Source of the DNA: Paludibacteraceae bacterium
GTDB lineage: Bacteria > Bacteroidota > Bacteroidia > Bacteroidales > Paludibacteraceae
Assembly (NCBI GenBank): GCA_017451525.1
Contig: JAFTOD010000005.1
Coordinates: 124,001 to 188,000 of the forward strand
Direction of reading: 5' to 3'
DNA: 64,000 nt
Part shown: positions 1 through 64,000 of the stretch, piece after piece
Numbering within the stretch: position 1 is the stretch's first letter
How the letters are laid out: each line of letters begins with the position of its first letter
The notes under the pieces: generated by a model
What the model saw: only the letters and a program-made list of their open reading frames with translations
The model's database searches: none
What the model was told of the DNA's origin: nothing
Position numbers and translations under genes: made by a program

Positions 1-1179
1 CAAATACGCATCTGTATCAAAGAACACCGATCCTGTATAACCAGATGATAGATTATTGCGATTGACATCAATCTGCGCTTGGATTTCAGTCAAAGTTGGA
101 TTAGCACTGATACTTTGGCTGGAGAAGAAGTGCACCTTTTTGCCATTTGTCAACTGATCGGAGAAATGCTCACACACATCTTTTGCCCACCATTGGCAGA
201 GTTTATCATAGTTTTGACCCGTGGAAGTAGTAGGCCAATATAATTGTGGGTTGATATAATCCACGTAGCCATTCTTCACCCATTCTACAGGGTTGCAGGC
301 TTGCACATCATAGTCATCCAATCCAGAAATACCACTTGGCAAAGAGATACCATATGCCTGTGCTACTTTGGTTTGGGTAGTCCAAATACCAAAAGTACCC
401 ATCCCCAAGCGCACCCATGGCTTAGTTGCTTGAATTTGGTTGTACAACTCTTCCAAGAACACGTCCACATTGCTACGACGCCAGTCGTCATCGGTATCGC
501 CGTCTTGATTGACGTCCACTACGTTGGCTGGTTTGTGCAATGCCTTAGATGCTGCATCTTCGGTGGTAGTTCCGCCATAGGGATAGAAATAGTCGTCCAT
601 TACAATACCGTCTATATCGTAATTGCTAATAATCTCCATCAACACATTCAACACATACTCGCGCGCCTCTGGATAACCAGGGTCAATGATTTCGCCTTCG
701 AAGGAGCCATTGTTGTATTGGATAATCCATTGACCTGCATTTTGCTTTACCATATCAGAAGAAGACAAAGTACCCGAACTAGTTACGCGAAATGGATTCA
801 CCCATGCGTGCAACTCCAAGCCACGTTTGTGCGCTTCTTCGATAGCAAAAGCTAATGGGTCATAGCCTGGATCTTTGCCACGAGTGCCTGTTAAATATTT
901 AGACCATGGTTCATAGGAAGATTTATGCATCGCGTCAGAGAGTGAGCGTACTTGGAAACAAACTGCATTCATGTTGCCAGCCTGAAGTCGGTCGAAGATA
1001 GCAATCAGTTCGTCTTGCTGTTGTTTGCGTGTAGCATCATTCGTCACTTTTGTTTTGGGCCAGTCATTGCCCCATGCGGTAGTTAGCCACGTAGCACGAA
1101 ACTCGTGCTTGGGTTGTTCTGCTACGATTGACATTGCAAAAAATGTCATTAGCGTAAGTAAGGAAAATATTTTCTTCAT
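1..1179 (-). CDS. GHL10 (DUF187) family glycoside hydrolase, secreted, 3' end cut by window edge
   Basis: The reading frame is open from an ATG at 1179 to the left edge (393 codons), so the C-terminus is missing. It starts with a signal peptide (MKKIFSLLTLMTFFAMSIVA) and continues with EFRATWLTT, RGKDPGYDPLAFAIEEAH and LHAWVNPFR, all typical of the GHL10 family. The acidic motif DGIVMDDYFYPYGG is the probable active-site strand. The protein is closely similar along its whole visible length to the GHL10 enzyme at 12382-14721. GHL10 enzymes include E. coli DigH, which cleaves peptidoglycan glycan lacking stem peptides; that activity is inferred here. The SGNH hydrolase gene ends 25 bases upstream on the same strand, so the two are probably co-transcribed. 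Whether it carries the C-terminal repeat module and sorting tail of its paralogue cannot be seen. Confidence 0.88.
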   Translation of the reverse strand, partial: MKKIFSLLTLMTFFAMSIVAEQPKHEFRATWLTTAWGNDWPKTKVTNDATRKQQQDELIAIFDRLQAGNMNAVCFQVRSLSDAMHKSSYEPWSKYLTGTRGKDPGYDPLAFAIEEAHKRGLELHAWVNPFRVTSSGTLSSSDMVKQNAGQWIIQYNNGSFEGEIIDPGYPEAREYVLNVLMEIISNYDIDGIVMDDYFYPYGGTTTEDAASKALHKPANVVDVNQDGDTDDDWRRSNVDVFLEELYNQIQATKPWVRLGMGTFGIWTTQTKVAQAYGISLPSGISGLDDYDVQACNPVEWVKNGYVDYINPQLYWPTTSTGQNYDKLCQWWAKDVCEHFSDQLTNGKKVHFFSSQSISANPTLTEIQAQIDVNRNNLSSGYTGSVFFDTDAYL

Positions 1180-1204
1180 AAATTGCTTCTTGTTTATTTG
1201 CATT

Positions 1205-1903
1205 TTATAAATTGTTAAGAAGAATTTGCTCCATAATGGCATAGCCGTCCATGTTAGGATGCACGCCGTCGGCAGCGTATTTTTCAGGCAGTCCACCGTG
1301 TTCATCTACGAGCGCCGAATGGTAGTCGATGTAGGTGATTTTGTTGGCTTTAGCATATTCTTGAATCATCTCGTTGAGGCGTTTGATATCCTCGGCGGGT
1401 TTCATTTCGGGACGCCATTTGAATGCCGCAGCAGGCAGACAAGAGCAGAGCACAGGACGAATCTTGTTTTGCTTTGCCAACTCGCACATGGATTGGATAT
1501 TTTGCAGGATATGCTCATGGGAGATGTAGCCATTGTTTTGAGCTATATCATTGGTACCTGCCATAATGATAACCATTTTAGGACGGAGAGCAATCACGTC
1601 AGATTGGAAACGACAGAGCATTTGCGAGGTGACCTGTCCACTGATTCCGCGTCCGACAAAGTTGTTTTCCGCAAAGAACTTTGGGTGGAATTTTGCCCAA
1701 TTGTCGGTGATAGAGTTGCCCATCAGTACGGCTTCCACACGGCGGGACTTTGCCAACTTGTTGTAACCATATTCGGGCATTCTATTTCGAGCCATAACAG
1801 TGTCGTTATGGGCAGCATAGCGTTCGTGTTGCGCCCAATCATCTTGAGCAAATAATGTGGCAGTGATTACTACAAGAAAAAGAGGAAATAAGATACGTTT
1901 CAT
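1205..1903 (-). CDS. SGNH/GDSL-type hydrolase, secreted
   Basis: A 232-residue protein with a signal peptide (MKRILFPLFLVVITATLFAQ). The four SGNH blocks are visible: GNSIT (block I, Ser nucleophile), GRGISGQ (block II, Gly), AGTNDI (block III, Asn) and DGVHPN (block V, Asp and His). Proteins of this size and motif set in Bacteroidota are usually carbohydrate or acyl esterases; the substrate is not known. It precedes the partial GHL10 gene by 25 bases on the same strand, so a role in deacylating the glycan cut by that enzyme is possible but is inference. Upstream lies a nested inverted repeat (1940-1992) and then a small unknown gene on the same strand. Confidence 0.85.
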   Translation of the reverse strand: MKRILFPLFLVVITATLFAQDDWAQHERYAAHNDTVMARNRMPEYGYNKLAKSRRVEAVLMGNSITDNWAKFHPKFFAENNFVGRGISGQVTSQMLCRFQSDVIALRPKMVIIMAGTNDIAQNNGYISHEHILQNIQSMCELAKQNKIRPVLCSCLPAAAFKWRPEMKPAEDIKRLNEMIQEYAKANKITYIDYHSALVDEHGGLPEKYAADGVHPNMDGYAIMEQILLNNL

Positions 1904-1939
1904 GTTCGTTATAAATTGCGCTATTTTACACTTGATTTC

Positions 1940-1992
1940 ACAGATATTATACCGATGAAATCGGACAAAATCGCATATTTCGTAATATCTGT
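1940..1992. repeat. Nested inverted repeat between small gene and SGNH hydrolase gene
   Basis: Outer arms ACAGATATTA (1940-1949) and TAATATCTGT (1983-1992) are perfect complements. Inside is a small hairpin, CCGAT-gaa-ATCGG (1952-1964). It lies seven bases downstream of the stop of the small gene and about 37 bases before the SGNH start. No strong T-tract follows on the minus strand, so it could be a weak terminator, an mRNA processing or stability element, or a protein-binding site. Confidence 0.5.
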
Positions 1993-1999
1993 ATTCGTA

Positions 2000-2338
2000 T
2001 TATTGTTTATGCAATTGCGAGATGATAAATCCGCGCAGAGTAGATGATGGATTGGGGTAAGACTGAGGATGTCGATTGACATCTTTGAGATAACTATCAA
2101 AACGAGCTTGCCACTCAGCACGCAACTCTGGCGAATTGAGAATAACACTTGCTTGACGCACACAATCACCAAAATTCTTGCGCATAGCATTCTGATTTTC
2201 AGTTGGTTCTCCCTTGAATGGGTTAACTACTTTGTACACATGGGTCTTTCCGTTGCGAGTACGAAAACATGAGCCATCTTTTTTGACAATTGCTCCAGAT
2301 AAAGAAGCAATAGGATGAATAGGAGTTACTTTTGCCAT
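2000..2338 (-). CDS. Small uncharacterised protein, family copy 1 (112 aa)
   Basis: I do not recognise a named family. The 112-residue protein has no signal peptide or membrane segment. It shares with the protein at 30521-30868 the order SG-x-(IL) near residue 15, FRTRNGKTHVY (RTRNGRTHAY in the other), a NPFKG/HPYKG turn, a helical part with QASVILN/QTSVIMN, ELRAEW/DLRSEW, and a C-terminal YPNPSSTLRGFIISQL/HPNPYTTFRGFIIGSL. The conserved spacing and the loss of other identity show a real, diverged protein family. A clear promoter (2443-2474) lies upstream on the same strand, and the predicted leader contains four 11-bp repeats (2389-2432). Function unknown; the basic FRTRNG strand could contact nucleic acid, but this is speculation. 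Confidence 0.8.
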   Translation of the reverse strand: MAKVTPIHPIASLSGAIVKKDGSCFRTRNGKTHVYKVVNPFKGEPTENQNAMRKNFGDCVRQASVILNSPELRAEWQARFDSYLKDVNRHPQSYPNPSSTLRGFIISQLHKQ

Positions 2339-2388
2339 AATAATTCTAATATTGATAGGTTAATGATTGCTTAAAGGTAGCATTATGT

Positions 2389-2432
2389 TACGTATATCCT
2401 ACGTATATGGTACGTATATCCTACGTAATTGA
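2389..2432. repeat. 11-bp tandem repeat, locus A (4 units)
   Basis: Units: TACGTATATCC (2389), TACGTATATGG (2400), TACGTATATCC (2411) and TACGTAATTGA (2422). The repeat is in the intergenic region before ileS, inside the predicted leader of the small minus-strand gene. The rest of the 321-base gap (2339-2659) holds two divergent promoters and the ileS leader. Confidence 0.85.
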
Positions 2433-2442
2433 AAAGGGATTG

Positions 2443-2474
2443 CAAAGGTAAAACATTTTTATGAGATGTGCAAA
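2443..2474 (-). promoter_or_regulatory. Bacteroidota-type promoter for the small gene at 2000-2338
   Basis: Read on the minus strand: TTTG (2474-2471), 20 bases, TACCTTTG (2450-2443). This is a full match to the Bacteroidota -33/-7 consensus. Transcription should start near 2438, about 100 bases before the start codon. Confidence 0.75.
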
Positions 2475-2521
2475 ACAAATTGCGAAAAAAAACTTTTTTT
2501 TAACTGAAAACGTGGATAATT

Positions 2522-2553
2522 TTTGTTTATTTCAAAAAAAATCACTACCTTTG
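2522..2553 (+). promoter_or_regulatory. Bacteroidota-type promoter for ileS
   Basis: TTTG (2522-2525), 20 bases, TACCTTTG (2546-2553). It is divergent from the promoter of the small gene, with about 47 bases between the two -33 elements. It leaves a leader of about 100 bases before the ileS start. Confidence 0.75.
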
Positions 2554-2569
2554 CAGACTTTTTATCGTG

Positions 2570-2603
2570 CGCGTGCTTGCGCATACGCTCGCACTAGCAC
2601 GCG
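2570..2603 (+). promoter_or_regulatory. GC-rich inverted repeat in the ileS leader
   Basis: Perfect arms CGCGTGCT (2570-2577) and AGCACGCG (2596-2603) flank an 18-base loop. The segment is much richer in G+C than the surrounding AT-rich leader. It lies 17 bases after the promoter -7 element and 57 bases before the start codon. There is no T-tract after it, so it is not a standard terminator. No T-box features were seen. Confidence 0.5.
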
Positions 2604-2659
2604 AAACACATACCTAAAAACAGAACATACAATAACATTAACAGCAATATACACTAATA

Positions 2660-5600
2660 ATGAAACATTTTAACGAGTACAAACAACTGAATTTGGCAGA
2701 ATTGAGCAAGGAGATCCTTGCGCAATGGGAGAAGGAAGATTTGTTCCACCAGAGTATCGAAACACGCGAAGGATGCCCTTCGTTCCTCTTCTTTGAAGGT
2801 CCTCCTTCGGCAAACGGTATGCCAGGTATTCACCACGTGATGGCTCGTACAATCAAAGATACATTCTGCCGCTTCAAGACCATGCAGGGCTATCAAGTGA
2901 AGCGCAAAGCAGGTTGGGACACCCACGGTTTGCCTGTAGAGTTGGGCGTAGAGAAACTGCTGGGTATCACCAAAGAGGACATCGGCAAGAAAATCAGCGT
3001 GGACGAATACAACGCTGCCTGCCGTCGCGAGGTGATGAAATACACCCAAGAATGGACCAACCTCACCAAACAAATGGGCTATTGGGTGGACCTTGATAAT
3101 CCATATATCACCTACGATAATAAGTTTATCGAGACACTTTGGTGGCTGCTCAAAGAGTTGTACAAGAAGGGATATTTGTACAAGGGTTACACTATCCAAC
3201 CTTATTCGCCCGCAGCAGGTACGGGTCTGTCCTCGCACGAATTGAACCAACCCGGCTGCTACCGCGATGTCAAAGATACAACCTGTACGGCGCAGTTTAA
3301 GCTATTAGGCGATAAGGCGATGAGGTTATTAGGCGAGGAAGCTCCTCTCTACGCTCTCGCGTGGACGACTACCCCTTGGACGCTTCCGAGCAATACGGCA
3401 TTGTGCGTGGGACCAAAGATTGACTACGTCATCGTGAAAGGCGAAAACCCATACACCAAGATTAAGGCATACTATTTGCTCGCTGAGGCACGTTTGGCTG
3501 CCTATGCCAAAGAACTCGGCGAAGCACCAGAAGTGCTTTGGCGCGGCAAAGGTACCGATCTTGAGGGTATCCAATACGAGCAACTTATCCCTTGGGCTAA
3601 CCCCGGAGAAGGAGCATTTAAGATTATCTTGGGCGACTATGTGACCACCGAAGATGGTACGGGTATTGTGCATATCGCTCCTACTTTTGGTGCAGACGAT
3701 GCGTTTGTGGCGAAGAAGGCGGGTGTACCCGGCATGGTGTTCATCACCAAGAAAGGCGAACAACGCCCAATGGTGGATATGACAGGTAAGTTCTTCAACC
3801 TCGAAGACCTTGATGAGGAGTTTGTGAAGAACCAAGTACACGTAGAGGCATACGAGCCATGGGCAGGTCGCTACGTGAAGAACGCCTACGACCCTACTCT
3901 CACCGACAAAGATGAGACACTTGATATCAGTATTTGTATTTGGCTCAAAGGCGAGAACAAGGCGTTCCGCATCGAGAAGCACGTCCACAACTACCCACAC
4001 TGCTGGCGTACAGACAAGCCAGTCCTCTACTACCCACTCGACTCGTGGTTTATCCGCTCCACCAAAGCGCGCGAGGAGATGATGGCACTCAACGACACCA
4101 TCAACTGGCAACCTGAATCCACTGGTACAGGTCGCTTTGGTAAGTGGCTCGAGAACCTCAATGACTGGAACCTCTCCCGCTCACGCTACTGGGGTACACC
4201 ACTCCCAATCTGGCGTACCGAGGACGGACAAGAGGAACTATGCATCGGCTCTATTGCCGAACTCATGCAGGAGATTGACAAGTCTATCGCTGCGGGCTTC
4301 ATGACCGAGAACCCATGGCCAAAACATATCGTAGGCGACTACTCGAAAGAGAACTACGACCCAAGTGTGATTGACCTGCACCGTCCGTACGTGGATAATA
4401 TCATCCTCTGCTCTCCTTCGGGCAAACCAATGAAGCGCGAACTTGACCTCATTGACGTGTGGTTTGACTCAGGCGCAATGCCTTACGCACAAAACCACTA
4501 CCCATTCGAGAATCAAGATGCACCACGCACCGCCGACTTCATCTCCGAAGGTGTGGACCAAACACGCGGTTGGTTCTTCACCCTCCACGCTATCCATACG
4601 ATGATTGAGGGCAGCGTGGCATATAAGAATGTCATCAGCAACGGACTCGTACTCGATAAGAACGGCAACAAAATGTCCAAACGCCTCGGCAACGCTGTCG
4701 ATCCATTCGGCGCGTTGGACAAGTACGGAGCAGACGCAGTACGCTGGTACATGCTCACCAACTCCAGCCCATGGGAGAACTTGAAGTTCGACCCAGAAGG
4801 TGTGGACGAGATTCGCAGAAAGTTCTTCGGCACATTGTATAATACCTATGGCTTCTTTGCGCTGTACGCCAATGTGGACGGTTGGAACAAGGAACAAGGA
4901 ACCAAGAGCCAAGATTTGCAAGAGATTGATAAGTGGGTATTGAGCAAACTCAACTCCCTCATCAAAGAGGTGACTGCCGCATACGAGGCATACGAGCCAA
5001 CAAAAGCAGGTCGCGCTATCTCGGACTTTGTACAAGATGACCTGAGTAACTGGTACGTGCGCCTCAACCGCAAGCGTTTCTGGGGTGGCGAGATGGATGC
5101 CGACAAGCAAGCAGCATACTACACCCTCTACACCTGCCTCAAGACGGTTGCCCAACTCATGGCGCCTAACGCACCATTCTATGCCGACCGCCTCTACCGC
5201 GACCTCGTGGGCGAAACCGTACATTTGAGCACATGGCCTGTAGCAGATGAGGCACTGATTAACCTCGACCTCGAGCGCAGTATGTCGCTTGCACAACAAG
5301 CCACATCTATGATCCTCTCACTGCGCAAACGTGCAGAGAAGAACGTGCGCCAACCACTCCAAAAAGCTGTTATCCCAGCGCCAGACCAAGAGACCCTTGA
5401 GGCACTCCTCCGCGTACAAGACCTCATCAAGAGCGAGGTGAATGTCAAGGAGTTGGTCATCGTGCGTGCCGAGGATTCGGAAATCAAACTCGTGAAGAAA
5501 ATTAAACCAAACTTCAAGGTACTCGGCAAGAAAGTGGGCGGTATGATGAAGCAACTGGCTGCTGCTATCGCACAAATGAGCCAAGATGATATTGCAGCGT

Positions 5601-6001
5601 TTGAAACTGCGGGTACGTTCACCCTTTGCGGCTACGCACTTGTCGCAGAAGACGTGGACATCATCACCGAGGATATGCCAGGTTGGCTCGTGGCAAACAA
5701 TGGCACTATCACCATTGCCCTTGACATCGAACTCACCCCTGCGCTGATTGAAGAAGGTATCGCGCGCGAACTCATCAACCGTATCCAGAACTTGCGCAAG
5801 TCCTCTGGCTTGGAGATCACCGACCGCATCGCTGTGCAAATGGAGAACCGTGAGGAGATTGCCGCAGCAGTAACCAACTGCAACGACTACATCGCTTCGC
5901 AAGTGTTGGCTACTTCACTCGAGTTGGTAGATGATCTGGGTACAGAGCAAGTATTAGAGATGGATGGATATACAGTTAAGTGTGTAATAAAAAAAGCATA
6001 A
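2660..6001 (+). CDS. ileS: Isoleucyl-tRNA synthetase
   Basis: Charges tRNA-Ile with isoleucine in the cytoplasm. The protein has 1113 residues, in the range for the long Bacteroidota IleRS. The HIGH-equivalent signature is in GPPSANGMPGIHHVMAR (residues 47-63), and the KMSKR loop is NGNKMSKRLGNAV (KMSKR at 671-675). The insertion (editing) domain lies between them, with WTTTPWTLPSNTALCVGP at its start and TEDGTGIVHIAPTFG inside. The anticodon-binding domain starts near residue 750. Coding sequence uses many C-ending codons. ATG at 2660 follows a strong promoter and a roughly 100-base leader with a GC-rich hairpin. A lipoprotein gene begins 4 bases after its stop and may be co-transcribed. Confidence 0.98.
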   Translation: MKHFNEYKQLNLAELSKEILAQWEKEDLFHQSIETREGCPSFLFFEGPPSANGMPGIHHVMARTIKDTFCRFKTMQGYQVKRKAGWDTHGLPVELGVEKLLGITKEDIGKKISVDEYNAACRREVMKYTQEWTNLTKQMGYWVDLDNPYITYDNKFIETLWWLLKELYKKGYLYKGYTIQPYSPAAGTGLSSHELNQPGCYRDVKDTTCTAQFKLLGDKAMRLLGEEAPLYALAWTTTPWTLPSNTALCVGPKIDYVIVKGENPYTKIKAYYLLAEARLAAYAKELGEAPEVLWRGKGTDLEGIQYEQLIPWANPGEGAFKIILGDYVTTEDGTGIVHIAPTFGADDAFVAKKAGVPGMVFITKKGEQRPMVDMTGKFFNLEDLDEEFVKNQVHVEAYEPWAGRYVKNAYDPTLTDKDETLDISICIWLKGENKAFRIEKHVHNYPHCWRTDKPVLYYPLDSWFIRSTKAREEMMALNDTINWQPESTGTGRFGKWLENLNDWNLSRSRYWGTPLPIWRTEDGQEELCIGSIAELMQEIDKSIAAGFMTENPWPKHIVGDYSKENYDPSVIDLHRPYVDNIILCSPSGKPMKRELDLIDVWFDSGAMPYAQNHYPFENQDAPRTADFISEGVDQTRGWFFTLHAIHTMIEGSVAYKNVISNGLVLDKNGNKMSKRLGNAVDPFGALDKYGADAVRWYMLTNSSPWENLKFDPEGVDEIRRKFFGTLYNTYGFFALYANVDGWNKEQGTKSQDLQEIDKWVLSKLNSLIKEVTAAYEAYEPTKAGRAISDFVQDDLSNWYVRLNRKRFWGGEMDADKQAAYYTLYTCLKTVAQLMAPNAPFYADRLYRDLVGETVHLSTWPVADEALINLDLERSMSLAQQATSMILSLRKRAEKNVRQPLQKAVIPAPDQETLEALLRVQDLIKSEVNVKELVIVRAEDSEIKLVKKIKPNFKVLGKKVGGMMKQLAAAIAQMSQDDIAAFETAGTFTLCGYALVAEDVDIITEDMPGWLVANNGTITIALDIELTPALIEEGIARELINRIQNLRKSSGLEITDRIAVQMENREEIAAAVTNCNDYIASQVLATSLELVDDLGTEQVLEMDGYTVKCVIKKA

Positions 6002-6005
6002 GCAT

Positions 6006-6428
6006 ATGAAACAGAGAAGTTTAGTAGTTGTTTTTTTGGTTGTGGTCGCAATTGCGATGACATCATGTTTTGGTCCTAGTAATGAACCAGATTTTGTAGA
6101 AGCAGACCTATTGGGTTTGTGGCAAGAGACAGGCACCGAAGCATACGTGCGCTTCACCGCAGATCAAGATGAAACAGGTGAATATAAATACGGCCGCGAA
6201 TGGAACGAAAGTGAAGATATATTCGAGTCAGACCTCCAGCCATACGGCAACGGTTGGTTCAAATACAAACTCGTAAAAAGCGACCTCACCGAGATTCACC
6301 TCATGGACAACGGTGGCGCAGAAGTACCCAAAATATATGTTGTTACCAAACTCACCGACACAGCGTTGCAGTACAAAGACGACTTCGGTACTACACATTC
6401 GTTTGACAAAGTAGTAGAGAAGAACTAA
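6006..6428 (+). CDS. Small lipoprotein, lipocalin-like
   Basis: A 140-residue protein starting with a lipoprotein signal peptide; the lipobox ends at Cys20 or so (IAMTSC). The mature part (DLLGLWQETGTEAYVRFT, YGREWNESEDIFE, LDNGGAEVPKIYVVTKLT) is a short beta-rich pattern like the small lipocalin-like lipoproteins common in Bacteroidota, in which LxGxW opens the first strand. Ligand and role unknown. It begins 4 bases after ileS stops and is followed 18 bases later by an AsmA-family gene, so the three may share a transcript. Confidence 0.75.
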   Translation: MKQRSLVVVFLVVVAIAMTSCFGPSNEPDFVEADLLGLWQETGTEAYVRFTADQDETGEYKYGREWNESEDIFESDLQPYGNGWFKYKLVKSDLTEIHLMDNGGAEVPKIYVVTKLTDTALQYKDDFGTTHSFDKVVEKN

Positions 6429-6446
6429 CCTATTTACTACGCAGAT

Positions 6447-9407
6447 ATGAAAAAAGCACTCAAAATATTCGGTATCACATTGGGCTGTATCATCCTATTG
6501 TTGGCAATAGTCATAGGGTCAGCACTGTGGGTGGTATTCACCCCCGAGCGTTTGACCCCGATCGTGCGCAATGTGGCAAGCGAGTATGTGAAGTGCAATC
6601 ACCATATCGGCAAGGTGGAACTGACCTTCTTCTCTACCTTCCCGCACTTTGGGTTATCCCTCGACAGCATCACCGTAGTTAACCCCACTGCAGGTGCACC
6701 CAGTGACACCGTGGCGCATATCCCGCATGCTATTGTGAGTGTGGATATGCTAGCTTTCCTAAACGAAAAAACGCTATCTATCCCTACCCTCCGCATGCCC
6801 GACCTACTGGCGAACATCTACGTAGCAGCCGATGGCACTGCCAACTACAATGTGTTGGCACCACCCTTCGACACGACCGCCGAGGACACAACCACCATGG
6901 CATTGCCCTTTGAGCAGATTAAGGTAGGCGAGTTGGCTATCTCCGCCAAGTCACTTGGCTACGAGAGTCTCCCCGACTCCATCTCCGCCACACTCGGGCG
7001 TACATCTATCATCGCCAACATAGCCAATTGGGACGATATACAGGCTACTCTCCGCGCCGAGGACATTGTTGCCACAATCGGCAATACCACCTACGCACAA
7101 GGTCTAAGCGTCGAGGCACATATACCTGCCGCCGTGGATTTGGCACGCATGCGTATCGATCTGCGCAACGCACAACTATCAGTCAATACCCTGGGCTTAT
7201 CGCTCAATGGTTGGGCTGAAGCAGGCGACACCCTACAAACGAACATGCGCCTAACGCTCAACGACTGGCAAGTGGATTCCGTTATGCCTCTCTTGCCATT
7301 CACGCTACCCAAAGACATAGCGCAACTCATTCAGGGTGGCTCAGCATCCTTGGATGCCACCGCAGCTATCAACATGGCCGACGGCAACGCCTCCAGCGTA
7401 ACCATTCACCACCTATCTGCCTATGCCAAACAAACCACCCTGCAAGCACAAGGCGAAGTCAAAGACCCATTAGGCAACCTATGGGCGAACCTATCCGCCG
7501 ATATGGATGTACGAGTGGCAGATGTCAGACAGTTCTTGCCCAAGGACATGCAGGTGGCAGGGCGAGTGAAAGGTACAGCTAGCGTGCAGATGTATCTGGA
7601 TGACCTGATGGAGATGGACTTGCACAAAGGTAAAGTGGCAGGCGACCTGCAAATGATGGGAATAGCATACAACGCCAATGGAATAGCAGCCAAACTGCCT
7701 AATAACCGATTGATATTCCAAATACCCAACAGCCAACCCTCACGCCAAGAGGTGGACTGGTTGCAAGCCACCCTCCACACCGATGGTGCAGACATCCGTA
7801 TGGCACAACCCCTACAGGCAGAATTGGGCAACACACACATAGCCATAGAAGCCAACAACATCTTGGGCGACAACCCACTTTGGCACGCTACCCTATCCCT
7901 GCAATCAACAGAGTCACTGCACGCTACCATGGATAGCATGGAGTTGATGATTGACCAACCCGATATACAAGCATACGTGGCATACCACACCACAGACACC
8001 ACAGTGATGCCTGTCGTGGACGCGCGCATCGCGTTCAATAGGTTGTCGGGACATTATACCGACATGCAAGCCGACATTCAGGCCTCGACCCTCACCGCAC
8101 AACTGCAAGCACCACGCCTCAAAGCCACCCTACAGTCCAACCAAGTGGCTGCACAAATGCCCAACGTAGCGAACCTCAATACCCAACAAATCAGCATAGA
8201 AGCCGCAGCACGCTACAACCCCAAAGGAGGCAACAACCTATTGCTGAAATGGAACCCACGCCTATCCGTAAGCATGCAACATGCCAAGGTGGATCTGGCA
8301 AATTGGGAACAAAACATCGTAATACCCGAGATAGACTTTGCCTATACCAACCGCGAGTGCAAAATCAAGCAATCCAAACTCATCATCGGCAACTCCGACT
8401 TCGCACTCACAGGCGAGTTGCGCAACATCGGTCGCTGGCTACGCGAGAAAGGTACGCTGGAAGGTGAGTTGGATTTTGTGAGCGAACAGACGGACGCGGA
8501 TCAACTATTGGCACTACTATCTGCCGAAGAAGGAACTGAGGAAGAAGCAGACACAGAAAATAAACAGGCAGAAACAAGTAATGAAAAAACAGATAGTGAG
8601 CCATTTTTGGTTCCAAAGAATGTGGATCTGACACTGAATACAGAAATAAAGAAAGCTATCGCCTTCGGTCAGACAGCCACCAACTTGGGCGGAAGAATAT
8701 ATGTCAAGGACGGTACACTCGTGCTCGAAGAGATGGGCTTCATCTGCAATGCAGCCAAACTCCAACTCACTGCCATGTACCGCACCCCACGGCGCAATCA
8801 TATCTATATGGGCTTCGACTACCACATGCTGGACATCAATATTCAAGAACTGGTGAACATGATTCCGCAAATCGATTCTATGATGCCTATGCTCCGCTCC
8901 TTCAAGGGCGAAGCCGAGTTCCATCTGGCAGCCGAGACCTATACCAACGCCAAATACGAAATCAAGCCATCCACCATTCGCGGTGCTGCAAGCATATTCG
9001 GCAAAGACCTAGTCGTGCTGGACAACGAGACATTCAGCACCATATCCAAACTGCTGATGTTCAGCAAAAAAACAGAAAACAGAGTAGATAGCATATCGGC
9101 AGAAATGACCATCTACAAGAAAGAAATAGATGTATATCCATTCTGCGTATCCATTGACAACTATATGGTGGCATTGGGCGGACGACACAACCTGGACATG
9201 ACCTTCAACTACGATGTGAATGTCCTTTCGCCTATCTATTTAGGCGTGAATGTATCGGGTAACTTAGACGACCTGAACATCAAACTCGCACCCTGCCGAT
9301 TCGCCAAAGACTTCAAACCACTCTTCCACCGCAAAGTGGACACCCAGTCCGCCGAAATACGCAGCATGATACGCGAATCCATGCGCAAAAACGTGAAGAT
9401 ACAATAA
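6447..9407 (+). CDS. AsmA-family protein, inner-membrane anchored
   Basis: A 986-residue protein with one N-terminal membrane helix (residues about 7-29: IFGITLGCIILLLAIVIGS), then FTPERLTPIVRNVASEYV, the AsmA N-terminal signature region. The rest is repetitive beta-sheet sequence typical of the AsmA/TamB/Mdm31 bridge-like proteins. An acidic, low-complexity linker lies near residues 690-715 (many Glu, Asp and Lys). AsmA-like proteins are thought to shape or move lipids between inner and outer membranes; the exact role here is inferred. Gene order is lipoprotein, AsmA-like, M3 peptidase, with gaps of 18 and 16 bases. Confidence 0.88.
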   Translation: MKKALKIFGITLGCIILLLAIVIGSALWVVFTPERLTPIVRNVASEYVKCNHHIGKVELTFFSTFPHFGLSLDSITVVNPTAGAPSDTVAHIPHAIVSVDMLAFLNEKTLSIPTLRMPDLLANIYVAADGTANYNVLAPPFDTTAEDTTTMALPFEQIKVGELAISAKSLGYESLPDSISATLGRTSIIANIANWDDIQATLRAEDIVATIGNTTYAQGLSVEAHIPAAVDLARMRIDLRNAQLSVNTLGLSLNGWAEAGDTLQTNMRLTLNDWQVDSVMPLLPFTLPKDIAQLIQGGSASLDATAAINMADGNASSVTIHHLSAYAKQTTLQAQGEVKDPLGNLWANLSADMDVRVADVRQFLPKDMQVAGRVKGTASVQMYLDDLMEMDLHKGKVAGDLQMMGIAYNANGIAAKLPNNRLIFQIPNSQPSRQEVDWLQATLHTDGADIRMAQPLQAELGNTHIAIEANNILGDNPLWHATLSLQSTESLHATMDSMELMIDQPDIQAYVAYHTTDTTVMPVVDARIAFNRLSGHYTDMQADIQASTLTAQLQAPRLKATLQSNQVAAQMPNVANLNTQQISIEAAARYNPKGGNNLLLKWNPRLSVSMQHAKVDLANWEQNIVIPEIDFAYTNRECKIKQSKLIIGNSDFALTGELRNIGRWLREKGTLEGELDFVSEQTDADQLLALLSAEEGTEEEADTENKQAETSNEKTDSEPFLVPKNVDLTLNTEIKKAIAFGQTATNLGGRIYVKDGTLVLEEMGFICNAAKLQLTAMYRTPRRNHIYMGFDYHMLDINIQELVNMIPQIDSMMPMLRSFKGEAEFHLAAETYTNAKYEIKPSTIRGAASIFGKDLVVLDNETFSTISKLLMFSKKTENRVDSISAEMTIYKKEIDVYPFCVSIDNYMVALGGRHNLDMTFNYDVNVLSPIYLGVNVSGNLDDLNIKLAPCRFAKDFKPLFHRKVDTQSAEIRSMIRESMRKNVKIQ

Positions 9408-9423
9408 CAAAACAATAACCACA

Positions 9424-11514
9424 ATGAAAAAAACCGTATTATTGAGCCTTGCGCTCGTATCGCTTATGGCATGTACCAAAAACGAAAACCCATTGCTCGT
9501 GGAGCAGAACACACCTTTCGGTGTACCTGCCTTCGACAAAGTGAAAATCGAACACTATCTGCCCGCTTTTGAGAAAGCTATCGCAGAAAACGAAGCAGAG
9601 ATTGCTGCTATCGCTAATAACCCCGAAGCACCTACCTTCGCCAATACCATCGAGGCACTCGATCGCAGCGGCGACCTCCTGAACAAAGTAGTGGGTGTAT
9701 TCTTCAATGTTATCGAAGCCGACGGCAACGACGAGATGAACGCTATCGCCGAAGAAGTATCACCCAAACTCTCTGCACTCAGCGACGGTATCATCCTCAA
9801 CGATGCACTCTTCCAACGCGTGAAAGCTGTATACGAGCAACGCGAAAGTCTTGGCTTGAATGAGGAGCAAATGCGCCTACTCACCGAGACCTTCAAGTCG
9901 TTTGCCAACAACGGCGCAAACCTCCCAGAGGACAAGAAAGCACGCCTCAAAGAGATTAACCAAGAGTTGGGCTTGCTCTCCCTGCAATTTGGCAATAACG
10001 TAGTAGCAGAGACCAATGCCTACCAACTCTTCATCACCGATGAGGCAGAACTCAAGGGTCTTCCTGAGAGCGCGAAAGCCGCAGCTAAAGAAGAAGCCGT
10101 AGCAGCAGGTCGCCCAGAGGCATGGTTGTTCACCCCTAAACGCACCAGCTTCACACCAGTACTCCAATACTGCGAGAACCGCGAACTGCGCAAAGAACTC
10201 CTGATGGCTTACACCACCCGCGGCAACCACGACAACGAGTATGACAACAAGAACATTATCGTTCGCACCATGCAACTGCGCGTGGAGAAAGCACAACTGT
10301 TTGGCTATACCAACCCTGCGGACTATATCCTGGCTGACTGCATGGCTAAGGACGCAAAGACCGTGGACGCATTCCTTCAATCAGTATGGGAGCCAAGTCT
10401 CGCAGCCGCCAAGCGCGAAGCCTCAGAACTGCAAAAGATGATGGACAAAGATCTTCCTGGCGAGAAACTCCAACCATGGGACTGGTGGTATTACGCTGAG
10501 AAACTGCGCGTAGAGAAATATGCCCTCAACGAGGAAGAACTCAAACCATACTTCGAGCTTAATAACGTGCGCAACGGTGCATTCCAATTGGCAAACAAAC
10601 TCTTCGGCCTCAACTTCGAGAAACTGGAGAACATGCCAGTATATAACCCAGAAGTAGAAGTTTTCAAAGTTACATACGCTGACGGTGGTTTGGTAGGTAT
10701 CCTCTACACCGACTACTTCCCACGTGCAGGCAAACGCCCTGGTGCATGGATGAACAATATCTGCAACCAATATGTGGATGCCAACGGTGTGGACCACCGC
10801 CCTGTAATCATCAACGTGGGTAACTTCAACAAACCTACCGCAGGCAACCCATCGCTGCTCTCTATGGACGATGTAGAGACCCTCTTCCACGAGTTTGGTC
10901 ACGCACTCCACGGACTCATGTCCAAAGCCACCTACCAATCATTGGCAGGTACCAACACCCCACGCGACTTCGTGGAGCTTCCTTCACAATTCATGGAGAA
11001 CTACTGCTACCACCCAGAAGTGCTGAAGACCTACGCGTTCCACTATCAGACAGGCGAACTCATCCCAGAGGAGTTAGTGGCAAAAATCAACAAGGCAGGT
11101 ACCTTCAACCAAGGCTTCGTACAAACCGAGTTGCTCTCTGCTTCTATCCTCGATATGGACTACCACAAGATGACTACCACCGAGCCATTTGATGTAAACG
11201 CATTCGAGGCAGAGTCAATGAAGAAGATGCACATGATTCCAGAGATCATCACCCGCTATCGCTCTACTTTCTACAACCACATCTTCACCACGGGTTATGC
11301 TGCTGGCTACTACAGCTACACATGGGCAGCCGTGTTGGATGCAGATGCGTTTGCGGCCTTCGAGGAGACAGGCGACATCTTCAACCCTGAGATGGCAAAG
11401 AAGTTCCAACGCCTCTTGGAGCAAGGTGGCACACGCGATGCAGCGTTGCTCTACCAAGAGTTCCGCGGCAAGGATGCCGATCCTAAGCACCATATGAAGC
11501 GCTGCGGATTCTGA
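9424..11514 (+). CDS. dcp: M3-family peptidyl-dipeptidase (Dcp-like), lipoprotein
   Basis: A zinc metallopeptidase of 696 residues that removes dipeptides from peptide C-termini. The zinc motif HEFGHALHG is at about residues 489-497, with the third ligand Glu in the downstream VELPSQFMENY segment. The conserved DYFPRAGKRPGAWMN and PVIINVGNFNKP blocks of the M3 family are also present. It begins with a lipoprotein signal peptide (VSLMAC), so it should be attached to a membrane facing the periplasm, as is common for Bacteroidota Dcp. The gene follows the AsmA-like gene by 16 bases. An 11-bp tandem repeat begins 15 bases after the stop codon. Confidence 0.93.
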   Translation: MKKTVLLSLALVSLMACTKNENPLLVEQNTPFGVPAFDKVKIEHYLPAFEKAIAENEAEIAAIANNPEAPTFANTIEALDRSGDLLNKVVGVFFNVIEADGNDEMNAIAEEVSPKLSALSDGIILNDALFQRVKAVYEQRESLGLNEEQMRLLTETFKSFANNGANLPEDKKARLKEINQELGLLSLQFGNNVVAETNAYQLFITDEAELKGLPESAKAAAKEEAVAAGRPEAWLFTPKRTSFTPVLQYCENRELRKELLMAYTTRGNHDNEYDNKNIIVRTMQLRVEKAQLFGYTNPADYILADCMAKDAKTVDAFLQSVWEPSLAAAKREASELQKMMDKDLPGEKLQPWDWWYYAEKLRVEKYALNEEELKPYFELNNVRNGAFQLANKLFGLNFEKLENMPVYNPEVEVFKVTYADGGLVGILYTDYFPRAGKRPGAWMNNICNQYVDANGVDHRPVIINVGNFNKPTAGNPSLLSMDDVETLFHEFGHALHGLMSKATYQSLAGTNTPRDFVELPSQFMENYCYHPEVLKTYAFHYQTGELIPEELVAKINKAGTFNQGFVQTELLSASILDMDYHKMTTTEPFDVNAFEAESMKKMHMIPEIITRYRSTFYNHIFTTGYAAGYYSYTWAAVLDADAFAAFEETGDIFNPEMAKKFQRLLEQGGTRDAALLYQEFRGKDADPKHHMKRCGF

Positions 11515-11529
11515 TTAATTCCCTGTTCG

Positions 11530-11584
11530 TTACCTATCTATTACCTGACAATTACGGCAACGACACGGCAACGAGACGGCAACG
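11530..11584. repeat. 11-bp tandem repeat, locus B (5 units)
   Basis: Units: TTACCTATCTA (11530), TTACCTGACAA (11541), TTACGGCAACG (11552), ACACGGCAACG (11563) and AGACGGCAACG (11574). It starts 15 bases after the M3 peptidase stop. Very similar ACGGCAACGAS units occur at 48108-48140, just after mnmG. No separate terminator hairpin was seen in the 106-base gap. Confidence 0.8.
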
Positions 11585-11620
11585 ACAGCAGATAATACCA
11601 AAAGAAACACAACATATCAC

Positions 11621-12385
11621 TTGAGATATTTCTTAAAAAACATTGCCCAAAATAGCATGCTAAGAACGATACTGCTAATCGTTCTTGGCATGGCTATGTG
11701 GATACCTTCGTTCTTTAGGCAGGAGAATACCGCATGGTTAATCGCAACGCTTGTGTTGGTTATTCTCAATACGCTACTTACCACCCAATATTTCTATAAG
11801 GGCGGCATTACCAACCTGCCCTCGCCTTTTGTGGCTGCTACAATGTGGTTGGGGCTATCTGCCATACCTGCGCTACACACCTGCTGGCAAACACAATTTG
11901 TTATTATGGGTGTACTATTGGCATGTCTGGTATTGCTCAAGATCGACTACCAAAACGAAGCCACTGAAGAAGTATTTTTAGCTACCCTCATATGCTGTGT
12001 AGTAGCTGTGATTCCTAGTATATTCTTTACAGGTATCATGATACTGTGGAGCTACTTGATTGCTAAACGACAAATGACATGGCGTGTATGGGCGGCATCA
12101 CTCATCGCCATTGCCATACGCATAGTAGGAATGGCAGTATTACATTACATGGGATGGTTACAGGTAATCTGGATGGAGAACATACCACATCTATCAGGGC
12201 TACTATGGCTACTCTTCGGTGTGGTATATCTGCTCTCGTTTCTATCTATTTACATACCATTGAAACGCCCTTCTGTAGGCAGCGGAGTGTTTTATTTGAT
12301 AACCATTATCATTCTTATTTTTGCCAACCTATTGTGGAATGGCTGTATATTATACAATTATCCTATTGAATCTATATTCCTATGA
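11621..12385 (+). CDS. Polytopic membrane protein of unknown function
   Basis: A 254-residue protein with about six or seven hydrophobic segments (for example TILLIVLGMAMWIPSFF, WLIATLVLVILNTLL, LWLLFGVVYLLSFLSIY). No catalytic motif is visible. It resembles small Bacteroidota inner-membrane proteins such as the DUF6427 type, but this match is from memory and weak. The frame is open from a TTG at 11621; the first ATG is at 11657 (MLRTILLIVL). I keep the TTG start because the preceding basic stretch (RYFLKN) fits a topogenic N-terminus, but the ATG is possible. Its stop overlaps the ATG of the GHL10 gene by 4 bases, so the two are translationally coupled. Confidence 0.65.
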   Translation: MRYFLKNIAQNSMLRTILLIVLGMAMWIPSFFRQENTAWLIATLVLVILNTLLTTQYFYKGGITNLPSPFVAATMWLGLSAIPALHTCWQTQFVIMGVLLACLVLLKIDYQNEATEEVFLATLICCVVAVIPSIFFTGIMILWSYLIAKRQMTWRVWAASLIAIAIRIVGMAVLHYMGWLQVIWMENIPHLSGLLWLLFGVVYLLSFLSIYIPLKRPSVGSGVFYLITIIILIFANLLWNGCILYNYPIESIFL

Positions 12386-14721
12386 AAAGACTTCGACTGC
12401 TTTCTATCCTCACCCTATTGGCTATAACGCTCACACTACAAGCCAACGAACCCAAGCACGAACTCCGTGCCACATGGTTGGCAACAGTCCAAAACATTGA
12501 TTGGCCAAAAACCAAAGTTACCAACGACGCCACACGCAAACAGCAACAGAAGGAACTTACCGACATTCTTGACAAACTTGCAGCGGGCAATATGCACGCT
12601 TGCTTCATGCAGGTACGCTCACTATGCGATGCCATGTATCAGTCATCCTATGAGCCATGGTCAATTGCTCTGACAGGCACTCGCGGCAAAGATCCTGGCT
12701 ATGACCCATTGGCATTTGCTATTGAAGAAGCACACAAACGCGGATTGGAATTGCATATATGGGTCAACCCCTTCCGTGTGACCACCAGTGGCACGCTCGA
12801 TAGTAATGACCAACTCCAACAACACGCAGGCGAGTGGATTATCAAATACGATAATGGTTCGTTCAAAGGTCAAATCATTGACCCTGGCTATCCGCAGGCG
12901 CGCGCGTATGTAATTAAGGTGTTGATGGAGATTGTCAACAACTACGATGTGGACGGTATCGTCATGGACGACTATTTCTATCCCTATGGTGGCACAACTA
13001 CAGAAGATGCTAAATCTAAATCATTGTACAAACCTAGCAACGTAGTGGACGTCAATCAAGACGGCGATACCGATGACGACTGGCGCAGAAACAATGTAGA
13101 TGTATGCCTAAAAGCGTTATATGATACTATTCAATCAGTGAAACCTTGGGTGCGATTTGGTATGGGTACCTTTGGTATTTGGAGTACGCAACAAAAAGCG
13201 GCTGAAGCTTATGGTATTACCTTGCCAAGCGGTATTCGTGGTTTGGATGACTACGACGTACAGGCCTGCAACCCCGTAGAATGGGTAAAAAATGGCTATG
13301 TGGACTATATCAACCCACAACTCTATTGGTCCACCAATGTAGCAGCACAAGACTACAAAGTACTATGCAAATGGTGGGCAAAAGATGTGTGCGAACACTT
13401 CTCTAACCAATTGCCTGATGGCAAGAAAGTGCATTTCTTCATTTCACAGGCGGCTTACCATGCCTACGATGGCTATGCAGGATACGATGCAGGTGTCGGA
13501 GAAATACAAAAGCAGATAGATGTCAACCGCGCTAACCTATCATCGGGTTACACGGGCTCGGTATTCTACAACACTACCGCTTACAACAAGATGTACCTCG
13601 AACTCCGCGACTCACACTTCATGCACAAAGCCCTGCCACCTGCTATGGACTGGAAAGTGAAAGAGCCGTTAACCGCGCCAGAGAACCTGCGCGTGGAGAA
13701 CAAAACACTCCTATGGGAACACGCTGTGGCAGAACGTTTTACCATATATGCCTACCCGATTGGACTCGATTGGGCTACCGCACAACAGACAGGTACCTAC
13801 CTGCAAGACATTGTATATGGCAAGGAGTACGCTCTCAGCCATATACCTAACTGGCAAGCCCTCACCATTGCCGTATGCAGCTACGACCGCTATGGCGTGG
13901 AGCACCAAGCTGCCATCATCAACGAAGGCAAGTTCCCCGAATCCGACCCCAACGCCACAGAAATCACATGGGTACTCAATGGCGGTGAACTAAAAACGGT
14001 GAAAACACCTTCCAACGAACAACTATGGGAGGAATGGAAACCCGATTATGTAGCCTTTTACCAAAATATGTATGGCGATTCCTTCATCCCATCCGAAGAC
14101 CGTCCTATCAACGATGTCTTGGGTTTCACATGGATTAACTCGCTGGGAAAAGGTATCGCAGGCGACTTTATGACCCAATCCGCTGACTGGCAATGGCTAA
14201 GAGACTATATGCTCCAAGAAGCCGCAGCACAAGACGAAACAATCAGTAGCGACAACGATTGGCGATATAATCTCTATTCCTTCTTCAACTGCGCTAATGC
14301 AGCTTACCGCGTGGACGGCTATCGTGCAGGTTATACAGTAGATTTCACCACGGCTGGTAAACCCGAAGCATGGGGTGAGTATTATCCTAATGCAGGAGAA
14401 ACAGATATGCACTTGCCTAATCAAGTGACTGAGACATATATATTGCCAACTCCCACTCATCCAGAAGGATATGAGTTCTTGGGTTGGTACACCACCGCTA
14501 CTGTTACTGGAGTCCCAGTTATAGCCATTCCCGCCGGATGGACGGGAACTTTATATGCCCATTGGCACAATCCAACAACTGCAATATCGGTAATAGGAAG
14601 CAATGAACCTATCAAAGTATATGATATATTTGGACGCTATGTAGGACATAAAACAGATAATCTTCCTCACGGATTATATGTAATTATTCAAGGAGCAAAA
14701 TCAATAAAAATTATACAATAA
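12382..14721 (+). CDS. GHL10 (DUF187) glycoside hydrolase with Listeria-Bacteroides-like module and type IX-like tail
   Basis: A 779-residue secreted enzyme with a signal peptide (residues 1-20). The GHL10 catalytic domain covers about 22-430, with ELRATWLATVQNIDWP at its start, LHIWVNPFRVTTSG, and the probable catalytic DGIVMDDYFYPYGG (from residue 191). A fibronectin-like domain follows at about 430-525. At about 528-732 is a module that opens with TWVLNGG and closes with FLGWY and GTLYAHW. It is like a Listeria-Bacteroides repeat but with about 125 extra residues inside. The C-terminus (YDIFGRYVGH, LPHGLYVII) looks like a type IX secretion tail. The family suggests cleavage of peptide-free peptidoglycan glycan. 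It overlaps the upstream membrane gene by 4 bases and precedes the amidase cassettes. Confidence 0.9.
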   Translation: MKRLRLLSILTLLAITLTLQANEPKHELRATWLATVQNIDWPKTKVTNDATRKQQQKELTDILDKLAAGNMHACFMQVRSLCDAMYQSSYEPWSIALTGTRGKDPGYDPLAFAIEEAHKRGLELHIWVNPFRVTTSGTLDSNDQLQQHAGEWIIKYDNGSFKGQIIDPGYPQARAYVIKVLMEIVNNYDVDGIVMDDYFYPYGGTTTEDAKSKSLYKPSNVVDVNQDGDTDDDWRRNNVDVCLKALYDTIQSVKPWVRFGMGTFGIWSTQQKAAEAYGITLPSGIRGLDDYDVQACNPVEWVKNGYVDYINPQLYWSTNVAAQDYKVLCKWWAKDVCEHFSNQLPDGKKVHFFISQAAYHAYDGYAGYDAGVGEIQKQIDVNRANLSSGYTGSVFYNTTAYNKMYLELRDSHFMHKALPPAMDWKVKEPLTAPENLRVENKTLLWEHAVAERFTIYAYPIGLDWATAQQTGTYLQDIVYGKEYALSHIPNWQALTIAVCSYDRYGVEHQAAIINEGKFPESDPNATEITWVLNGGELKTVKTPSNEQLWEEWKPDYVAFYQNMYGDSFIPSEDRPINDVLGFTWINSLGKGIAGDFMTQSADWQWLRDYMLQEAAAQDETISSDNDWRYNLYSFFNCANAAYRVDGYRAGYTVDFTTAGKPEAWGEYYPNAGETDMHLPNQVTETYILPTPTHPEGYEFLGWYTTATVTGVPVIAIPAGWTGTLYAHWHNPTTAISVIGSNEPIKVYDIFGRYVGHKTDNLPHGLYVIIQGAKSIKIIQ

Positions 14722-14774
14722 TAGAAATTACTTTCAACAAACTTTATTATTAATCTTAAAAACTAACTAAAAGT

Positions 14775-15611
14775 ATGAAGAAGACATTCTTTTTAGTAGC
14801 AGCTATTGTAATGAGTATAGCTGCTAGCGCACAGGTATTCGAAGTAGTATCTATGCAACAGTTGCCTATCAATCTTAACACCGATGTTAAGGTTGCTGCA
14901 ATGAGTCCTAAAGGAGATTACATGCTCGTAACATCTGGTTCTAATCAAGGATTATGGCGTTATGATTTTGCGACAAAACAACTATCTGTGATTACAGAGG
15001 CTGAAGGTGCAGGATTTAATGTACAAGTTAGCACAGATGGTCAAGAAATTGTTTATCGTGAAACTAAAACGGGAAGTGACCACCTACGTAGAAGTGATAT
15101 CGTTCGTATGAACATGAATGATGCAAAACGTTCAACGATTGCTTACGCTCAACGAGATTCTAAAAAAATGGCTATTTCAAATACAGCTATGTCTGTAAGT
15201 ATTGATAATCAAAAAATTATTTTGACTCGCCATGGTAAAGAAATCATTTTGACACCAAGTGGGGAGGAGCAAAGTTATATTTGGCCATCTATTTCTCCCG
15301 ATGGTTCTAAATTGTGCTACTATGTAGCTGGTGAAGGTTGCTATGTATGTAATATCGATGGTAGCAATCCTAAATATATTGCTCATGACTGCCGTGCAGC
15401 ACAATGGTATGACAATAATACAATTGTAGCAATGGCAGATGAAGATGATGGTTATTTTATCACAGCATCTGCTATCGTAGTTTATACATTAGATGGTCGC
15501 TATCAAGAATTAACTAAGAAAGATTTGGTGGCTATGTATCCTTGTGTATCTGAAGGTATGATTACTTTTGCAACTGCAAATGGGGATACTTATTTGATGA
15601 TGGTGAAATAA
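14775..15611 (+). CDS. Secreted beta-propeller (TolB/PD40-like) protein, cassette copy 1
   Basis: A 278-residue protein with a signal peptide (MKKTFFLVAAIVMSIAASAQ). It contains TolB/PD40-like blades: VAAMSPKGDYMLVTS, VQVSTDGQEIVYRE, PSISPDGSKLCYYVAGEG and a final strand pair. It is paralogous over its full length to the protein at 20177-21016; both share WYDNNTI, DEDDG and TASAIVVY/TASAIVAY. In both cases the next gene, 15-22 bases downstream, is a large secreted N-acetylmuramoyl-L-alanine amidase, so the pair is a repeated cassette. A role as binding or chaperone partner of the amidase is inference only. No promoter of the usual type was seen in the 53-base gap upstream. Confidence 0.8.
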   Translation: MKKTFFLVAAIVMSIAASAQVFEVVSMQQLPINLNTDVKVAAMSPKGDYMLVTSGSNQGLWRYDFATKQLSVITEAEGAGFNVQVSTDGQEIVYRETKTGSDHLRRSDIVRMNMNDAKRSTIAYAQRDSKKMAISNTAMSVSIDNQKIILTRHGKEIILTPSGEEQSYIWPSISPDGSKLCYYVAGEGCYVCNIDGSNPKYIAHDCRAAQWYDNNTIVAMADEDDGYFITASAIVVYTLDGRYQELTKKDLVAMYPCVSEGMITFATANGDTYLMMVK

Positions 15612-15632
15612 TTTTTTGATAATACAATGATT

Positions 15633-18600
15633 ATGAAACGATTTATGCTATTTGTAGTCACATTATTAATGGCTACAACTATGTCAGCAAAAGACTTGAC
15701 TGGCATTAGATTCTATGTAAATCCAGGTCATGGTAGTTTTGGTCCGAACGATCGCCCTATGGCTACTATTCCCTTCCCAAACCTGAAAACCACAGAAATG
15801 CCTGATACATGCGGTTTTTATGAGTCGAATACGAACCTTTGGAAATGTTTGTATCTCGGCGAGAAACTGGAGGCAGCTGGTGCTACTGTATTGTACTCTC
15901 GTACTCAAAATGGTCCTTGGCCATATGAAATGAAGGATGGTGACTATCCTGATTACAAATACAATAAGGGAGGAACTATTGCAGACCCTACATTAGGATG
16001 GCAACCATCTGATGGATACTATGCTCACCCTGACTTCGAGAAATACAATCGTAACTTGAGCGAGATTTGTCGTGAGGTAGAGGAGAATAATATTGACTAT
16101 TTTATCTCTGTTCACTCTAACGCAAACACCGAGGGTAGTACCGCTAACTTCCCATTGATGCTCTATCGTGGTCCAGACGCATATTCTGGTGCGAACTCTA
16201 CTGACGGTGCTGAATATGTAGAGGGTAGCTACGAGAAAGCTAAATTGGCTAATGAGGAGAAACTCAAAATCATGAAGGCGGGTATTGATGTACCATCTTC
16301 TACCAACCTCAACATCCGTGGTGACTGGAACTTCTATGGCAGCCATGGTAGTCTTAGTCATAACAATGGAAAAACATACTATGGTTATCTTGGCGTATTG
16401 AGACATGGTGCAAGTGGTTTCCTTTCTGAGGGCTATTTTCACACTTATCAACCTGCTCGTCACCGTGCATTGAACCCAGACTACTGCCACATGGAGGGTC
16501 TTGATTACTACCGTGCTATCATCAACTACTATGGTGCAGACAAAGAGACTAAGGGTTATATCGTTGGTACTGTAAAAGATCAACACAACAAGATGAACCA
16601 CAGTTTGTTTACTTATGCACCTAAGACCAACGACCAATGGGTACCATGTAACGGTGCTGAGGTTATCTTGAAGAAGGCTGGTGTAGAGGTCGCTCGCTAT
16701 AATGTGGACACTATGTATAATGGTATCTTCGTATTCGAAGGTTTGGATCCAGGCGACGACTACACCATTGAGGCAAGTTGTGATGGTTACTATCCACTTG
16801 ATCAAAACAAAGGAAGTATAACTTGCTATGTAGAAGAGAAAAAATCTCAAGTTCAGTTAAGCTATAGGCAGGCATTCTCTGTAAAAGCTAATGCGACTAC
16901 CTATCCTATGATTTTATTAGCTGATACATCTTGGATCCCTCCTACAGTTGTTTACACCAACTATCCTAATCCAGAGCAACCTGCTTACCTTGGTGTACCT
17001 AGTGTATTTGAGATGAAGCAAGAGTTTGTAGATAAAACCATGGATGAACTCTTTGCAGGCAAAACTATCCGCCGTGTTCTCTATCGTGATGGTTTGATGT
17101 ATGTATTGGCTATTGATGCAGATAAGAACCCAACTCTCGCAGTAGTGAATGAGTACGGCGTAGTAGAGGCAGAGTTGCCAACAGATTTCTGTACTGTAGT
17201 GGGTGCTGAAGGTTTGAAACTCTCTGATATTGCTTTCACTGCAGAGGGCGTGCTCGTTGGTTGTAACAAAGAGGCAGTAAGTTTTACTCCATCTAACAAG
17301 TGGAACCTTTACAAATGGGAGAAGACCGCTGAAGGTTGGAGTGGCGCATTGTGGCAAGCACACGCTAACAACGAGACAGCTGGTAACTATACTAATGCTT
17401 ATGTAGGTAATACTTTCGCATATTCTGGTACATTGGCTGAAGGTACTATCGCGGCTACTGCTGTTACTACTGGTTCTAGCAAGGCTGTTCGTTACACTAT
17501 CTATAGCATCTATGATGGTGTGGTGGCTGGTGCGCTTCGCAACCAACCTGTAGGTGTAACCGAGATTACTCATGGTGCAGATATAAAGTTGGTGGTTTCT
17601 CCACGCGATAGCATGAGCTTCATCCTTACCTCTTCATTGACTGCGGGTAATGAGTGGCAAATCGTTAATACTACCAAATCTGAGCCTAAGTTAATGGGTA
17701 CACTTCCATTTGTTACTCATACTCCTAACTACTTCAAGTATGCAGGCAAAGCTATGATGGCAGCCCCTGCTGTAGATGCAGAGGGTAAGAATATTGGTGT
17801 TGCTGTTTATGATATCACCGCTGGCGTGGACAAAGCACAACTCATCAAGACAACCAACACTACTCTTGGGGCGAGCGAGGCAGTTTATACCGCTGCATTT
17901 GCACAAGTGAAAGATGCAGACTTGACTCTTTATCTTGTAGCAGATGACGCTATTAGCAAGTTCACCACAGTAGGCGTTGATCAACCAGTGGTTCCTGCTA
18001 TCTCTGCTTACGATTTGAATGTAACACTAGAGAATGATGTATATACCTTTACTTACAATGCTAATTCGGATGCAAAGACCGCTGCTCTTGTATTCTACAA
18101 AGACGGTGTAGAGGCTGGTCGCGTAGTAGTTGATGTGAAGAAGGGTGCTAATACCTATGTATTGCCAGCAAACATGTTACCTGGCGAAGAGGGTGATGTA
18201 TTTACTTGGGCACTTGATTTGACAGGCGAATCTATCGCTAACTTTGGTATTGTTGCATCTGATCTCTCTTTGGATGAGTCTAGTACATCACGCTTGTTTA
18301 ATGCGGTTAATACTAACCCTGAGACTGAGACTTTTGGTAAAATTTATGTGATGCATCGTGCAGGTTCTTCTAGTTCTACTGCTGGTCAAAAAAGTGGTAT
18401 CTGGGAGTATGATTACAATCTCGCTAAACAAAATACAGAGGCATATAAGGGTGGTTTGACACGCTTTGGTAACCCAACTCGTATGTCAATGGACAGAGAA
18501 GGTTATCTCTATATTGCTGACTGGGCAGATGGTTACTCTGGTATCTATTTGGCTAACACTGCTGATATGACTCAACCATTTACTCAATTCTTCGCAGGTG

Positions 18601-19952
18601 AGCGTCAAAAAGATGGCGAAATCAAGAATGGTGATGTTTATACGGGTTCTTCTACTCCAGGTTGCTATGTATATGACAATGGTGAGGAAGTTAAGTTGTT
18701 CGTTTACAATGAGGACGCAGCTGGTACATTGCCTGCAAACGGTATGGTAGTTTACAATATCGGTCAAGAGGATGGTACTATCCTCCGCACATGGGAGACT
18801 GCTCCATCTGCTGTTTACCCACTTACTGGTCAAGGTAATACCGAGGGTAACCCTTGGGGTACTAGCCATGGTTTCTTCGTGAGCCAAGTGCGTACAGAGG
18901 GACAAAATAGTGCTGGTTATACCTCACTTAAGTTCTATGACTATGAGGGTCAAGAGCAAATGTCTTCTGCATCTGATGAGTACAAAGAGATTATCACAGG
19001 TTCTGATGCGGGTGGTTATGTAGTATCTGCTGACGAGTCATTGATGGTATTCAATGGCGGCTCACAAGAGTTCCATGTATTTGACATCGCTTGGGAAGGC
19101 AACAAACCAGTCATGACGCTCAAGTACACTATCAACCACGGTATTGCTAGCATTCGTCAAATGAACTGGGATTATGCTGGTAACATCGTATGCTCTGGTG
19201 ACAATGGTGTGCAAATCGTAACATTGCCTAAGGAGGTTAACAACACCCTTATTCCTGCTAAGAAATCCTTGACTCTAACCAAGGTAAAAGGTGTGGCTGT
19301 AACAAGTATGGAACTTTCTACAGAAGAGGTTTCTGTAGAACTTGATGCTACTCTTGACCTCTCTGGTTTGGTTGTGTTCACTCCAGCTGATGCTACCAAC
19401 AAGTTGGTAACATGGAAGTCTGAAAATGAATCTGTGGCTACAGTATCTGCAACAGGCGTAGTAACAGGTCTTAAACTAGGTACTACTAAGATTTCTGCTA
19501 CCTCTATGGAGGGCAACTACTCTGACACCTTGGTGTTGACTGTCGCTCCTATCTCAGTAAAGGGTATTGAAATCTTATCAGGAACAAATGGTACAATGAC
19601 AATTGGTTTAGGTTCTCCTTATGCAATTTCCTATAAGATTATTCCTGCAAATGCAGCTAACCAAAATGTAAATTGGGAGTCATCTGATTCAGAAATTGTA
19701 GCTGTTCAAAACAATCAAGCTTTAGTAATTGGTATGAAAGAGGGGTCTGCACTTCTCACAGCTACTACAGAAGATGGAGGACATCAAGCTTCTTTGACTA
19801 TTGTTGTAGGTGTTCCAGGATCTGTTGAAGACATACTATCAAATGACTACTTAAATCTCAATGCTCCTATGTACGACATATTAGGTCGTCAAGTAGATAA
19901 TACTTATCGTGGTATTGTCATCCAAAATGGCAATAAATACTTATTAAAGTAA
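15633..19952 (+). CDS. Large secreted N-acetylmuramoyl-L-alanine amidase with Big2-like domains and type IX-like tail
   Basis: About 1439 residues from the ATG at 15633 (an in-frame ATG at 15627 would add two). After a signal peptide, the Amidase_3 domain (about 22-300) shows all four expected zinc/catalytic positions: His in NPGHG, Glu in FYESN, His in SVHSN and Glu in LSEGYFH. A carboxypeptidase-regulatory-like domain (about 305-400) follows, then a long beta-propeller-like region (about 430-1215) resembling DUF4623. Two Big2-like Ig domains (about 1222-1305 and 1308-1395) follow, and a tail MYDILGRQVDN...GIVIQNG. It should cleave the lactyl-amide bond between MurNAc and the stem peptide, outside the cell or on its surface. 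A strong terminator follows the stop. Confidence 0.9.
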   Translation: MKRFMLFVVTLLMATTMSAKDLTGIRFYVNPGHGSFGPNDRPMATIPFPNLKTTEMPDTCGFYESNTNLWKCLYLGEKLEAAGATVLYSRTQNGPWPYEMKDGDYPDYKYNKGGTIADPTLGWQPSDGYYAHPDFEKYNRNLSEICREVEENNIDYFISVHSNANTEGSTANFPLMLYRGPDAYSGANSTDGAEYVEGSYEKAKLANEEKLKIMKAGIDVPSSTNLNIRGDWNFYGSHGSLSHNNGKTYYGYLGVLRHGASGFLSEGYFHTYQPARHRALNPDYCHMEGLDYYRAIINYYGADKETKGYIVGTVKDQHNKMNHSLFTYAPKTNDQWVPCNGAEVILKKAGVEVARYNVDTMYNGIFVFEGLDPGDDYTIEASCDGYYPLDQNKGSITCYVEEKKSQVQLSYRQAFSVKANATTYPMILLADTSWIPPTVVYTNYPNPEQPAYLGVPSVFEMKQEFVDKTMDELFAGKTIRRVLYRDGLMYVLAIDADKNPTLAVVNEYGVVEAELPTDFCTVVGAEGLKLSDIAFTAEGVLVGCNKEAVSFTPSNKWNLYKWEKTAEGWSGALWQAHANNETAGNYTNAYVGNTFAYSGTLAEGTIAATAVTTGSSKAVRYTIYSIYDGVVAGALRNQPVGVTEITHGADIKLVVSPRDSMSFILTSSLTAGNEWQIVNTTKSEPKLMGTLPFVTHTPNYFKYAGKAMMAAPAVDAEGKNIGVAVYDITAGVDKAQLIKTTNTTLGASEAVYTAAFAQVKDADLTLYLVADDAISKFTTVGVDQPVVPAISAYDLNVTLENDVYTFTYNANSDAKTAALVFYKDGVEAGRVVVDVKKGANTYVLPANMLPGEEGDVFTWALDLTGESIANFGIVASDLSLDESSTSRLFNAVNTNPETETFGKIYVMHRAGSSSSTAGQKSGIWEYDYNLAKQNTEAYKGGLTRFGNPTRMSMDREGYLYIADWADGYSGIYLANTADMTQPFTQFFAGERQKDGEIKNGDVYTGSSTPGCYVYDNGEEVKLFVYNEDAAGTLPANGMVVYNIGQEDGTILRTWETAPSAVYPLTGQGNTEGNPWGTSHGFFVSQVRTEGQNSAGYTSLKFYDYEGQEQMSSASDEYKEIITGSDAGGYVVSADESLMVFNGGSQEFHVFDIAWEGNKPVMTLKYTINHGIASIRQMNWDYAGNIVCSGDNGVQIVTLPKEVNNTLIPAKKSLTLTKVKGVAVTSMELSTEEVSVELDATLDLSGLVVFTPADATNKLVTWKSENESVATVSATGVVTGLKLGTTKISATSMEGNYSDTLVLTVAPISVKGIEILSGTNGTMTIGLGSPYAISYKIIPANAANQNVNWESSDSEIVAVQNNQALVIGMKEGSALLTATTEDGGHQASLTIVVGVPGSVEDILSNDYLNLNAPMYDILGRQVDNTYRGIVIQNGNKYLLK

Positions 19953-19973
19953 ACATAAATTGCTCTATAAATA

Positions 19974-20010
19974 ATCAAAAGGACCGCCTTTAATAGGCGG
20001 TCCTTTTGAT
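19974..20010. terminator. Strong hairpin terminator after first amidase
   Basis: A perfect 15-bp stem (arms 19974-19988 and 19996-20010) with a 7-base loop; the stem core is AAGGACCGCC/GGCGGTCCTT. The T-tract is inside the stem's outer end (CCTTTTGAT). It separates the first amidase cassette from the second, which has its own promoter. Confidence 0.85.
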
Positions 20011-20068
20011 TGTAAAATAGAATAAATTAAGAATTTTTGACGCAGTTGCTCTATTTTTTACGAAAACG

Positions 20069-20100
20069 TTTGCAGGTTTCAAAAAAAAGTTATAACTTTG
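20069..20100 (+). promoter_or_regulatory. Bacteroidota-type promoter for second propeller-amidase cassette
   Basis: TTTG (20069-20072), 20 bases, TAACTTTG (20093-20100). The leader to the ATG at 20177 is about 70 bases and AT-rich. With the terminator at 19974-20010, this shows the second cassette is an independent transcription unit. Confidence 0.75.
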
Positions 20101-20176
20101 CAGGTTGTTACGTTTCCACACGTAGTGTGTGACTATAACTATATTATAATTGAATAAACTAAAATAATTAATTATC

Positions 20177-21016
20177 ATGAAAAAAACAATTCTTCTTTGC
20201 GCAGCATGCGCTATCAGTATGCTAACAAGTGCTCAGCTACTGGAAGTGGTTTCAACGCAACAATTACGTACGCCTTCAGGTGAAGAACTTAAAGTAGCAG
20301 GTTTTAGTCCGAAAGGTGATTATCTGTTGTTGACCGACGATGTAAACAACGGATTAATTCATTATGATCTCGCAACAGGTGTTACTAATACTATTTCTGA
20401 AGCGAGTGGTGCTGGCTGGTCTGTAAAGATTAGCGAGGATGGGCAAAGTATCGTATATCGAGAGGGATATATGGATGCAAATCAACTAATGAAGCACAAT
20501 ATCGTAAAGTATGATATGAGTGATAAAAAGAAAGCCATCGTAGCAAAAAATCAACGTAACTTAAATCAGCTCGTACATGCTAATGGTGCAAATAGTGTAA
20601 CCATCAATGAGGATTTACATATGATTCTAGTGCACAACGGAAAAAATATCGTTTTAGCTCCTAACGGAACAAACGAAGCATATAACTGGGCAAGTATTTC
20701 ACCTGATGGGCAAAAAATTCTCTACTACGTTTCTGGTAGAGGTTGTTATGTTTGTGATTTAAAAGGTGGCAATGTACAATATATTGCAGATCATTGCCGT
20801 GCACCACAATGGTATGATAATAACACCATTATTGGTATGCATGATGAAGATGATGGTACATACCTCACTGCATCTGCGATTGTAGCATATAACTTGCAGG
20901 GACAAAAACAAATCCTCGTGAATAGAGAGATGATGGCCATCTACCCATATGCTGCTAATGGACAAATTGCTTTCTCTACCGCTGGAGGTAATGTCTATTT
21001 AATGAAAGTGAAATAA
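20177..21016 (+). CDS. Secreted beta-propeller (TolB/PD40-like) protein, cassette copy 2
   Basis: A 279-residue paralogue of the protein at 14775-15611, with a signal peptide (MKKTILLCAACAISMLTSAQ). It shares LEVVSTQQL/FEVVSMQQL after the signal, blades with SPKGDYLLLT and SEDGQSIVYRE, SISPDGQKILYYVSGRGCYVC, and the C-terminal half WYDNNTIIGMHDEDDG. Two conserved Cys in GCYVCDL could form a disulfide in the secreted protein. The amidase gene follows after 19 bases. Function unknown; the conserved pairing with an amidase is the best clue. Confidence 0.8.
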   Translation: MKKTILLCAACAISMLTSAQLLEVVSTQQLRTPSGEELKVAGFSPKGDYLLLTDDVNNGLIHYDLATGVTNTISEASGAGWSVKISEDGQSIVYREGYMDANQLMKHNIVKYDMSDKKKAIVAKNQRNLNQLVHANGANSVTINEDLHMILVHNGKNIVLAPNGTNEAYNWASISPDGQKILYYVSGRGCYVCDLKGGNVQYIADHCRAPQWYDNNTIIGMHDEDDGTYLTASAIVAYNLQGQKQILVNREMMAIYPYAANGQIAFSTAGGNVYLMKVK

Positions 21017-21035
21017 ATCATAATACTATACAATC

Positions 21036-24000
21036 ATGAAACGTTTATTTTTATCAATTTTTGCGTTAGGTCTATTCTTATTTAGTACTGCCGCAAATAC
21101 AAAAGTATATATCAATCCTGGTCACGGAAGTTGGGGACCTAACTGTCGTCCTATGGCAACAATCAATTATGCTGCTGGTGACACATTAGGATTCTTCGAG
21201 TCAAATACTAACCTTTGGAAAGCCTTTGCAATGGAGGAGAAGCTGAAAGCTGCAGGTGGATTTGATGTAAAGTTGTCTCGTAGAGCAAGTGGTGGAAGTG
21301 GCACCAACCAGTGGAATAAAGCATTAAGTACAATTTGTTCCGAGGCTACTAACTATGGCGCAAATTATTATATCTCGATCCACTCCAATGCGGGACCAGA
21401 TGGATCAACTGGTTCGTTTGCCAACTATCCAGTAATTCTCTATCGTGGTTATACTGGTAGCCCAAAAGTGAAAAATAGTGACGCGATGGCTAAGGCATCT
21501 ATGGCTCGCTTGTATGATATCTTCTATAAAACACCAAAAAACAAAAATGGTGGCGGAGGTCCTGAGTTTACCACCTCTTATTCACCAAGTAACCCTCGTA
21601 TCACAGGCGACTTGTCATTCTATAATACAAGTTCTACCTATGGCTATTTGGGTGCATTGAAGCACAACATACCTGGCTTCTTATCTGAAGGATATTTCCA
21701 CACCTATAGTCCTGCTCGTCATCGTGCATTAAACCCAGACTGGTGTCGTGAGGAAGGTATTCGCTATTTCCGTGGTTTAATGGATTACTATGGCAAGGCA
21801 GGGGAGAAAGTGGGTTATATATTGGGTTATGTTCGTTCAAAAACCGAACAATTTAGCCACAAACACTATATCCCTCACTCATCATCTAATGACATTTACA
21901 AACCTATCAATGGTGCGAAGATTGTATTGCGTAATGATAAAGGAGAGGTCATTAAATGTAATTGCTATCCATACGTTAAGCGTATGCTTAAGAACCAAGA
22001 CTATTACACTACAGATCATAACTACAATGGTGTGTTTTTCTTCGAAAACCTTACTCCTGGTCAATATACTTTATACGTACATGCAAGCGGATACAAAGAT
22101 ATTGTTCAAACAATAACTGTAACTGCAGATAAGACCATCTATCCTGAAATCTTTATGGAAAAGGGCACAGGCACAGAGCCCGATATCGACCCTATAGATC
22201 CTGATATTACATGGATATTAAATGGAGGTATCGTTCCTGGTGGTGCTGTCCCTACTAATGCTGAGTTGTGGGAAACATTTGAAACTGCTTATTGTACTTA
22301 CTATGGCGTATCTATCAATAAGGATTCTTATTCAGTAACCAATTCAACTAACTTTTTATATGTAGGTAAGAACACTCACTCTGTGGACGTATCTAAAATG
22401 ATGACTGATACTGAATCTGGTTGGAAATGGTTAGGTGATTATATCCAACAAGTAAATGGTTCAACCATTGCAGCAGAAGTTAATTGGCGTTTCAGCATTG
22501 CTGCTTTTTTCCAAACTAATGCAGGAAATGCTTCCTATAATGTTGATTTTACAACAGCAGGACAACCGTCTGCTTGGGGAGATGCTTATCGTGTAGCACA
22601 TGGAATAAGCGGTAAGTTGCCATCTACTACAGATGCGACATATACCTTACCAACACCAGTGAAAGAAGGCGATGAATTTGTAGGTTGGTACGAAAATCCT
22701 AAAGGAGAAGGGGAAAAATTAACAACTATTCCTGCAGGATACAAAGGAACTATTTATGCTATTTGGAAAAATAGTAATCCTGATTCAGAAGCAGCAACAC
22801 AAATAATTACTTGGGTGCTAAATGGTGGTCAAGTATTGGGTGGAACTGTTCCAACTAATGAAGAGTTATGGACTGCATTTATGGATGGTTTTAACACTTA
22901 TTATACAGGATATAGTAACGCCAGCGGAACATTCAAATCACGTACAACTCGTCCTATAACAGAAATACTAGAATTCACATGGACTAATATCGGTCCGTTA
23001 GGATTAGACCTCATGACTGACCCTAAATCTCCGTGGAAATGGTTGGGTGACTATATCCTTTCCGTAGCGAGTTCACAAGGTATCAGCATTGCTGACGATG
23101 CAGCATGGCGTCAAAACTTCTATGCGTTCTTTAATTGCACTAATGTTTCAAAGAAAGCAGATGGTACTGTTGCTGCTTCCACAATTGATTTTACAAATGC
23201 GGGCAAACCCGAGGCATGGGGAGATGCATATAGAGAAGCTAAAGGTATGACAGCTGAGTTGCCAACAAAAGTTGCTTCTACGTATACCCTACCTATCCCA
23301 ACAAAAGCAGGAGCAACATTCTATGGTTGGTTTACTAATCCAGAGGGAACAGGCGACCCATTAACCTCTATTCCAGCAGGATGGTATGGTACATTGTATG
23401 CTATTTGGGAAGCTCCTACTGGTATGTATGTTGTAACAGCCACTGCCAATAATGCAACAATGGGTACTGTAACAGGTGGTGGTAATTATAAAGAAGGAAC
23501 GAAAGTGACTTTGACCGCAACACCAAATAAAGGTTATATATTTGTGAACTGGAGTACTGGTGAGACCTCTGATTCTTTAACATTGACTGTTACTGAGGAT
23601 ATTACTATTACTGCTAATTTTGCTGCCATAGGAGAAACAATATTTGAACTTAATGGTGGAAAGAAGAACCCACACGATTGGAGTTCTAAAGAAGATATGT
23701 GGGAAACATTTATGGACGATTATTGTGCTTATTACAATCTCACAAACTATCCTGATGGTTCTATGACAAATGTGGCTGGCTATACCTACAAATGTGGTAA
23801 GATTGTAGAATTTCTCACAGACCAAAAATCTTCATGGAAATGGCTAGAAACTTATATCCAAGAGGTTATTATTCTCCAAGGACATGACACTTTAACTACC
23901 GATATTACAGATGCATCTAAATATGCAGAAACATATTGGCGTTGGAACGTGCATGCTTTCTTTGGCAACACCTTACGTTATGACGAAGACTTAAATGATG

Positions 24001-24392
24001 ATGGTGATATGGATGACTCAGGTGAGCATGTTTGGCCACATACAGCGGACTTTACAGAAATGGGTAAAGAAGAGAACTGGTATTTGTATTGGGGTTATAC
24101 TTTCGCATATCCAACAAAGATATTAAAATCTTATGCTCTGCCTAAAGCGTACAAAGAGGGATATACTTTCCTTGGTTGGTATGATAATGAGGCATGTACA
24201 GGAGATGCTCTCACAGAGTTACCTTATGCATGGTCTGGTACTATATATGCTAAATGGCAATCAGGTGTATCCACTGATACTGAAAATATACAAGTAGAAA
24301 CCGTTTCTGTACGCAAGGTTCTTCTCAATGGTCAAATTCTTATCATACGTGACGGTAAAGTCTATAATATGATGGGACAACAAGTCAATTGA
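21036..24392 (+). CDS. Large secreted N-acetylmuramoyl-L-alanine amidase with three insertion-bearing repeat modules
   Basis: A 1118-residue protein with a signal peptide. The Amidase_3 domain (about 22-258) keeps His in NPGHGSWGP, Glu in FFESN, His in SIHSN and Glu in LSEGYFH. A carboxypeptidase-regulatory-like domain (about 262-385) follows. Then come three copies of a roughly 190-210-residue module (about 390-578, 589-793 and 867-1077), each beginning with an LNGG strand and ending in GWY/GWF...YAIW or YAKW. A divergent InlB repeat (about 797-865, TGGGNYKEGTKVTLTATP) sits between the second and third. The tail (VRKVLLNGQILIIRDGKVYNMMGQQVN) is like a shortened type IX signal. The catalytic domain is close to that of the amidase at 15633-19952, but the accessory part is different, so domains have been shuffled. 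Confidence 0.9.
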   Translation: MKRLFLSIFALGLFLFSTAANTKVYINPGHGSWGPNCRPMATINYAAGDTLGFFESNTNLWKAFAMEEKLKAAGGFDVKLSRRASGGSGTNQWNKALSTICSEATNYGANYYISIHSNAGPDGSTGSFANYPVILYRGYTGSPKVKNSDAMAKASMARLYDIFYKTPKNKNGGGGPEFTTSYSPSNPRITGDLSFYNTSSTYGYLGALKHNIPGFLSEGYFHTYSPARHRALNPDWCREEGIRYFRGLMDYYGKAGEKVGYILGYVRSKTEQFSHKHYIPHSSSNDIYKPINGAKIVLRNDKGEVIKCNCYPYVKRMLKNQDYYTTDHNYNGVFFFENLTPGQYTLYVHASGYKDIVQTITVTADKTIYPEIFMEKGTGTEPDIDPIDPDITWILNGGIVPGGAVPTNAELWETFETAYCTYYGVSINKDSYSVTNSTNFLYVGKNTHSVDVSKMMTDTESGWKWLGDYIQQVNGSTIAAEVNWRFSIAAFFQTNAGNASYNVDFTTAGQPSAWGDAYRVAHGISGKLPSTTDATYTLPTPVKEGDEFVGWYENPKGEGEKLTTIPAGYKGTIYAIWKNSNPDSEAATQIITWVLNGGQVLGGTVPTNEELWTAFMDGFNTYYTGYSNASGTFKSRTTRPITEILEFTWTNIGPLGLDLMTDPKSPWKWLGDYILSVASSQGISIADDAAWRQNFYAFFNCTNVSKKADGTVAASTIDFTNAGKPEAWGDAYREAKGMTAELPTKVASTYTLPIPTKAGATFYGWFTNPEGTGDPLTSIPAGWYGTLYAIWEAPTGMYVVTATANNATMGTVTGGGNYKEGTKVTLTATPNKGYIFVNWSTGETSDSLTLTVTEDITITANFAAIGETIFELNGGKKNPHDWSSKEDMWETFMDDYCAYYNLTNYPDGSMTNVAGYTYKCGKIVEFLTDQKSSWKWLETYIQEVIILQGHDTLTTDITDASKYAETYWRWNVHAFFGNTLRYDEDLNDDGDMDDSGEHVWPHTADFTEMGKEENWYLYWGYTFAYPTKILKSYALPKAYKEGYTFLGWYDNEACTGDALTELPYAWSGTIYAKWQSGVSTDTENIQVETVSVRKVLLNGQILIIRDGKVYNMMGQQVN

Positions 24393-24420
24393 CAACAATA
24401 ATTGACTATTGATATAAATC

Positions 24421-24456
24421 AAGTAGGAGGAAAACGATATCGTTTTCCTCCTACTT
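24421..24456. terminator. Perfect palindrome, bidirectional terminator between convergent genes
   Basis: An 18-bp arm (24421-24438) is followed directly by its exact complement (24439-24456); the ends read AAGTAGGAGG and CCTCCTACTT. It sits between the plus-strand amidase and the minus-strand nfnAB gene. The rest of the 218-base gap holds only the 11-bp repeat at 24541-24584. Confidence 0.8.
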
Positions 24457-24540
24457 TCGTTTTCTAACCTCTCACACCACCATACAGTAGTAGGTGTGAT
24501 AGCGTCGAGAGAGATGATATTCGCAAGTGCTATAAATGAG

Positions 24541-24584
24541 ATAGTAATAACATACTAATCACATAGTAATAGCATAGTACATAC
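24541..24584. repeat. 11-bp tandem repeat, locus C (4 units)
   Basis: Units: ATAGTAATAAC (24541), ATACTAATCAC (24552), ATAGTAATAGC (24563) and ATAGTACATAC (24574). It lies 26 bases beyond the 3' end of the minus-strand nfnAB gene, in a convergent intergenic region. Confidence 0.8.
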
Positions 24585-24610
24585 AGCAGTTTGTGCGATA
24601 AAAAAAGAAC

Positions 24611-26923
24611 TTATGAATTAGCCGTTAGGTATTCGTGCATGGATTTCGCAGCCTTACGTCCGTCGGACATTGCAAGAATAACCGTAGCACCACCACGAAC
24701 GATATCTCCTCCTGCAAACAAAGTGGGGATAGAAGATTGCATATTGTCGCCCACTACAATAGTACCTCGTTTGGAAATCTCTAACCCTTCCACAGAAGAT
24801 GGAATCAACGGATTAGGCGATACACCAACCGAAACGATTACTTCATCAACAGGAATAGTGATAGTTTGCCCCTCAAGCGCCACAGGCGAACGACGTCCTG
24901 ATTCGTCGGGTTCGCCCAAAGTCATCACTTGCAGAACAGCCTCATTAACACGACCACTCTCATCTGCATGGTATTCAATAGGGTTATGCAAAGTAAGGAA
25001 CTCTATGCCTTCTTCCTTAGCGTGACGAACCTCCTCAATGCGAGCAGGCATCTCTTCCTCGCTACGGCGATAAATAATCATAGCACGCTCTGCTCCTAAG
25101 CGTTTGGCTGTGCGCACAGCATCCATAGCTGTATTTCCACCACCTATGACAGCCACATTCTTAGCCCTTAAAACAGGCGTATCTGATTCTTCGGATGAAG
25201 CATCCATTAGATTCACACGCGTCAAGTATTCGTTGCAAGATAATACACCATTAAGGTTTTCACCAGGAATACCCATAAAACGAGGCAAACCAGCACCACT
25301 ACCAACAAAAATACCTTGATAGCCCTCTGCTTTCAAGTCATCAATCGTAAGTGTTTTACCAACAATGATATCTGTCTTGAAATTCACTCCTAATTGACGT
25401 AGCCCTTCTATCTCTCGATCCACCACGCTATTAGGCAGGCGGAACTCTGGAATACCATATTTCAATACACCACCTATCTCATGCAATGCCTCAAAAACGG
25501 TGACTTCATATCCATATTTAGCCATATCACCCGCAAAAGCTAAACCAGCAGGACCACTACCAACCACGGCTACCTTGCCCATTTTGCCAGTGTTATTGGC
25601 TTCACGTTTGTGGCTGGCTTCGCTCATATTAGATGCAGTATAATCTGCTACAAAGCGCTCCAAATAGCCAATAGCCACAGGTTTATGTCCCATTTTAATA
25701 TGGATACATTGTGCTTCACATTGCTTCTCTTGCGGGCATACACGTCCGCACACAGCAGGCAGAGTACTACTTTCTTTTATTATTTCAGCCGCACCTATGA
25801 TATTTCCGATTTCCAACTGCTTGATGAATCCAGGAATATTGATATTTACTGGACATCCTTGTACACAGGTTGGCTTTTTACAATCCAAGCAGCGATGCGC
25901 TTCTGTGATAGCTTGGTCCAATGTAAGACCTTGATTCACCTCGCTTCGCAACGATTTAATACGCTCCTCTGCTGGTAATTCGTTCATCTCTACTCGTGGA
26001 ATAGCAACACGCTGCTTGGCAGTCAAAACTACCTCATTTATATTTGGTAGTTCAGTTGTGGTACCACGAAGCGGTTGAGGGGTTGCTACCAGTGAGGTTG
26101 AACTATGTGTAGAAGCATTTGAATAAGCAATAGTCTCTTCGTTTTTATACGAACGCAAACGAGTGAGCATTTCGTCGAAATCTACCTGATGAGCATCAAA
26201 CTCTGGTCCATCTACACAAACGAATTTGGTTTTTCCTCCAACGGTTACGCGACATGCACCGCACATTCCTGTACCATCTACCATGATGGTATTGAGACTT
26301 GCATCGGTAGGGATATTGTATTTTTGGGTGGTCAATGCCACAAATTTCATCATTATAGCAGGCCCTATAGTGATGCACTTATCCACTTTCTCACGTAAAA
26401 TAACTTGCTCTACCCCATTGGTTACCAAACCTTTTTGTCCAAGTGAACCATCGTCGGTCATGATTATCAGTTCGTCAGACACTGCTGATAATTGTTCGCG
26501 AAGGATAATGAGTTCAGCAGTGCGAGCAGCCAAAATGGTTATGACGCGATTGCCTGCACGCTTGAGTGCTTGTGCAATAGGCAACATAGGAGCAGCTCCC
26601 ACACCTCCACAAGCACAAACAACCGTACCGAATTGCTTGATTTCGGTAGCTTTGCCAAGTGGTCCGACCAAATCAGCTAATTGGTCTCCCACATTCATTT
26701 CGCAAAGCTTAGTTGATGAAACACCTATTCGCTGTACCACCAGAGAGATTGTTCCTTTGATTGGATCAGCATCTGCAATCGTCAATGGCATACGCTCTCC
26801 ATGTTTGTCTGTTCTCACAATCACAAAATGCCCAGCACGACGGCTACGAGCAATCAATGGAGCTTCAATAACAAACTCCGCAACATTCTCCGAAAAGAAC
26901 CGTTTTGATAAAATGGTGTTCAT
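24611..26923 (-). CDS. Fused NfnA/NfnB-type ferredoxin-NADP oxidoreductase (glutamate synthase small subunit-like)
   Basis: A 770-residue fusion. Residues 1 to about 280 are a ferredoxin-NADP reductase-like FAD/NAD half (CACGGVGAAPMLPIAQAL nucleotide loop) ending in an iron-sulfur site, DGTGMCGACRVTV and FVCVDGPEF. Residues about 310-770 are like the glutamate synthase small subunit. They have ferredoxin-type clusters (CLDCKKPTCVQGCPVNI, VCPQEKQCEAQC) and two dinucleotide-binding loops (VGSGPAGLAFAGDMA, GGGNTAMDAVRTAKRLGA). In Clostridia and Thermotoga the two halves are separate Nfn subunits that couple NADH, NADPH and ferredoxin; the fused form is common in Bacteroidota. The NAD(P)H/ferredoxin role is inferred from the family; a sulfide dehydrogenase-like role is an alternative. 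It is last in the pyrE-psd-deoC operon. Confidence 0.9.
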   Translation of the reverse strand: MNTILSKRFFSENVAEFVIEAPLIARSRRAGHFVIVRTDKHGERMPLTIADADPIKGTISLVVQRIGVSSTKLCEMNVGDQLADLVGPLGKATEIKQFGTVVCACGGVGAAPMLPIAQALKRAGNRVITILAARTAELIILREQLSAVSDELIIMTDDGSLGQKGLVTNGVEQVILREKVDKCITIGPAIMMKFVALTTQKYNIPTDASLNTIMVDGTGMCGACRVTVGGKTKFVCVDGPEFDAHQVDFDEMLTRLRSYKNEETIAYSNASTHSSTSLVATPQPLRGTTTELPNINEVVLTAKQRVAIPRVEMNELPAEERIKSLRSEVNQGLTLDQAITEAHRCLDCKKPTCVQGCPVNINIPGFIKQLEIGNIIGAAEIIKESSTLPAVCGRVCPQEKQCEAQCIHIKMGHKPVAIGYLERFVADYTASNMSEASHKREANNTGKMGKVAVVGSGPAGLAFAGDMAKYGYEVTVFEALHEIGGVLKYGIPEFRLPNSVVDREIEGLRQLGVNFKTDIIVGKTLTIDDLKAEGYQGIFVGSGAGLPRFMGIPGENLNGVLSCNEYLTRVNLMDASSEESDTPVLRAKNVAVIGGGNTAMDAVRTAKRLGAERAMIIYRRSEEEMPARIEEVRHAKEEGIEFLTLHNPIEYHADESGRVNEAVLQVMTLGEPDESGRRSPVALEGQTITIPVDEVIVSVGVSPNPLIPSSVEGLEISKRGTIVVGDNMQSSIPTLFAGGDIVRGGATVILAMSDGRKAAKSMHEYLTANS

Positions 26924-26952
26924 CGCAGGATCTTCCTCTAATTAAATCGCGA

Positions 26953-27831
26953 TTAGAAATATTTTATTTCCGAACCAGTAATACTTGTTAATAAATTGTT
27001 TGCCAAACGACTTGCGCCAAATCGGAAGGACTCATTATTGAGCCAATCTTGACCAAGAATCTCTTTCACTAAGGTGTAATGTTGCACAGCCTCTTCGGTG
27101 GTACTTACGCCACCTGCAGGTTTGTAGCATACCTTTTGACCAGTTTTTGCTTGCCAGTTCTTGATAGCAGTACACATTACATATGTAGCCTCTGGAGTAG
27201 CATTTACAGCAATTTTACCTGTAGAAGTTTTTATAAAATCGGCTCCTGCTGCCATGGCAAGAATAGAAGCCTTATAGATGTTTTCGGGTGTTTTTAAAGC
27301 ACCTGTTTCAAGAATCACTTTGAGGTGTGCATCTTTGATAGCTGCTTTAATTTCAAAAATCTCATCAAAGACCTCTTGGTAGTTACCTTCAAGAAATTTT
27401 CCTATTGAGATAACGATATCTATCTCGGTTGCACCAGCAGCAACAGCCATCGCAGCCTCAGCCACTTTAACCTCAATAAATGTTTGAGAAGCAGGGAAAC
27501 CAGCAGCTACTGCTGCAATGCCGATAGGCTCTGTGAGTGTGTCTGCTGCAGCTTGCACAAGAGCAGGATACACACACATAGCAGCCACGTTAGGCACACC
27601 AGGGAAGTTGTCTTCAAACTCATTCACACGTTGAGCCATCGTCTCTACTTTCTCAGTAGTATCCTCGCCATTGAGTGTGGTCAAGTCAATTGAATGGAGA
27701 CATTGTTTCCATACTTCTACATTGTTGTTTTCCTCGAAGTGGTTAGCCAATATATCTTCTACTGCTGATTTTACGGATTGTTCGGTGAGTGTGCAAGGAT
27801 ACTCAGCGAAAAGATTTTCAAACTTATTCAT
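26953..27831 (-). CDS. deoC: Deoxyribose-phosphate aldolase
   Basis: Splits 2-deoxyribose-5-phosphate into glyceraldehyde-3-phosphate and acetaldehyde in deoxynucleoside catabolism. The 292-residue protein has the class I aldolase Lys in ADFIKTSTGK and the other conserved blocks EIDIVISIGKFL, KVILETGAL and KPAGGVST. The N-terminus (MNKFENLFAEYPCTLTEQS) is about 40 residues longer than in short bacterial DeoC, as is usual in Bacteroidota. It lies 33 bases after psd and 29 bases before nfnAB, all on the minus strand, with no clear promoter of its own. Confidence 0.95.
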   Translation of the reverse strand: MNKFENLFAEYPCTLTEQSVKSAVEDILANHFEENNNVEVWKQCLHSIDLTTLNGEDTTEKVETMAQRVNEFEDNFPGVPNVAAMCVYPALVQAAADTLTEPIGIAAVAAGFPASQTFIEVKVAEAAMAVAAGATEIDIVISIGKFLEGNYQEVFDEIFEIKAAIKDAHLKVILETGALKTPENIYKASILAMAAGADFIKTSTGKIAVNATPEATYVMCTAIKNWQAKTGQKVCYKPAGGVSTTEEAVQHYTLVKEILGQDWLNNESFRFGASRLANNLLTSITGSEIKYF

Positions 27832-27864
27832 AATTGATTATTTTATTAGGTATTAGTATGATTA

Positions 27865-28545
27865 TTATTCTTTTATTCTGCCGATAATAGTTTCGTTACC
27901 ACGTACTGATTCACCCACAGCCACAAAGATTTCTGTATCAAGTGGCAAATACATATCCACACGTGAGCCAAATTTGATAAATCCGAGATGCTCATTGCGG
28001 TGTGCTTGCTTGGTGGCCTTAGCATAGGTTACGATACGGCGTGCCATTGCACCAGCTATCTGACGTACAGCTATTTGCACTTTATTGGGTGTTTCTATCA
28101 CAACTAATGAACGCTCGTTTTCTGTACTTGATTTAGGTAGCCAAGCTCCTTGATGACGACCTTTTTGATGTTCGGATACCAAAATAGTTCCTTCTATTGG
28201 ATACCAATTGGCATGTACATTGAAGGGCGACATAAAGATGCTCACTTGCAGGCGTTTTTCATGAAAATACTCATTCTCCTCAGTAGGTTCGATAACTACC
28301 ACACGTCCATCAGCAGGGGCGATAATGAAATTAGGATCATCCACTTCTAAGACACGTACTGGGTTGCGGAAGAAATAAGTAACAAATACTAATAATGCCG
28401 CTGAAAGCAACAATGTAATCGCAAATATCCAATTAGAAACATATAGATAAACAGGAACGTTGATGATAAAAATCAAAAATGTAAGTCCTACAATAATGTT
28501 TCGTCCTTCGCGATGAATACGAAGATTGCGTTTTTTTCTTCCCAT
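27865..28545 (-). CDS. psd: Phosphatidylserine decarboxylase
   Basis: Makes phosphatidylethanolamine from phosphatidylserine at the inner membrane. The 226-residue proenzyme has two membrane helices near residues 19-55 (IIVGLTFLIFIINVPVYLYV and the following segment). The catalytic region has APADGRVVVI, FMSPFNVHANWYPIEG and the self-cleavage motif FIKFGSRVDMYLP, where the Gly-Ser bond is cut and the Ser becomes the pyruvoyl group. The short length and this motif mark the family type found in Bacteroidota. It starts 2 bases after the SRPBCC gene. Confidence 0.94.
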   Translation of the reverse strand: MGRKKRNLRIHREGRNIIVGLTFLIFIINVPVYLYVSNWIFAITLLLSAALLVFVTYFFRNPVRVLEVDDPNFIIAPADGRVVVIEPTEENEYFHEKRLQVSIFMSPFNVHANWYPIEGTILVSEHQKGRHQGAWLPKSSTENERSLVVIETPNKVQIAVRQIAGAMARRIVTYAKATKQAHRNEHLGFIKFGSRVDMYLPLDTEIFVAVGESVRGNETIIGRIKE

Positions 28546-28547
28546 AA

Positions 28548-28976
28548 TTATAACTTGTTATAAGGTATCTGACAGAGCATGTCTATTGCTTGGTCCAGTC
28601 CCTGCTGCATTTTCTTATCAAACATCATCTTGAACATAGCAGGCATATCTGTTTTTATTGTGATTCTAATACGAGTATCCAATTCAGCCACTTGTTTCAA
28701 TTGAATCCAAACATTAAATGGAATAGGCAAATTTTCTGCTCCGAATTTAATGGTTTTGTATTCTTCTTTTTCAACAATTGCAATTGCTATTTTTTGCCCT
28801 AATCCATCCACTTTTAGACAGATTCGCTCTTTGGTCACTTCCAATTCTTTTATTTTATCTTGAGGTATTGCATCTCGAAAATAGTTGATATTCTCTAGAT
28901 TGCTCAATACAGCAAACACCTGTTGATCGTTTGCTGTTATCTGCCCTATTTTACTCTCATATTTAATCTCTGCCAT
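28548..28976 (-). CDS. SRPBCC (START-like) domain protein
   Basis: A 142-residue protein with the helix-grip pattern of the SRPBCC superfamily: an N-terminal strand (YESKIGQITAND), helix (VFAVLSNLENINYFRDAIP), a run of strands (RICLKVDGLGQKIAIAIVE, NVWIQLKQVAE, TRIRITIKTDM) and a long C-terminal helix (FDKKMQQGLDQAIDMLCQIP). Such proteins bind hydrophobic ligands; no ligand or reaction can be named. It sits between pyrE and psd with 2-3-base gaps, an order common in Bacteroidota, which suggests co-expression. Confidence 0.78.
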   Translation of the reverse strand: MAEIKYESKIGQITANDQQVFAVLSNLENINYFRDAIPQDKIKELEVTKERICLKVDGLGQKIAIAIVEKEEYKTIKFGAENLPIPFNVWIQLKQVAELDTRIRITIKTDMPAMFKMMFDKKMQQGLDQAIDMLCQIPYNKL

Positions 28977-28979
28977 AAC

Positions 28980-29612
28980 TTATTTACTCCATTTAGATGG
29001 TTTCTTTTGCCATTGTTGTATCGCCTTGCTTTGTTCTTCATTGATTATTTCTAAGTTTTCTGCATGATGCAAAACAGTTTCTAAGTTGGTCAGCGAAATC
29101 AAATCTATTTCTGCTTTTTCCATGTTTTTGCGAGTAGATGAGAAGCCATAATCAAAAATGGTAACAATACCTAATACATTACAGCCATTATTGCGTAATG
29201 CTTCTACCACTTTCAAGCAATTTTTACCTATATTCACTTGATTTTCTAACACAACCACATTTTGCCTCGGACGCAAATCACCTTCGATTTGATTTTCCAA
29301 TCCGTGATCTTTAGGAGTAGGATGCACATATACGAAAGGTAATCCCAACTGTTCTGCTACCAACACGCCATGCGCAATAGCATTGGTTGCTACTCCCGCT
29401 ATCACATCTGCATCAGGATATATCTCAGCGATTGTTCTCGCCAATTCTATTCGAATAAAATCTCGAATCTTTGGATATGATAAAATCTTACGATCATCGC
29501 AATATAGAGGTGCATACCACCCATTTGCCCATTTGAATGGGTTGTTTAGTTGAAATTTAAATGCTTTCAACTGCAGCATTTTGATTGCTGTTAGGTTTTG
29601 TAGAACACTCAT
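28980..29612 (-). CDS. pyrE: Orotate phosphoribosyltransferase homologue with degenerate PRPP loop
   Basis: Homologous over its length to Bacteroidota PyrE, which makes orotidine monophosphate from orotate and PRPP. Conserved parts are NPFKWANGWYAPLYCDDRK, the catalytic-loop region TPKDHGLENQIEG and TNLETVL. But the 13-residue PRPP-binding motif, which normally reads like EDLISTGGSS, is ENQVNIGKNC at residues 123-132: the second acidic residue and the Thr-Gly-Gly/Ser pattern are gone. A second motif usually reading VATGAI is VATNAI. The frame is intact and the gene leads an operon behind a good promoter. It may have weak or changed activity, with another pyrE elsewhere. 210 residues, normal length. 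Confidence 0.85.
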   Translation of the reverse strand: MSVLQNLTAIKMLQLKAFKFQLNNPFKWANGWYAPLYCDDRKILSYPKIRDFIRIELARTIAEIYPDADVIAGVATNAIAHGVLVAEQLGLPFVYVHPTPKDHGLENQIEGDLRPRQNVVVLENQVNIGKNCLKVVEALRNNGCNVLGIVTIFDYGFSSTRKNMEKAEIDLISLTNLETVLHHAENLEIINEEQSKAIQQWQKKPSKWSK

Positions 29613-29673
29613 ATTGTAAATATTAATAGTTGTTTTTTAATAAATCATTCTTCACATCAAGCTAAAATTCGGG

Positions 29674-29705
29674 CAAAGGTACTATTTTTTTTGCACGTAT
29701 GCAAG
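29674..29705 (-). promoter_or_regulatory. Bacteroidota-type promoter for the pyrE-psd-deoC-nfnAB operon
   Basis: Minus strand: CTTG (29705-29702), 20 bases, TACCTTTG (29681-29674). The predicted start of transcription is about 55 bases before the pyrE ATG. No other good promoter was seen inside the operon. Confidence 0.7.
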
Positions 29706-29750
29706 AGAAAGCGTAAAAAATATATTTTTTAAAAACGATTTCTTGCATGG

Positions 29751-30452
29751 TTATTGCTCTATGTTGATGAGTTTTTCTACCAATTTGGGAACACCTACAG
29801 AGGCGTTTTTCTGGATATGGTGGGCGCGGTGGCGGTAAATACCGAGTTCGGGAGTGTTAGGGTCTATCACATAAATCTCCGCTGAAGAGGGCGCATATTG
29901 CAACAAGGATGCTGCGGGATAGACATTGAGCGATGTGCCCACCACGATAAGGATATCTGCCTGACTGGCTACCTCGCAAGCCAAAGGGAAATAAGGCACT
30001 CCTTCTCCGAAGAAGACTACATAAGGGCGCAGTAGCGAGCCATCGGGATGGCGGTCGCCATAGTGTTGCTCCCAACCATTTAAGTTGATGGTTGCCAGTT
30101 CGTTAGTTTCAGAACGCAGTTTGGTCAATTCGCCATGCAGGTGAATAACATTGTGGCTACCTGCTCGCTCATGTAGGTTATCGATGTTTTGGGTGATGAC
30201 TTGGGTGTTAGGAATGGCCTCCTGCAGGCGTGCAATGGCATAATGCGCAGCGTTGGGTTGAGCAGCGAGGGCTTCGCGACGGCGCATGTTGTAGAACTCA
30301 ACGCAGAGTTGCGGATTGTTGAGCCATGCCTCGTGGGTGCACACATCCTCTATGCGGTAGCGGTCCCACATGCCGTCGGAGCCACGAAAAGTGCCTAATC
30401 CGCTCTCTGCGGATACACCTGCTCCAGTAAAAACAACGATTTTTTTAGTCAC
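29751..30452 (-). CDS. cobB: Sir2-family NAD-dependent protein deacylase
   Basis: Removes acyl groups from lysine side chains, using NAD. The 233-residue protein shows GAGVSAESGLGTFRG (NAD binding), TQNIDNLHERAG, the catalytic His in HLHGEL, VVFFGEGVP and VVGTSLNVYPAA. Tyr and Arg in EFYNMRR match the class III pattern linked to desuccinylation. The four zinc cysteines of E. coli CobB are absent between HLHGEL and LRPYVV, as in other small Bacteroidota sirtuins. A partial promoter (TACCTTTG at 30500-30493 on the minus strand, without a clear -33 element) lies 40 bases upstream. Confidence 0.93.
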   Translation of the reverse strand: MTKKIVVFTGAGVSAESGLGTFRGSDGMWDRYRIEDVCTHEAWLNNPQLCVEFYNMRRREALAAQPNAAHYAIARLQEAIPNTQVITQNIDNLHERAGSHNVIHLHGELTKLRSETNELATINLNGWEQHYGDRHPDGSLLRPYVVFFGEGVPYFPLACEVASQADILIVVGTSLNVYPAASLLQYAPSSAEIYVIDPNTPELGIYRHRAHHIQKNASVGVPKLVEKLINIEQ

Positions 30453-30505
30453 AATAAATAGGGATTATGTTAGTTTTGTGTGATTATTGAGGCAAAGGTA
30501 CAAAA

Positions 30506-30526
30506 ATCCTAATACTACTTTTAGGA
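30506..30526 (-). terminator. Weak hairpin overlapping the stop of the second small gene
   Basis: On the minus strand TCCTAA (30526-30521) pairs with TTAGGA (30512-30507), followed by a T-run. The first arm includes the stop codon of the gene at 30521-30868. It is followed at once by the cobB -7 element (30500-30493). Confidence 0.4.
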
Positions 30527-30868
30527 ATTAGTGGAGTGAATCAAAGAGCCAATGATGAAGCCGCGGAAAGTGGTATAAGGATTAGGGTGAGTGTTTGGGT
30601 AACGATCGGCTTTCTTGCGGTAGTCTGCGTATTTCTCCTCCCACTCGGAACGGAGGTCGGGGGTGTTCATGATGACAGAGGTTTGTTTGACCGCCTCCGC
30701 GAAAGAAGAAACAGCCTTCTGGCGAGAGGGCGCAAGAGGGCCTTTATACGGATGTTTGACTACATAAGCATGCGTGCGACCGTTGCGCGTGCGCATGATA
30801 ATCTTATCGGTAGAGCCGAGTTTGCCCGACATGGAGTCGAAGGGATGAGAGAGAGTGGTGCGTGCCAT
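30521..30868 (-). CDS. Small uncharacterised protein, family copy 2 (115 aa)
   Basis: Paralogue of the 112-residue protein at 2000-2338. The start is set at the ATG at 30868 (MARTTLSHPF), because it lines up with MAKVTPIHPI in the other copy; an in-frame ATG at 30886 would add six residues. Shared blocks are MRTRNGRTHAYVV, KHPYKG, FAEAVKQTSVIMNTPDLRSEW and the C-terminal FRGFIIGSL. No signal peptide or membrane helix. Function unknown. The predicted promoter is at 31024-31055, giving a leader of about 150 bases that contains a small hairpin (AACGAC-ctc-GTCGTT, 30896-30910). An 11-bp repeat array lies upstream of the promoter. Confidence 0.78.
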   Translation of the reverse strand: MARTTLSHPFDSMSGKLGSTDKIIMRTRNGRTHAYVVKHPYKGPLAPSRQKAVSSFAEAVKQTSVIMNTPDLRSEWEEKYADYRKKADRYPNTHPNPYTTFRGFIIGSLIHSTNS

Positions 30869-31023
30869 CGTGTTCGGCAATCTCACGCATTGACCAACGA
30901 CCTCGTCGTTGTTAGGGCGTTCGATGCCTCCACTCTATCCTCGAGTTCACGAAACTCTCGGATGTTTATAGAGGGAGACTCCTCCTTGCCGTCGGAGGGG
31001 ACAATGATTGTTAATTATGGGTG

Positions 31024-31055
31024 CAAAGGTAGTGAAAGTTTTGGAGATTTGCAAG
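31024..31055 (-). promoter_or_regulatory. Bacteroidota-type promoter for the second small gene
   Basis: Minus strand: CTTG (31055-31052), 20 bases, TACCTTTG (31031-31024). The 413-base gap 30869-31281 also contains the leader of the small gene, an 11-bp repeat array and the malQ terminator. Confidence 0.6.
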
Positions 31056-31109
31056 TTTTGGAAGGGAAATTTGTGATTTTTAGATGAAATTGTGAAAGTA
31101 TTTGATAAA

Positions 31110-31207
31110 TACGGTATTACTACGGTAAGAATATGGTTATCTATCGTGTATCTAACGTATATCTATCGTGTATCTATCGTATATGTAACGTAGTTGATAG
31201 CGTAATG
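31110..31207. repeat. 11-bp tandem repeat, locus D (about 9 units)
   Basis: Units in order: TACGGTATTAC (31110), TACGGTAAGAA (31121), a 10-base TATGGTTATC (31132), TATCGTGTATC (31142), TAACGTATATC (31153), TATCGTGTATC (31164), TATCGTATATG (31175), TAACGTAGTTG (31186) and ATAGCGTAATG (31197). Its central part is nearly the same as locus F (53467-53521). Confidence 0.85.
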
Positions 31208-31227
31208 GTAGAGGAGTTTAGATAAGA

Positions 31228-31262
31228 AAAAGAGGATGTACCACTCGGTTACATCCTCTTTT
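31228..31262 (-). terminator. malQ terminator
   Basis: A perfect 13-bp stem (31228-31240 with 31250-31262; core AGAGGATGTA/TACATCCTCT) with a 9-base loop, followed on the minus strand by a T-run. It begins 19 bases after the malQ stop. Confidence 0.85.
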
Positions 31263-31281
31263 CGTTATAATAGCGAAACTA

Positions 31282-33903
31282 TTATCTCACTTGGGTGAGG
31301 GATTTCACGTGGGCGTTGAAAGCGTCTTGCTGGAGCAAGTTCTCCAATGTGAGGTGCATGCGGTAGTTCCAGAAGTGTTCTGGATTGCTTGGCAAGTTGA
31401 TACGCTCAGCGTGTTGGTCAGGCAAACGCAAATTACCATCAATTGCCAACCAATCTTGCAATGGCAAAATCACCCACATTGCAGGGCTATACATGTGTTG
31501 ATTAACGATAAACTCGGCAATCTCTGGCGACATCTCTTGTGGTGCTTCACCCCACCAACCCATTTGTTCGTTGTAGAACTTCTGAGTAACTTGGCGGTCT
31601 TCCTCCCACCATGCACGCATAGGGTTCATATCGTGGGTACCAATGGTACAAACGCTCAAATATGGTGCATCAGCAGGGTGTGCAAAAGCACGAGTTGGAT
31701 CCTTAGGCATACGTTGAATCTCAAGCGAGAGGATCTCCAATTGACTCATGACCTCAGGCACACAAGTAGGCACCATACCAAGGTCCTCGCCGCAGCAGAG
31801 CATGTCGGTAGCAGCGATGAGCGTAGGGAGTTTCTTCATCGCAGAATCGCGCCAGAAAGCCGTGTGGCGGTGGTAGAAATAGTCGTTGTGGATATCCATG
31901 AGGAGTTGGCGTTGATCGGCATACAACTCGCTGAAGTTATGCGACTGATACATGGCGATACGTGGGTGGAGCATAGAAGGGTTCTTCTGGTCACGCACGA
32001 AGAGAATCTCGCAATGGAGATACAACAAGCCATTGAGGACGTTATCGATATTGCACTTGCCCTCCAGCGCAGCACGGTGCTCAGGGTCGAGGAAGTACTG
32101 CTGTACCTTGCGTTGGGTGTCAAGGTGCTCAGGGAAGTAGTAGATATTGCCGTCGTTGGTGAGGAGGAAGTTTTGCTTCACAAACTCGGTATCATAGCCA
32201 AAGACTTCTCCGAGGAAGTGAGCACGGAGGTATGGACGAGTGAGGCGGTCCTCATCGAGCTTCACACCCATATTCCAAAGGTCTTGGAGCGAGTATGGCA
32301 TAGCAGGAGAGAAGTGTCCGCAGAGTCCCCAAACATCCGACTTGCGCATTTGCCAAATACGGAAGAAGCCAAGGATATGATCGATACGATAAGCATCGAA
32401 GTAGTCCGCCATCTTGGTGAAACGGAACTTCCACCAGTGGTAGTCGTCTTGCGACATGACATCCCAGTTGTAGGTTGGGAAGCCCCAGTTCTGGCCACGT
32501 GCATCGAAGTCATCGGGTGGTGCACCCGCCGAAGCAGAGAGGTTGAAGAGTTGTGGGTCGGTGGAAGCGTCCACAGAGTCAGGAGAGATACCGATAGGTA
32601 TATCGCCCTTGATAGCCACTCCTACGGAGTGCGCATAATCCACAGCGTCGCGGAGCTGCTTGTCGGCATGGAACTGGAGGTAACAGTAGAAGTCCTTAGG
32701 TTGCTTGTCGCGTTTGGACATGAACTGCGCATATGGAAGGAGCCATCCCTCGTTGGCAGCGAGGAAAGCATTGTATTCATCAGAAGCAAAGAGCTCGGCT
32801 TTGTCGGCCTTGTAGAGCGCTTTGAAGTACTTCATCTTCTCGTCGTAAACGCATTGGTAGTCAGCGATAGTCTTGGCGTTGAACTCCTCCTGTGTCTTGC
32901 GATACTTCTTGAGTTGGGTAGGAGTGAGGGTGCCCATCTTCTCGATATTGAGGTAGATTGGGTGGAGCGCAAATACACTGACTGCGTTGTATGGATACGA
33001 GTCGAGGTTGTTGTGACGGAGGGTAGTGTCGTTGATTGGGAGGGTTTGGATCATCTTTTGTCCTGTAGCGACAGCCCAGTCAGCGAGGAGTTTGAGGTCT
33101 TGGTACTCACCAATACCAAAGCCGTTCTCAGAACGAAGAGAGAAGACAGGTACCGCTACGCCTGCGCCCTTCCAATTGGCTTGTGTATAGCGGAAAGGAG
33201 CATCGGTGAGGACATAATGCTTAGCACGTTGAACGTCCCAGATCTTGCGGTTCTCGCCCCACTCCATGTCCACGATGTCGCCCGATTGGAGGTCGTAGAT
33301 GACATACTTGTACTCAACCACAGTGCCGAGTTTGGCGTGGAAAGTGGCGGTCCAGGTGGGGTTGTAGGACGCTTCGCTATGGGACGGCGTTCCGCCTAAT
33401 GGATATTGGATATTGGTCATTGGGAGCATTTTCTTCTTGTCCCATGCGCCGAGGGCAGGGATATTACCCATGATAGCTACACCCTGGTGACGCTCGAGGC
33501 GAGGTACGCTGACCTTGAGGCAGATGTTGCCTGTTGCCTTAACCGCAGCAGAAGGTTTGCGGTGCGCGAAAAGCACTTGGCTGAAGACCTTAGAGCCGAA
33601 GAGAGAACGGTCCTTGTCTTGCCAAAGGTCGCGGAGGATGATGTTACCCGGTTGGCACTCAAGGAGATGAGGCATAGACTCGCGACGGAGGATATTGCCA
33701 TTCTCGTCCATGACAACATAGACATAAGAGATGTACTTGTGGATGTCACTGAGTGTGAGTTGTGCAGCCCATTCGGCAGAGCCATGGCACTCGAGGTCAA
33801 GTTGCAGAGGTGAAGCTTGTTGCACGTCTGCATCCGCAGCATAGAGAACGGCGATGTGCTGTCCCCACTGCGTTTGGTAGTTGATTGAAAAGGATAAATT
33901 CAT
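31282..33903 (-). CDS. malQ: 4-alpha-glucanotransferase (GH77) with N-terminal starch-binding domains
   Basis: Transfers maltodextrin segments between glucans in the cytoplasm. Start is the ATG at 33903 (MNLSFSINYQTQWGQ); the frame runs further upstream, but that part overlaps the neighbouring gene and is not protein-like. The 873-residue protein has two CBM20-like domains (about 1-120 and 130-260; the second contains VAIMGNIPALGAWDKKKMLP). The GH77 barrel follows, with PVFSLRSENGFGIGEYQDLK, GDIPIGISPDSVDA, FDAYRIDHILGFFRIW (Asp nucleophile), CCGEDLGMVP (acid/base Glu) and TIGTHDMNP. This long form with an insert is usual in Bacteroidota. Coding sequence is C-rich, as in ileS. It follows the flippase-like gene by 53 bases. 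Confidence 0.95.
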   Translation of the reverse strand: MNLSFSINYQTQWGQHIAVLYAADADVQQASPLQLDLECHGSAEWAAQLTLSDIHKYISYVYVVMDENGNILRRESMPHLLECQPGNIILRDLWQDKDRSLFGSKVFSQVLFAHRKPSAAVKATGNICLKVSVPRLERHQGVAIMGNIPALGAWDKKKMLPMTNIQYPLGGTPSHSEASYNPTWTATFHAKLGTVVEYKYVIYDLQSGDIVDMEWGENRKIWDVQRAKHYVLTDAPFRYTQANWKGAGVAVPVFSLRSENGFGIGEYQDLKLLADWAVATGQKMIQTLPINDTTLRHNNLDSYPYNAVSVFALHPIYLNIEKMGTLTPTQLKKYRKTQEEFNAKTIADYQCVYDEKMKYFKALYKADKAELFASDEYNAFLAANEGWLLPYAQFMSKRDKQPKDFYCYLQFHADKQLRDAVDYAHSVGVAIKGDIPIGISPDSVDASTDPQLFNLSASAGAPPDDFDARGQNWGFPTYNWDVMSQDDYHWWKFRFTKMADYFDAYRIDHILGFFRIWQMRKSDVWGLCGHFSPAMPYSLQDLWNMGVKLDEDRLTRPYLRAHFLGEVFGYDTEFVKQNFLLTNDGNIYYFPEHLDTQRKVQQYFLDPEHRAALEGKCNIDNVLNGLLYLHCEILFVRDQKNPSMLHPRIAMYQSHNFSELYADQRQLLMDIHNDYFYHRHTAFWRDSAMKKLPTLIAATDMLCCGEDLGMVPTCVPEVMSQLEILSLEIQRMPKDPTRAFAHPADAPYLSVCTIGTHDMNPMRAWWEEDRQVTQKFYNEQMGWWGEAPQEMSPEIAEFIVNQHMYSPAMWVILPLQDWLAIDGNLRLPDQHAERINLPSNPEHFWNYRMHLTLENLLQQDAFNAHVKSLTQVR

Positions 33904-33956
33904 ATGATTGGGTTGTTTAATATTGTTTAGCGTTGTGTAGTGTTGTGTAGAATTGT

Positions 33957-34892
33957 TTATTTGGTTTTGCCGTTGCGGTAGAGGATGGAGCCGATGAGCA
34001 TAGGCAGGACGGTGTTGATGAGCCATATCAGCAGTACCGCCAAGGCTATGCCAGCCGCATTGTCGCTAAACGCATCGAAAATTATCAATGACCAGCTGCC
34101 ACGGATAGCGATATTTAATACTGGCATAGATGGGAAAATGGAAATCACCATGTAGTAGAAGGGGATGGAGATAAGGTACTCCATTGGCAACATCTCCACT
34201 CCGCAGAAATGCAGAGTTAGCGCCAACTGGATTGCCCAAACCATATAACGCAAGAATGACCAGCCGACCGTTTGCATAAAACGGGTGTAGGAAATCTTGG
34301 AGAGTGCCATGACGAGTTGCTGCATCTGAGTAGATTGCCATTGACGCTTAGCAAGACTACGCACAATGTGAGGTAAGAAACTCATTAGGAGTATCACCAC
34401 GATGAAAGCAATGGCAAATGACTGCATTGGGAGCGATTGATCATAAGAAGCAAAGAGCCATGTGGCAGGTACGCCGATGATGAGTTCGACAAGCAAGAGA
34501 GCCACAGTACCTACAAGACCAAGCCCAACCGCTGCGGAGAAATTACCCTTGTCCTTGAGAAGCATAGCACGCGCAGGATAGTCGCCAGCATGATAGGGAG
34601 TAATGAAAGCACCTACATAGCCATAATAGACTTGGCGTTGCGCCCCCCACATGGTCATTGGCTCTACATCACGCAAAAGAAGACGCCACTTGCCTGCCTC
34701 ACAGAGCACATTAACGGGCATAAGCAAAAGCACCGTCACTAGAACAAGACAATGCCATATGTCCATATCCTGAAAAGCCGCAAAGAAAGAAGCATAATCG
34801 TCGAAAATAATCAAACGATATGCTAAATAACCATACGCCACAAGGATAAGCAGCGTGTTGAAAATACGAAGATATGGTTTGTTTTGCTTCAT
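33957..34892 (-). CDS. UPF0104/LPG synthase-like membrane protein
   Basis: A polytopic inner-membrane protein of 311 residues with about eight helices. The start is the ATG at 34892 (MKQNKPYLRIFNTLLILVAYG), which lies between the promoter and the first helix. It resembles the UPF0104/YbhN family, related to the flippase domain of lysylphosphatidylglycerol synthase: EAGKWRLLL in the second loop, YYGYVGAFITPYHAGDYPARAMLLK, and the C-terminal GSWSLIIFD segment. Substrate unknown. It heads a likely two-gene unit with malQ and is divergent from the helix-hairpin-helix gene. Confidence 0.8.
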   Translation of the reverse strand: MKQNKPYLRIFNTLLILVAYGYLAYRLIIFDDYASFFAAFQDMDIWHCLVLVTVLLLMPVNVLCEAGKWRLLLRDVEPMTMWGAQRQVYYGYVGAFITPYHAGDYPARAMLLKDKGNFSAAVGLGLVGTVALLLVELIIGVPATWLFASYDQSLPMQSFAIAFIVVILLMSFLPHIVRSLAKRQWQSTQMQQLVMALSKISYTRFMQTVGWSFLRYMVWAIQLALTLHFCGVEMLPMEYLISIPFYYMVISIFPSMPVLNIAIRGSWSLIIFDAFSDNAAGIALAVLLIWLINTVLPMLIGSILYRNGKTK

Positions 34893-34901
34893 TTCGGGCT
34901 G

Positions 34902-34932
34902 CAAAGATAGTAAAAAATTATGTAAAAACAAA
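34902..34932 (-). promoter_or_regulatory. Bacteroidota-type promoter for the UPF0104-malQ unit
   Basis: Minus strand: TTTG (34932-34929), 19 bases, TATCTTTG (34909-34902). The -7 element is only 10 bases from the start codon at 34892, so the leader is very short. It excludes the further upstream in-frame start. Confidence 0.7.
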
Positions 34933-34946
34933 ATTTTTTTACAATA

Positions 34947-34979
34947 GTTGGGATATTTCAGCAATTTTTAGTACTTTTG
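34947..34979 (+). promoter_or_regulatory. Promoter for the helix-hairpin-helix outer-membrane protein gene
   Basis: TACTTTTG (34972-34979) is a good -7 element; the -33 element is a weaker GTTG (34947-34950), 21 bases upstream. The ATG at 34988 is 8 bases after the -7 element, so the mRNA should be almost leaderless. Confidence 0.55.
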
Positions 34980-34987
34980 CAGTGGAA

Positions 34988-36784
34988 ATGAAGCGTGCGT
35001 GGATAATAATTTTCTTTTTCATATCGTGTATGACATCGTCTATACACGCAGAGGCATTTACCCTAGATGATATTTTGGAAGATATCTACAATCAACTATC
35101 AGAAGACGGAGAAATTCCCTTGGAAGATGTGCAAGAGGAATTAATAGAAATAGCGCAAAATCCCATTAACCTAAACCAAACAACAGCCAATGAACTAAGC
35201 CGATTGCACTTTCTTAGTGATGAACAAATAGACGCTATCCTGCTATACCAGTATCTGCATCCTTTTCAAGAAATATATGAATTGCAACTTATTGATTGTC
35301 TAAAGGATTATGAGATTCGTAATCTGCTGCCGTTTGTATATGTGGGTCAAATAAAGGAGGAGAAAAATATGTATTTTCGTGAGGTGTTTCACTATGCCAA
35401 ACATGAGATAACGCTGCGGACAGATGCACGGAATATCGAAGATTTTGAGGGTGATCCTATGTATGGCAAACTACGCTATCGGTTTAATTATCAAAACAGA
35501 GTGATGGCAGGTGTAACGATTGGTCGCACACCAGGCGCAACATGGGAAAATATAAACTTTGGTGGTTTCATAGAATTACGAGATATGGGTCCAATGAAAC
35601 GGATTGTAGCAGGCAATTATCAAGCTAATTTTGGTTATGGTTTGGTAATAGGAAGTCCGTTCAAACGGGGAAAAACTGCCTATATTCAATCCACAGCCAC
35701 CACAGATGAAGGACTCAAAAAGTTTGGTTCAGTAGGCAATAGTTATAACTATTTTCATGGCGTGGGTGCAACAGCAAAAGTAAGTAGTTGGGCTGACGTT
35801 AGTGCATTTTATTCGTTGCGCGAAGGAAAAGAAGAATGGAATCATGTGGTAGGTATAAATGCGACAGGTCGATGGAATCGGCTAAAAGTGGGTATTACGG
35901 CGGTGGAGAATATACATCAGCCTACCCCAGACCCCTCCCTAAAGGGAAATGAGTTAATAAGCACACAAGCGGTGATGGGAGTAAATGCCCGATGGAATCA
36001 GGGAAAAGTGGATATTTGGGGCGAACTTGCAACCAGTCAAGGCAAGCAATGGGGTATAGGCGGCATCGCAGGTATACGATATACCCCTATTTCTGACATC
36101 AATCTATTGGCTATTTACCGCTACTATTCGCCCTATTTTGATAATATCTACGCCAACGCATTATGCTCGTGGACAAGAATGAGAGATGAACACGGCGGCT
36201 ATTTTGGAGTGGAATATAATCGATTGAAAAACTGGCAGTTGTCGGCGTTTGGTGATGTGTGGAAGAGTGGGTTTGAGACTATGGCACAAGCGGATTTTAT
36301 TCCGCAAAAAGACTACCGCATGCACACACGATTCCGCGTAAAAAGAAAAGACGAGAAAGATACCTATTCGCTCCGATGGAATATGGTGTATGAGTTTGGA
36401 CAATGGAAGATGAAGACGCAAGCGGATGGCAATATGGTGCAGGCAGAAGGAGAGTGGACATATGGTTGGTCGGTATTACAAGATGTGGAATATCGTTTTT
36501 CGGAAGTACCAATCGTATTGCAGTTTAGAGCACAAGCGTTCGACGCACGGGAATGGAACAACCGCGTGTATATCTACGAAAACGACGTGCTATACGCCTA
36601 TGCTATTCCTTTTGTTTATGGATTGGGTGGGCGTTTTTGGCTCAATGCACGCTACAAAATCAACGATATATTTTCTCTTTACTTGCGTGTGAGCGAGACC
36701 ATCTATCAAAATGCTTGGGCAATAGAACACGATAAAAAAAGTACGCGCACGGACGTGCACGCACTACTGCGAATAAAGTTATAA
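34988..36784 (+). CDS. Outer-membrane protein with N-terminal helix-hairpin-helix region
   Basis: 598 residues from the ATG at 34988 (MKRAWIIIFFFISCMTSSIHA signal peptide); the upstream frame is not protein-like and overlaps the promoter. Residues about 60-125 (INLNQTTANELSRLHFLSDEQIDAILLY and following) look like a helix-hairpin-helix pair as in ComEA-like proteins. The remaining 450 residues are alternating aromatic beta strands ending in a C-terminal strand (RTDVHALLRIKL), so a beta barrel is likely. This combination is known in Bacteroidota as HHH-containing proteins of unknown role; DNA contact is possible but unproven. Its stop directly abuts the stop of the convergent gtrA gene. Confidence 0.78.
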   Translation: MKRAWIIIFFFISCMTSSIHAEAFTLDDILEDIYNQLSEDGEIPLEDVQEELIEIAQNPINLNQTTANELSRLHFLSDEQIDAILLYQYLHPFQEIYELQLIDCLKDYEIRNLLPFVYVGQIKEEKNMYFREVFHYAKHEITLRTDARNIEDFEGDPMYGKLRYRFNYQNRVMAGVTIGRTPGATWENINFGGFIELRDMGPMKRIVAGNYQANFGYGLVIGSPFKRGKTAYIQSTATTDEGLKKFGSVGNSYNYFHGVGATAKVSSWADVSAFYSLREGKEEWNHVVGINATGRWNRLKVGITAVENIHQPTPDPSLKGNELISTQAVMGVNARWNQGKVDIWGELATSQGKQWGIGGIAGIRYTPISDINLLAIYRYYSPYFDNIYANALCSWTRMRDEHGGYFGVEYNRLKNWQLSAFGDVWKSGFETMAQADFIPQKDYRMHTRFRVKRKDEKDTYSLRWNMVYEFGQWKMKTQADGNMVQAEGEWTYGWSVLQDVEYRFSEVPIVLQFRAQAFDAREWNNRVYIYENDVLYAYAIPFVYGLGGRFWLNARYKINDIFSLYLRVSETIYQNAWAIEHDKKSTRTDVHALLRIKL

Positions 36785-37276
36785 TTATCTCTTAAAGGAG
36801 AAATATTTTTGTCCAAAAAAACTGATTAGCACCGTGATAATCGTCACTATCATCTTCGATGGAGTAGGGTAGATACCGCACACTTCTACAAACAACTTCA
36901 ACCCGAAATAGTTCACCAACAAGTTCACCGCTACAATCAAAACATATCGCCAAAGTTGCTTATATCCACGCAACGAAGATTGCGTAAACGTCACGTATTT
37001 ATTCAGCCAAAATCCCGTGAACAACGTAATAGGAAACACTATCAACAGTGTCATCACGTGAGGAGTAAGGCATACCTCAGACGCGAAAGGCAAAGTTATA
37101 TACACCAACTCATGCCCCACCACAAAATTATAAAAAACAAAATACAATACCCAATCCAACACCATGTTGCCACCGCCACAAGCCGCATAGCGAAATAGCT
37201 GCTGCGGAACGTATTTACGAAATGGTCGATAGAAAAAATCGACTATTTTGGTGATTATTTGGGCGAATGTTTGCAT
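36785..37276 (-). CDS. GtrA-family membrane protein
   Basis: 163 residues with four predicted membrane helices; GtrA proteins are small flippase-like proteins for lipid-linked sugars. Start ATG at 37276 (MQTFAQIITKIVDFFYRP) is chosen because the promoter at 37328-37359 overlaps the longer in-frame start. Typical features are LFRYAACGGGNMVLDWVLYF at helix 1, FWLNKYVTFTQS after helix 3, and the C-terminal VLISFFGQKYFSFKR. It is convergent with the helix-hairpin-helix gene without any spacer and divergent from rsmA. Confidence 0.87.
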   Translation of the reverse strand: MQTFAQIITKIVDFFYRPFRKYVPQQLFRYAACGGGNMVLDWVLYFVFYNFVVGHELVYITLPFASEVCLTPHVMTLLIVFPITLFTGFWLNKYVTFTQSSLRGYKQLWRYVLIVAVNLLVNYFGLKLFVEVCGIYPTPSKMIVTIITVLISFFGQKYFSFKR

Positions 37277-37301
37277 TTTTGAAAAAAAAATTGTACTTTT
37301 G
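37270..37301 (+). promoter_or_regulatory. Bacteroidota-type promoter for rsmA
   Basis: TTTG (37270-37273), 20 bases, TACTTTTG (37294-37301). Its -33 element overlaps the 5' end of gtrA. The leader to the rsmA ATG is about 110 bases. Confidence 0.7.
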
Positions 37302-37327
37302 CAGCCGAAAATAAACCAATCGGCGTG

Positions 37328-37359
37328 CAAAGGTACTCAAAAATTTGCGACTATGCAAA
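37328..37359 (-). promoter_or_regulatory. Bacteroidota-type promoter for gtrA
   Basis: Minus strand: TTTG (37359-37356), 20 bases, TACCTTTG (37335-37328). It faces the rsmA promoter with 26 bases between the two -7 elements, so the two transcripts should overlap at their 5' ends. Confidence 0.7.
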
Positions 37360-37416
37360 TTTTGCCGAATATTATTAACCAAAAACAACCATTTATGGAC
37401 GACTATCATCAGCAAA

Positions 37417-38184
37417 ATGCAACAAGTAAGAGCCAAGAAATTTTTGGGTCAGCATTTCTTGAAGGACCTGAGTGTCGCCCAACGAATTGCTGAGACCATT
37501 AGCGCAGGTCGTGTCTTAGAGATAGGACCTGGCATGGGTGTGCTCACGCAGTATCTCCTCAAAAATCCTAATCTGCAAACTACCGCTATCGAAATCGATA
37601 GGGAGAGTGTGGCGTACCTCAAGGAGTGGTACCCCGAGTTGCACCTCATCGAGGGCGACTTCCTCAAGCTCGATCTTAATATCATTTATCCCGATGGCGA
37701 ATTCTGCGTGATAGGCAATTATCCGTATAATATCAGCAGTCAGATTTTCTTCAAAGTGCTTGACTATAAGGACCGTATCCCTATCTGCTCAGGTATGATT
37801 CAGAAGGAAGTAGCCGAGCGTATTGCCAGTAAACCAGGCAAGAAGGCATACGGTATCCTCAGTGTACTGCTCCAAGCATATTATGATATAGAATATCTGT
37901 TCACCGTGGATGAACATGTGTTCAACCCTCCGCCGAAAGTCAAGTCGGCGGTTATCCGAATGACAAGAAACAACCGCCAGGGATTAGGCTGCGATGAGGC
38001 GCTGTTTAAGAATATAGTCAAGACAGCATTCAACCAGCGCCGAAAGCAGATGCGCAATTCGTTGATGCAGCTCGTAGGAAAAGAAAATTCTATCCTCAAC
38101 GAGCCCATCTTCACGAAGCGCCCCGAACAACTGAGTGTCGAAGAATTTATCGCACTCACCCAACTAATTCAAAATTCAAAGTAA
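37417..38184 (+). CDS. rsmA: 16S rRNA dimethyladenosine transferase
   Basis: Dimethylates two adjacent adenosines near the 3' end of 16S rRNA during small-subunit assembly. 255 residues from the ATG at 37417 (MQQVRAKKFLGQHFL), the usual N-terminus for this family; the frame extends upstream without family similarity. SAM-binding motif VLEIGPGMGVLT, acidic AIEIDRES, GDFLKLD and the catalytic NYPYNIS (NLPY type) are present. The C-terminal helical domain has FNQRRKQMRNSL. It is followed 21 bases later by corA. Confidence 0.95.
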   Translation: MQQVRAKKFLGQHFLKDLSVAQRIAETISAGRVLEIGPGMGVLTQYLLKNPNLQTTAIEIDRESVAYLKEWYPELHLIEGDFLKLDLNIIYPDGEFCVIGNYPYNISSQIFFKVLDYKDRIPICSGMIQKEVAERIASKPGKKAYGILSVLLQAYYDIEYLFTVDEHVFNPPPKVKSAVIRMTRNNRQGLGCDEALFKNIVKTAFNQRRKQMRNSLMQLVGKENSILNEPIFTKRPEQLSVEEFIALTQLIQNSK

Positions 38185-38205
38185 CCATTCAAAATTAGTG
38201 TAACC

Positions 38206-39159
38206 ATGGCTGAATTAAAGATTTTCTATAGAGATAAAGACAAAGATAAAATCAAAGTAGGACGCAGTGTAAACATCCTCACCAGTCTTGACAAATCCGA
38301 TATCATCTGGATCGACCTGTTGGACGTAAGCGACCGAACAGAGGGCGTGCTCGAGGACTTCCTCAAAATCGACATCCAAGAGGACGAAGAGATGGAAGAG
38401 ATTGAGATGTCATCTCGTTATATCCAAACCGACGATTCCATCGTGGCTAACTCCAACTTCCTCCGCGATAACTTCGAGGTAGAGCCCGTCAATTTTATCC
38501 TCAAAAACAGTATTCTTGTCACCACACGTGACGTTGAACTCGCCAGTTTCAACGAGACGGTCAAGAAGATGCTCGTAAACACACGCAACTTCCCAACGGG
38601 CTACCACGTACTTGTTTCACTCATGGAAACACGTGTAGAAAAAGATGCGGATATGATCGAGGATACTACCGACCTTATCACCAAACTTTCTGGTGAAATT
38701 AACGCCAAAGACCACGTGGACGAAGAAGTACTTATCCAAATCAAGGACTTGCAGGAAAAAGTCACCATTATCCGTCAAAACATCATGGATAAACAACGTG
38801 TGATTAGCAACTTCCTCAAGTGCGACTTCTTCCCAACGGAACTCCAACCACGCCTCACAATGATTATCAAAGATATCAATTCTCTGTTCGATTACACCCG
38901 TTTTGGTTTCGACCGTCTGGACTACCTCCAGGATACTTTCCTCGGTCTTGTTAATATCGAGCAGAACAAGATTATTAAGATCTTCACCGTGGTGAATGTG
39001 GTATTCCTCCCACCTACATTGATTGCCAGCATGTATGGTATGAACTTCGACTTTATGCCCGAACTCAGTTGGAAACTCGGCTATCCATTTGCTATTGGAC
39101 TAATGCTTGTTTTCACACTGGCTATCTTGCTTATTTTCAAGTTGAAAAAGTGGTTATAA
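38206..39159 (+). CDS. corA: CorA-type magnesium/divalent cation transporter
   Basis: 317 residues: a large cytoplasmic N-terminal domain with the long stalk helix (about 220-265), then two C-terminal membrane helices. The signature YGMNF at the end of the first membrane helix (VVFLPPTLIASMYGMNFDFMPEL) forms the selectivity loop, and a basic end (FKLKKWL) is present. Transports Mg2+ or other divalent ions into the cell. The gene probably shares a transcript with rsmA (21-base gap). The non-coding DnaA-box-like region starts just after its stop. Confidence 0.95.
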   Translation: MAELKIFYRDKDKDKIKVGRSVNILTSLDKSDIIWIDLLDVSDRTEGVLEDFLKIDIQEDEEMEEIEMSSRYIQTDDSIVANSNFLRDNFEVEPVNFILKNSILVTTRDVELASFNETVKKMLVNTRNFPTGYHVLVSLMETRVEKDADMIEDTTDLITKLSGEINAKDHVDEEVLIQIKDLQEKVTIIRQNIMDKQRVISNFLKCDFFPTELQPRLTMIIKDINSLFDYTRFGFDRLDYLQDTFLGLVNIEQNKIIKIFTVVNVVFLPPTLIASMYGMNFDFMPELSWKLGYPFAIGLMLVFTLAILLIFKLKKWL

Positions 39160-39164
39160 ACAAG

Positions 39165-39356
39165 TTTTCAACAATGGCTAACTTATATTGTTGATGAGAT
39201 TTGATAACCCAAACTTATCAATCTTATCAACAATCAAACGCCAATAAATATTCCTTCTAACCTACTAATAACAAGATAAATACGCACGTTTTCCACATTT
39301 TCCCCAACCAATAATAATAAAGGAAACTTTAATTAATTCTATTTTTATTATTTAAG
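39165..39356. other. DnaA-box-like cluster with AT-rich stretch (candidate replication origin element)
   Basis: Between corA and the CAT-like gene are TTTTCAACA (39165), TGTTGATGA (39189, reverse form of TCATCAACA), TTATCAATC (39215), TTATCAACA (39224), TTTTCCACA (39289) and TTTTCCCCA (39298). Several are one or two changes from the DnaA box TTATCCACA. An AT-rich run follows at about 39309-39356. mnmG and a parS site, often near origins, lie 7-9 kb to the right. The cluster is suggestive only; dnaA is not in the window. Confidence 0.35.
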
Positions 39357-39380
39357 GTGTAGTTTGCCCCTTTGTTTTGT

Positions 39381-40010
39381 ATGATTTCTGTCAATCCACA
39401 AGATACTCCTCGCGCAGCTCAATTCGAGATTTGGAAGAATGCTCCAAATCCTATGCTTGTTTTTGTTAAACGCTTGGATGTCACCAATCTTGTGCGAATT
39501 AGTCGTCGAAAGCATTTGAAGTTCAACATGCTGCTCGATTATTGCATTGGCAAAGCCGCTATTCATCAAAAAGAGTTTTATCTCTTGCCTGTAGGTGATC
39601 AACTCATGCAGTTCGACAAGATTGCTATCAATACCATGGTCAAGAATCATAGAGGCGATGTCAGTTCGTGCGACATTGCTTTTGATGGCGATTTTGATAC
39701 TTACTGTAACGACTATATGAAATATACCACTCAGGTCGCTCAAACCTGCATTGACCGCGATCTTTCGCAGGAATTTATGGTGATAGGCACCTCGGCTATT
39801 GTGGATACGGAATTGGAATTTGCGGGTGGCATGTATAGCGGCATATATAATAATCCATATATTATTTGGGGTAAGTATCATCGCAGTTGGTTTAGAACTA
39901 CCTTAATATTATCTTTTCAGTTTCACCATGCCCAGATGGATGGCGCCCACGCTGCTCACTTCCTCAATACGCTGCAAGAGGAAATTGATAAATTTATTTG
40001 CAATAATTAG
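39381..40010 (+). CDS. Chloramphenicol acetyltransferase-like (CatA fold) protein
   Basis: 209 residues from the ATG at 39381; a TTG three codons upstream is also in frame. The C-terminal FQFHHAQMDGAHAAHFL contains HHxxxDG, the catalytic motif of the CAT/E2 acyltransferase fold. Other parts match the CatA-like family, such as FNMLLDYCIGKA and ISRRKHLKFN. It should transfer an acyl group from acyl-CoA to a small molecule; the natural substrate is unknown and antibiotic resistance should not be assumed. It stands alone between the DnaA-box-like region and the mreB promoter. The upstream promoter is unclear (only an imperfect TAGTTTG near 39360). Confidence 0.82.
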   Translation: MISVNPQDTPRAAQFEIWKNAPNPMLVFVKRLDVTNLVRISRRKHLKFNMLLDYCIGKAAIHQKEFYLLPVGDQLMQFDKIAINTMVKNHRGDVSSCDIAFDGDFDTYCNDYMKYTTQVAQTCIDRDLSQEFMVIGTSAIVDTELEFAGGMYSGIYNNPYIIWGKYHRSWFRTTLILSFQFHHAQMDGAHAAHFLNTLQEEIDKFICNN

Positions 40011-40016
40011 ATTTTT

Positions 40017-40048
40017 CTTGCGCATATACATTTTTTTTTGTACCTTTG
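40017..40048 (+). promoter_or_regulatory. Bacteroidota-type promoter for the mre-rodA operon
   Basis: CTTG (40017-40020), 20 bases, TACCTTTG (40041-40048). The leader to mreB is about 65 bases. It is the only clear promoter before the seven tightly packed genes that follow. Confidence 0.7.
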
Positions 40049-40119
40049 TGCGATTTTATGGAATTTGGGTAAGAGGGCACGAAAAATAAAATAACACCTT
40101 AATATATTTATAAAGCAAA

Positions 40120-41139
40120 ATGGGACTATTTTCATTAACACAAGAAATTGCCATTGACCTTGGTACAGCGAACACCATCATCATTTGTAACGACAAAGTG
40201 GTGGTGGATGAGCCATCGGTGGTGGCAATCAGTATGGCAGACAACAAGATGGTGGCGGTAGGTCGTAAGGCGCAACAGATGATTGGTAAAGGCGGAACAC
40301 TGATTCGTACAGTACGCCCCTTGCGCGATGGTGTGATTGCCGATTTCTACGCCTGCGAGATGATGATTAGAGGAATGATAAAGATGATTCCTAAGCAAAA
40401 CAAATTGTTTACGCCCAATATTCGTATGGTGGTATGTATTCCTTCGGGCAGTACAGAGGTTGAGATTCGTGCGGTGCGTGACAGTAGTGAACACGCAGGT
40501 GGACGCGATGTGTATATGATTTATGAGCCAATGGCAGCAGCAATAGGTATGGGCATTGATGTTGAGAGTCCAGAGGGCTGTATGGTGGTAGATATAGGTG
40601 GTGGTACGACTGAGATTGCGGTGATTTCTCTCGGTGGAATCGTGGCAAATAAGTCCATCAAGGTGGCCGGTGATGATCTAAATGCTGACATCGTGGAGTA
40701 TATGGGTCGCATGCACAATTTGCGCATTGATGAGCCAACAGCAGAGCGTATAAAGATGCAAGTGGGTAGTGCTTTGCCAGAATTGGAAGATGCTCCAGAA
40801 GATTATATGGTGATTGGTCCAAACAAGGTGACAGCGTTGCCAATGCAAGTGCCAGTAAGTTATCAAGAGATAGCGCACTGCCTTGAGAAGAGTATTGCGA
40901 AAATAGAAAATGCTATTCTGCAAGCGTTGGAAGCTACTCCACCTGAGTTGTATGCTGATATTGTGAAGCGTGGAATATACTTGACCGGTGGTGGTGCACA
41001 GTTGCACGGATTGAGCAAGCGTTTGACGGATAAGATTACTATTCCATTTCATGTGGCAGAAGATCCATTGCATGCAGTGGCCCGCGGAACAGGAGTGGCA
41101 CTGAAGAATGTGAACAACTTTGGTTTCTTGATTCGCTAA
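40120..41139 (+). CDS. mreB: Rod shape-determining protein MreB (bacterial actin)
   Basis: Forms membrane-bound filaments that guide lateral wall synthesis. 339 residues, normal length. Actin-fold motifs: phosphate 1 loop IDLGTANTIIICND, connect 1, phosphate 2 loop MVVDIGGGTTEIAVIS, and adenosine loop GIYLTGGGAQLHGL. First gene of the operon mreB-mreC-mreD-mrdA-rodA, with mreC 24 bases downstream. The plus strand looks more G-rich from here on than in corA. Confidence 0.97.
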   Translation: MGLFSLTQEIAIDLGTANTIIICNDKVVVDEPSVVAISMADNKMVAVGRKAQQMIGKGGTLIRTVRPLRDGVIADFYACEMMIRGMIKMIPKQNKLFTPNIRMVVCIPSGSTEVEIRAVRDSSEHAGGRDVYMIYEPMAAAIGMGIDVESPEGCMVVDIGGGTTEIAVISLGGIVANKSIKVAGDDLNADIVEYMGRMHNLRIDEPTAERIKMQVGSALPELEDAPEDYMVIGPNKVTALPMQVPVSYQEIAHCLEKSIAKIENAILQALEATPPELYADIVKRGIYLTGGGAQLHGLSKRLTDKITIPFHVAEDPLHAVARGTGVALKNVNNFGFLIR

Positions 41140-41163
41140 GAAAAACCCAAATATACAAACTGT

Positions 41164-41976
41164 ATGAGAAACCTGCTACAGTTTTTAACGCGTTATAGCA
41201 ACTTCCTAATCTTTTTGATGCTGGAAGTTGTTGCGTTTATACTGATATGCACGAATAATGAGTATCAGCAGAGTGCGGTATGGTCGAGTGCTAATCGTGT
41301 GGTAGCAGGTGTGGAGGGGATGAAAACAAATATTGTGGGGTATTTTCGTTTACGTACAGAGAATGAAGTCTTGACAGCGGAGAATGCTCGGTTGAAGGAA
41401 GAATTGATGTGGCTTGGTAATCAGATAGAGGAGCAAACGGAGCGCGATTCAAGTTATTTGTATAGCCATTTGGACTGGGAATATATCCCTGCCAAGGTGG
41501 TGGGGATAACCACCAATAAACAGCATAACTATTTGACTATCAATAAGGGTTTGCGTGATAGTATAGAGGTGGATATGGGTGTGGTAGGTGCAGATGGTGT
41601 GGTAGGAATAGTGAGTGCGGTAGGTGAGAAATATTCGTTGGTAGTACCGATTATTCATACGAAAATAAGCATCAGTAGCCGATTGAAAAATAATGGTCAG
41701 ATAGGGGGGACTGCATGGGATGGCCGCAATTGCCACTACGTAAACTTGACAGAGATAGCAAGGCACATAGATGTGAATCAAGGAGATACCGTTGTAACAA
41801 GCGGACTGACTGAGGTATTCCCCGAAGGTGTGATGGTAGGCGAAGTATATGAGACAAGTTTAGGTCAAGGCGATAATTATCATCAGACGATAGTGAAGTT
41901 GAGTACTGATTATAAATCACTTAGGTACGTACAAGTATTGCGCAATAATAATAAGCAACCATATGGAATGGATTAA
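41164..41976 (+). CDS. mreC: Rod shape-determining protein MreC
   Basis: Periplasmic scaffold that links MreB to the cell-wall synthases. 270 residues with one N-terminal membrane helix (about 14-30, LIFLMLEVVAFILIC), a coiled coil (about 60-95, TENEVLTAENARLKEELMWL) and two C-terminal beta domains with GVVGADGVVGIVSAVGEKYS and GDTVVTSGLTEVFPEGVMVG, both conserved in the family. It overlaps mreD by 14 bases. Confidence 0.95.
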   Translation: MRNLLQFLTRYSNFLIFLMLEVVAFILICTNNEYQQSAVWSSANRVVAGVEGMKTNIVGYFRLRTENEVLTAENARLKEELMWLGNQIEEQTERDSSYLYSHLDWEYIPAKVVGITTNKQHNYLTINKGLRDSIEVDMGVVGADGVVGIVSAVGEKYSLVVPIIHTKISISSRLKNNGQIGGTAWDGRNCHYVNLTEIARHIDVNQGDTVVTSGLTEVFPEGVMVGEVYETSLGQGDNYHQTIVKLSTDYKSLRYVQVLRNNNKQPYGMD

Positions 41977-42454
41977 ACAAATAGTGCGACTGATAGTGGT
42001 AGTACTGCTACAAGTGCTACTGTTTGACCACTTGCAAATTGCAGGTTGGGGCTTTCCGATGGTATATGTGCTATTCTTGATGAATATGCCTGTACAAATT
42101 CCACGTTGGGCAGAGATGTTGATAGGTGCAGTAGTGGGATTGGTGTTTGATGTATGGCATAGTTCGATAGGCGTGAATATGGCTGCATGCGTGGCGTTTA
42201 GTTTCTTTCGTCCTATATTATTAGGCAATCTTACACAAGATTTGGAACGTGTGAAAGGTGAGATTTACAGTGCGAGTATAGGCAGAATAGAATATGTGAA
42301 GTGTTTGTCAATATTAACAGTGGTTCACCATTTAATGGTATTCTCGCTAGAAGCATGGAGCTGGCATAACTGGTGGATGGTACTGGTGCAGACATTAATT
42401 AGCAGCACACTTACTATATTGATTATCATGGGATATGATATCTTTAGGAAATGA
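41963..42454 (+). CDS. mreD: Rod shape-determining protein MreD
   Basis: 163 residues, with about five hydrophobic helices. Sequence is poorly conserved in this family; identity rests on size, topology and position between mreC and mrdA. The segment PRWAEMLIGAVVGLVFDVWH fits the MreD pattern. It overlaps mreC by 14 bases and mrdA by 4, so the three are translationally coupled. Confidence 0.88.
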   Translation: MEWIKQIVRLIVVVLLQVLLFDHLQIAGWGFPMVYVLFLMNMPVQIPRWAEMLIGAVVGLVFDVWHSSIGVNMAACVAFSFFRPILLGNLTQDLERVKGEIYSASIGRIEYVKCLSILTVVHHLMVFSLEAWSWHNWWMVLVQTLISSTLTILIIMGYDIFRK

Positions 42455-44292
42455 TAAATGACCCTAATTATAATCGGCGATATGTGATAGCGGGCATAGC
42501 AATATTGGTGGTGCTCACATATATTGTACGATTATTTATTTTGCAGGTTATTGACCAATCTACTCAAGGAAAAGCCGAAACCAACGCTCAACTACGTCAA
42601 ACTATCTATCCTTCGCGCGGACTTATCTATGACCGAAAAGGCGAACTACTAGTTGCTAATCAACCCATCTATGAGGTGACAGTAATCGTTAGGGAAATGC
42701 AGAATAGTGCATTTGATACATTGAGTTTTTGTGAGAAGCTGCAAATTACCCCTGAAGAATTTGAAGAGCGTATGCAAAACATACAGAATCCCCGAAGAAA
42801 TCGAGGATTTTCGCGTTATTCACCCCAAGTGTTTATGGATCAGTTGCACCAAGAAGATGTGGCGGCACTTCAACAAGAATTGTATAAGTACGCAGGTGTA
42901 GATATACGCTGTAGGACATTGCGCGATTATATGTATCCGATTGCATCGCACGTGCTGGGTAGCGTGGGAGAAGTGAACCAGCGCGACTTGGAACGAGATA
43001 GTTATTATAGCGTAGGTGATTATTCTGGACGCGATGGAATCGAGCGAACGTACGAAAAAGATTTGCGCGGAGAGAAGGGCGTGGAGATACTAATGCGTGA
43101 CTCGCGCGGACGAATACAGGGGGCATATCAGAATGGCGAATTAGATAAAGAGGCGGTTACTGGTAGCGATTTGCATTTGGGATTGGATATTCAAACACAG
43201 TTATTGGCGGAAAAATTGATGCATGGTAAGGTGGGTAGTGTAGTGGCTATTGAACCGCAGACGGGAGAAGTGTTGGCATTGGTGAGTTCGCCCAATTGGG
43301 ACCCTCGCACATTAGTGGGTCAGGAGCGCTCAAAGAACTATCAAGCATTGCTGAATGATCCACATAAACCCCTGATGAATAGGGCTACACAAGCGCAATA
43401 TGCTCCAGGTTCTACGTTTAAGATTTTACAGGCACTAGTGGGATTACAAGAGGGAGTGATTAGCCCACATACGAAGTATCCATGCAATGGAAAGACATCG
43501 TATCCTATCAAATGTACGCACGATCATGGTAGTCCAGTGGACTTAGAAGAAGGAATAGAGCAGAGTTGTAATCCATATTTCTGGGCAATGTATAAGGACT
43601 TGCTGCAACAGGATGGATATAGCGATGATAATGCCGAATTCAAGGAACATTATCAGACGTGGCGAGAGCACGTGATGAGCTTTGGTTTGGGTAATAGGTT
43701 TGATGATACGGATATTAGTGAGCAAGCTAAAGGTGCGGTTCCATCGGTAGGATTGTACGATAAGATTTACGGAAAAAAGGGATGGAAAGCTATTACAATT
43801 CGTTCGTTGTCGATTGGACAGGGTGAGATATTGGTAACACCTTTGCAACTGGCCAATCAAACTGCTGCAATAGCTAATAAGGGATATTATATCACTCCGC
43901 ATTTGAATAGAAATGACTCGATGAAATTGAGGATTCATCACACTACGATTGATGCAAAGCACTTTGATGTGGTGCATCGAGGAATGGCACGTGTGATGAC
44001 GGAAGGAACGGGAAAATGGTATAATGTGCCCGAATTGCAGATATGTGGTAAGACAGGTACGGTGCAGAACCCTCATGGAGAAGATCATGCATTGTTTATC
44101 GGTTTTGCTCCGATGGATAACCCACAGATAGCGATTGCTGTGGCGGTGGAGAATGCGGGCTTTGGTTCCACATGGGCATGTCCGATAGCAACATTGCTGA
44201 TGGAACAATATTTAACCGGTGAAATCAAGCGAAAGTGGCTATATGACCGCATGGTAAATGCGAATTTGATAGATAAACAAAATGAGGAATAA
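42451..44292 (+). CDS. mrdA: Penicillin-binding protein 2 (transpeptidase of the rod complex)
   Basis: Cross-links peptidoglycan during elongation together with RodA. 613 residues: one N-terminal membrane helix (about 10-30), a pedestal domain with YPSRGLIYDRKGELLVANQP and the class-typical DYSGRDGIERTYE. The transpeptidase domain has the active-site Ser321 in GSTFK, SCN at 372-374 and KTGT at 534-537. It overlaps mreD by 4 bases and rodA by 11. Confidence 0.96.
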   Translation: MINDPNYNRRYVIAGIAILVVLTYIVRLFILQVIDQSTQGKAETNAQLRQTIYPSRGLIYDRKGELLVANQPIYEVTVIVREMQNSAFDTLSFCEKLQITPEEFEERMQNIQNPRRNRGFSRYSPQVFMDQLHQEDVAALQQELYKYAGVDIRCRTLRDYMYPIASHVLGSVGEVNQRDLERDSYYSVGDYSGRDGIERTYEKDLRGEKGVEILMRDSRGRIQGAYQNGELDKEAVTGSDLHLGLDIQTQLLAEKLMHGKVGSVVAIEPQTGEVLALVSSPNWDPRTLVGQERSKNYQALLNDPHKPLMNRATQAQYAPGSTFKILQALVGLQEGVISPHTKYPCNGKTSYPIKCTHDHGSPVDLEEGIEQSCNPYFWAMYKDLLQQDGYSDDNAEFKEHYQTWREHVMSFGLGNRFDDTDISEQAKGAVPSVGLYDKIYGKKGWKAITIRSLSIGQGEILVTPLQLANQTAAIANKGYYITPHLNRNDSMKLRIHHTTIDAKHFDVVHRGMARVMTEGTGKWYNVPELQICGKTGTVQNPHGEDHALFIGFAPMDNPQIAIAVAVENAGFGSTWACPIATLLMEQYLTGEIKRKWLYDRMVNANLIDKQNEE

Positions 44293-45742
44293 CAGAAGCA
44301 TCATATCGGGTATTGACTGGTGGACAATAGGATTGTTCCTCGTGATTGCGCTGTTCGGTTGGCTGAACATCTATGGATCTAGCTACTCATTCGATCAAAC
44401 GAGTATTTGGGACTTCTCCAACCGCGCAGGTAAGCAGTTGGTATGGCTTGCCACGGCTGTTGTGATAGGTGGAATCATACTGATGATAGAGGAGAAAGCG
44501 TATGATATTTTGGGTTATATCTTCTATGGAGTAATGATAGTGTTGTTGATAATCACGCCTATTTTTGCGCGTGATATCAAAGGTTCGCTGTCGTGGCTGA
44601 CGATAGGTCCGATTAGTTTGCAGCCAGCTGAGTTTGCCAAGTGTTTCACGGCTATTGCAGTAGCCAAATACATGAGCCAATATGGCTATAAAGTGCGTGA
44701 TTTGCGCGATTTGATCGTACCTTTCCTTTTGATAGGTGTGCCTATGCTGATTATCATGGTGGCTCAGCGAGAAACAGGGTCGGCATTGGTGTTTGCTTCG
44801 TTCTTATTGGTGTTCTACCGTCAAGGTATGTCGGGCTATGTGCTTTCGGGTGGATTGGCGTGTGTAGTATTATTCATATTAGTGATATTATTCGGTGAGA
44901 CGGCATTGCCAATAGGTTTGGGCAATGTAGGTATCTTGGTAAGTACACTAGTGATAGAGGCGATTGTGATGGGGTTGTTGGCGTTTAAGGAGAGAGATTT
45001 TCGTTCGTTGGTTATTGTTGGTATAGGTGTGGTGGTTTGTTATGGAATAGGATTGTTGCTCAATATATGGCTGTCGGTTAATTTCAATTATATTGCCTTG
45101 ACCTGTTTGGCGTTTACGGCTATTAATCTGCTTGTGCAGGCGGTGAAATATAGGAAAAGTAGTATGGGTTGGATCGTGGCATTTGTGATGACTACTGCGG
45201 TGCTGTGCCAAGGCTGTGACTATGCTTTCCACAATATTCTCCAACCTCACCAACGCATTCGTATTGAGGTATTATTGGGCATGAAAGATGATCCGCATGG
45301 CGCGGGATATAATGTGAATCAGTCATTGATTGCTATTGGTTCGGGGCAGGCGACGGGAAAAGGTTTTCTACAAGGCACGCAAACAAAACTAAAGTTCGTG
45401 CCAGAACAAGATACAGACTTTATCTTCTGTACAGTAGGAGAAGAATGGGGATTTGTGGGATCTGCTGGATTACTGCTGCTATATTTGGCATTGATATTGA
45501 GGATTATCTATATTGCTGAACGTCAGCGAGATACATTTAGTAGAATATATGCGTATAGTGTTGCGAGCATATTATTGTTCCACGTGACAATCAATATTGG
45601 TATGGTGCTGGGATTGCTGCCTGTGATTGGTATTCCGTTGCCATTTTTTAGTTATGGTGGTTCTTCGCTGTGGGGATTTACGATATTGCTGGCGATTATG
45701 CTGCGACTGGATGCTGCGCGCGTGAATAAGATGCAAGGATAA
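44282..45742 (+). CDS. rodA: Peptidoglycan glycosyltransferase RodA (SEDS family)
   Basis: Polymerises glycan strands with PBP2. 486 residues with about ten or more membrane helices. SEDS signatures: GSLSWLTIGPISLQPAEFAK, GSGQATGKGFLQGTQTKL and VPEQDTDFIFCTVGEEWGF, with PLPFFSYGGSS near the end. The insert of extra helices in the middle (about 200-320) is common in Bacteroidota RodA. It overlaps mrdA by 11 bases and yraN by 1. A degenerate parS-like sequence lies inside at 45576-45591. Confidence 0.95.
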   Translation: MRNNRSIISGIDWWTIGLFLVIALFGWLNIYGSSYSFDQTSIWDFSNRAGKQLVWLATAVVIGGIILMIEEKAYDILGYIFYGVMIVLLIITPIFARDIKGSLSWLTIGPISLQPAEFAKCFTAIAVAKYMSQYGYKVRDLRDLIVPFLLIGVPMLIIMVAQRETGSALVFASFLLVFYRQGMSGYVLSGGLACVVLFILVILFGETALPIGLGNVGILVSTLVIEAIVMGLLAFKERDFRSLVIVGIGVVVCYGIGLLLNIWLSVNFNYIALTCLAFTAINLLVQAVKYRKSSMGWIVAFVMTTAVLCQGCDYAFHNILQPHQRIRIEVLLGMKDDPHGAGYNVNQSLIAIGSGQATGKGFLQGTQTKLKFVPEQDTDFIFCTVGEEWGFVGSAGLLLLYLALILRIIYIAERQRDTFSRIYAYSVASILLFHVTINIGMVLGLLPVIGIPLPFFSYGGSSLWGFTILLAIMLRLDAARVNKMQG

Positions 45743-46185
45743 TGGCAGAGCATAATATCATAGGACAGATTGGCGAGGAGTTGGCTGCTAAGATCATGCG
45801 GGAGAAAGGTTTTCGTGTAGTGGATATGAACTGGAAGTTCGGGCATTTGGAGATGGACGTGATTGCTGTGAGCAAGAAGGAGATTGCTTTTGTGGAGGTG
45901 AAGACAAGAACCTCATCGTTTGGTGGCAAACGTCCTGAAGAATTTGTGGATGAACTGAAACGTCGTCGTATGGCTGCTGCAGCCAATGCGTATATTAAGT
46001 TTCACAAGATAGAGTTGACACCCCGTTTTGATATTATTGGTATTACGATGGATGCTACTACGCATGAGGTGAAGGAGGTAACACACTTGGAGGATGCTTT
46101 TCTTCCTCCACAACGAACGATAGGCAAAAGCAGTTTTAGTGGACAAGGGAGATGGCATCATAGAAACAGAGTAATTGGAAAGTAA
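45742..46185 (+). CDS. YraN/UPF0102-family endonuclease-like protein
   Basis: 147 residues with the restriction-endonuclease-like core of UPF0102: IGQIGEELAAKIMREKGF, then GHLEMDVIAV and FVEVKTRTS, which give the D...E-x-K triad of PD-(D/E)XK enzymes. The usual GEIDLIA is GHLEMDVIA. Function in bacteria is unknown, possibly in DNA processing. It begins on the last base of rodA and ends directly before mnmG. Confidence 0.9.
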   Translation: MAEHNIIGQIGEELAAKIMREKGFRVVDMNWKFGHLEMDVIAVSKKEIAFVEVKTRTSSFGGKRPEEFVDELKRRRMAAAANAYIKFHKIELTPRFDIIGITMDATTHEVKEVTHLEDAFLPPQRTIGKSSFSGQGRWHHRNRVIGK

Positions 46186-46197
46186 GTGATTGATTAT

Positions 46198-48072
46198 ATG
46201 GAATTTAAGTACGATATTATTGTAGTAGGTGCAGGACATGCAGGCTGCGAAGCAGCCAGTGCTGCTGCTCGTATGGGTAGCAAGACATTGCTCATCACGA
46301 TGGACATGAACAAGATTGGTCAGATGAGTTGTAATCCTGCTGTTGGCGGAATAGCTAAAGGTCAGATAGTCAGAGAGATAGATGCGATGGGGGGACAAAT
46401 GGGTATTGTGACGGACAGGAGTGCTATTCAGTTTCGTATGCTCAATCGCAGTAAGGGTCCTGCTATGTGGAGTCCACGTAGTCAGAGCGATAGAAAACGC
46501 TTTATTGAGGAATGGGTGAATATCTTGACAGATACACCTAATCTGGATATCTGGCAAGACACGGTGGTGGAATTGGTGATAAAAGACGGCGAAGTCAAGG
46601 GAGTAAAGACCTTGCTCGGTATAGAGATGCAGGCAAAGGCGGTGATATTGACCAATGGTACTTTCTTGAATGGTTTGTTGCATTTTGGGCGAACACAGAT
46701 TGAGGGAGGAAGAATATCGGAGCCAAGTAGTTTTGGTATCACGGAGCAGTTGCGCCAATTGGGTTTTGCAACCGATAGAATGAAGACGGGTACGCCTGCG
46801 CGTATAGATAAGAGGAGTATTGATTTCTCGCAGATGACAGAGCAGTTGGGCGATAACGATAGCCATCAGTTCTCGTATTTGGATACCGTACAACGCCAGC
46901 TGAAGCAGATGAGCTGCTGGATTACTTATACCAATACTCAGACGCATGATGTACTGCGTGGTGGATTGGAAGACTCACCGTTGTATAACGGTCAGATACA
47001 GAGTATTGGTCCGAGATATTGCCCAAGTATAGAAACAAAGATTGTTACTTTTGCTGAGAAAGATGCGCACCAGTTGTTCTTGGAGCCTGAGGGTGTGGAT
47101 TCGAACGAGTATTATATCAACGGTTTCTCTTCTTCCCTACCCTGGCAAATACAATGGCAAGCATTGCGCACGGTGAAGGGATTGGAGAATGCAGTGTTGT
47201 ATCGCCCTGGATATGCAATAGAATACGATTTCTTTGACCCAACACAATTGCTGCATACACTGGAGACAAAGATGATTAAGAACCTCTTCTTTGCAGGACA
47301 AATTAATGGTACTACGGGTTATGAGGAGGCAGCAGGTCAGGGATTGGTAGCAGGTGTGAATGCGCATCAGAATATCACGGGTGGTGCGCCATTCACTTTG
47401 GCAAGAGATGAGAGTTATATTGGTGTACTGATTGATGATTTGGTAAACAAAGGTGTGGATGAACCATACCGTATGTTTACTTCGCGAGCAGAGTACCGCA
47501 TCTTGCTACGCCAAGATAATGCAGACGCTCGATTGACGGAGCGCAGTTATAAGTTGGGCTTGGCAGACGACTATCGTTTGTCTTTGCTAAGGAGTAAGCA
47601 AGCAGGCGAGCAAGCATTGACGGAAATGCTACGCAATACCTCCGTAAAAGGTAAAGATATAAATGCGTATTTGAACGCAATGGGCTATGGCGATTTGCAA
47701 CAAACAAGCAAGTTGATTGATATTGTAGCACGTCCAAATATCACTATTATAGGCTTGGCAGAAGTGGTGGCTGAACTAAAAGATAAGGTTGAGCAACTGG
47801 GCAGCAGAAGCGAGGAGATTGTAGAGAGCGCAGAGATTAATATCAAGTACAAAGGGTATATTGAGCGCGAACGACTGGCAGCAGATAAGTTGCAACGCCT
47901 GAACAATATCCACTTGCCAAAGGATTTTGACTATAATAGTGTACAGTCGCTGAGCACCGAAGCGCGTCAGAAACTCAGTCGCATTAAGCCATGCACTATT
48001 GGTGAAGCAAGCAGAATACCCGGTGTAAGCCCCAATGATATTAGCGTATTGCTTGTGTTGATGGGTAGATAA
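46198..48072 (+). CDS. mnmG: tRNA uridine 5-carboxymethylaminomethyl modification enzyme MnmG
   Basis: With MnmE, installs the carboxymethylaminomethyl group at the wobble uridine of several tRNAs. 624 residues from the ATG at 46198 (MEFKYDIIVVGAGHAGCEAA); a GTG at 46186, directly after yraN stops, would add four residues. FAD-binding GAGHAGCEAA and the family motifs CNPAVGGIAKG and GTPARI are present, and the C-terminal region has EEIVESAEINIKYKGYIERE. In many bacteria mnmG (gidA) lies near the origin. An 11-bp repeat array begins shortly after the stop and a parS site lies 118 bases downstream. Confidence 0.97.
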   Translation: MEFKYDIIVVGAGHAGCEAASAAARMGSKTLLITMDMNKIGQMSCNPAVGGIAKGQIVREIDAMGGQMGIVTDRSAIQFRMLNRSKGPAMWSPRSQSDRKRFIEEWVNILTDTPNLDIWQDTVVELVIKDGEVKGVKTLLGIEMQAKAVILTNGTFLNGLLHFGRTQIEGGRISEPSSFGITEQLRQLGFATDRMKTGTPARIDKRSIDFSQMTEQLGDNDSHQFSYLDTVQRQLKQMSCWITYTNTQTHDVLRGGLEDSPLYNGQIQSIGPRYCPSIETKIVTFAEKDAHQLFLEPEGVDSNEYYINGFSSSLPWQIQWQALRTVKGLENAVLYRPGYAIEYDFFDPTQLLHTLETKMIKNLFFAGQINGTTGYEEAAGQGLVAGVNAHQNITGGAPFTLARDESYIGVLIDDLVNKGVDEPYRMFTSRAEYRILLRQDNADARLTERSYKLGLADDYRLSLLRSKQAGEQALTEMLRNTSVKGKDINAYLNAMGYGDLQQTSKLIDIVARPNITIIGLAEVVAELKDKVEQLGSRSEEIVESAEINIKYKGYIERERLAADKLQRLNNIHLPKDFDYNSVQSLSTEARQKLSRIKPCTIGEASRIPGVSPNDISVLLVLMGR

Positions 48073-48085
48073 TTACATGTACGTT

Positions 48086-48140
48086 ACCTACTAACTACGA
48101 GAGAAACACGGCAACGAGACGGCAACGACACGACAACGAG
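48086..48140. repeat. 11-bp tandem repeat, locus E (5 units)
   Basis: Units: ACCTACTAACT (48086), ACGAGAGAAAC (48097), ACGGCAACGAG (48108), ACGGCAACGAC (48119) and ACGACAACGAG (48130). The last three match locus B almost exactly. It begins 13 bases after the mnmG stop, a position like that of locus B after the M3 peptidase. Confidence 0.8.
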
Positions 48141-48190
48141 AGAAGACTTTACCGAGAGAAAGCCGTGACAACATGGAGGCAATGCAATTA

Positions 48191-48206
48191 TGTTTCACGT
48201 GGAACA
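48191..48206. promoter_or_regulatory. parS: parS centromere site (ParB binding)
   Basis: TGTTTCACGTGGAACA; its complement, TGTTCCACGTGAAACA, is a perfect match to the bacterial parS consensus TGTTnCACGTGAAACA. ParB binds such 16-base sites near the origin to start chromosome segregation. It sits in the non-coding gap between mnmG and apt. parA and parB are not in the window. Confidence 0.88.
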
Positions 48207-48246
48207 TTTAAGATAATTGATCAGATAATTAATAATAAATAAAGAT

Positions 48247-48771
48247 ATGAAACAAGAAGAGATTATCGCGCATATTCGCGATGTGAAGGATTTTCCTGTA
48301 GAGGGAATTGTATTTAAGGACATTACTACTGTGTTGAGTAATCCAGAGTATTTGAAATGGATGAAAGATGAGATCGCCAACCTGTATCGTGCATACGGTA
48401 TTACAAAAGTGGTGGGTATTGAGTCGCGCGGCTTTATTTTGGCACCTGCGGTGGCAATGGAACTGGGTGCAGGATTTGTGCCTATCCGCAAACCTGGTAA
48501 GTTGCCAGCAGAAACAATAGAAGTGAGTTATGCAAAAGAATATGGCGTAGATACTATTCAAATTCACGCAGATGCGCTGAATGAAAATGATGTGGTACTG
48601 CTGCATGACGACTTGCTGGCTACTGGTGGCTCGATGGCTGCTGCGCTGGAACTGGTAAAGAAATTCAATGTAAAGAAAGTGTATATCAACTTTATTATTG
48701 AGTTGGAGTTCTTGAACGGCAGAAAAGTGTTTGGTGACGATGTAGAGGTTAGTAGCTTGCTGAGTTGCTAA
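48247..48771 (+). CDS. apt: Adenine phosphoribosyltransferase
   Basis: Salvages adenine to AMP using PRPP. 174 residues, normal length. The PRPP motif VVLLHDDLLATGGSMAAA is intact, in contrast to the pyrE homologue in this window. Family blocks IRDVKDFPVEGIVFKDIT, VVGIESRGFILAPAVA and FVPIRKPGKLP are present. uvrC starts 24 bases downstream. Confidence 0.96.
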   Translation: MKQEEIIAHIRDVKDFPVEGIVFKDITTVLSNPEYLKWMKDEIANLYRAYGITKVVGIESRGFILAPAVAMELGAGFVPIRKPGKLPAETIEVSYAKEYGVDTIQIHADALNENDVVLLHDDLLATGGSMAAALELVKKFNVKKVYINFIIELEFLNGRKVFGDDVEVSSLLSC

Positions 48772-48795
48772 TTTGCTCCGATTTTATCGGAATAA

Positions 48796-50613
48796 ATGTC
48801 TAAAAATCCACATATACAAGAGCTACTTCAGCGCATACCTGAAGAGCCAGGGGTGTACCAATACTTCAATGAAGCAGGGGAAGTGATTTATGTGGGTAAG
48901 GCGAAGAACCTAAAGCGTAGGGTAAGTAGTTATTTTCATAAAGAGCAGGATCGCTACAAAACTAAACTGCTGGTTCAGAGTATTGCGGACATCAAATATG
49001 TGGTGGTGAATAGCGAGCAGGATGCGTTTTTGCTCGAGAATAACCTCATTAAGCAGTATCAGCCCCACTATAATATCCTGCTAAAGGACGGAAAGAGTTA
49101 TCCAAGTATTTGCATTACAAGAGAAGAATATCCCAGAATATTCAAGACGCGGAAGATAATCAAAGGTATAGGCGAGTACTTTGGACCATATAGTTTTGGC
49201 TATACACTGGACTTGGTGTTGGAGCTCATCCATAAGCTCTACCCTATTCGCACTTGTGGCATGCAGATGAGCAAAAGTGCCGTTGAAATGGGGAAATATC
49301 GCGTGTGCTTGAAGTATCATTTGGGTAATTGCTGCGGCATATGCGAAGCAAAAGTGAGCCATGAGCAGTATATGGAGTATATTGATGCTGCGCGGAAGAT
49401 TATTCGAGGCGATGCACAAGAGATTAGCAAGCAGATAGAGGCAGAGATGATGCAAGCAGCCGCAGAGATGCGGTATGAGGAGGCAGGCAGACTGAAAGAA
49501 AAGCTCGATTTCATCGAACAATTTACCAGTAAAACGATTATCACGAACTCGCATGCGGGCGATGTGGATGTGTTTGGCTACGATGAAATGGGGCAGAATG
49601 TATATATCAGCATGCTGCATGTGCATAGAGGCAGTATTGTACAGGGGCAGACTATTGAATATAAGAAGCAATTGGATGAGAGCCGAGAGGAGATCTTGGC
49701 GATGGGTATATACGAATTGAGGGAGCAGTTGGGGAGTACAACAAAAGAGGTGATTGTTCCGTTTATTCCGGAGATAATTGATGAAAATCTGCATGTGAAT
49801 ATCGCTCTGGGAGGCGATAAAAAGAAGCTCTTGGATTTGGCGATGCAGAATGTTCAGCAGTATAAGAAAGACCGCATAAAGCAAGATGATAAGCTAAATC
49901 CAGACCAACGCGCGGTGCGTATCTTGGGTGGGTTGCAGAAGTTGCTGGGCTTGCCTACAATGCCGATGTGGATAGATAGTTTTGATAACTCGAACACGCA
50001 GGGAAGCAATGCAGTGGCAGGTTGCGTGGTCTTTAAGAAGGGACGCGCGTGCAAGAGCGAGTATAAGAAATTTGAGATAAAGACAGTGGAAGGTCCCGAT
50101 GACTACGCGAGTATGCGTGAGGTAGTGAGAAGGAGATATAGCCGATTGATGGAGGAAGGCAGTCCCCTACCCGACTTGATTATTGCCGATGGAGGACTGG
50201 GGCAAATGAGTGCTATTCGTGAGGTAGTGGAAGGAGAGTTGGGTTTGCAAATTCCAATTGCGGGACTGAAGAAGGACAACAAGCATAGGACAAATACCCT
50301 ACTCTATGGCGACCCTGTTCAGGAGTTTGGTATGAAAGTGACGGACGAGATCTTCCGTCTGATGGTTGAGATACAGGACGAGGTACATCGGTTTGCCATC
50401 AGTTACCACAAAAAGAAGCGTAGTAAGGCACAAATAAAGAGCGAACTCGATGATATTCAAGGAGTTGGCGCAGTTACTAAGCAGAAGATACTGCAACGTT
50501 TTGGTTCTGTGGCGCGTGCTAGAAGTGCGAAATTAGAGGAGTGGATTGATTTGCTCGGAACTCGCTCAGGCACAAAGCTTTACGAGCATTTTAATGGTAA
50601 AATAACGCCCTGA
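48796..50613 (+). CDS. uvrC: Excinuclease ABC subunit C
   Basis: Makes both incisions around DNA lesions in nucleotide excision repair. 605 residues: N-terminal GIY-YIG nuclease domain (EEPGVYQYFNEAGEVIYVGK, KAKNLKRRV), a Cys-rich stretch (CLKYHLGNCCGICEAKV), UVR motif (about 205-240), RNase H-like nuclease domain (PDLIIADGGLGQMSAIREV) and tandem helix-hairpin-helix at the C-terminus (LDDIQGVGAVTKQKILQRFG). It lies downstream of apt on the same strand. Confidence 0.96.
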   Translation: MSKNPHIQELLQRIPEEPGVYQYFNEAGEVIYVGKAKNLKRRVSSYFHKEQDRYKTKLLVQSIADIKYVVVNSEQDAFLLENNLIKQYQPHYNILLKDGKSYPSICITREEYPRIFKTRKIIKGIGEYFGPYSFGYTLDLVLELIHKLYPIRTCGMQMSKSAVEMGKYRVCLKYHLGNCCGICEAKVSHEQYMEYIDAARKIIRGDAQEISKQIEAEMMQAAAEMRYEEAGRLKEKLDFIEQFTSKTIITNSHAGDVDVFGYDEMGQNVYISMLHVHRGSIVQGQTIEYKKQLDESREEILAMGIYELREQLGSTTKEVIVPFIPEIIDENLHVNIALGGDKKKLLDLAMQNVQQYKKDRIKQDDKLNPDQRAVRILGGLQKLLGLPTMPMWIDSFDNSNTQGSNAVAGCVVFKKGRACKSEYKKFEIKTVEGPDDYASMREVVRRRYSRLMEEGSPLPDLIIADGGLGQMSAIREVVEGELGLQIPIAGLKKDNKHRTNTLLYGDPVQEFGMKVTDEIFRLMVEIQDEVHRFAISYHKKKRSKAQIKSELDDIQGVGAVTKQKILQRFGSVARARSAKLEEWIDLLGTRSGTKLYEHFNGKITP

Positions 50614-50780
50614 GAATTGAATATTTTTGAGGAGCGTGGAACATGACACAGGCAAAATGATGTGTTTTGTTAGAAAAAATAACAGTCGTTTGTAATATTT
50701 TCTTTTTCTCATTTGTCTAATGGGTGTAGTCGCAAAGAAGCGATAGAAAACGATTTGTTAAACTTATTAAATTATGTATT

Positions 50781-51263
50781 ATGGAATTTTATAAAGTTGA
50801 CTTGGACAGTATTTTTGCTCTTGTTCTTATTTTTGGTTTGATACCATCTTTTGTTCTGACAGCCGTTATCCAGTATTTGAAGAACCGTCGGTACAAGATT
50901 GAGCGACAAACTGAACTCATGGCAAAAATGATTGAGAAGGGTGATAGCACCAACCTTGACTTCAAATCTATGGCAGAGGCGCTGCAAGAGCCCGCAAAAC
51001 CCGCAAAACATGGAAACCTAAAAAGGTCTGTGCTGAATAACTTGCGCTGGGGAAGCATCTTCTCTTTTGTAGGTTTGGGGCTGTTAGGCGTTGCACTCTA
51101 TGCCCATATTGATGGTCCTGTTGGTGCAACAGCTGCCTTTTTAACTTTTGGAGCTATCATTGGCGGCGTTGGTTTGGCATTGCTGATTACATTTTTTGTT
51201 GCAAAGAATTATCTCAAGAAGGAGACTGAGAAAGAGGAAAAAGAACTTGTTGAAAAAGAATAA
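50781..51263 (+). CDS. DUF6249-like membrane protein
   Basis: 160 residues: an N-terminal membrane helix (about 10-30, SIFALVLIFGLIPSFVLTAV), a basic stretch (LKNRRYKIERQTELMAKMIEKG), a linker, and two helices near 95-145, with an acidic/basic charged tail (KKETEKEEKELVEKE). Similar proteins accompany ECF sigma genes in Bacteroidota, so a role as membrane sensor or partner is inferred. It precedes the sigma gene by 54 bases. Confidence 0.7.
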   Translation: MEFYKVDLDSIFALVLIFGLIPSFVLTAVIQYLKNRRYKIERQTELMAKMIEKGDSTNLDFKSMAEALQEPAKPAKHGNLKRSVLNNLRWGSIFSFVGLGLLGVALYAHIDGPVGATAAFLTFGAIIGGVGLALLITFFVAKNYLKKETEKEEKELVEKE

Positions 51264-51317
51264 GCTGCGTTTGTCTGTCTGACTTATTTTTCAAAATCAC
51301 TTGTTTTTCATCACTTT

Positions 51318-51812
51318 ATGGATAAGCAGCAGTTTATTTCCGCCATTGGCGGCATGCAGGAGTCCCTTCGGCGATTCCTGCTCGTGCTGACTCATGGCGA
51401 TGAAGAACTGGCTAACGATCTTGCACAAGAGGCGATTTTGAAGGCATATTTGCATTGTGCTACCTTTGAGGGCAGGTCTGCTTTGCAGACATGGGTATTT
51501 CGGATTGCCTACAACGAATACCTTAACGAACAAAATAAGTACTGGAATACCCATCGCGTAGCGGTGGAGAACTATGAGAGCGTTGATACGGAATTGGCCA
51601 GCGAACAGACAGATAGTGCTTTTCGCTATGAGCCACTGTATCAGGCGATTGACAAGTTGCCGAAGCAAGAGAAGGCAGTGGTGATACTATATTATTTGGA
51701 AGAAAAAAGTATTCGAGAGATTAGCAAGATAACCGAAATATCGGAAACCCATCTTGCGGTGATGCTCTTTAGAGCAAGAAAGAAACTGAAGGCGATTTTG
51801 AGTAAGAAATAA
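51318..51812 (+). CDS. RNA polymerase ECF sigma factor
   Basis: 164 residues with sigma region 2 (ANDLAQEAILKAYLHCATFEGRSALQTWVFRIAYNEYL) and region 4 (IDKLPKQEKAVVILYYLEEKSIREISKITEISETHLAVMLFRARKKL, cited here in overlapping parts only as LPKQEKAVVI and ETHLAVMLFRARKKL). The short linker and length place it in the ECF class. The genes beside it encode two membrane proteins (DUF6249-like before, a 96-residue protein after), which are candidates for its regulators. Target promoters are unknown. Confidence 0.92.
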   Translation: MDKQQFISAIGGMQESLRRFLLVLTHGDEELANDLAQEAILKAYLHCATFEGRSALQTWVFRIAYNEYLNEQNKYWNTHRVAVENYESVDTELASEQTDSAFRYEPLYQAIDKLPKQEKAVVILYYLEEKSIREISKITEISETHLAVMLFRARKKLKAILSKK

Positions 51813-51834
51813 GGAACAAGGAACCAAGACGAAT

Positions 51835-52125
51835 ATGATAACCAATACTAAAATAAAAAAGCGTTTGCAGGCGAGTGCTCCGCAAGTGAAAGATAGTGAG
51901 GCGTTTATGGCGGATACGATTCGTCAGATTAATCTTATGCCATCGCCCAGCAGTGAGTTGCAAGAGAGTTTGCGTAGGTACACCATGTTGGAGCGGTTGG
52001 CCATGCGGATGGATGCCGTTCGCTGGTTACTCGTTGGCGGAACAGGAAGTGTGGCTGTTGGGTACGCGGTATTTAGCAATTTGGAGGCGATTCTGACCGC
52101 TATTTCGGCGTTGCTGGTGATGTAA
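51835..52125 (+). CDS. Small membrane protein after the sigma gene (possible regulator)
   Basis: 96 residues: a soluble N-terminal part rich in charged residues (TNTKIKKRLQASAPQVKDSE, then MADTIRQINLMP) and one or two C-terminal membrane helices (WLLVGGTGSVAVGYAVF, LEAILTAISALLVM). It starts 22 bases after the sigma gene. The layout fits an anti-sigma factor, but no HxxxCxxC zinc motif is present, so this is inference from position. Confidence 0.65.
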   Translation: MITNTKIKKRLQASAPQVKDSEAFMADTIRQINLMPSPSSELQESLRRYTMLERLAMRMDAVRWLLVGGTGSVAVGYAVFSNLEAILTAISALLVM

Positions 52126-52166
52126 AAGGGTAATAATTACAGCGTTTTGAGAGATAATAGGCAATA

Positions 52167-52195
52167 AAAAATAGGGGTGTTAAGCCCCTATTTTT
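52167..52195. terminator. Bidirectional terminator after the sigma operon
   Basis: An 11-bp stem (AAAAATAGGGG / CCCCTATTTTT) with a 7-base loop. It has A- and T-runs on both sides, so it can work for the plus-strand sigma operon and the minus-strand gene at 52251-53006. Confidence 0.8.
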
Positions 52196-52209
52196 GTGGT
52201 TTATATTTT

Positions 52210-52244
52210 CATCGCGAAAAAGTTGCCACGAACTTTTCGCGATG
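52210..52244. terminator. Second hairpin between the convergent genes
   Basis: Arms CATCGCGAAAAAGTT (52210-52224) and AACTTTTCGCGATG (52231-52244) pair over 14 bp with one bulged A and a 6-base loop. It lies directly after the stop of the minus-strand gene. No T-run follows, so it may act as an RNA end-protector together with the terminator at 52167-52195. Confidence 0.55.
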
Positions 52245-52250
52245 CAGATG

Positions 52251-53006
52251 TTATTCTATCTCGTATGATTGTATTAGATAATTCTCATCTTCGTTCGTAT
52301 AGACGGGTGTAATCAGTTCTTGGTTATACATAGCCACGTGTGTAGTATTATGTGTTGGATTTTCTCTCGCACTCTGAAGTTGATTTCCTTCCATTTGTGT
52401 ACAAGAGAAACAATATCTGTTGTTATCACTAAATTTTCTAATTCGAGTTAGGAAATTAGCGAATCTTCCCCAACGAGTATGTACAGGATTTAAAACTATA
52501 TCTACATTATTAAGCAACTTCTCAAATTGACTATGTTGTTCAGGTTGGGTGTCTTTTAGGCGAAACTCTGCACATCCTGTAGTTCCTTTTAAAATATTAT
52601 TTTCGCCACATTGAACTATAAGGAAACGCTTGCCATTGACATCAAATTGTCGACGTCGCTTAAATTCTTTTAATAGCGCATCAACAGTATCTTCGTTTAT
52701 TTCATTCGCTGTTGAAATTAGTTGATGACGAAGTTCTCTAATAAAACCATTTTGAAGTAAATATAATCGATTACCACTTAAACCATTTGATTCTTTAAGT
52801 TCAAATAACGCAGTAATATTCTTGTTATATTTGCGAAATTTTAACAAAGCATATAAGTCATCCTCAGATTTTAATACATGCTCGCTAAACATAATAAAGT
52901 CAGCCTTACTGGATGTAAGAATCATTGAAATAATATCCATGCGATTTGTACATTCTGCAGCTGTAAGACGCTGATACTTTGGAAATGAAACTAATTGAAT
53001 AATCAT
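52251..53006 (-). CDS. Nitrilase-fold-like orphan protein
   Basis: 251 residues, no signal peptide. By eye the order of elements fits the nitrilase fold: an N-terminal strand and helix followed by DFIMFSEH (Glu42 in the position of the catalytic Glu), a paired-strand turn (GNRLYLLQNGFI), then NGKRFLIVQCGENNIL (Cys133 at the nucleophile position), and later VDIVLNPVHTRW with an arginine-rich helix (FLTRIRKF) and NNRYCFSC. The catalytic Lys cannot be placed with confidence. No substrate can be named. Base composition is more AT-rich than in its neighbours, and no neighbouring gene shares its strand. Its predicted leader of about 320 bases contains a large nested inverted repeat (53132-53269). 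A stand-alone, possibly acquired gene. Confidence 0.6.
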   Translation of the reverse strand: MIIQLVSFPKYQRLTAAECTNRMDIISMILTSSKADFIMFSEHVLKSEDDLYALLKFRKYNKNITALFELKESNGLSGNRLYLLQNGFIRELRHQLISTANEINEDTVDALLKEFKRRRQFDVNGKRFLIVQCGENNILKGTTGCAEFRLKDTQPEQHSQFEKLLNNVDIVLNPVHTRWGRFANFLTRIRKFSDNNRYCFSCTQMEGNQLQSARENPTHNTTHVAMYNQELITPVYTNEDENYLIQSYEIE

Positions 53007-53131
53007 GGTAGTATGTTTTTTTGCCTACTCTTCTTCGGATTTTCGGCATACTCCGTTTAAATTGTTGATTTATAGTATATTATTTTGTTCGTACATACAT
53101 ACAAAAAGCGTGAACTTTCGTTCGCTTCAAT

Positions 53132-53269
53132 TTGATTTGTTGAGGATTCTGGACTACCTTAATTACTCAAATTTATGCACAGAAAACTCACGCTAATAAC
53201 GTGAGCGTACATAAAACCGTACTTGAGTAATTAATGATTATTGAAAGTGTCCAGTTTTCAACAAATCAA
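53132..53269 (-). ncRNA. Strongly structured leader RNA (138-base nested inverted repeat)
   Basis: Nested arms pair in order. TTGATTTGTTGA (53132-53143) with TCAACAAATCAA (53258-53269); CTGGAC (53149-53154) with GTCCAG (53249-53254); TTAATTACTCAA (53159-53170) with TTGAGTAATTAA (53223-53234); a partly matched stretch; and CTCACG (53187-53192) with CGTGAG (53200-53205). A second hairpin (53106-53129, AAGCG..GAAC/GTTC..CGCTT) follows on the minus strand. It lies between a good minus-strand promoter (53332-53363) and the nitrilase-like gene (start 53006), so it should be transcribed as that gene's leader. Alternatives: a small inverted-repeat mobile element inserted there, or a plain DNA cruciform. 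The rest of the 670-base gap (53007-53676) holds two promoters and an 11-bp repeat. Confidence 0.55.
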
Positions 53270-53331
53270 GTTTGGCTTATAACGCTATACTAAAATATGT
53301 AGTGATGGGTAACGCTTTACCGAATCGGTTG

Positions 53332-53363
53332 CAAAGGTAGTGAAATATTTTTGATTGAGCAAG
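53332..53363 (-). promoter_or_regulatory. Bacteroidota-type promoter for the structured leader and nitrilase-like gene
   Basis: Minus strand: CTTG (53363-53360), 20 bases, TACCTTTG (53339-53332). Expected transcription start near 53326, about 320 bases before the start codon. Confidence 0.65.
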
Positions 53364-53466
53364 AAAAATCGCTTTTAGGGGCGATTTTTTACTCAGCAAA
53401 TTAGCTCCGAGCACTAAATCAGTAACGGGATTGATAGTTGCATTTCAGGGTACACCTATACTAATC

Positions 53467-53521
53467 TATCGTGTATCTATCGTATATGTATCGTATATGT
53501 ACCGTATATCTACCGTAGTTG
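53467..53521. repeat. 11-bp tandem repeat, locus F (5 units)
   Basis: Units: TATCGTGTATC (53467), TATCGTATATG (53478), TATCGTATATG (53489), TACCGTATATC (53500) and TACCGTAGTTG (53511), then ATAGCG. Nearly the same as the central part and right end of locus D. It lies between the divergent promoters of the nitrilase-like and GNAT genes. Confidence 0.85.
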
Positions 53522-53589
53522 ATAGCGAAAAGATAAAGGTAGAAGTGGAGGAATATAGAGAGAAGAAGTGGAAAAGAAAATAGGTTGTA

Positions 53590-53621
53590 TTTGCATATGT
53601 GAAGAAAAAGCAGTAATTTTG
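53590..53621 (+). promoter_or_regulatory. Bacteroidota-type promoter for the GNAT gene
   Basis: TTTG (53590-53593), 20 bases, TAATTTTG (53614-53621). The leader to the ATG at 53677 is about 50 bases. Confidence 0.65.
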
Positions 53622-53676
53622 TGCGGAGAATAAAATAATCGACAACAATTTCTTTGTGACAAAAATATGGGCAAAT

Positions 53677-54243
53677 ATGATTAGGATTAGAAAAGCAACG
53701 AAAGAAGATGTGGCGTATATCGCGGAGGGGATATATTATGCATTTTTATTGGAAGATAAAGCACTTTATAATCAGTGGATTAGGACATTGAAGAATGTGT
53801 GTGCGCAAGAAGATACGCACTATAGTTACAGGAACACTTGGATAGCCGAAGTGGATGGAGAGAGGGCAGGAATGATGATTGCTGTGAACGGGGAACATTA
53901 CCGCGTGCAGAGAGATAGGATGTATCCGCAGCTGAAAGGGCTGTTTGATGTGGCTTTTGGCAAAGGATGGGACGATATGGAAGATGAAGCAAAGGCAGGA
54001 GAGTTCTATATCGACAGTTTGTCGGTCTCCCTACCCTACAGGAATCAAGGCGTGGGAACAGCGTTGATAGAAAAAGCGAAGGCAATGGCGAGAGAACAGG
54101 GAATAGGCGTGGTGACGTTGGCAGTAGAGCCCATGAACACGGCGAAGAAGTTGTATCAGAAGTTGGGATTTAGGTATCAGAGAATGATAAAGATATTCAA
54201 TGAGGAATATGAGCTGTATGCAGCGGAATGTTATGGAAAATAG
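53677..54243 (+). CDS. GNAT-family N-acetyltransferase
   Basis: 188 residues from the ATG at 53677 (MIRIRKATKEDVAYIAEG), which matches the usual first strand of GNATs; an in-frame GTG at 53656 is less likely. The acetyl-CoA loop is in SLPYRNQGVGTALIEKAK (Q/R-x-x-G-x-G/A), preceded by FYIDSLSV and followed by VTLAVEPMNTAKKLYQKLGF. Substrate unknown. A hairpin terminator follows 26 bases after the stop. Confidence 0.88.
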   Translation: MIRIRKATKEDVAYIAEGIYYAFLLEDKALYNQWIRTLKNVCAQEDTHYSYRNTWIAEVDGERAGMMIAVNGEHYRVQRDRMYPQLKGLFDVAFGKGWDDMEDEAKAGEFYIDSLSVSLPYRNQGVGTALIEKAKAMAREQGIGVVTLAVEPMNTAKKLYQKLGFRYQRMIKIFNEEYELYAAECYGK

Positions 54244-54268
54244 ATATTATAAGGTATGAAATAAAAAG

Positions 54269-54302
54269 AAACCTCAAGAGCAGGAAGATACTCTTGAGGT
54301 TT
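54269..54302. terminator. Terminator between GNAT and lpxA (convergent)
   Basis: AAACCTCAAGAG (54269-54280) pairs perfectly with CTCTTGAGGTTT (54291-54302) around a 10-base loop, between two convergent genes. Confidence 0.75.
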
Positions 54303-54329
54303 AATGTACATCTATTTGTTTGTCACAAC

Positions 54330-55103
54330 TTAATTATACCCTCTGATAACTCCTCGTGATGAGTTTTTAATAAAATCAAGAATAAGGTCACGCTCTGGAC
54401 TAGATGGTAGAGTAGTTTCTATTTGTTCGATAGCTTGTGTGACATTTAAACCAGATAGGTATAAAATGCGATAGGTATTCTGAATAGCGGTAATCTGTTC
54501 TTGTGTGAATGCACGGCGGTTTAATCCAACAGAGTTGATACCACAATAAGAGATGGGTTCGCGTGCAGCAATGATATATGGGGGAACATCTTTGTTAATC
54601 TTTGATCCTCCTTGTATCATCACATGTGCTCCGATGTGGCTAAATTGGTGTACTAAACTGCCTCCACCAATAATAGCCCAATCTTCAACTACTACTTCCC
54701 CTGCGAGTTGTGTGGCATTGGACATAATGATATGGTCGTGAAGTAAGCAATCGTGTGCTACATGGCAATATGCCATGATAAGGCAATGGTTCCCGACAAC
54801 AGTTTTTCCCTTGCTGGCCGTGCCTCGGTGGATGGTTGCAAACTCGCGAATAGTCGTATTATCGCCGATGATGGCGTATGTTTTTTCGCCTTTATACTTC
54901 AAGTCTTGTGGATCTCCACCAATAACAGCTCCTGCATGGATATGGCAGTTTTTGCCAATACGTACACCATCATGTATGGTAACGTTGCTATCAATAATGG
55001 TTCCTTCGCCAATTTCTACATCGCCATGAATGCAAGAAAATGGACCGACTTGTACAGAAGGATGAAGCTTAGCTTCAGGATGAATGTAATTCATATTTGT
55101 CAT
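54330..55103 (-). CDS. lpxA: UDP-N-acetylglucosamine O-acyltransferase
   Basis: First step of lipid A synthesis: adds a 3-hydroxyacyl chain to UDP-GlcNAc. 257 residues from the ATG at 55103 (MTNMNYIHPEAKLHP); the longer in-frame start overlaps the promoter. Left-handed beta-helix hexapeptide repeats run through the N-terminal 190 residues (GDVEIGEGTIIDSNVTIHDG). The catalytic His region is HCLIMAYCHVAHDC and the tail has GINSVGLNRRAF. It is not next to lpxC; sufS and a nuclease-like gene lie between them. Confidence 0.95.
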   Translation of the reverse strand: MTNMNYIHPEAKLHPSVQVGPFSCIHGDVEIGEGTIIDSNVTIHDGVRIGKNCHIHAGAVIGGDPQDLKYKGEKTYAIIGDNTTIREFATIHRGTASKGKTVVGNHCLIMAYCHVAHDCLLHDHIIMSNATQLAGEVVVEDWAIIGGGSLVHQFSHIGAHVMIQGGSKINKDVPPYIIAAREPISYCGINSVGLNRRAFTQEQITAIQNTYRILYLSGLNVTQAIEQIETTLPSSPERDLILDFIKNSSRGVIRGYN

Positions 55104-55157
55104 AATAAATATCGTTTTTATTTGCCAATAATAGTGATGCGAAAACAAAAAACTATG

Positions 55158-55189
55158 CAAAAGTAGTGAAAAAATTGCATATTGGCAAA
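55158..55189 (-). promoter_or_regulatory. Bacteroidota-type promoter for lpxA
   Basis: Minus strand: TTTG (55189-55186), 20 bases, TACTTTTG (55165-55158). Leader of about 50 bases. It shows lpxA is transcribed separately from the lpxC-sufS unit. Confidence 0.7.
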
Positions 55190-55247
55190 TAAAATGAGCT
55201 AATTTTGATTTTTAAATGAATTTAAGTGTGGTATAGGTAAGAATTTT

Positions 55248-56180
55248 TTATTTCGCAAGCTTGATAAAAACTGGTAAATGGTCTGAATATCCGTCATGAT
55301 AACGATAACCAATATAGGTGCGTTTGGGCTTATTATCAAGATACTTGCTATCTTCTTCTAATAGCCATTTTGGAGAGAAAATATGCGCATTAGCGTGTGG
55401 TGCAAGCGCAGAAGATAGGTAGAATTGATCCAAACACGACCACCGACCTTGATACTTGTGCGTTCCTTGCTCGGTTCCACATTGTTTAATCATCATGTTA
55501 TTCAATCCTCGCAAATCATTTTTGGGTTCGCAATTCATATCGCCCATAACCACAATCTTTGCATTAGGTTGTAGGTTCAAGATACTATCAATCTGCTGCT
55601 GAATCAGTTGTTTCGATACATAGCGTTTCCATTCGGTGGCAGTTTCTCCTCCTAAAGCGGAAGGCAGATGGCATACCATTGTATGTAATGTGTCATGTCC
55701 GTGAATCAGTACACTTGTATATAAAATATCGCGTGTATTATCACCCTGTAAATCCACATGTAACGGTTTGCTATTCAGTACTTTTACTTGCGTGCTATCA
55801 TATAGCAATGCCACATCTATTCCTCGTTCGTCTGGACTATCATAGTGCACATATTTATAATGAAAGCGCTTTAATCGAACACACAAATCGTGTAAGCATC
55901 GCTCATTTTCTACTTCGCATAGTCCTATCAGCGGAGTCGCTTCCCAGCCAGAGATATTTACCAACACTTGTGCTATTCGATTCAGTTTGGTTTGATACCT
56001 ATGATACGTCCAATGATAATCCCCATTAGGAAGAAAAGAGAAATCGTTTTTCAGTGTATCATGCTCACAATCAAACAGATTCTCGACGTTATAGGAGATA
56101 ATTGTTAGCGAGTCTTGGGCAAAAAGAAACTCACACTCAATACATAATAAAATAATCCATATCAAGTATGAGTATTTCAT
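55248..56180 (-). CDS. Secreted endonuclease/exonuclease/phosphatase-family protein
   Basis: 310 residues with a signal peptide (up to FLFAQ). Family motifs: LTIISYNVENLFD (metal-binding Asn), GLCEVEN (metal-binding Glu), the His of MVCHLPS, GDMNCEP (catalytic Asp/Asn) and the final GYSDHLPVFIKL (catalytic His). It could cleave DNA or a phosphoester outside the inner membrane; substrate unknown. It begins 23 bases after sufS on the same strand. Confidence 0.9.
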   Translation of the reverse strand: MKYSYLIWIILLCIECEFLFAQDSLTIISYNVENLFDCEHDTLKNDFSFLPNGDYHWTYHRYQTKLNRIAQVLVNISGWEATPLIGLCEVENERCLHDLCVRLKRFHYKYVHYDSPDERGIDVALLYDSTQVKVLNSKPLHVDLQGDNTRDILYTSVLIHGHDTLHTMVCHLPSALGGETATEWKRYVSKQLIQQQIDSILNLQPNAKIVVMGDMNCEPKNDLRGLNNMMIKQCGTEQGTHKYQGRWSCLDQFYLSSALAPHANAHIFSPKWLLEEDSKYLDNKPKRTYIGYRYHDGYSDHLPVFIKLAK

Positions 56181-56203
56181 GGAAGAATACTTGTAGATCG
56201 AAC

Positions 56204-57421
56204 TTATTGAAGCATCATTATTGCCTTCTTCAGAGCCACCACAAACGCATCAATATCCTCAATGGTGTTGTATATCGCTACTGATGCGCGCACCGTGCCT
56301 GGTACCTGCAAATAGTCAAGCAGCGGCTCTGCGCAATGGTGACCAGTTCGTACTGCAATCCCTTGTCGGTCAAGCAAAACGCCCACATCAAACGGATGAA
56401 TCAATGCTTCATCTTCGCGATAAACATTGAACGAAACAGCACCCGCCTTGGGAAGTCCTGCTGCATACACTCGTACATTTGGTAGCAATGCCAACTGCGC
56501 TTCAAGATACTTTGCCAATTTGTGTTCGTGTTCGGCAATCTGCTCTAAACCGACCTCTTGTACAAAATCTATCACTTTGCCAAAGGCATAACTACCTATG
56601 TAATTGGGTGTACCAGCTTCGAACTTGTAAGGTAATACGTTGTATGTTGTTTTCTCAAAGCTTACATGCTCAATCATCTCTCCCCCACCCTCAGTTGGAG
56701 GCAACTTATCGAGCCACTCTTTCTTGCCGTACAGTATGCCCAAGCCCGTTGGACCGTACATCTTATGTGCACTAAACACCAAGAAATCGCAATCTAATTT
56801 CTGTACATCTACTGCTAAATGAGGCACCGACTGTGCACCATCTACGCAAACTGCTACACCTTTCTCATGTGCCAAACGAATAATATCTTCTATCGGGTTC
56901 ACAACACCCAATACATTGCTCACATGTGCTACCGACACCAAGCGTGTCTTTTCGTTCAGAATCTCCTTGAATGCCTCTATATTGAGCGATAAATCCTCTT
57001 GTAAAGGAATTACCTTTAACACCGCTTTCTTGCGTTCACAGAGCATTTGCCAAGGTACAATATTCGAGTGGTGCTCCAACTGACTAACGATAATCTCATC
57101 CCCCTCTCCTACCATTGCGTCTCCAAAACTTCGTGCCAGCATATTGATGCTATCGGTAGTGCCTTTGGTGAAAATAATCTCCTCTTCTGATTGTGCGTGG
57201 ATGAGTTTGGCAACTTTCTGGCGCGCTTCCTCGTGCTTTTGCGTTGCCACTTGACTCAAATGGTGCACTCCGCGGTGCACATTTGCGTTCCAATGGCTAT
57301 ACGCCTTTGCGATGGCATCTATCAGCAATTGTGGCTTTTGCGTAGTCGCTGCATTATCCAAATACACCAACTTTTGCCCGTGGACTAACTCGTTTAATAT
57401 AGGAAAATTTTCTCGTTTCAT
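56204..57421 (-). CDS. sufS: Cysteine desulfurase, SufS type
   Basis: Takes sulfur from cysteine for iron-sulfur cluster assembly (with SufE or SufU). 405 residues, PLP-dependent. Motifs: LDNAATTQKPQ, ANVHRGVHHLSQVAT, the PLP Lys in FSAHKMYGPTG and the active-site Cys in RTGHHCAEPLL (the type II short Cys loop). The other suf genes are not nearby. It starts 4 bases after lpxC stops and is followed 23 bases later by the nuclease-like gene. Confidence 0.94.
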   Translation of the reverse strand: MKRENFPILNELVHGQKLVYLDNAATTQKPQLLIDAIAKAYSHWNANVHRGVHHLSQVATQKHEEARQKVAKLIHAQSEEEIIFTKGTTDSINMLARSFGDAMVGEGDEIIVSQLEHHSNIVPWQMLCERKKAVLKVIPLQEDLSLNIEAFKEILNEKTRLVSVAHVSNVLGVVNPIEDIIRLAHEKGVAVCVDGAQSVPHLAVDVQKLDCDFLVFSAHKMYGPTGLGILYGKKEWLDKLPPTEGGGEMIEHVSFEKTTYNVLPYKFEAGTPNYIGSYAFGKVIDFVQEVGLEQIAEHEHKLAKYLEAQLALLPNVRVYAAGLPKAGAVSFNVYREDEALIHPFDVGVLLDRQGIAVRTGHHCAEPLLDYLQVPGTVRASVAIYNTIEDIDAFVVALKKAIMMLQ

Positions 57422-57425
57422 ACGA

Positions 57426-58325
57426 TTATTTAATCACCATATTTCTCAAGCGTTTGGCGCATTGCGTGTTAAATGTATGACCTGGTCGAAGAGCGATGAT
57501 TTTACCTTGTAATCGACATCCAAGCAAAGACATATCACCAATCAAATCCAATAATTTATGGCGAGCAGGTTCGTTGGGATAATTCAAAGGACTTAAATAT
57601 CCAAGTTTAGAAGCGTCAAGTCGAGGTTGTCCAAGTTTATCTGTCATATAGTCTAATCCCTCTTGCGACATAGGAGTTTCATAAATAACTAACGCATTCT
57701 GTAAATCTCCTCCTTTGATGAGTCCCATACGTAGCAAGGGTTCAATTTCTCGTACGAAACAAAATGTACGAGCAGATGAAATTTCTCGACCATATTCATT
57801 GAGGTTGTAGAGTTCTGCCTTTTGTTCGCGCAATAATCCAGTAGGGTAGGTGATAGTGACCTCTACTTCGTAATGATCACATGGAAGAATCATCATTTTG
57901 TTACCTCGCTCGGAAAGATATTCGATAGGTTCGGTGACGACAAACACTTTCTGCTCGGCATTTTGCTCTAATAATCCTACCTCTTGTATGGCTTTGACAT
58001 AATATTTTGCACTGCCATCTAGTATAGGCATCTCTGGCCCATCAATCTCAATAAGGCAGTTGTCTACACCAAAAGCATAGAGAGCGGAGAGGGCATGCTC
58101 CACGGTAGATACTTTCCATGCACCACGCTCAAGTACGGTGCCACGTTCGGTGGCGGTCACATAATCGGCAATGGCGTCATAGGTAGGACGTCCTTCCAAA
58201 TCGGTTCGGCAAATGCGAATGCCAGTATTTTCTTCCGCAGGAAGAAATGTAGCATGCAAGTATAACCCAGTATGCAATCCTTTGCTTTCAAAAGAGAAAG
58301 AAGATTTTAATGTATGTTGTTTCAT
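57426..58325 (-). CDS. lpxC: UDP-3-O-acyl-N-acetylglucosamine deacetylase, without FabZ domain
   Basis: Commits lipid A synthesis by removing acetate from UDP-3-O-acyl-GlcNAc, using zinc. 299 residues from the ATG at 58325 (MKQHTLKSSFSFESKGLHTG). Zinc and catalytic motifs: STVEHALSALYAFGVDN (His), DGPEMPILDGSA and ARHKLLDLIGDMSLLG (His and Asp). Most Bacteroidota have a bifunctional LpxC-FabZ protein of about 460 residues, but here the protein ends after RLRNMVIK, where the linker to FabZ would start. sufS follows 4 bases downstream. The stop lies in an intact context, not in a run that suggests a sequencing error. Confidence 0.94.
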   Translation of the reverse strand: MKQHTLKSSFSFESKGLHTGLYLHATFLPAEENTGIRICRTDLEGRPTYDAIADYVTATERGTVLERGAWKVSTVEHALSALYAFGVDNCLIEIDGPEMPILDGSAKYYVKAIQEVGLLEQNAEQKVFVVTEPIEYLSERGNKMMILPCDHYEVEVTITYPTGLLREQKAELYNLNEYGREISSARTFCFVREIEPLLRMGLIKGGDLQNALVIYETPMSQEGLDYMTDKLGQPRLDASKLGYLSPLNYPNEPARHKLLDLIGDMSLLGCRLQGKIIALRPGHTFNTQCAKRLRNMVIK

Positions 58326-58377
58326 TATTAAATAATAAGTGTTTGTATTGTTGTTGAAAATAGTCACAAATAACGTG

Positions 58378-58409
58378 CAAAAGTAGTAAAAAAAATGTAT
58401 ATGTGCAAG
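58378..58409 (-). promoter_or_regulatory. Bacteroidota-type promoter for lpxC-sufS unit
   Basis: Minus strand: CTTG (58409-58406), 20 bases, TACTTTTG (58385-58378). It is back to back with the smpB promoter; the -33 elements are 16 bases apart. Confidence 0.7.
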
Positions 58410-58425
58410 AAAAGATATGAAAAAA

Positions 58426-58457
58426 CTTGCCCAATTCGTAAAAATATAGTACTTTTG
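58426..58457 (+). promoter_or_regulatory. Bacteroidota-type promoter for smpB
   Basis: CTTG (58426-58429), 20 bases, TACTTTTG (58450-58457). The leader to the smpB ATG is about 20 bases. Confidence 0.7.
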
Positions 58458-58482
58458 CAAAAATTTATGTACTTGTGGGAGT

Positions 58483-58938
58483 ATGCGCCTGAAAAGTGAT
58501 GTCAATATTAAGAACCGCCGTGCCTCGTTTGACTACGAGATACTGGATCGCTATGTGGCAGGTATCCAGCTTTATGGCACGGAGATCAAGTCTATCCGCG
58601 AGAGCAAAGCGTCGCTGGCAGACACCTACTGCCAGTTTGTCGGCATGGAGCTTTGGGTCAAACAGATGCATATTGCTGAGTACCGATTTGGTAGTTACAC
58701 CAATCACGAGGTCAAGCGCGACCGCAAACTGCTGATGACCAAGAAGGAGTTGCGCAAACTGGAAAAACAGGTCAAGGACACGGGTAAAACCATCATCCCA
58801 CTCCGCCTCTTCATCAATGAACGTGGTTTTGCGAAGATGGAAATAGCCCTTTGTCAAGGTAAACACACCTACGACAAACGCCAAGCCCTCCGCGCAGCGG
58901 ATGACAAAAGAGAAATGCAGCGTGCAATGAAACTTTGA
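58483..58938 (+). CDS. smpB: SsrA-binding protein SmpB
   Basis: Partner of tmRNA in rescue of stalled ribosomes. 151 residues. Family features: [30 protein letters not shown] (cited blocks [10 protein letters not shown] and [13 protein letters not shown]), [20 protein letters not shown] and the basic C-terminal tail [20 protein letters not shown], which enters the mRNA channel. The ssrA gene itself is not in the window. An rRNA methyltransferase gene follows 43 bases downstream. Confidence 0.96.
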
Positions 58939-58981
58939 AATTAGGCAACGCGCGCGAAACCTTTCAACTTTATTTAACTTG

Positions 58982-60322
58982 ATGTTACCATTAGACTTCA
59001 TAGAAAATCTTCACGAACAGATGTCGCCTGAGGAAGTGCAACAGCTTTGCCAAGCACTTGAGTTGGAACCAGTTACATCTATTCGTCTAAACGACAAGTT
59101 AGACTATCTCACCTTCGACGCCGACACCGAAGAGGTACCTTGGCACGAAGATGGATACTACCTCAGTCGTCGTCCGCAGTTTACCCTTGATCCGCTTCTG
59201 CACGCAGGTTGCTACTATGTGCAAGAGGCCAGTAGTATGTTCGTTGGTGAGGTGCTTCAACAGTACCTGAAGCCAGATAGTATCGTCCTTGACCTCTGCG
59301 CTGCACCAGGTGGCAAGTCTACCCTTATCAGCCAGTTCCTTGGCAACGAGGGCTTACTCGTTAGCAACGAGGTAGTGCGTCAGCGCGTGTTTATCCTCTC
59401 GGAGAATATCCAGAAATGGGGCAACGGCAACACCGTAGTAACCCACAACCCTGCGGCTGACTTTGGCAACAAACTGCCCGAGCTCTTCGATTGTATCCTC
59501 GTAGATGCTCCATGCTCAGGCGAAGGTATGTTCCGCAAGGATGAGGGTGCGATCGCCGAATGGAGTATGCGCAATGTGCAGGAATGTGCTGAGCGCCAAT
59601 GCGATATCCTCGATGATGTGTGGGATGCGCTCAAACCAGGCGGCATACTTATCTATTCCACTTGCACCTTCAACCGCGAAGAAAACGAGAAGAATGCTCA
59701 ATGGATTGCCGATGAGTTGGGAGCCGAGATACTACCTATCAGCCATGATCCAGCATGGGGAATCACCGAGGGCAAACCTGGCTATCACTTCTATCCACAC
59801 AAAACCAAAGGCGAAGGGTTCTATATCTGTGCTTTCCGCAAACGTGGTGTCGCTACAGGTACTTTCCGTATTCCTAAACAGAAGAACTCTGTTTCTGAAA
59901 CCGTAGAGTTTAAGGATATTATGCAAAGTTGGCTTCAGCATCCCGAACAATGGACTATCCGCCAACAAGACCGCTTCGTGGTGGCTTATCCTGCCAAATA
60001 CAAACAACTCATCGAGTTCCTCAACTCGCAGTTCATTTGTATCAGCACAGGCTTTGGTATAGGCGAACTGCGTGGCAAGACCGTTGTGCCTCAACATGCT
60101 CTGGCGATGCTCAAGGATGTTAATAAAAATGCTTTTAACAAAGTCGAACTCACTCTAGATCAAGCACTCTCTTACTTACGCAACGAAGCATTGACCCTGC
60201 CTAACGCTGCCGCAGGCGTAGTGATGGTGACCTATGAGAATGTCCCTCTCGGCTTTGTGAAGAATGTGGGTAACCATTGTAACAACCTCTACCCAAAAGA
60301 GTGGCGGATACGAAAATTATAA
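58982..60322 (+). CDS. RsmB/NOP2-family RNA m5C methyltransferase
   Basis: Methylates cytosine at C5, most likely in 16S rRNA (RsmF-like). 446 residues from the ATG at 58982; the TTG just before it is not needed. SAM site LDLCAAPGGKST, then DAPCSGEGMFRKDE (first catalytic Cys in PCSGEG) and IYSTCTFNREENE (second Cys in STCTF). The C-terminal part after about residue 300 has a PUA-like region (GIGELRGKTVVPQHALA), as in RsmF. C-rich coding sequence. It follows smpB by 43 bases. Confidence 0.92.
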   Translation: MLPLDFIENLHEQMSPEEVQQLCQALELEPVTSIRLNDKLDYLTFDADTEEVPWHEDGYYLSRRPQFTLDPLLHAGCYYVQEASSMFVGEVLQQYLKPDSIVLDLCAAPGGKSTLISQFLGNEGLLVSNEVVRQRVFILSENIQKWGNGNTVVTHNPAADFGNKLPELFDCILVDAPCSGEGMFRKDEGAIAEWSMRNVQECAERQCDILDDVWDALKPGGILIYSTCTFNREENEKNAQWIADELGAEILPISHDPAWGITEGKPGYHFYPHKTKGEGFYICAFRKRGVATGTFRIPKQKNSVSETVEFKDIMQSWLQHPEQWTIRQQDRFVVAYPAKYKQLIEFLNSQFICISTGFGIGELRGKTVVPQHALAMLKDVNKNAFNKVELTLDQALSYLRNEALTLPNAAAGVVMVTYENVPLGFVKNVGNHCNNLYPKEWRIRKL

Positions 60323-60336
60323 ACTGGTTTTGAATT

Positions 60337-61404
60337 ATGAATAAGGAACAAAGAATAAAGATTAAACACTTTAGTCTTCCAAAGTCGAAAGTAATCCGTC
60401 TTTGCTCTTTGCTCTTGGTTCTTTGCTCTCTTCCTATAAACGCACAACAGCAATGGTATTTCTCGGTGGACGAACGCTACCCTGCAGAGCGCTCCGAACT
60501 GAAAAACAATAGTCGTATTTTGGTAGTGAACAATGCTTTGGTTCAACCCAAAGACTTCGGACACTCGACCATACTAGATGGAGAAAACAAGGGAAATGTC
60601 GAAATCGATCTCTCTCGCAGCGTACTCTATTGCCTTTTTGCTACGACCCAAAGCATGGAATCGACAGGCGAGTTTAATACCGTCGAACTGATGGATATCT
60701 CGCAAAATCACTCCACCAATTACTATTCTCGCACCCCGCTCACTTTCTCGCAAGCAGAGCGCCTATGTGCCGATTATCAAGCAGATGCGCTTTTGACGCT
60801 CAACCAACTCGTTTTATACGATGTTGTGGAAAGCTTCCCTACCGATGAAGGTACCTATTACGCCTACTTGCAAGCATATGCCCAGTCCCATTGGACGATT
60901 CACTATGCAGGTCAAACACGCGAAGCTACTTTCACACAAGCAGATACACTCCTCTGGGAGAGCAACCTACACTACACTCGTGCACAAAGCCTTAGCGACT
61001 TGCCTTCTCGCCAAGAGGCGTTACTCTATCTCGCACGCGAATTGGGAAACCGCATGGGTAGTAGTTTCGCCCCCTCTTGGCAAACTACCCGCCGCTATAT
61101 CTACGAATTGCCCGACCTGCAAGCAGGCTTGGATGCTTTTCGCTTGCAACGCTGGAATAGTGCTATCAATCAGTGGCTTACTATTGTAGATAGCAAGGAC
61201 AAAAAAGCCGCAGCATGTGCTGCGGCCAATATCGCTATTGCTTATGAGATGCTTGGCGATTATGCTTCGGCTTGCGATTACGCCCAGCGTGCCAGCCGCC
61301 TTTTCGGCGCTTGGAAGACGGCTTACGGTCGTCAGCAGCAAGTGAACATACGCTACTATCTGGCGCAGCTCCAAGCTCGGCAGGCAAGGGAATCCGATCT
61401 ATAA
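60337..61404 (+). CDS. DUF6340-like secreted protein with TPR-like C-terminus
   Basis: 355 residues with a signal peptide (ending near INAQQ, after LCSLLLVLCSLP). The middle part (LCADYQADALLTLNQLVLYD and the strands around WTIHYAGQTREATF) and helical C-terminus (KKAAACAAANIAIAYEMLGDY) resemble the DUF6340 family of Bacteroidota; the match is from memory. Role unknown. The last 170 bases overlap, on the opposite strand, the 3' end of the DEAD-box helicase gene; both frames look like protein. Confidence 0.72.
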   Translation: MNKEQRIKIKHFSLPKSKVIRLCSLLLVLCSLPINAQQQWYFSVDERYPAERSELKNNSRILVVNNALVQPKDFGHSTILDGENKGNVEIDLSRSVLYCLFATTQSMESTGEFNTVELMDISQNHSTNYYSRTPLTFSQAERLCADYQADALLTLNQLVLYDVVESFPTDEGTYYAYLQAYAQSHWTIHYAGQTREATFTQADTLLWESNLHYTRAQSLSDLPSRQEALLYLARELGNRMGSSFAPSWQTTRRYIYELPDLQAGLDAFRLQRWNSAINQWLTIVDSKDKKAAACAAANIAIAYEMLGDYASACDYAQRASRLFGAWKTAYGRQQQVNIRYYLAQLQARQARESDL

Positions 61405-62500
61405 CCTTCTGCAAGAATCGCTCAATCTTATTAAAGAATCGCTTATCTTCAGGACTCACTAATGTGATGGCCTCACCTTTGTTTTCCGCACGTGCTGTGC
61501 GACCAATACGGTGTACATAGTCCTCTGCATCGCGTGGCACATCGTAGTTGATTACCAATGGTACATCATCCACATCAATACCGCGTGACACGATATCCGT
61601 TGCCACCAGCACATCCACTTTGCCATTTCTAAAATCCAACATCACTTCATCGCGCTCTTTCTGTTCCAAATCAGAGTGCATTGCGCGCACATCTATATGC
61701 ATTGATCGCAACGCACGCGTGAGTTCCTTCACACGTTGTTTCTTACCAACAAACACGATAACTTTCTTAAGGTTACAATTTTTGAGCAGCAACTTAAGGA
61801 ATTCATCTTTCTGAGGTTCGTAAATATCCACCGCCATCTGTCGAATACTTTCTGGTGGACGGGATATAGCTATCTGTACCTCTACTGGATTGTGCATAAT
61901 AGCCTTCGCCATTTTGCGGATATTCGCTGGCATAGTAGCCGAAAACATAATCGTTTGACGCTCTTTAGGCAACTTGTTAACGATGGTCATAATATCGTCA
62001 TAGAAGCCCATATCCAACATGCGGTCCGCCTCATCAAGGATAAAATACTTCACGCCCGAGAAGTCAATATCATAGATATTCATTTGGCTGAGCAGTCGCC
62101 CTGGCGTAGCGATGACGATATCTGCACCCTTCTGCAAACCAGTCACTTGTGTGCCCCACGCCCCACTATCATTACCTCCGTAGATAGCCACAGAAGAGAA
62201 GGGTACATAGAATCCAAATCCCTCCATCTGCTGGTCGATTTGTTGTGCCAACTCGCGCGTAGGCGCCATAATAATGGCATTGAGTTTATTTGGGTCGTGA
62301 TTATCGTACTCCAAATTGGTGAGCAGGGGCAGGATATATGCAGCAGTCTTACCTGTGCCCGTCTGTGCACAGGAAATCACATCATGTCCGTCCAGTATCA
62401 CGGGAATAGTCTGTTCTTGCACAGGCGTGCAAGTATCAAAGTGCATGTCCCACAGGGCATCCAACACCTCATCCGATAATGCTAACTCGTCAAAATACAT
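61235..62500 (-). CDS. DEAD-box RNA helicase (RhlE-like)
   Basis: 421 residues. Motifs in order: Q motif (CTPVQEQTIPVIL), I (AQTGTGKT), Ia (PTRELAQQ), II (DEAD in FILDEADRMLDMGF), III (SAT in FSATMP), and VI (HRIGRTARAENKG). The C-terminus is a basic tail (SSKRRKGGWHAGRNRKPKHN), as in RhlE-type helicases that work in ribosome assembly or RNA decay. The tail is encoded in the 170 bases that overlap the convergent DUF6340-like gene. Confidence 0.93.
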   Translation of the reverse strand: MYFDELALSDEVLDALWDMHFDTCTPVQEQTIPVILDGHDVISCAQTGTGKTAAYILPLLTNLEYDNHDPNKLNAIIMAPTRELAQQIDQQMEGFGFYVPFSSVAIYGGNDSGAWGTQVTGLQKGADIVIATPGRLLSQMNIYDIDFSGVKYFILDEADRMLDMGFYDDIMTIVNKLPKERQTIMFSATMPANIRKMAKAIMHNPVEVQIAISRPPESIRQMAVDIYEPQKDEFLKLLLKNCNLKKVIVFVGKKQRVKELTRALRSMHIDVRAMHSDLEQKERDEVMLDFRNGKVDVLVATDIVSRGIDVDDVPLVINYDVPRDAEDYVHRIGRTARAENKGEAITLVSPEDKRFFNKIERFLQKVIDRIPLPAELGAAPDSSVCSLAADDRKPSSKRRKGGWHAGRNRKPKHNRQASHKQ

Positions 62501-62550
62501 GTCTTTTCGCTCAAGCGATTACTTCTTATCTCAGCTTTCGCATCGAACGA

Positions 62551-64000
62551 TTATTTCTCCCAACCGTCAAACACTTCAGGGCCATACACATTGTCCTCGT
62601 TAGCGTCATGAAGCGGAGCCCATAGTTGTGCAAAGAATGGGTTCTTCTTTGCCACTTTGTCCCATTGCCATGGACGAGCATTCTTCTCGCCCGCATAAGG
62701 ATAAGGCATACACTCCTCACACCAGTGACCACCCAGCAATACCAAGCGTGGCGTAGCGGTAAACTTATGCCCCTCTGCGCACTCCCACTCCAATGGAGTA
62801 TCCCAATCGCCTTGCACCATGTCTTTGGATAGGCACTTGCCTCCGCGGAAAGCCGCCGCTTTTTGCATATCCTCAATGGTAAACAATGCTTTGGGCTTTT
62901 GCTCATCGTAGCCGTGGTCAAGCAATACATATTCCTCGCTATTGTGCGATACATCGGTATGCTTCCAATTTGGAATGGCTTTGTATGCCTCCAAAGTGCC
63001 ATAATATGCGCTGATGCGTTGGGTCTTGTTGTGCTTAATCCACCATTGCGTACCATGCTCCTTAGACATCGCCATGGCGTACATCGCAAGTTTCACGCAG
63101 CGTGGGAAGAGCTTGGCAATCTTGGTCTTAGCCGCGAACTTGATGCCCCAAGGCACACTGTCTGCCTTAGCCATCTGCTTGAAATACTCTTTCACTGGCA
63201 CATTGGCGCGGAAGTGCAAGTAGTTCTCCAAGCGGTCGCCGTCGATATACCACATACCGTGGAAATTGCGCGTAGTAAACCACTTTGCTTCAAAGATTTT
63301 CTCTGGGCGAGGGCAACCGATGGCATCAAGAAGCAGGCACTCAAACTCGTAGTTGCTGATGCGGTACTCTTGACCAGAGCCGATATTGTAGTAGTTTTTC
63401 CAGAACTCCTCTGGCACTTCGTCGCGGCAGACACGCTCAAGAAGGCGTCCACTATCTTCTACCGTTGCCCATTCCAACACACCTCGGATAGGCACATGGA
63501 ACATGATTGGGTCGTAGTTCTTCAAGATAGCAGGATAGAGGATACCTGACTGACGAAGCGCAACCCATTGTTTGATAGGCGAGTTGGTGATGATGCGCTC
63601 TGCTTGTGCTTTAGTCAAACCATAGTGGTCATAAGCCGATACGCAGATTGGGTCGCCAGCGCGTCCCCAGTGCAATGGCTCGCGGCGATCACCCATCTGA
63701 GCTACACTACCGATATACACCACTTTAGGTTGCTTTTCCTCTGGTTGCGCCAACACCGCGTCGCGAATATAAGTCGCAGCGGAGATATTGGTGCGGAGAG
63801 TTGCCTTAGGACGATAGTCTGCTTGTGGAGATACCATACCGCCCACGTGGAGTACGATGTCGGCGCCTGTTACACCACGAAGGATATCGTCGTAGTTGGT
63901 AAGGTCGCCCCATATGATTTCTACTTTGTCAGCCAAAGGCGCAAGTTTCTCTTTATTTTTAGCGCTTGGACGTGCTAAGATACGCAAGTTGTATTTCTCA
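62551..64000 (-). CDS. NAD-dependent epimerase/dehydratase family protein, N-terminus cut by window edge
   Basis: The frame is open to the right edge (about 483 codons). The N-terminal GxxGxxG strand lies outside the window. Visible features of the extended short-chain dehydrogenase fold: LRILARPSAKN, GDLTNYDDILRGVTGADIVLHVGG, VVYIGSVAQMG and the catalytic YDHYGLTKAQAER (Y-x-x-x-K). A C-terminal extension of about 180 residues (from about residue 300) has a conserved Cys pair in WCEECMPYP. The substrate is not identified. It ends 50 bases before the helicase start on the same strand. Confidence 0.88.
   Translation of the reverse strand, partial: EKYNLRILARPSAKNKEKLAPLADKVEIIWGDLTNYDDILRGVTGADIVLHVGGMVSPQADYRPKATLRTNISAATYIRDAVLAQPEEKQPKVVYIGSVAQMGDRREPLHWGRAGDPICVSAYDHYGLTKAQAERIITNSPIKQWVALRQSGILYPAILKNYDPIMFHVPIRGVLEWATVEDSGRLLERVCRDEVPEEFWKNYYNIGSGQEYRISNYEFECLLLDAIGCPRPEKIFEAKWFTTRNFHGMWYIDGDRLENYLHFRANVPVKEYFKQMAKADSVPWGIKFAAKTKIAKLFPRCVKLAMYAMAMSKEHGTQWWIKHNKTQRISAYYGTLEAYKAIPNWKHTDVSHNSEEYVLLDHGYDEQKPKALFTIEDMQKAAAFRGGKCLSKDMVQGDWDTPLEWECAEGHKFTATPRLVLLGGHWCEECMPYPYAGEKNARPWQWDKVAKKNPFFAQLWAPLHDANEDNVYGPEVFDGWEK

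What the first reader, a model, noticed from the sequence alone, without database searches (positions are those of the whole stretch)
31110..31207. Six intergenic loci of 11-bp tandem repeats with constant period and changing sequence
Arrays at 2389-2432, 11530-11584, 24541-24584, 31110-31207, 48086-48140 and 53467-53521 are each built from units of 11 bp. The unit sequence differs between loci (TACGTATATCC, ACGGCAACGAG, ATAGTAATAGC, TATCGTATATG), but the length is kept, with only one 10-base unit noted. Eleven bases is close to one turn of DNA, so each array presents the same face to a protein. They occur only between genes, at about one per 10 kb. I know of no described element that matches this; selection on period instead of sequence would be unusual.
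Basis: seen in the sequence. Interest (0 to 1): 0.75.

Follow-up and report, generated by a model that had tools for sequence, protein, structure and literature searches.

The report
Interchangeable 11-base repeat arrays between genes
This gut bacterium and its close relatives carry many short DNA arrays between genes, in steps of exactly 11 bases (about one turn of the helix) but in several unrelated sequences, which suggests evenly spaced landing sites for a protein that is not yet known, though chance duplication is not ruled out.

Summary
All six arrays exist, intergenic, with exact 11-bp units, but in four unit types rather than six: A1 (2376), A2 (31133, 53458), B (11540, 48096), C (24527). 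In 20 further 20-kb stretches, intergenic DNA (37.9 kb) holds 15 strict lag-11 segments, against 2 at lag 10 and none at 12 or 13; coding DNA (362 kb) holds 2. Congeners (Paludibacteraceae, gut and rumen MAGs) share the excess, beside an equal or larger one at period 7.

Family A is a dispersed element of about 110 bp (39 places in the genome): leader, 3-9 units, trailer. Its core ATAYACG hardly changes while the 4 bases between cores do: in units 3-4 of 14 ortholog pairs, 2 of 168 core sites differ against 20 of 112 middle sites. At two spacers sister species have an 11-bp array with other units. Elsewhere arrays are replaced by 7-bp repeats or a palindromic module (mnmG), or have shrunk to one unit (G014).

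Best reading: iteron-like direct binding sites on one face of the helix, exchanged by recombination. No binding protein was found, and neutral minisatellite turnover is nearly as likely. Nine library searches listed no description.

The parts
2376..2434 (-). Family A1 element; 4 units of TACGTA-NN-ATA read on the minus strand, between a class I tRNA synthetase gene (probably ileS, +, 2660-6001) and a small minus-strand ORF
   Evidence: identical in sister species G077
11540..11587 (+). Family B array, unit ACGGCAACGAS, just after an M3 peptidase gene
   Evidence: one change in G077
24527..24585 (.). Family C array, unit CACATAGTNAT-like, between convergent genes
   Evidence: 24541-24579 identical in G077, one change at the left edge; same family by eye at L319:12346 and in G159 and G014
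31100..31215 (-). Family A2 element: leader (right end), five 11-bp units 31138-31192, trailer (left end)
   Evidence: locus L216
48096..48141 (+). Family B array directly after mnmG; shared with G055; replaced by 7-bp repeats or a palindromic module in nine other relatives
53458..53524 (-). Family A2 array; orthologous spacers carry A2 in G077 and G115, a different 11-bp array (unit ACACGCACAAT) in G159 and a single unit in G014

Best explanation
The arrays are dispersed, non-coding intergenic elements that work like iterons. Each array offers several direct copies of a short recognition sequence, one per 11 bp, so that a DNA-binding protein can line up along one face of the helix near promoters. 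In family A the recognition sequence is ATAYACG and the other 4 bp are linker. Unit number changes by whole units (slippage or unequal exchange), and whole arrays are exchanged by recombination between dispersed copies. Both processes leave the 11-bp register intact while linker bases, and over longer times whole unit sequences, change; arrays can also be lost. Shown by sequence: exact period, intergenic location, core constraint, unit gain and loss, different arrays at orthologous spacers. Inferred: the protein, its binding to one face, the exchange mechanism, and any effect on transcription or nucleoid organisation.
For: Exact 11-bp period and intergenic excess. Core constraint between species: units 3-4 read by position, with no unit alignment or extension rule, in 14 of 16 ortholog pairs (those with a flank below 92% identity): core 2/168, middle 20/112, first position 11/28 (p about 4e-7). 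In the 10 pairs that share no member: 1/120 against 17/80. With all aligned units the figures are 9/414 and 49/276, but there the search pattern and extension rule favour the core. Among paralogs, units 3-4 of 30 own elements: 1 change in 360 core bases. In the A1 set, eight positions show 0 changes in 480 bases of units 2-4 and two inner positions vary freely; 60 of the 480 were fixed by the search pattern, and assignment to A1 used four of the positions by majority. G005 and G011 (78% and 74% MnmG identity) have the same unit and variable positions: 5 changes in 312 over 39 units (loci found by an A1 pattern). Trailer in register in 24 of 26. Different 11-bp units at the same spacer: A2 versus ACACGCACAAT, and A1 versus TAGGTKATTC. 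14 of 30 A loci lie between divergent genes against 27% of intergenic length (p 0.02), with no orientation bias between codirectional genes (7 against 6). Promoter-like boxes seem to cluster on both sides (by inspection, no control run). No compensatory RNA pair among 19 in ten A2 elements.
Against: No binding protein was identified or tested. Family A copy number runs from 1 to 39 between congeners (completeness 62-98%), which does not look like a conserved regulon. The 12 of 15 window genes with a Pfam match share no theme. At the mnmG spacer only G055 of 10 relatives has the 11-bp array. In G014 the 53458 spacer keeps one unit where G159 has about five, and G074 has no array where G159 has one, so arrays can be dispensed with. 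AT/GC content is not phased within 17 unit types (p 0.5), so general bendability gets no support. Chains of gradually changing neighbouring units (L047:11313-11481; G077 C9:117139-117328) look like ordinary tandem duplication.
Confidence: 0.43

Rival explanations
1. Neutral or selfish minisatellites. Short intergenic duplications expand by slippage, keep their period because whole units are gained and lost, and spread by recombination. Period 11 (and 7) reflects a mutational preference, not function.
For: Neighbouring units grade into one another in long in-phase chains, and G077 has about five more units than G000 in one such chain. One array has collapsed by four units in G014. 7-bp repeats are as common as or commoner than 11-bp ones in congeners (10 against 7 in the 32 stretches not picked for family A) and are seen in other Bacteroidales. 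Whole sets of units differ between some orthologs. Prokaryotic repeats of 4-11 bp units are normally or weakly over-represented (PMC4060949, passages read).
Against: Core positions differ far less than linker positions between orthologs and paralogs, and the same core persists in species with 74-78% MnmG identity. Unrelated unit families should not share period 11 with none at 12 or 13 in the own-genome sample unless mutation strongly prefers 11.
Confidence: 0.37
2. Non-autonomous transposable element (MITE-like). The arrays are binding sites for a transposase that moves leader-array-trailer as a unit.
For: 39 places in the genome with conserved leader and trailer and little conservation beyond about -22 and +90; copy number differs widely; formal likeness to BrickBuilt of Porphyromonas gingivalis (PMC4596501, passages read).
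Against: No terminal inverted repeats in 30 elements: the longest inverted match of head to tail averages 5.07 against 5.11 shuffled. No Y1/RAYT transposase in the genome; other transposases were not searched. No clean empty site was seen; the two spacers examined that lack A carry another 11-bp array. The comparison over-counts presence, because most sequences compared were fetched for their A element.
Confidence: 0.1
3. The arrays act in RNA, as structured leaders or protein-binding transcripts.
For: Some elements lie close downstream of a promoter-like box (L073, L220). In 2 of the 12 single strands folded, z was about -2.
Against: For A2 the consensus fold is weak (-2.5 kcal/mol) with no compensatory pair among 19 (A1 was not folded as an alignment); no orientation bias towards neighbouring genes; no Rfam match at the arrays at gathering score.
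Confidence: 0.05

Closest known systems
BrickBuilt minisatellite/MITE of Porphyromonas gingivalis (PMC4596501, passages read)
   Same: Bacteroidales; intergenic; tandem array, often with leader and tail; 19 non-identical copies in strain ATCC 33277 against 39 family A places here
   Different: 23-nt units and one family there, 11-bp units and many families here; BrickBuilt has terminal inverted repeats and none were found here
parC centromere of plasmid R1, bound by ParR (PMC9426499, passages read; further details recalled)
   Same: ParR of R1 needs at least two 11-bp repeats; [quoted passage not shown] a model for how an 11-bp array could be read
   Different: A single plasmid locus beside parM/parR; here tens of chromosomal places, no ParR found; none was sought beyond the 15 window genes
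Long simple sequence repeats with 5-11 bp units (Mrazek et al. 2007, known here only from its summary in PMC4679880 and from recall)
   Same: Short-unit tandem repeats
   Different: Here units within an array differ at set positions, the core is conserved across species, and one period is shared by unrelated families
TAACTGA heptamer arrays of Beggiatoaceae, Cyanobacteria and some Bacteroidetes (PMC4679880, passages read)
   Same: Dispersed intergenic short direct repeats with a suggested regulatory role
   Different: 7 bp, one fixed sequence, in the best-studied genome mostly just upstream of start codons

Membership tests
BrickBuilt / MITE | dispersed, multi-copy, intergenic element with tandem core, leader and tail | tested here: met
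   39 places for family A; conserved leader and trailer in the 30 read
BrickBuilt / MITE | terminal inverted repeats | tested here: not met
   head-tail inverted matches equal shuffles, 30 elements
BrickBuilt / MITE | 23-nt repeat unit | tested here: not met
   units are 11 bp
BrickBuilt / MITE | target-site duplication or clean empty site | tested here: inconclusive
   duplications not tested; the two spacers examined that lack A carry another array
REP/BIME with RAYT | palindromic hairpin unit | tested here: not met
   no covarying hairpin in A2; 10 of 12 single-strand folds not exceptional against shuffles
REP/BIME with RAYT | Y1 transposase (RAYT) in the genome | tested here: not met
   PF01797: 0 matches in own genome, found in 5 of 14 control genomes; genome 84% complete
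parC-type centromere | array of 11-bp direct repeats | tested here: met
parC-type centromere | adjacent parM/parR operon | tested here: not met
   of 15 window genes scanned, most next to or near arrays, 12 have Pfam matches and none is ParM or ParR; 3 have no match; neighbours elsewhere in the genome not scanned
parC-type centromere | bound by a ribbon-helix-helix protein | not testable with these tools
   needs binding assays
LSSR 5-11 (simple sequence repeats) | tandem units of 5-11 bp | tested here: met
LSSR 5-11 (simple sequence repeats) | no position-specific constraint within units (my reading of a neutral repeat) | tested here: not met
   family A only: core 2/168 against middle 20/112 in units 3-4

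The most novel reading that the evidence does not exclude
A genus-wide system in which helical register itself is the inherited trait. Intergenic spacers near promoters carry arrays of one helical turn per unit, and many unrelated unit families, each presumably with its own or a related reader protein, replace one another at the same spacer without losing the 11-bp step. Other Bacteroidales may do the same with two-turn, 22-bp palindromic units.
Probability: 0.22. Interest if true: 0.85.

Novelty: new variant of a known kind. Interest (0 to 1): 0.6.

Why it matters
Dispersed intergenic repeats with a tandem core are known, but a genus using one period with many unit sequences, with a conserved core and free linker in the best-sampled family, and with different units at the same spacer, would separate selection on helical phase from selection on sequence. 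It gives a concrete target (ATAYACG every 11 bp) for finding a DNA-binding protein in a poorly studied group of rumen and gut bacteria. It also predicts that respacing the units should destroy function. If the neutral reading is right, it is a clear case of a mutational bias towards 11-bp duplications, which would itself need explaining.

Tried and rejected
Period as an artefact of codon or low-complexity sequence: rejected, since coding DNA and shuffles lack it. RNA structure: no covariation in A2. RAYT or other Y1 transposase: none found. Reverse-transcribed, telomerase-like arrays: the two reverse transcriptases found look like a diversity-generating retroelement (judged by eye from its neighbours, recalled) and a DRT4 defence protein, so there is no support, though the genome is 84% complete. 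Bendable wrapping DNA with phased AT and GC: not seen. Terminal inverted repeats: none. Match to plasmids or phages: none for 31,085-31,230. 'Spacer swapping' at mnmG between G000 and G055: those two share the array, but G055 is distant in three genes upstream of mnmG (62-78%), so the mnmG-uvrC block may have been exchanged whole. The gap test on ortholog pairs is weak because array lengths were built in steps of 11; the trailer register is free of that. The unit-extension rule and the search pattern favour core positions; one search repeats the test on units 3-4 by position only, though the loci were still found by an A pattern, so orthologs without a recognisable A array are missing from it.

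Results against my reading: family A copy number 1 to 39 among congeners; 9 of 10 relatives without the 11-bp array at mnmG; collapse to one unit in G014 and absence in G074 at one G159 array; period 7 at least as common as 11 in congeners; 4 of the 36 congener stretches had been picked at family A hits (without them lag 11 falls from 11 to 7, and 15,829 bases of the rest read N); backwards controls of the J pattern matched in G159 (20), G055 (3) and G014 (2), of the E pattern once in G152.

Papers: PMC4596501, PMC4679880, PMC4060949 and PMC9426499 were seen as passages only; all others only as search listings. Nine searches were run; none listed a paper that I recognised, by title and start of abstract, as describing 11-bp arrays of this kind in Bacteroidales; the library holds only open-licence papers. 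The Bacteroidetes minus-7 box TAnnTTTG and the diversity-generating retroelement layout are recalled.

Full report
What was checked. The window is G000:C4:124001-188000 of a 1.84-Mb, 84%-complete genome. Its nearest named relatives by MnmG are two Paludibacteraceae MAGs from water buffalo (91% identity, whose scan may leave out records of this genome or very near it). TRF finds the six arrays with period 11 or 22. The units are exact 11-mers by eye.

The period is real. In 400 kb outside the window, 26 of 127 non-overlapping TRF arrays have period 11, the largest class. A fixed-lag scan of the same 20 stretches gives 15 intergenic segments at lag 11 in 37.9 kb, none at lags 12 and 13, 2 at lag 10 and 5 at lag 7; coding DNA (362 kb) gives 2. 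With the window it is 19 and 2, and five shuffles give none. Of the 40 stretches are from congeners; in the 32 of these not picked at a family A hit, lag 11 gives 7, lag 10 none, lag 12 one and lag 7 ten, in 31.9 kb of intergenic DNA. Sixty-nine of the 80 MnmG loci (the 11 nearest left out) give 3 at lag 11, 14 at lag 7 and 9 at lag 22 in 124 kb. So the peak at 11 belongs to this genus; the one at 7 is wider and in congeners at least as strong.

Families. The window holds A1 (2376), A2 (31133 and 53458), B (11540 and 48096) and C (24527). Elsewhere there are E, F, G, H, J and others at 11 bp. Whole-genome pattern searches in G000: family A 39 places, B 8 hits at 4 loci, E 29 hits, J 12 hits, each with 0 in the backwards control for G000; overlapping hits mean that E and J loci are fewer than hits. 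In other genomes the J and E controls were not all empty.

Anatomy of family A. Thirty of the 39 places were read with flanks in one orientation. Conservation runs from about -22 to about +90 around the array and fades outside. Unit number is 3 to 7 by the counting rule in G000; one element of G055 shows 9 by eye. The trailer motif stays in register with the leader modulo 11 in 24 of 26 scorable elements. In units 3-4 of the 30 elements, read by position, the six core positions show 1 change in 360. In A1 the two inner positions take G, A, C and T freely, and G005 and G011 share unit and pattern of variation.

Evolution. Against the sister species G077 (HSPs mostly 91-97% identical), the arrays at 2376 and 24541-24579 are unchanged, the one at 11540 has one change, and the one at 53458 has changed much but keeps its register. 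In 14 of 16 ortholog pairs of family A, units 3-4 by position differ at 2 of 168 core sites and 20 of 112 middle sites; all aligned units give 9 of 414 and 49 of 276. Some orthologs carry a quite different set of units (L210 against L293), and nearly the same set as in L293, one base apart, occurs at another G000 locus (L216), which points to exchange between copies. At the 53458 spacer G159 has an ACACGCACAAT array and G014 a single such unit; at the L214 spacer G074 has a TAGGTKATTC array with a similar leader. G087 has a J array in a much longer stretch at the 53458 spacer, where synteny is doubtful. At mnmG, G000 and G055 have family B, G077 a module with palindromes seen by eye, G152 and G074 a 7-bp GTTTAGT array and six others imperfect 7-bp GGTTAAA-like repeats. 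In the more distant congeners visible, whose output was cut, the stop codon or a short spacer precedes the parS-like site, in G062 with another 7-bp repeat.

Mechanism. The position-specific constraint, exact step, lack of RNA covariation in A2, lack of orientation bias and position near promoter-like boxes fit direct binding sites read on one face of the DNA. The protein is unknown and binding is untested. Gradual unit chains, loss of units or arrays and variable copy number fit neutral or selfish turnover, which may be the source of the arrays even if some are used. I put the binding-array model at 0.43 and neutral turnover at 0.37.

Comparison. BrickBuilt is the nearest kind, but terminal inverted repeats were tested and not found, so I do not file these as BrickBuilt or as MITEs. 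ParR/parC of R1 is a working analogy for 11-bp direct repeats, not a membership. No paper listed in nine searches describes this, as far as titles and abstract starts show.

Limits. Draft genomes; a simple ORF mask for coding; one genome per species, so no strain data; 464 kb of the genome for period statistics and 596 kb for the array list; ortholog pairs found through an A pattern; family E, J and B constraints not measured.

Noticed in passing
window 48191-48206: parS-like palindrome TGTTTCACGTGGAACA downstream of mnmG; a parS-like site is also seen there in nearly all congener loci shown (L251 had none; part of the output was cut).
   Followed up: partly
window 53022-53056, minus strand: Rfam match to DUF805b RNA (44.1 bits), just upstream of the minus-strand gene 52254-53006.
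   Followed up: no
window 50614-50780: The spacer after uvrC is strikingly conserved between species (AATAACAGTCGTTTGTAATATTTTCTTTTTCTCATTTGTCTAATGGGTGTAGTCGC), unlike the array spacers; possible leader or small RNA.
   Followed up: no
L185:4687-4803, L190:1470-1635, L196:14524-14644, L184:9817-9892, L202:2378-2466: Other Bacteroidales carry intergenic arrays of 22-bp units (two helical turns), palindromic by eye, each genome with its own sequence.
   Followed up: partly
L277 (G000:C4, about 341,606) and L278 (G000:C5, about 96,634): A likely diversity-generating retroelement (target gene and layout judged by eye) and a DRT4-type reverse transcriptase beside a restriction specificity-like gene (the latter by eye).
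   Followed up: partly
L079/L049 against L304: G000 carries about 1 kb of extra DNA starting right at the trailer end of an A1 element whose array is identical in G077.
   Followed up: no
L043, L044, L054, L056, L058: By eye, families E and G occur together in larger modules that share AAAAAGTGCTTTTTGTTAAGATT-like segments near the 11-bp arrays.
   Followed up: no
G159: The backwards control of the J pattern matched 20 times in G159, which suggests another repeat there that was not looked at.
   Followed up: no
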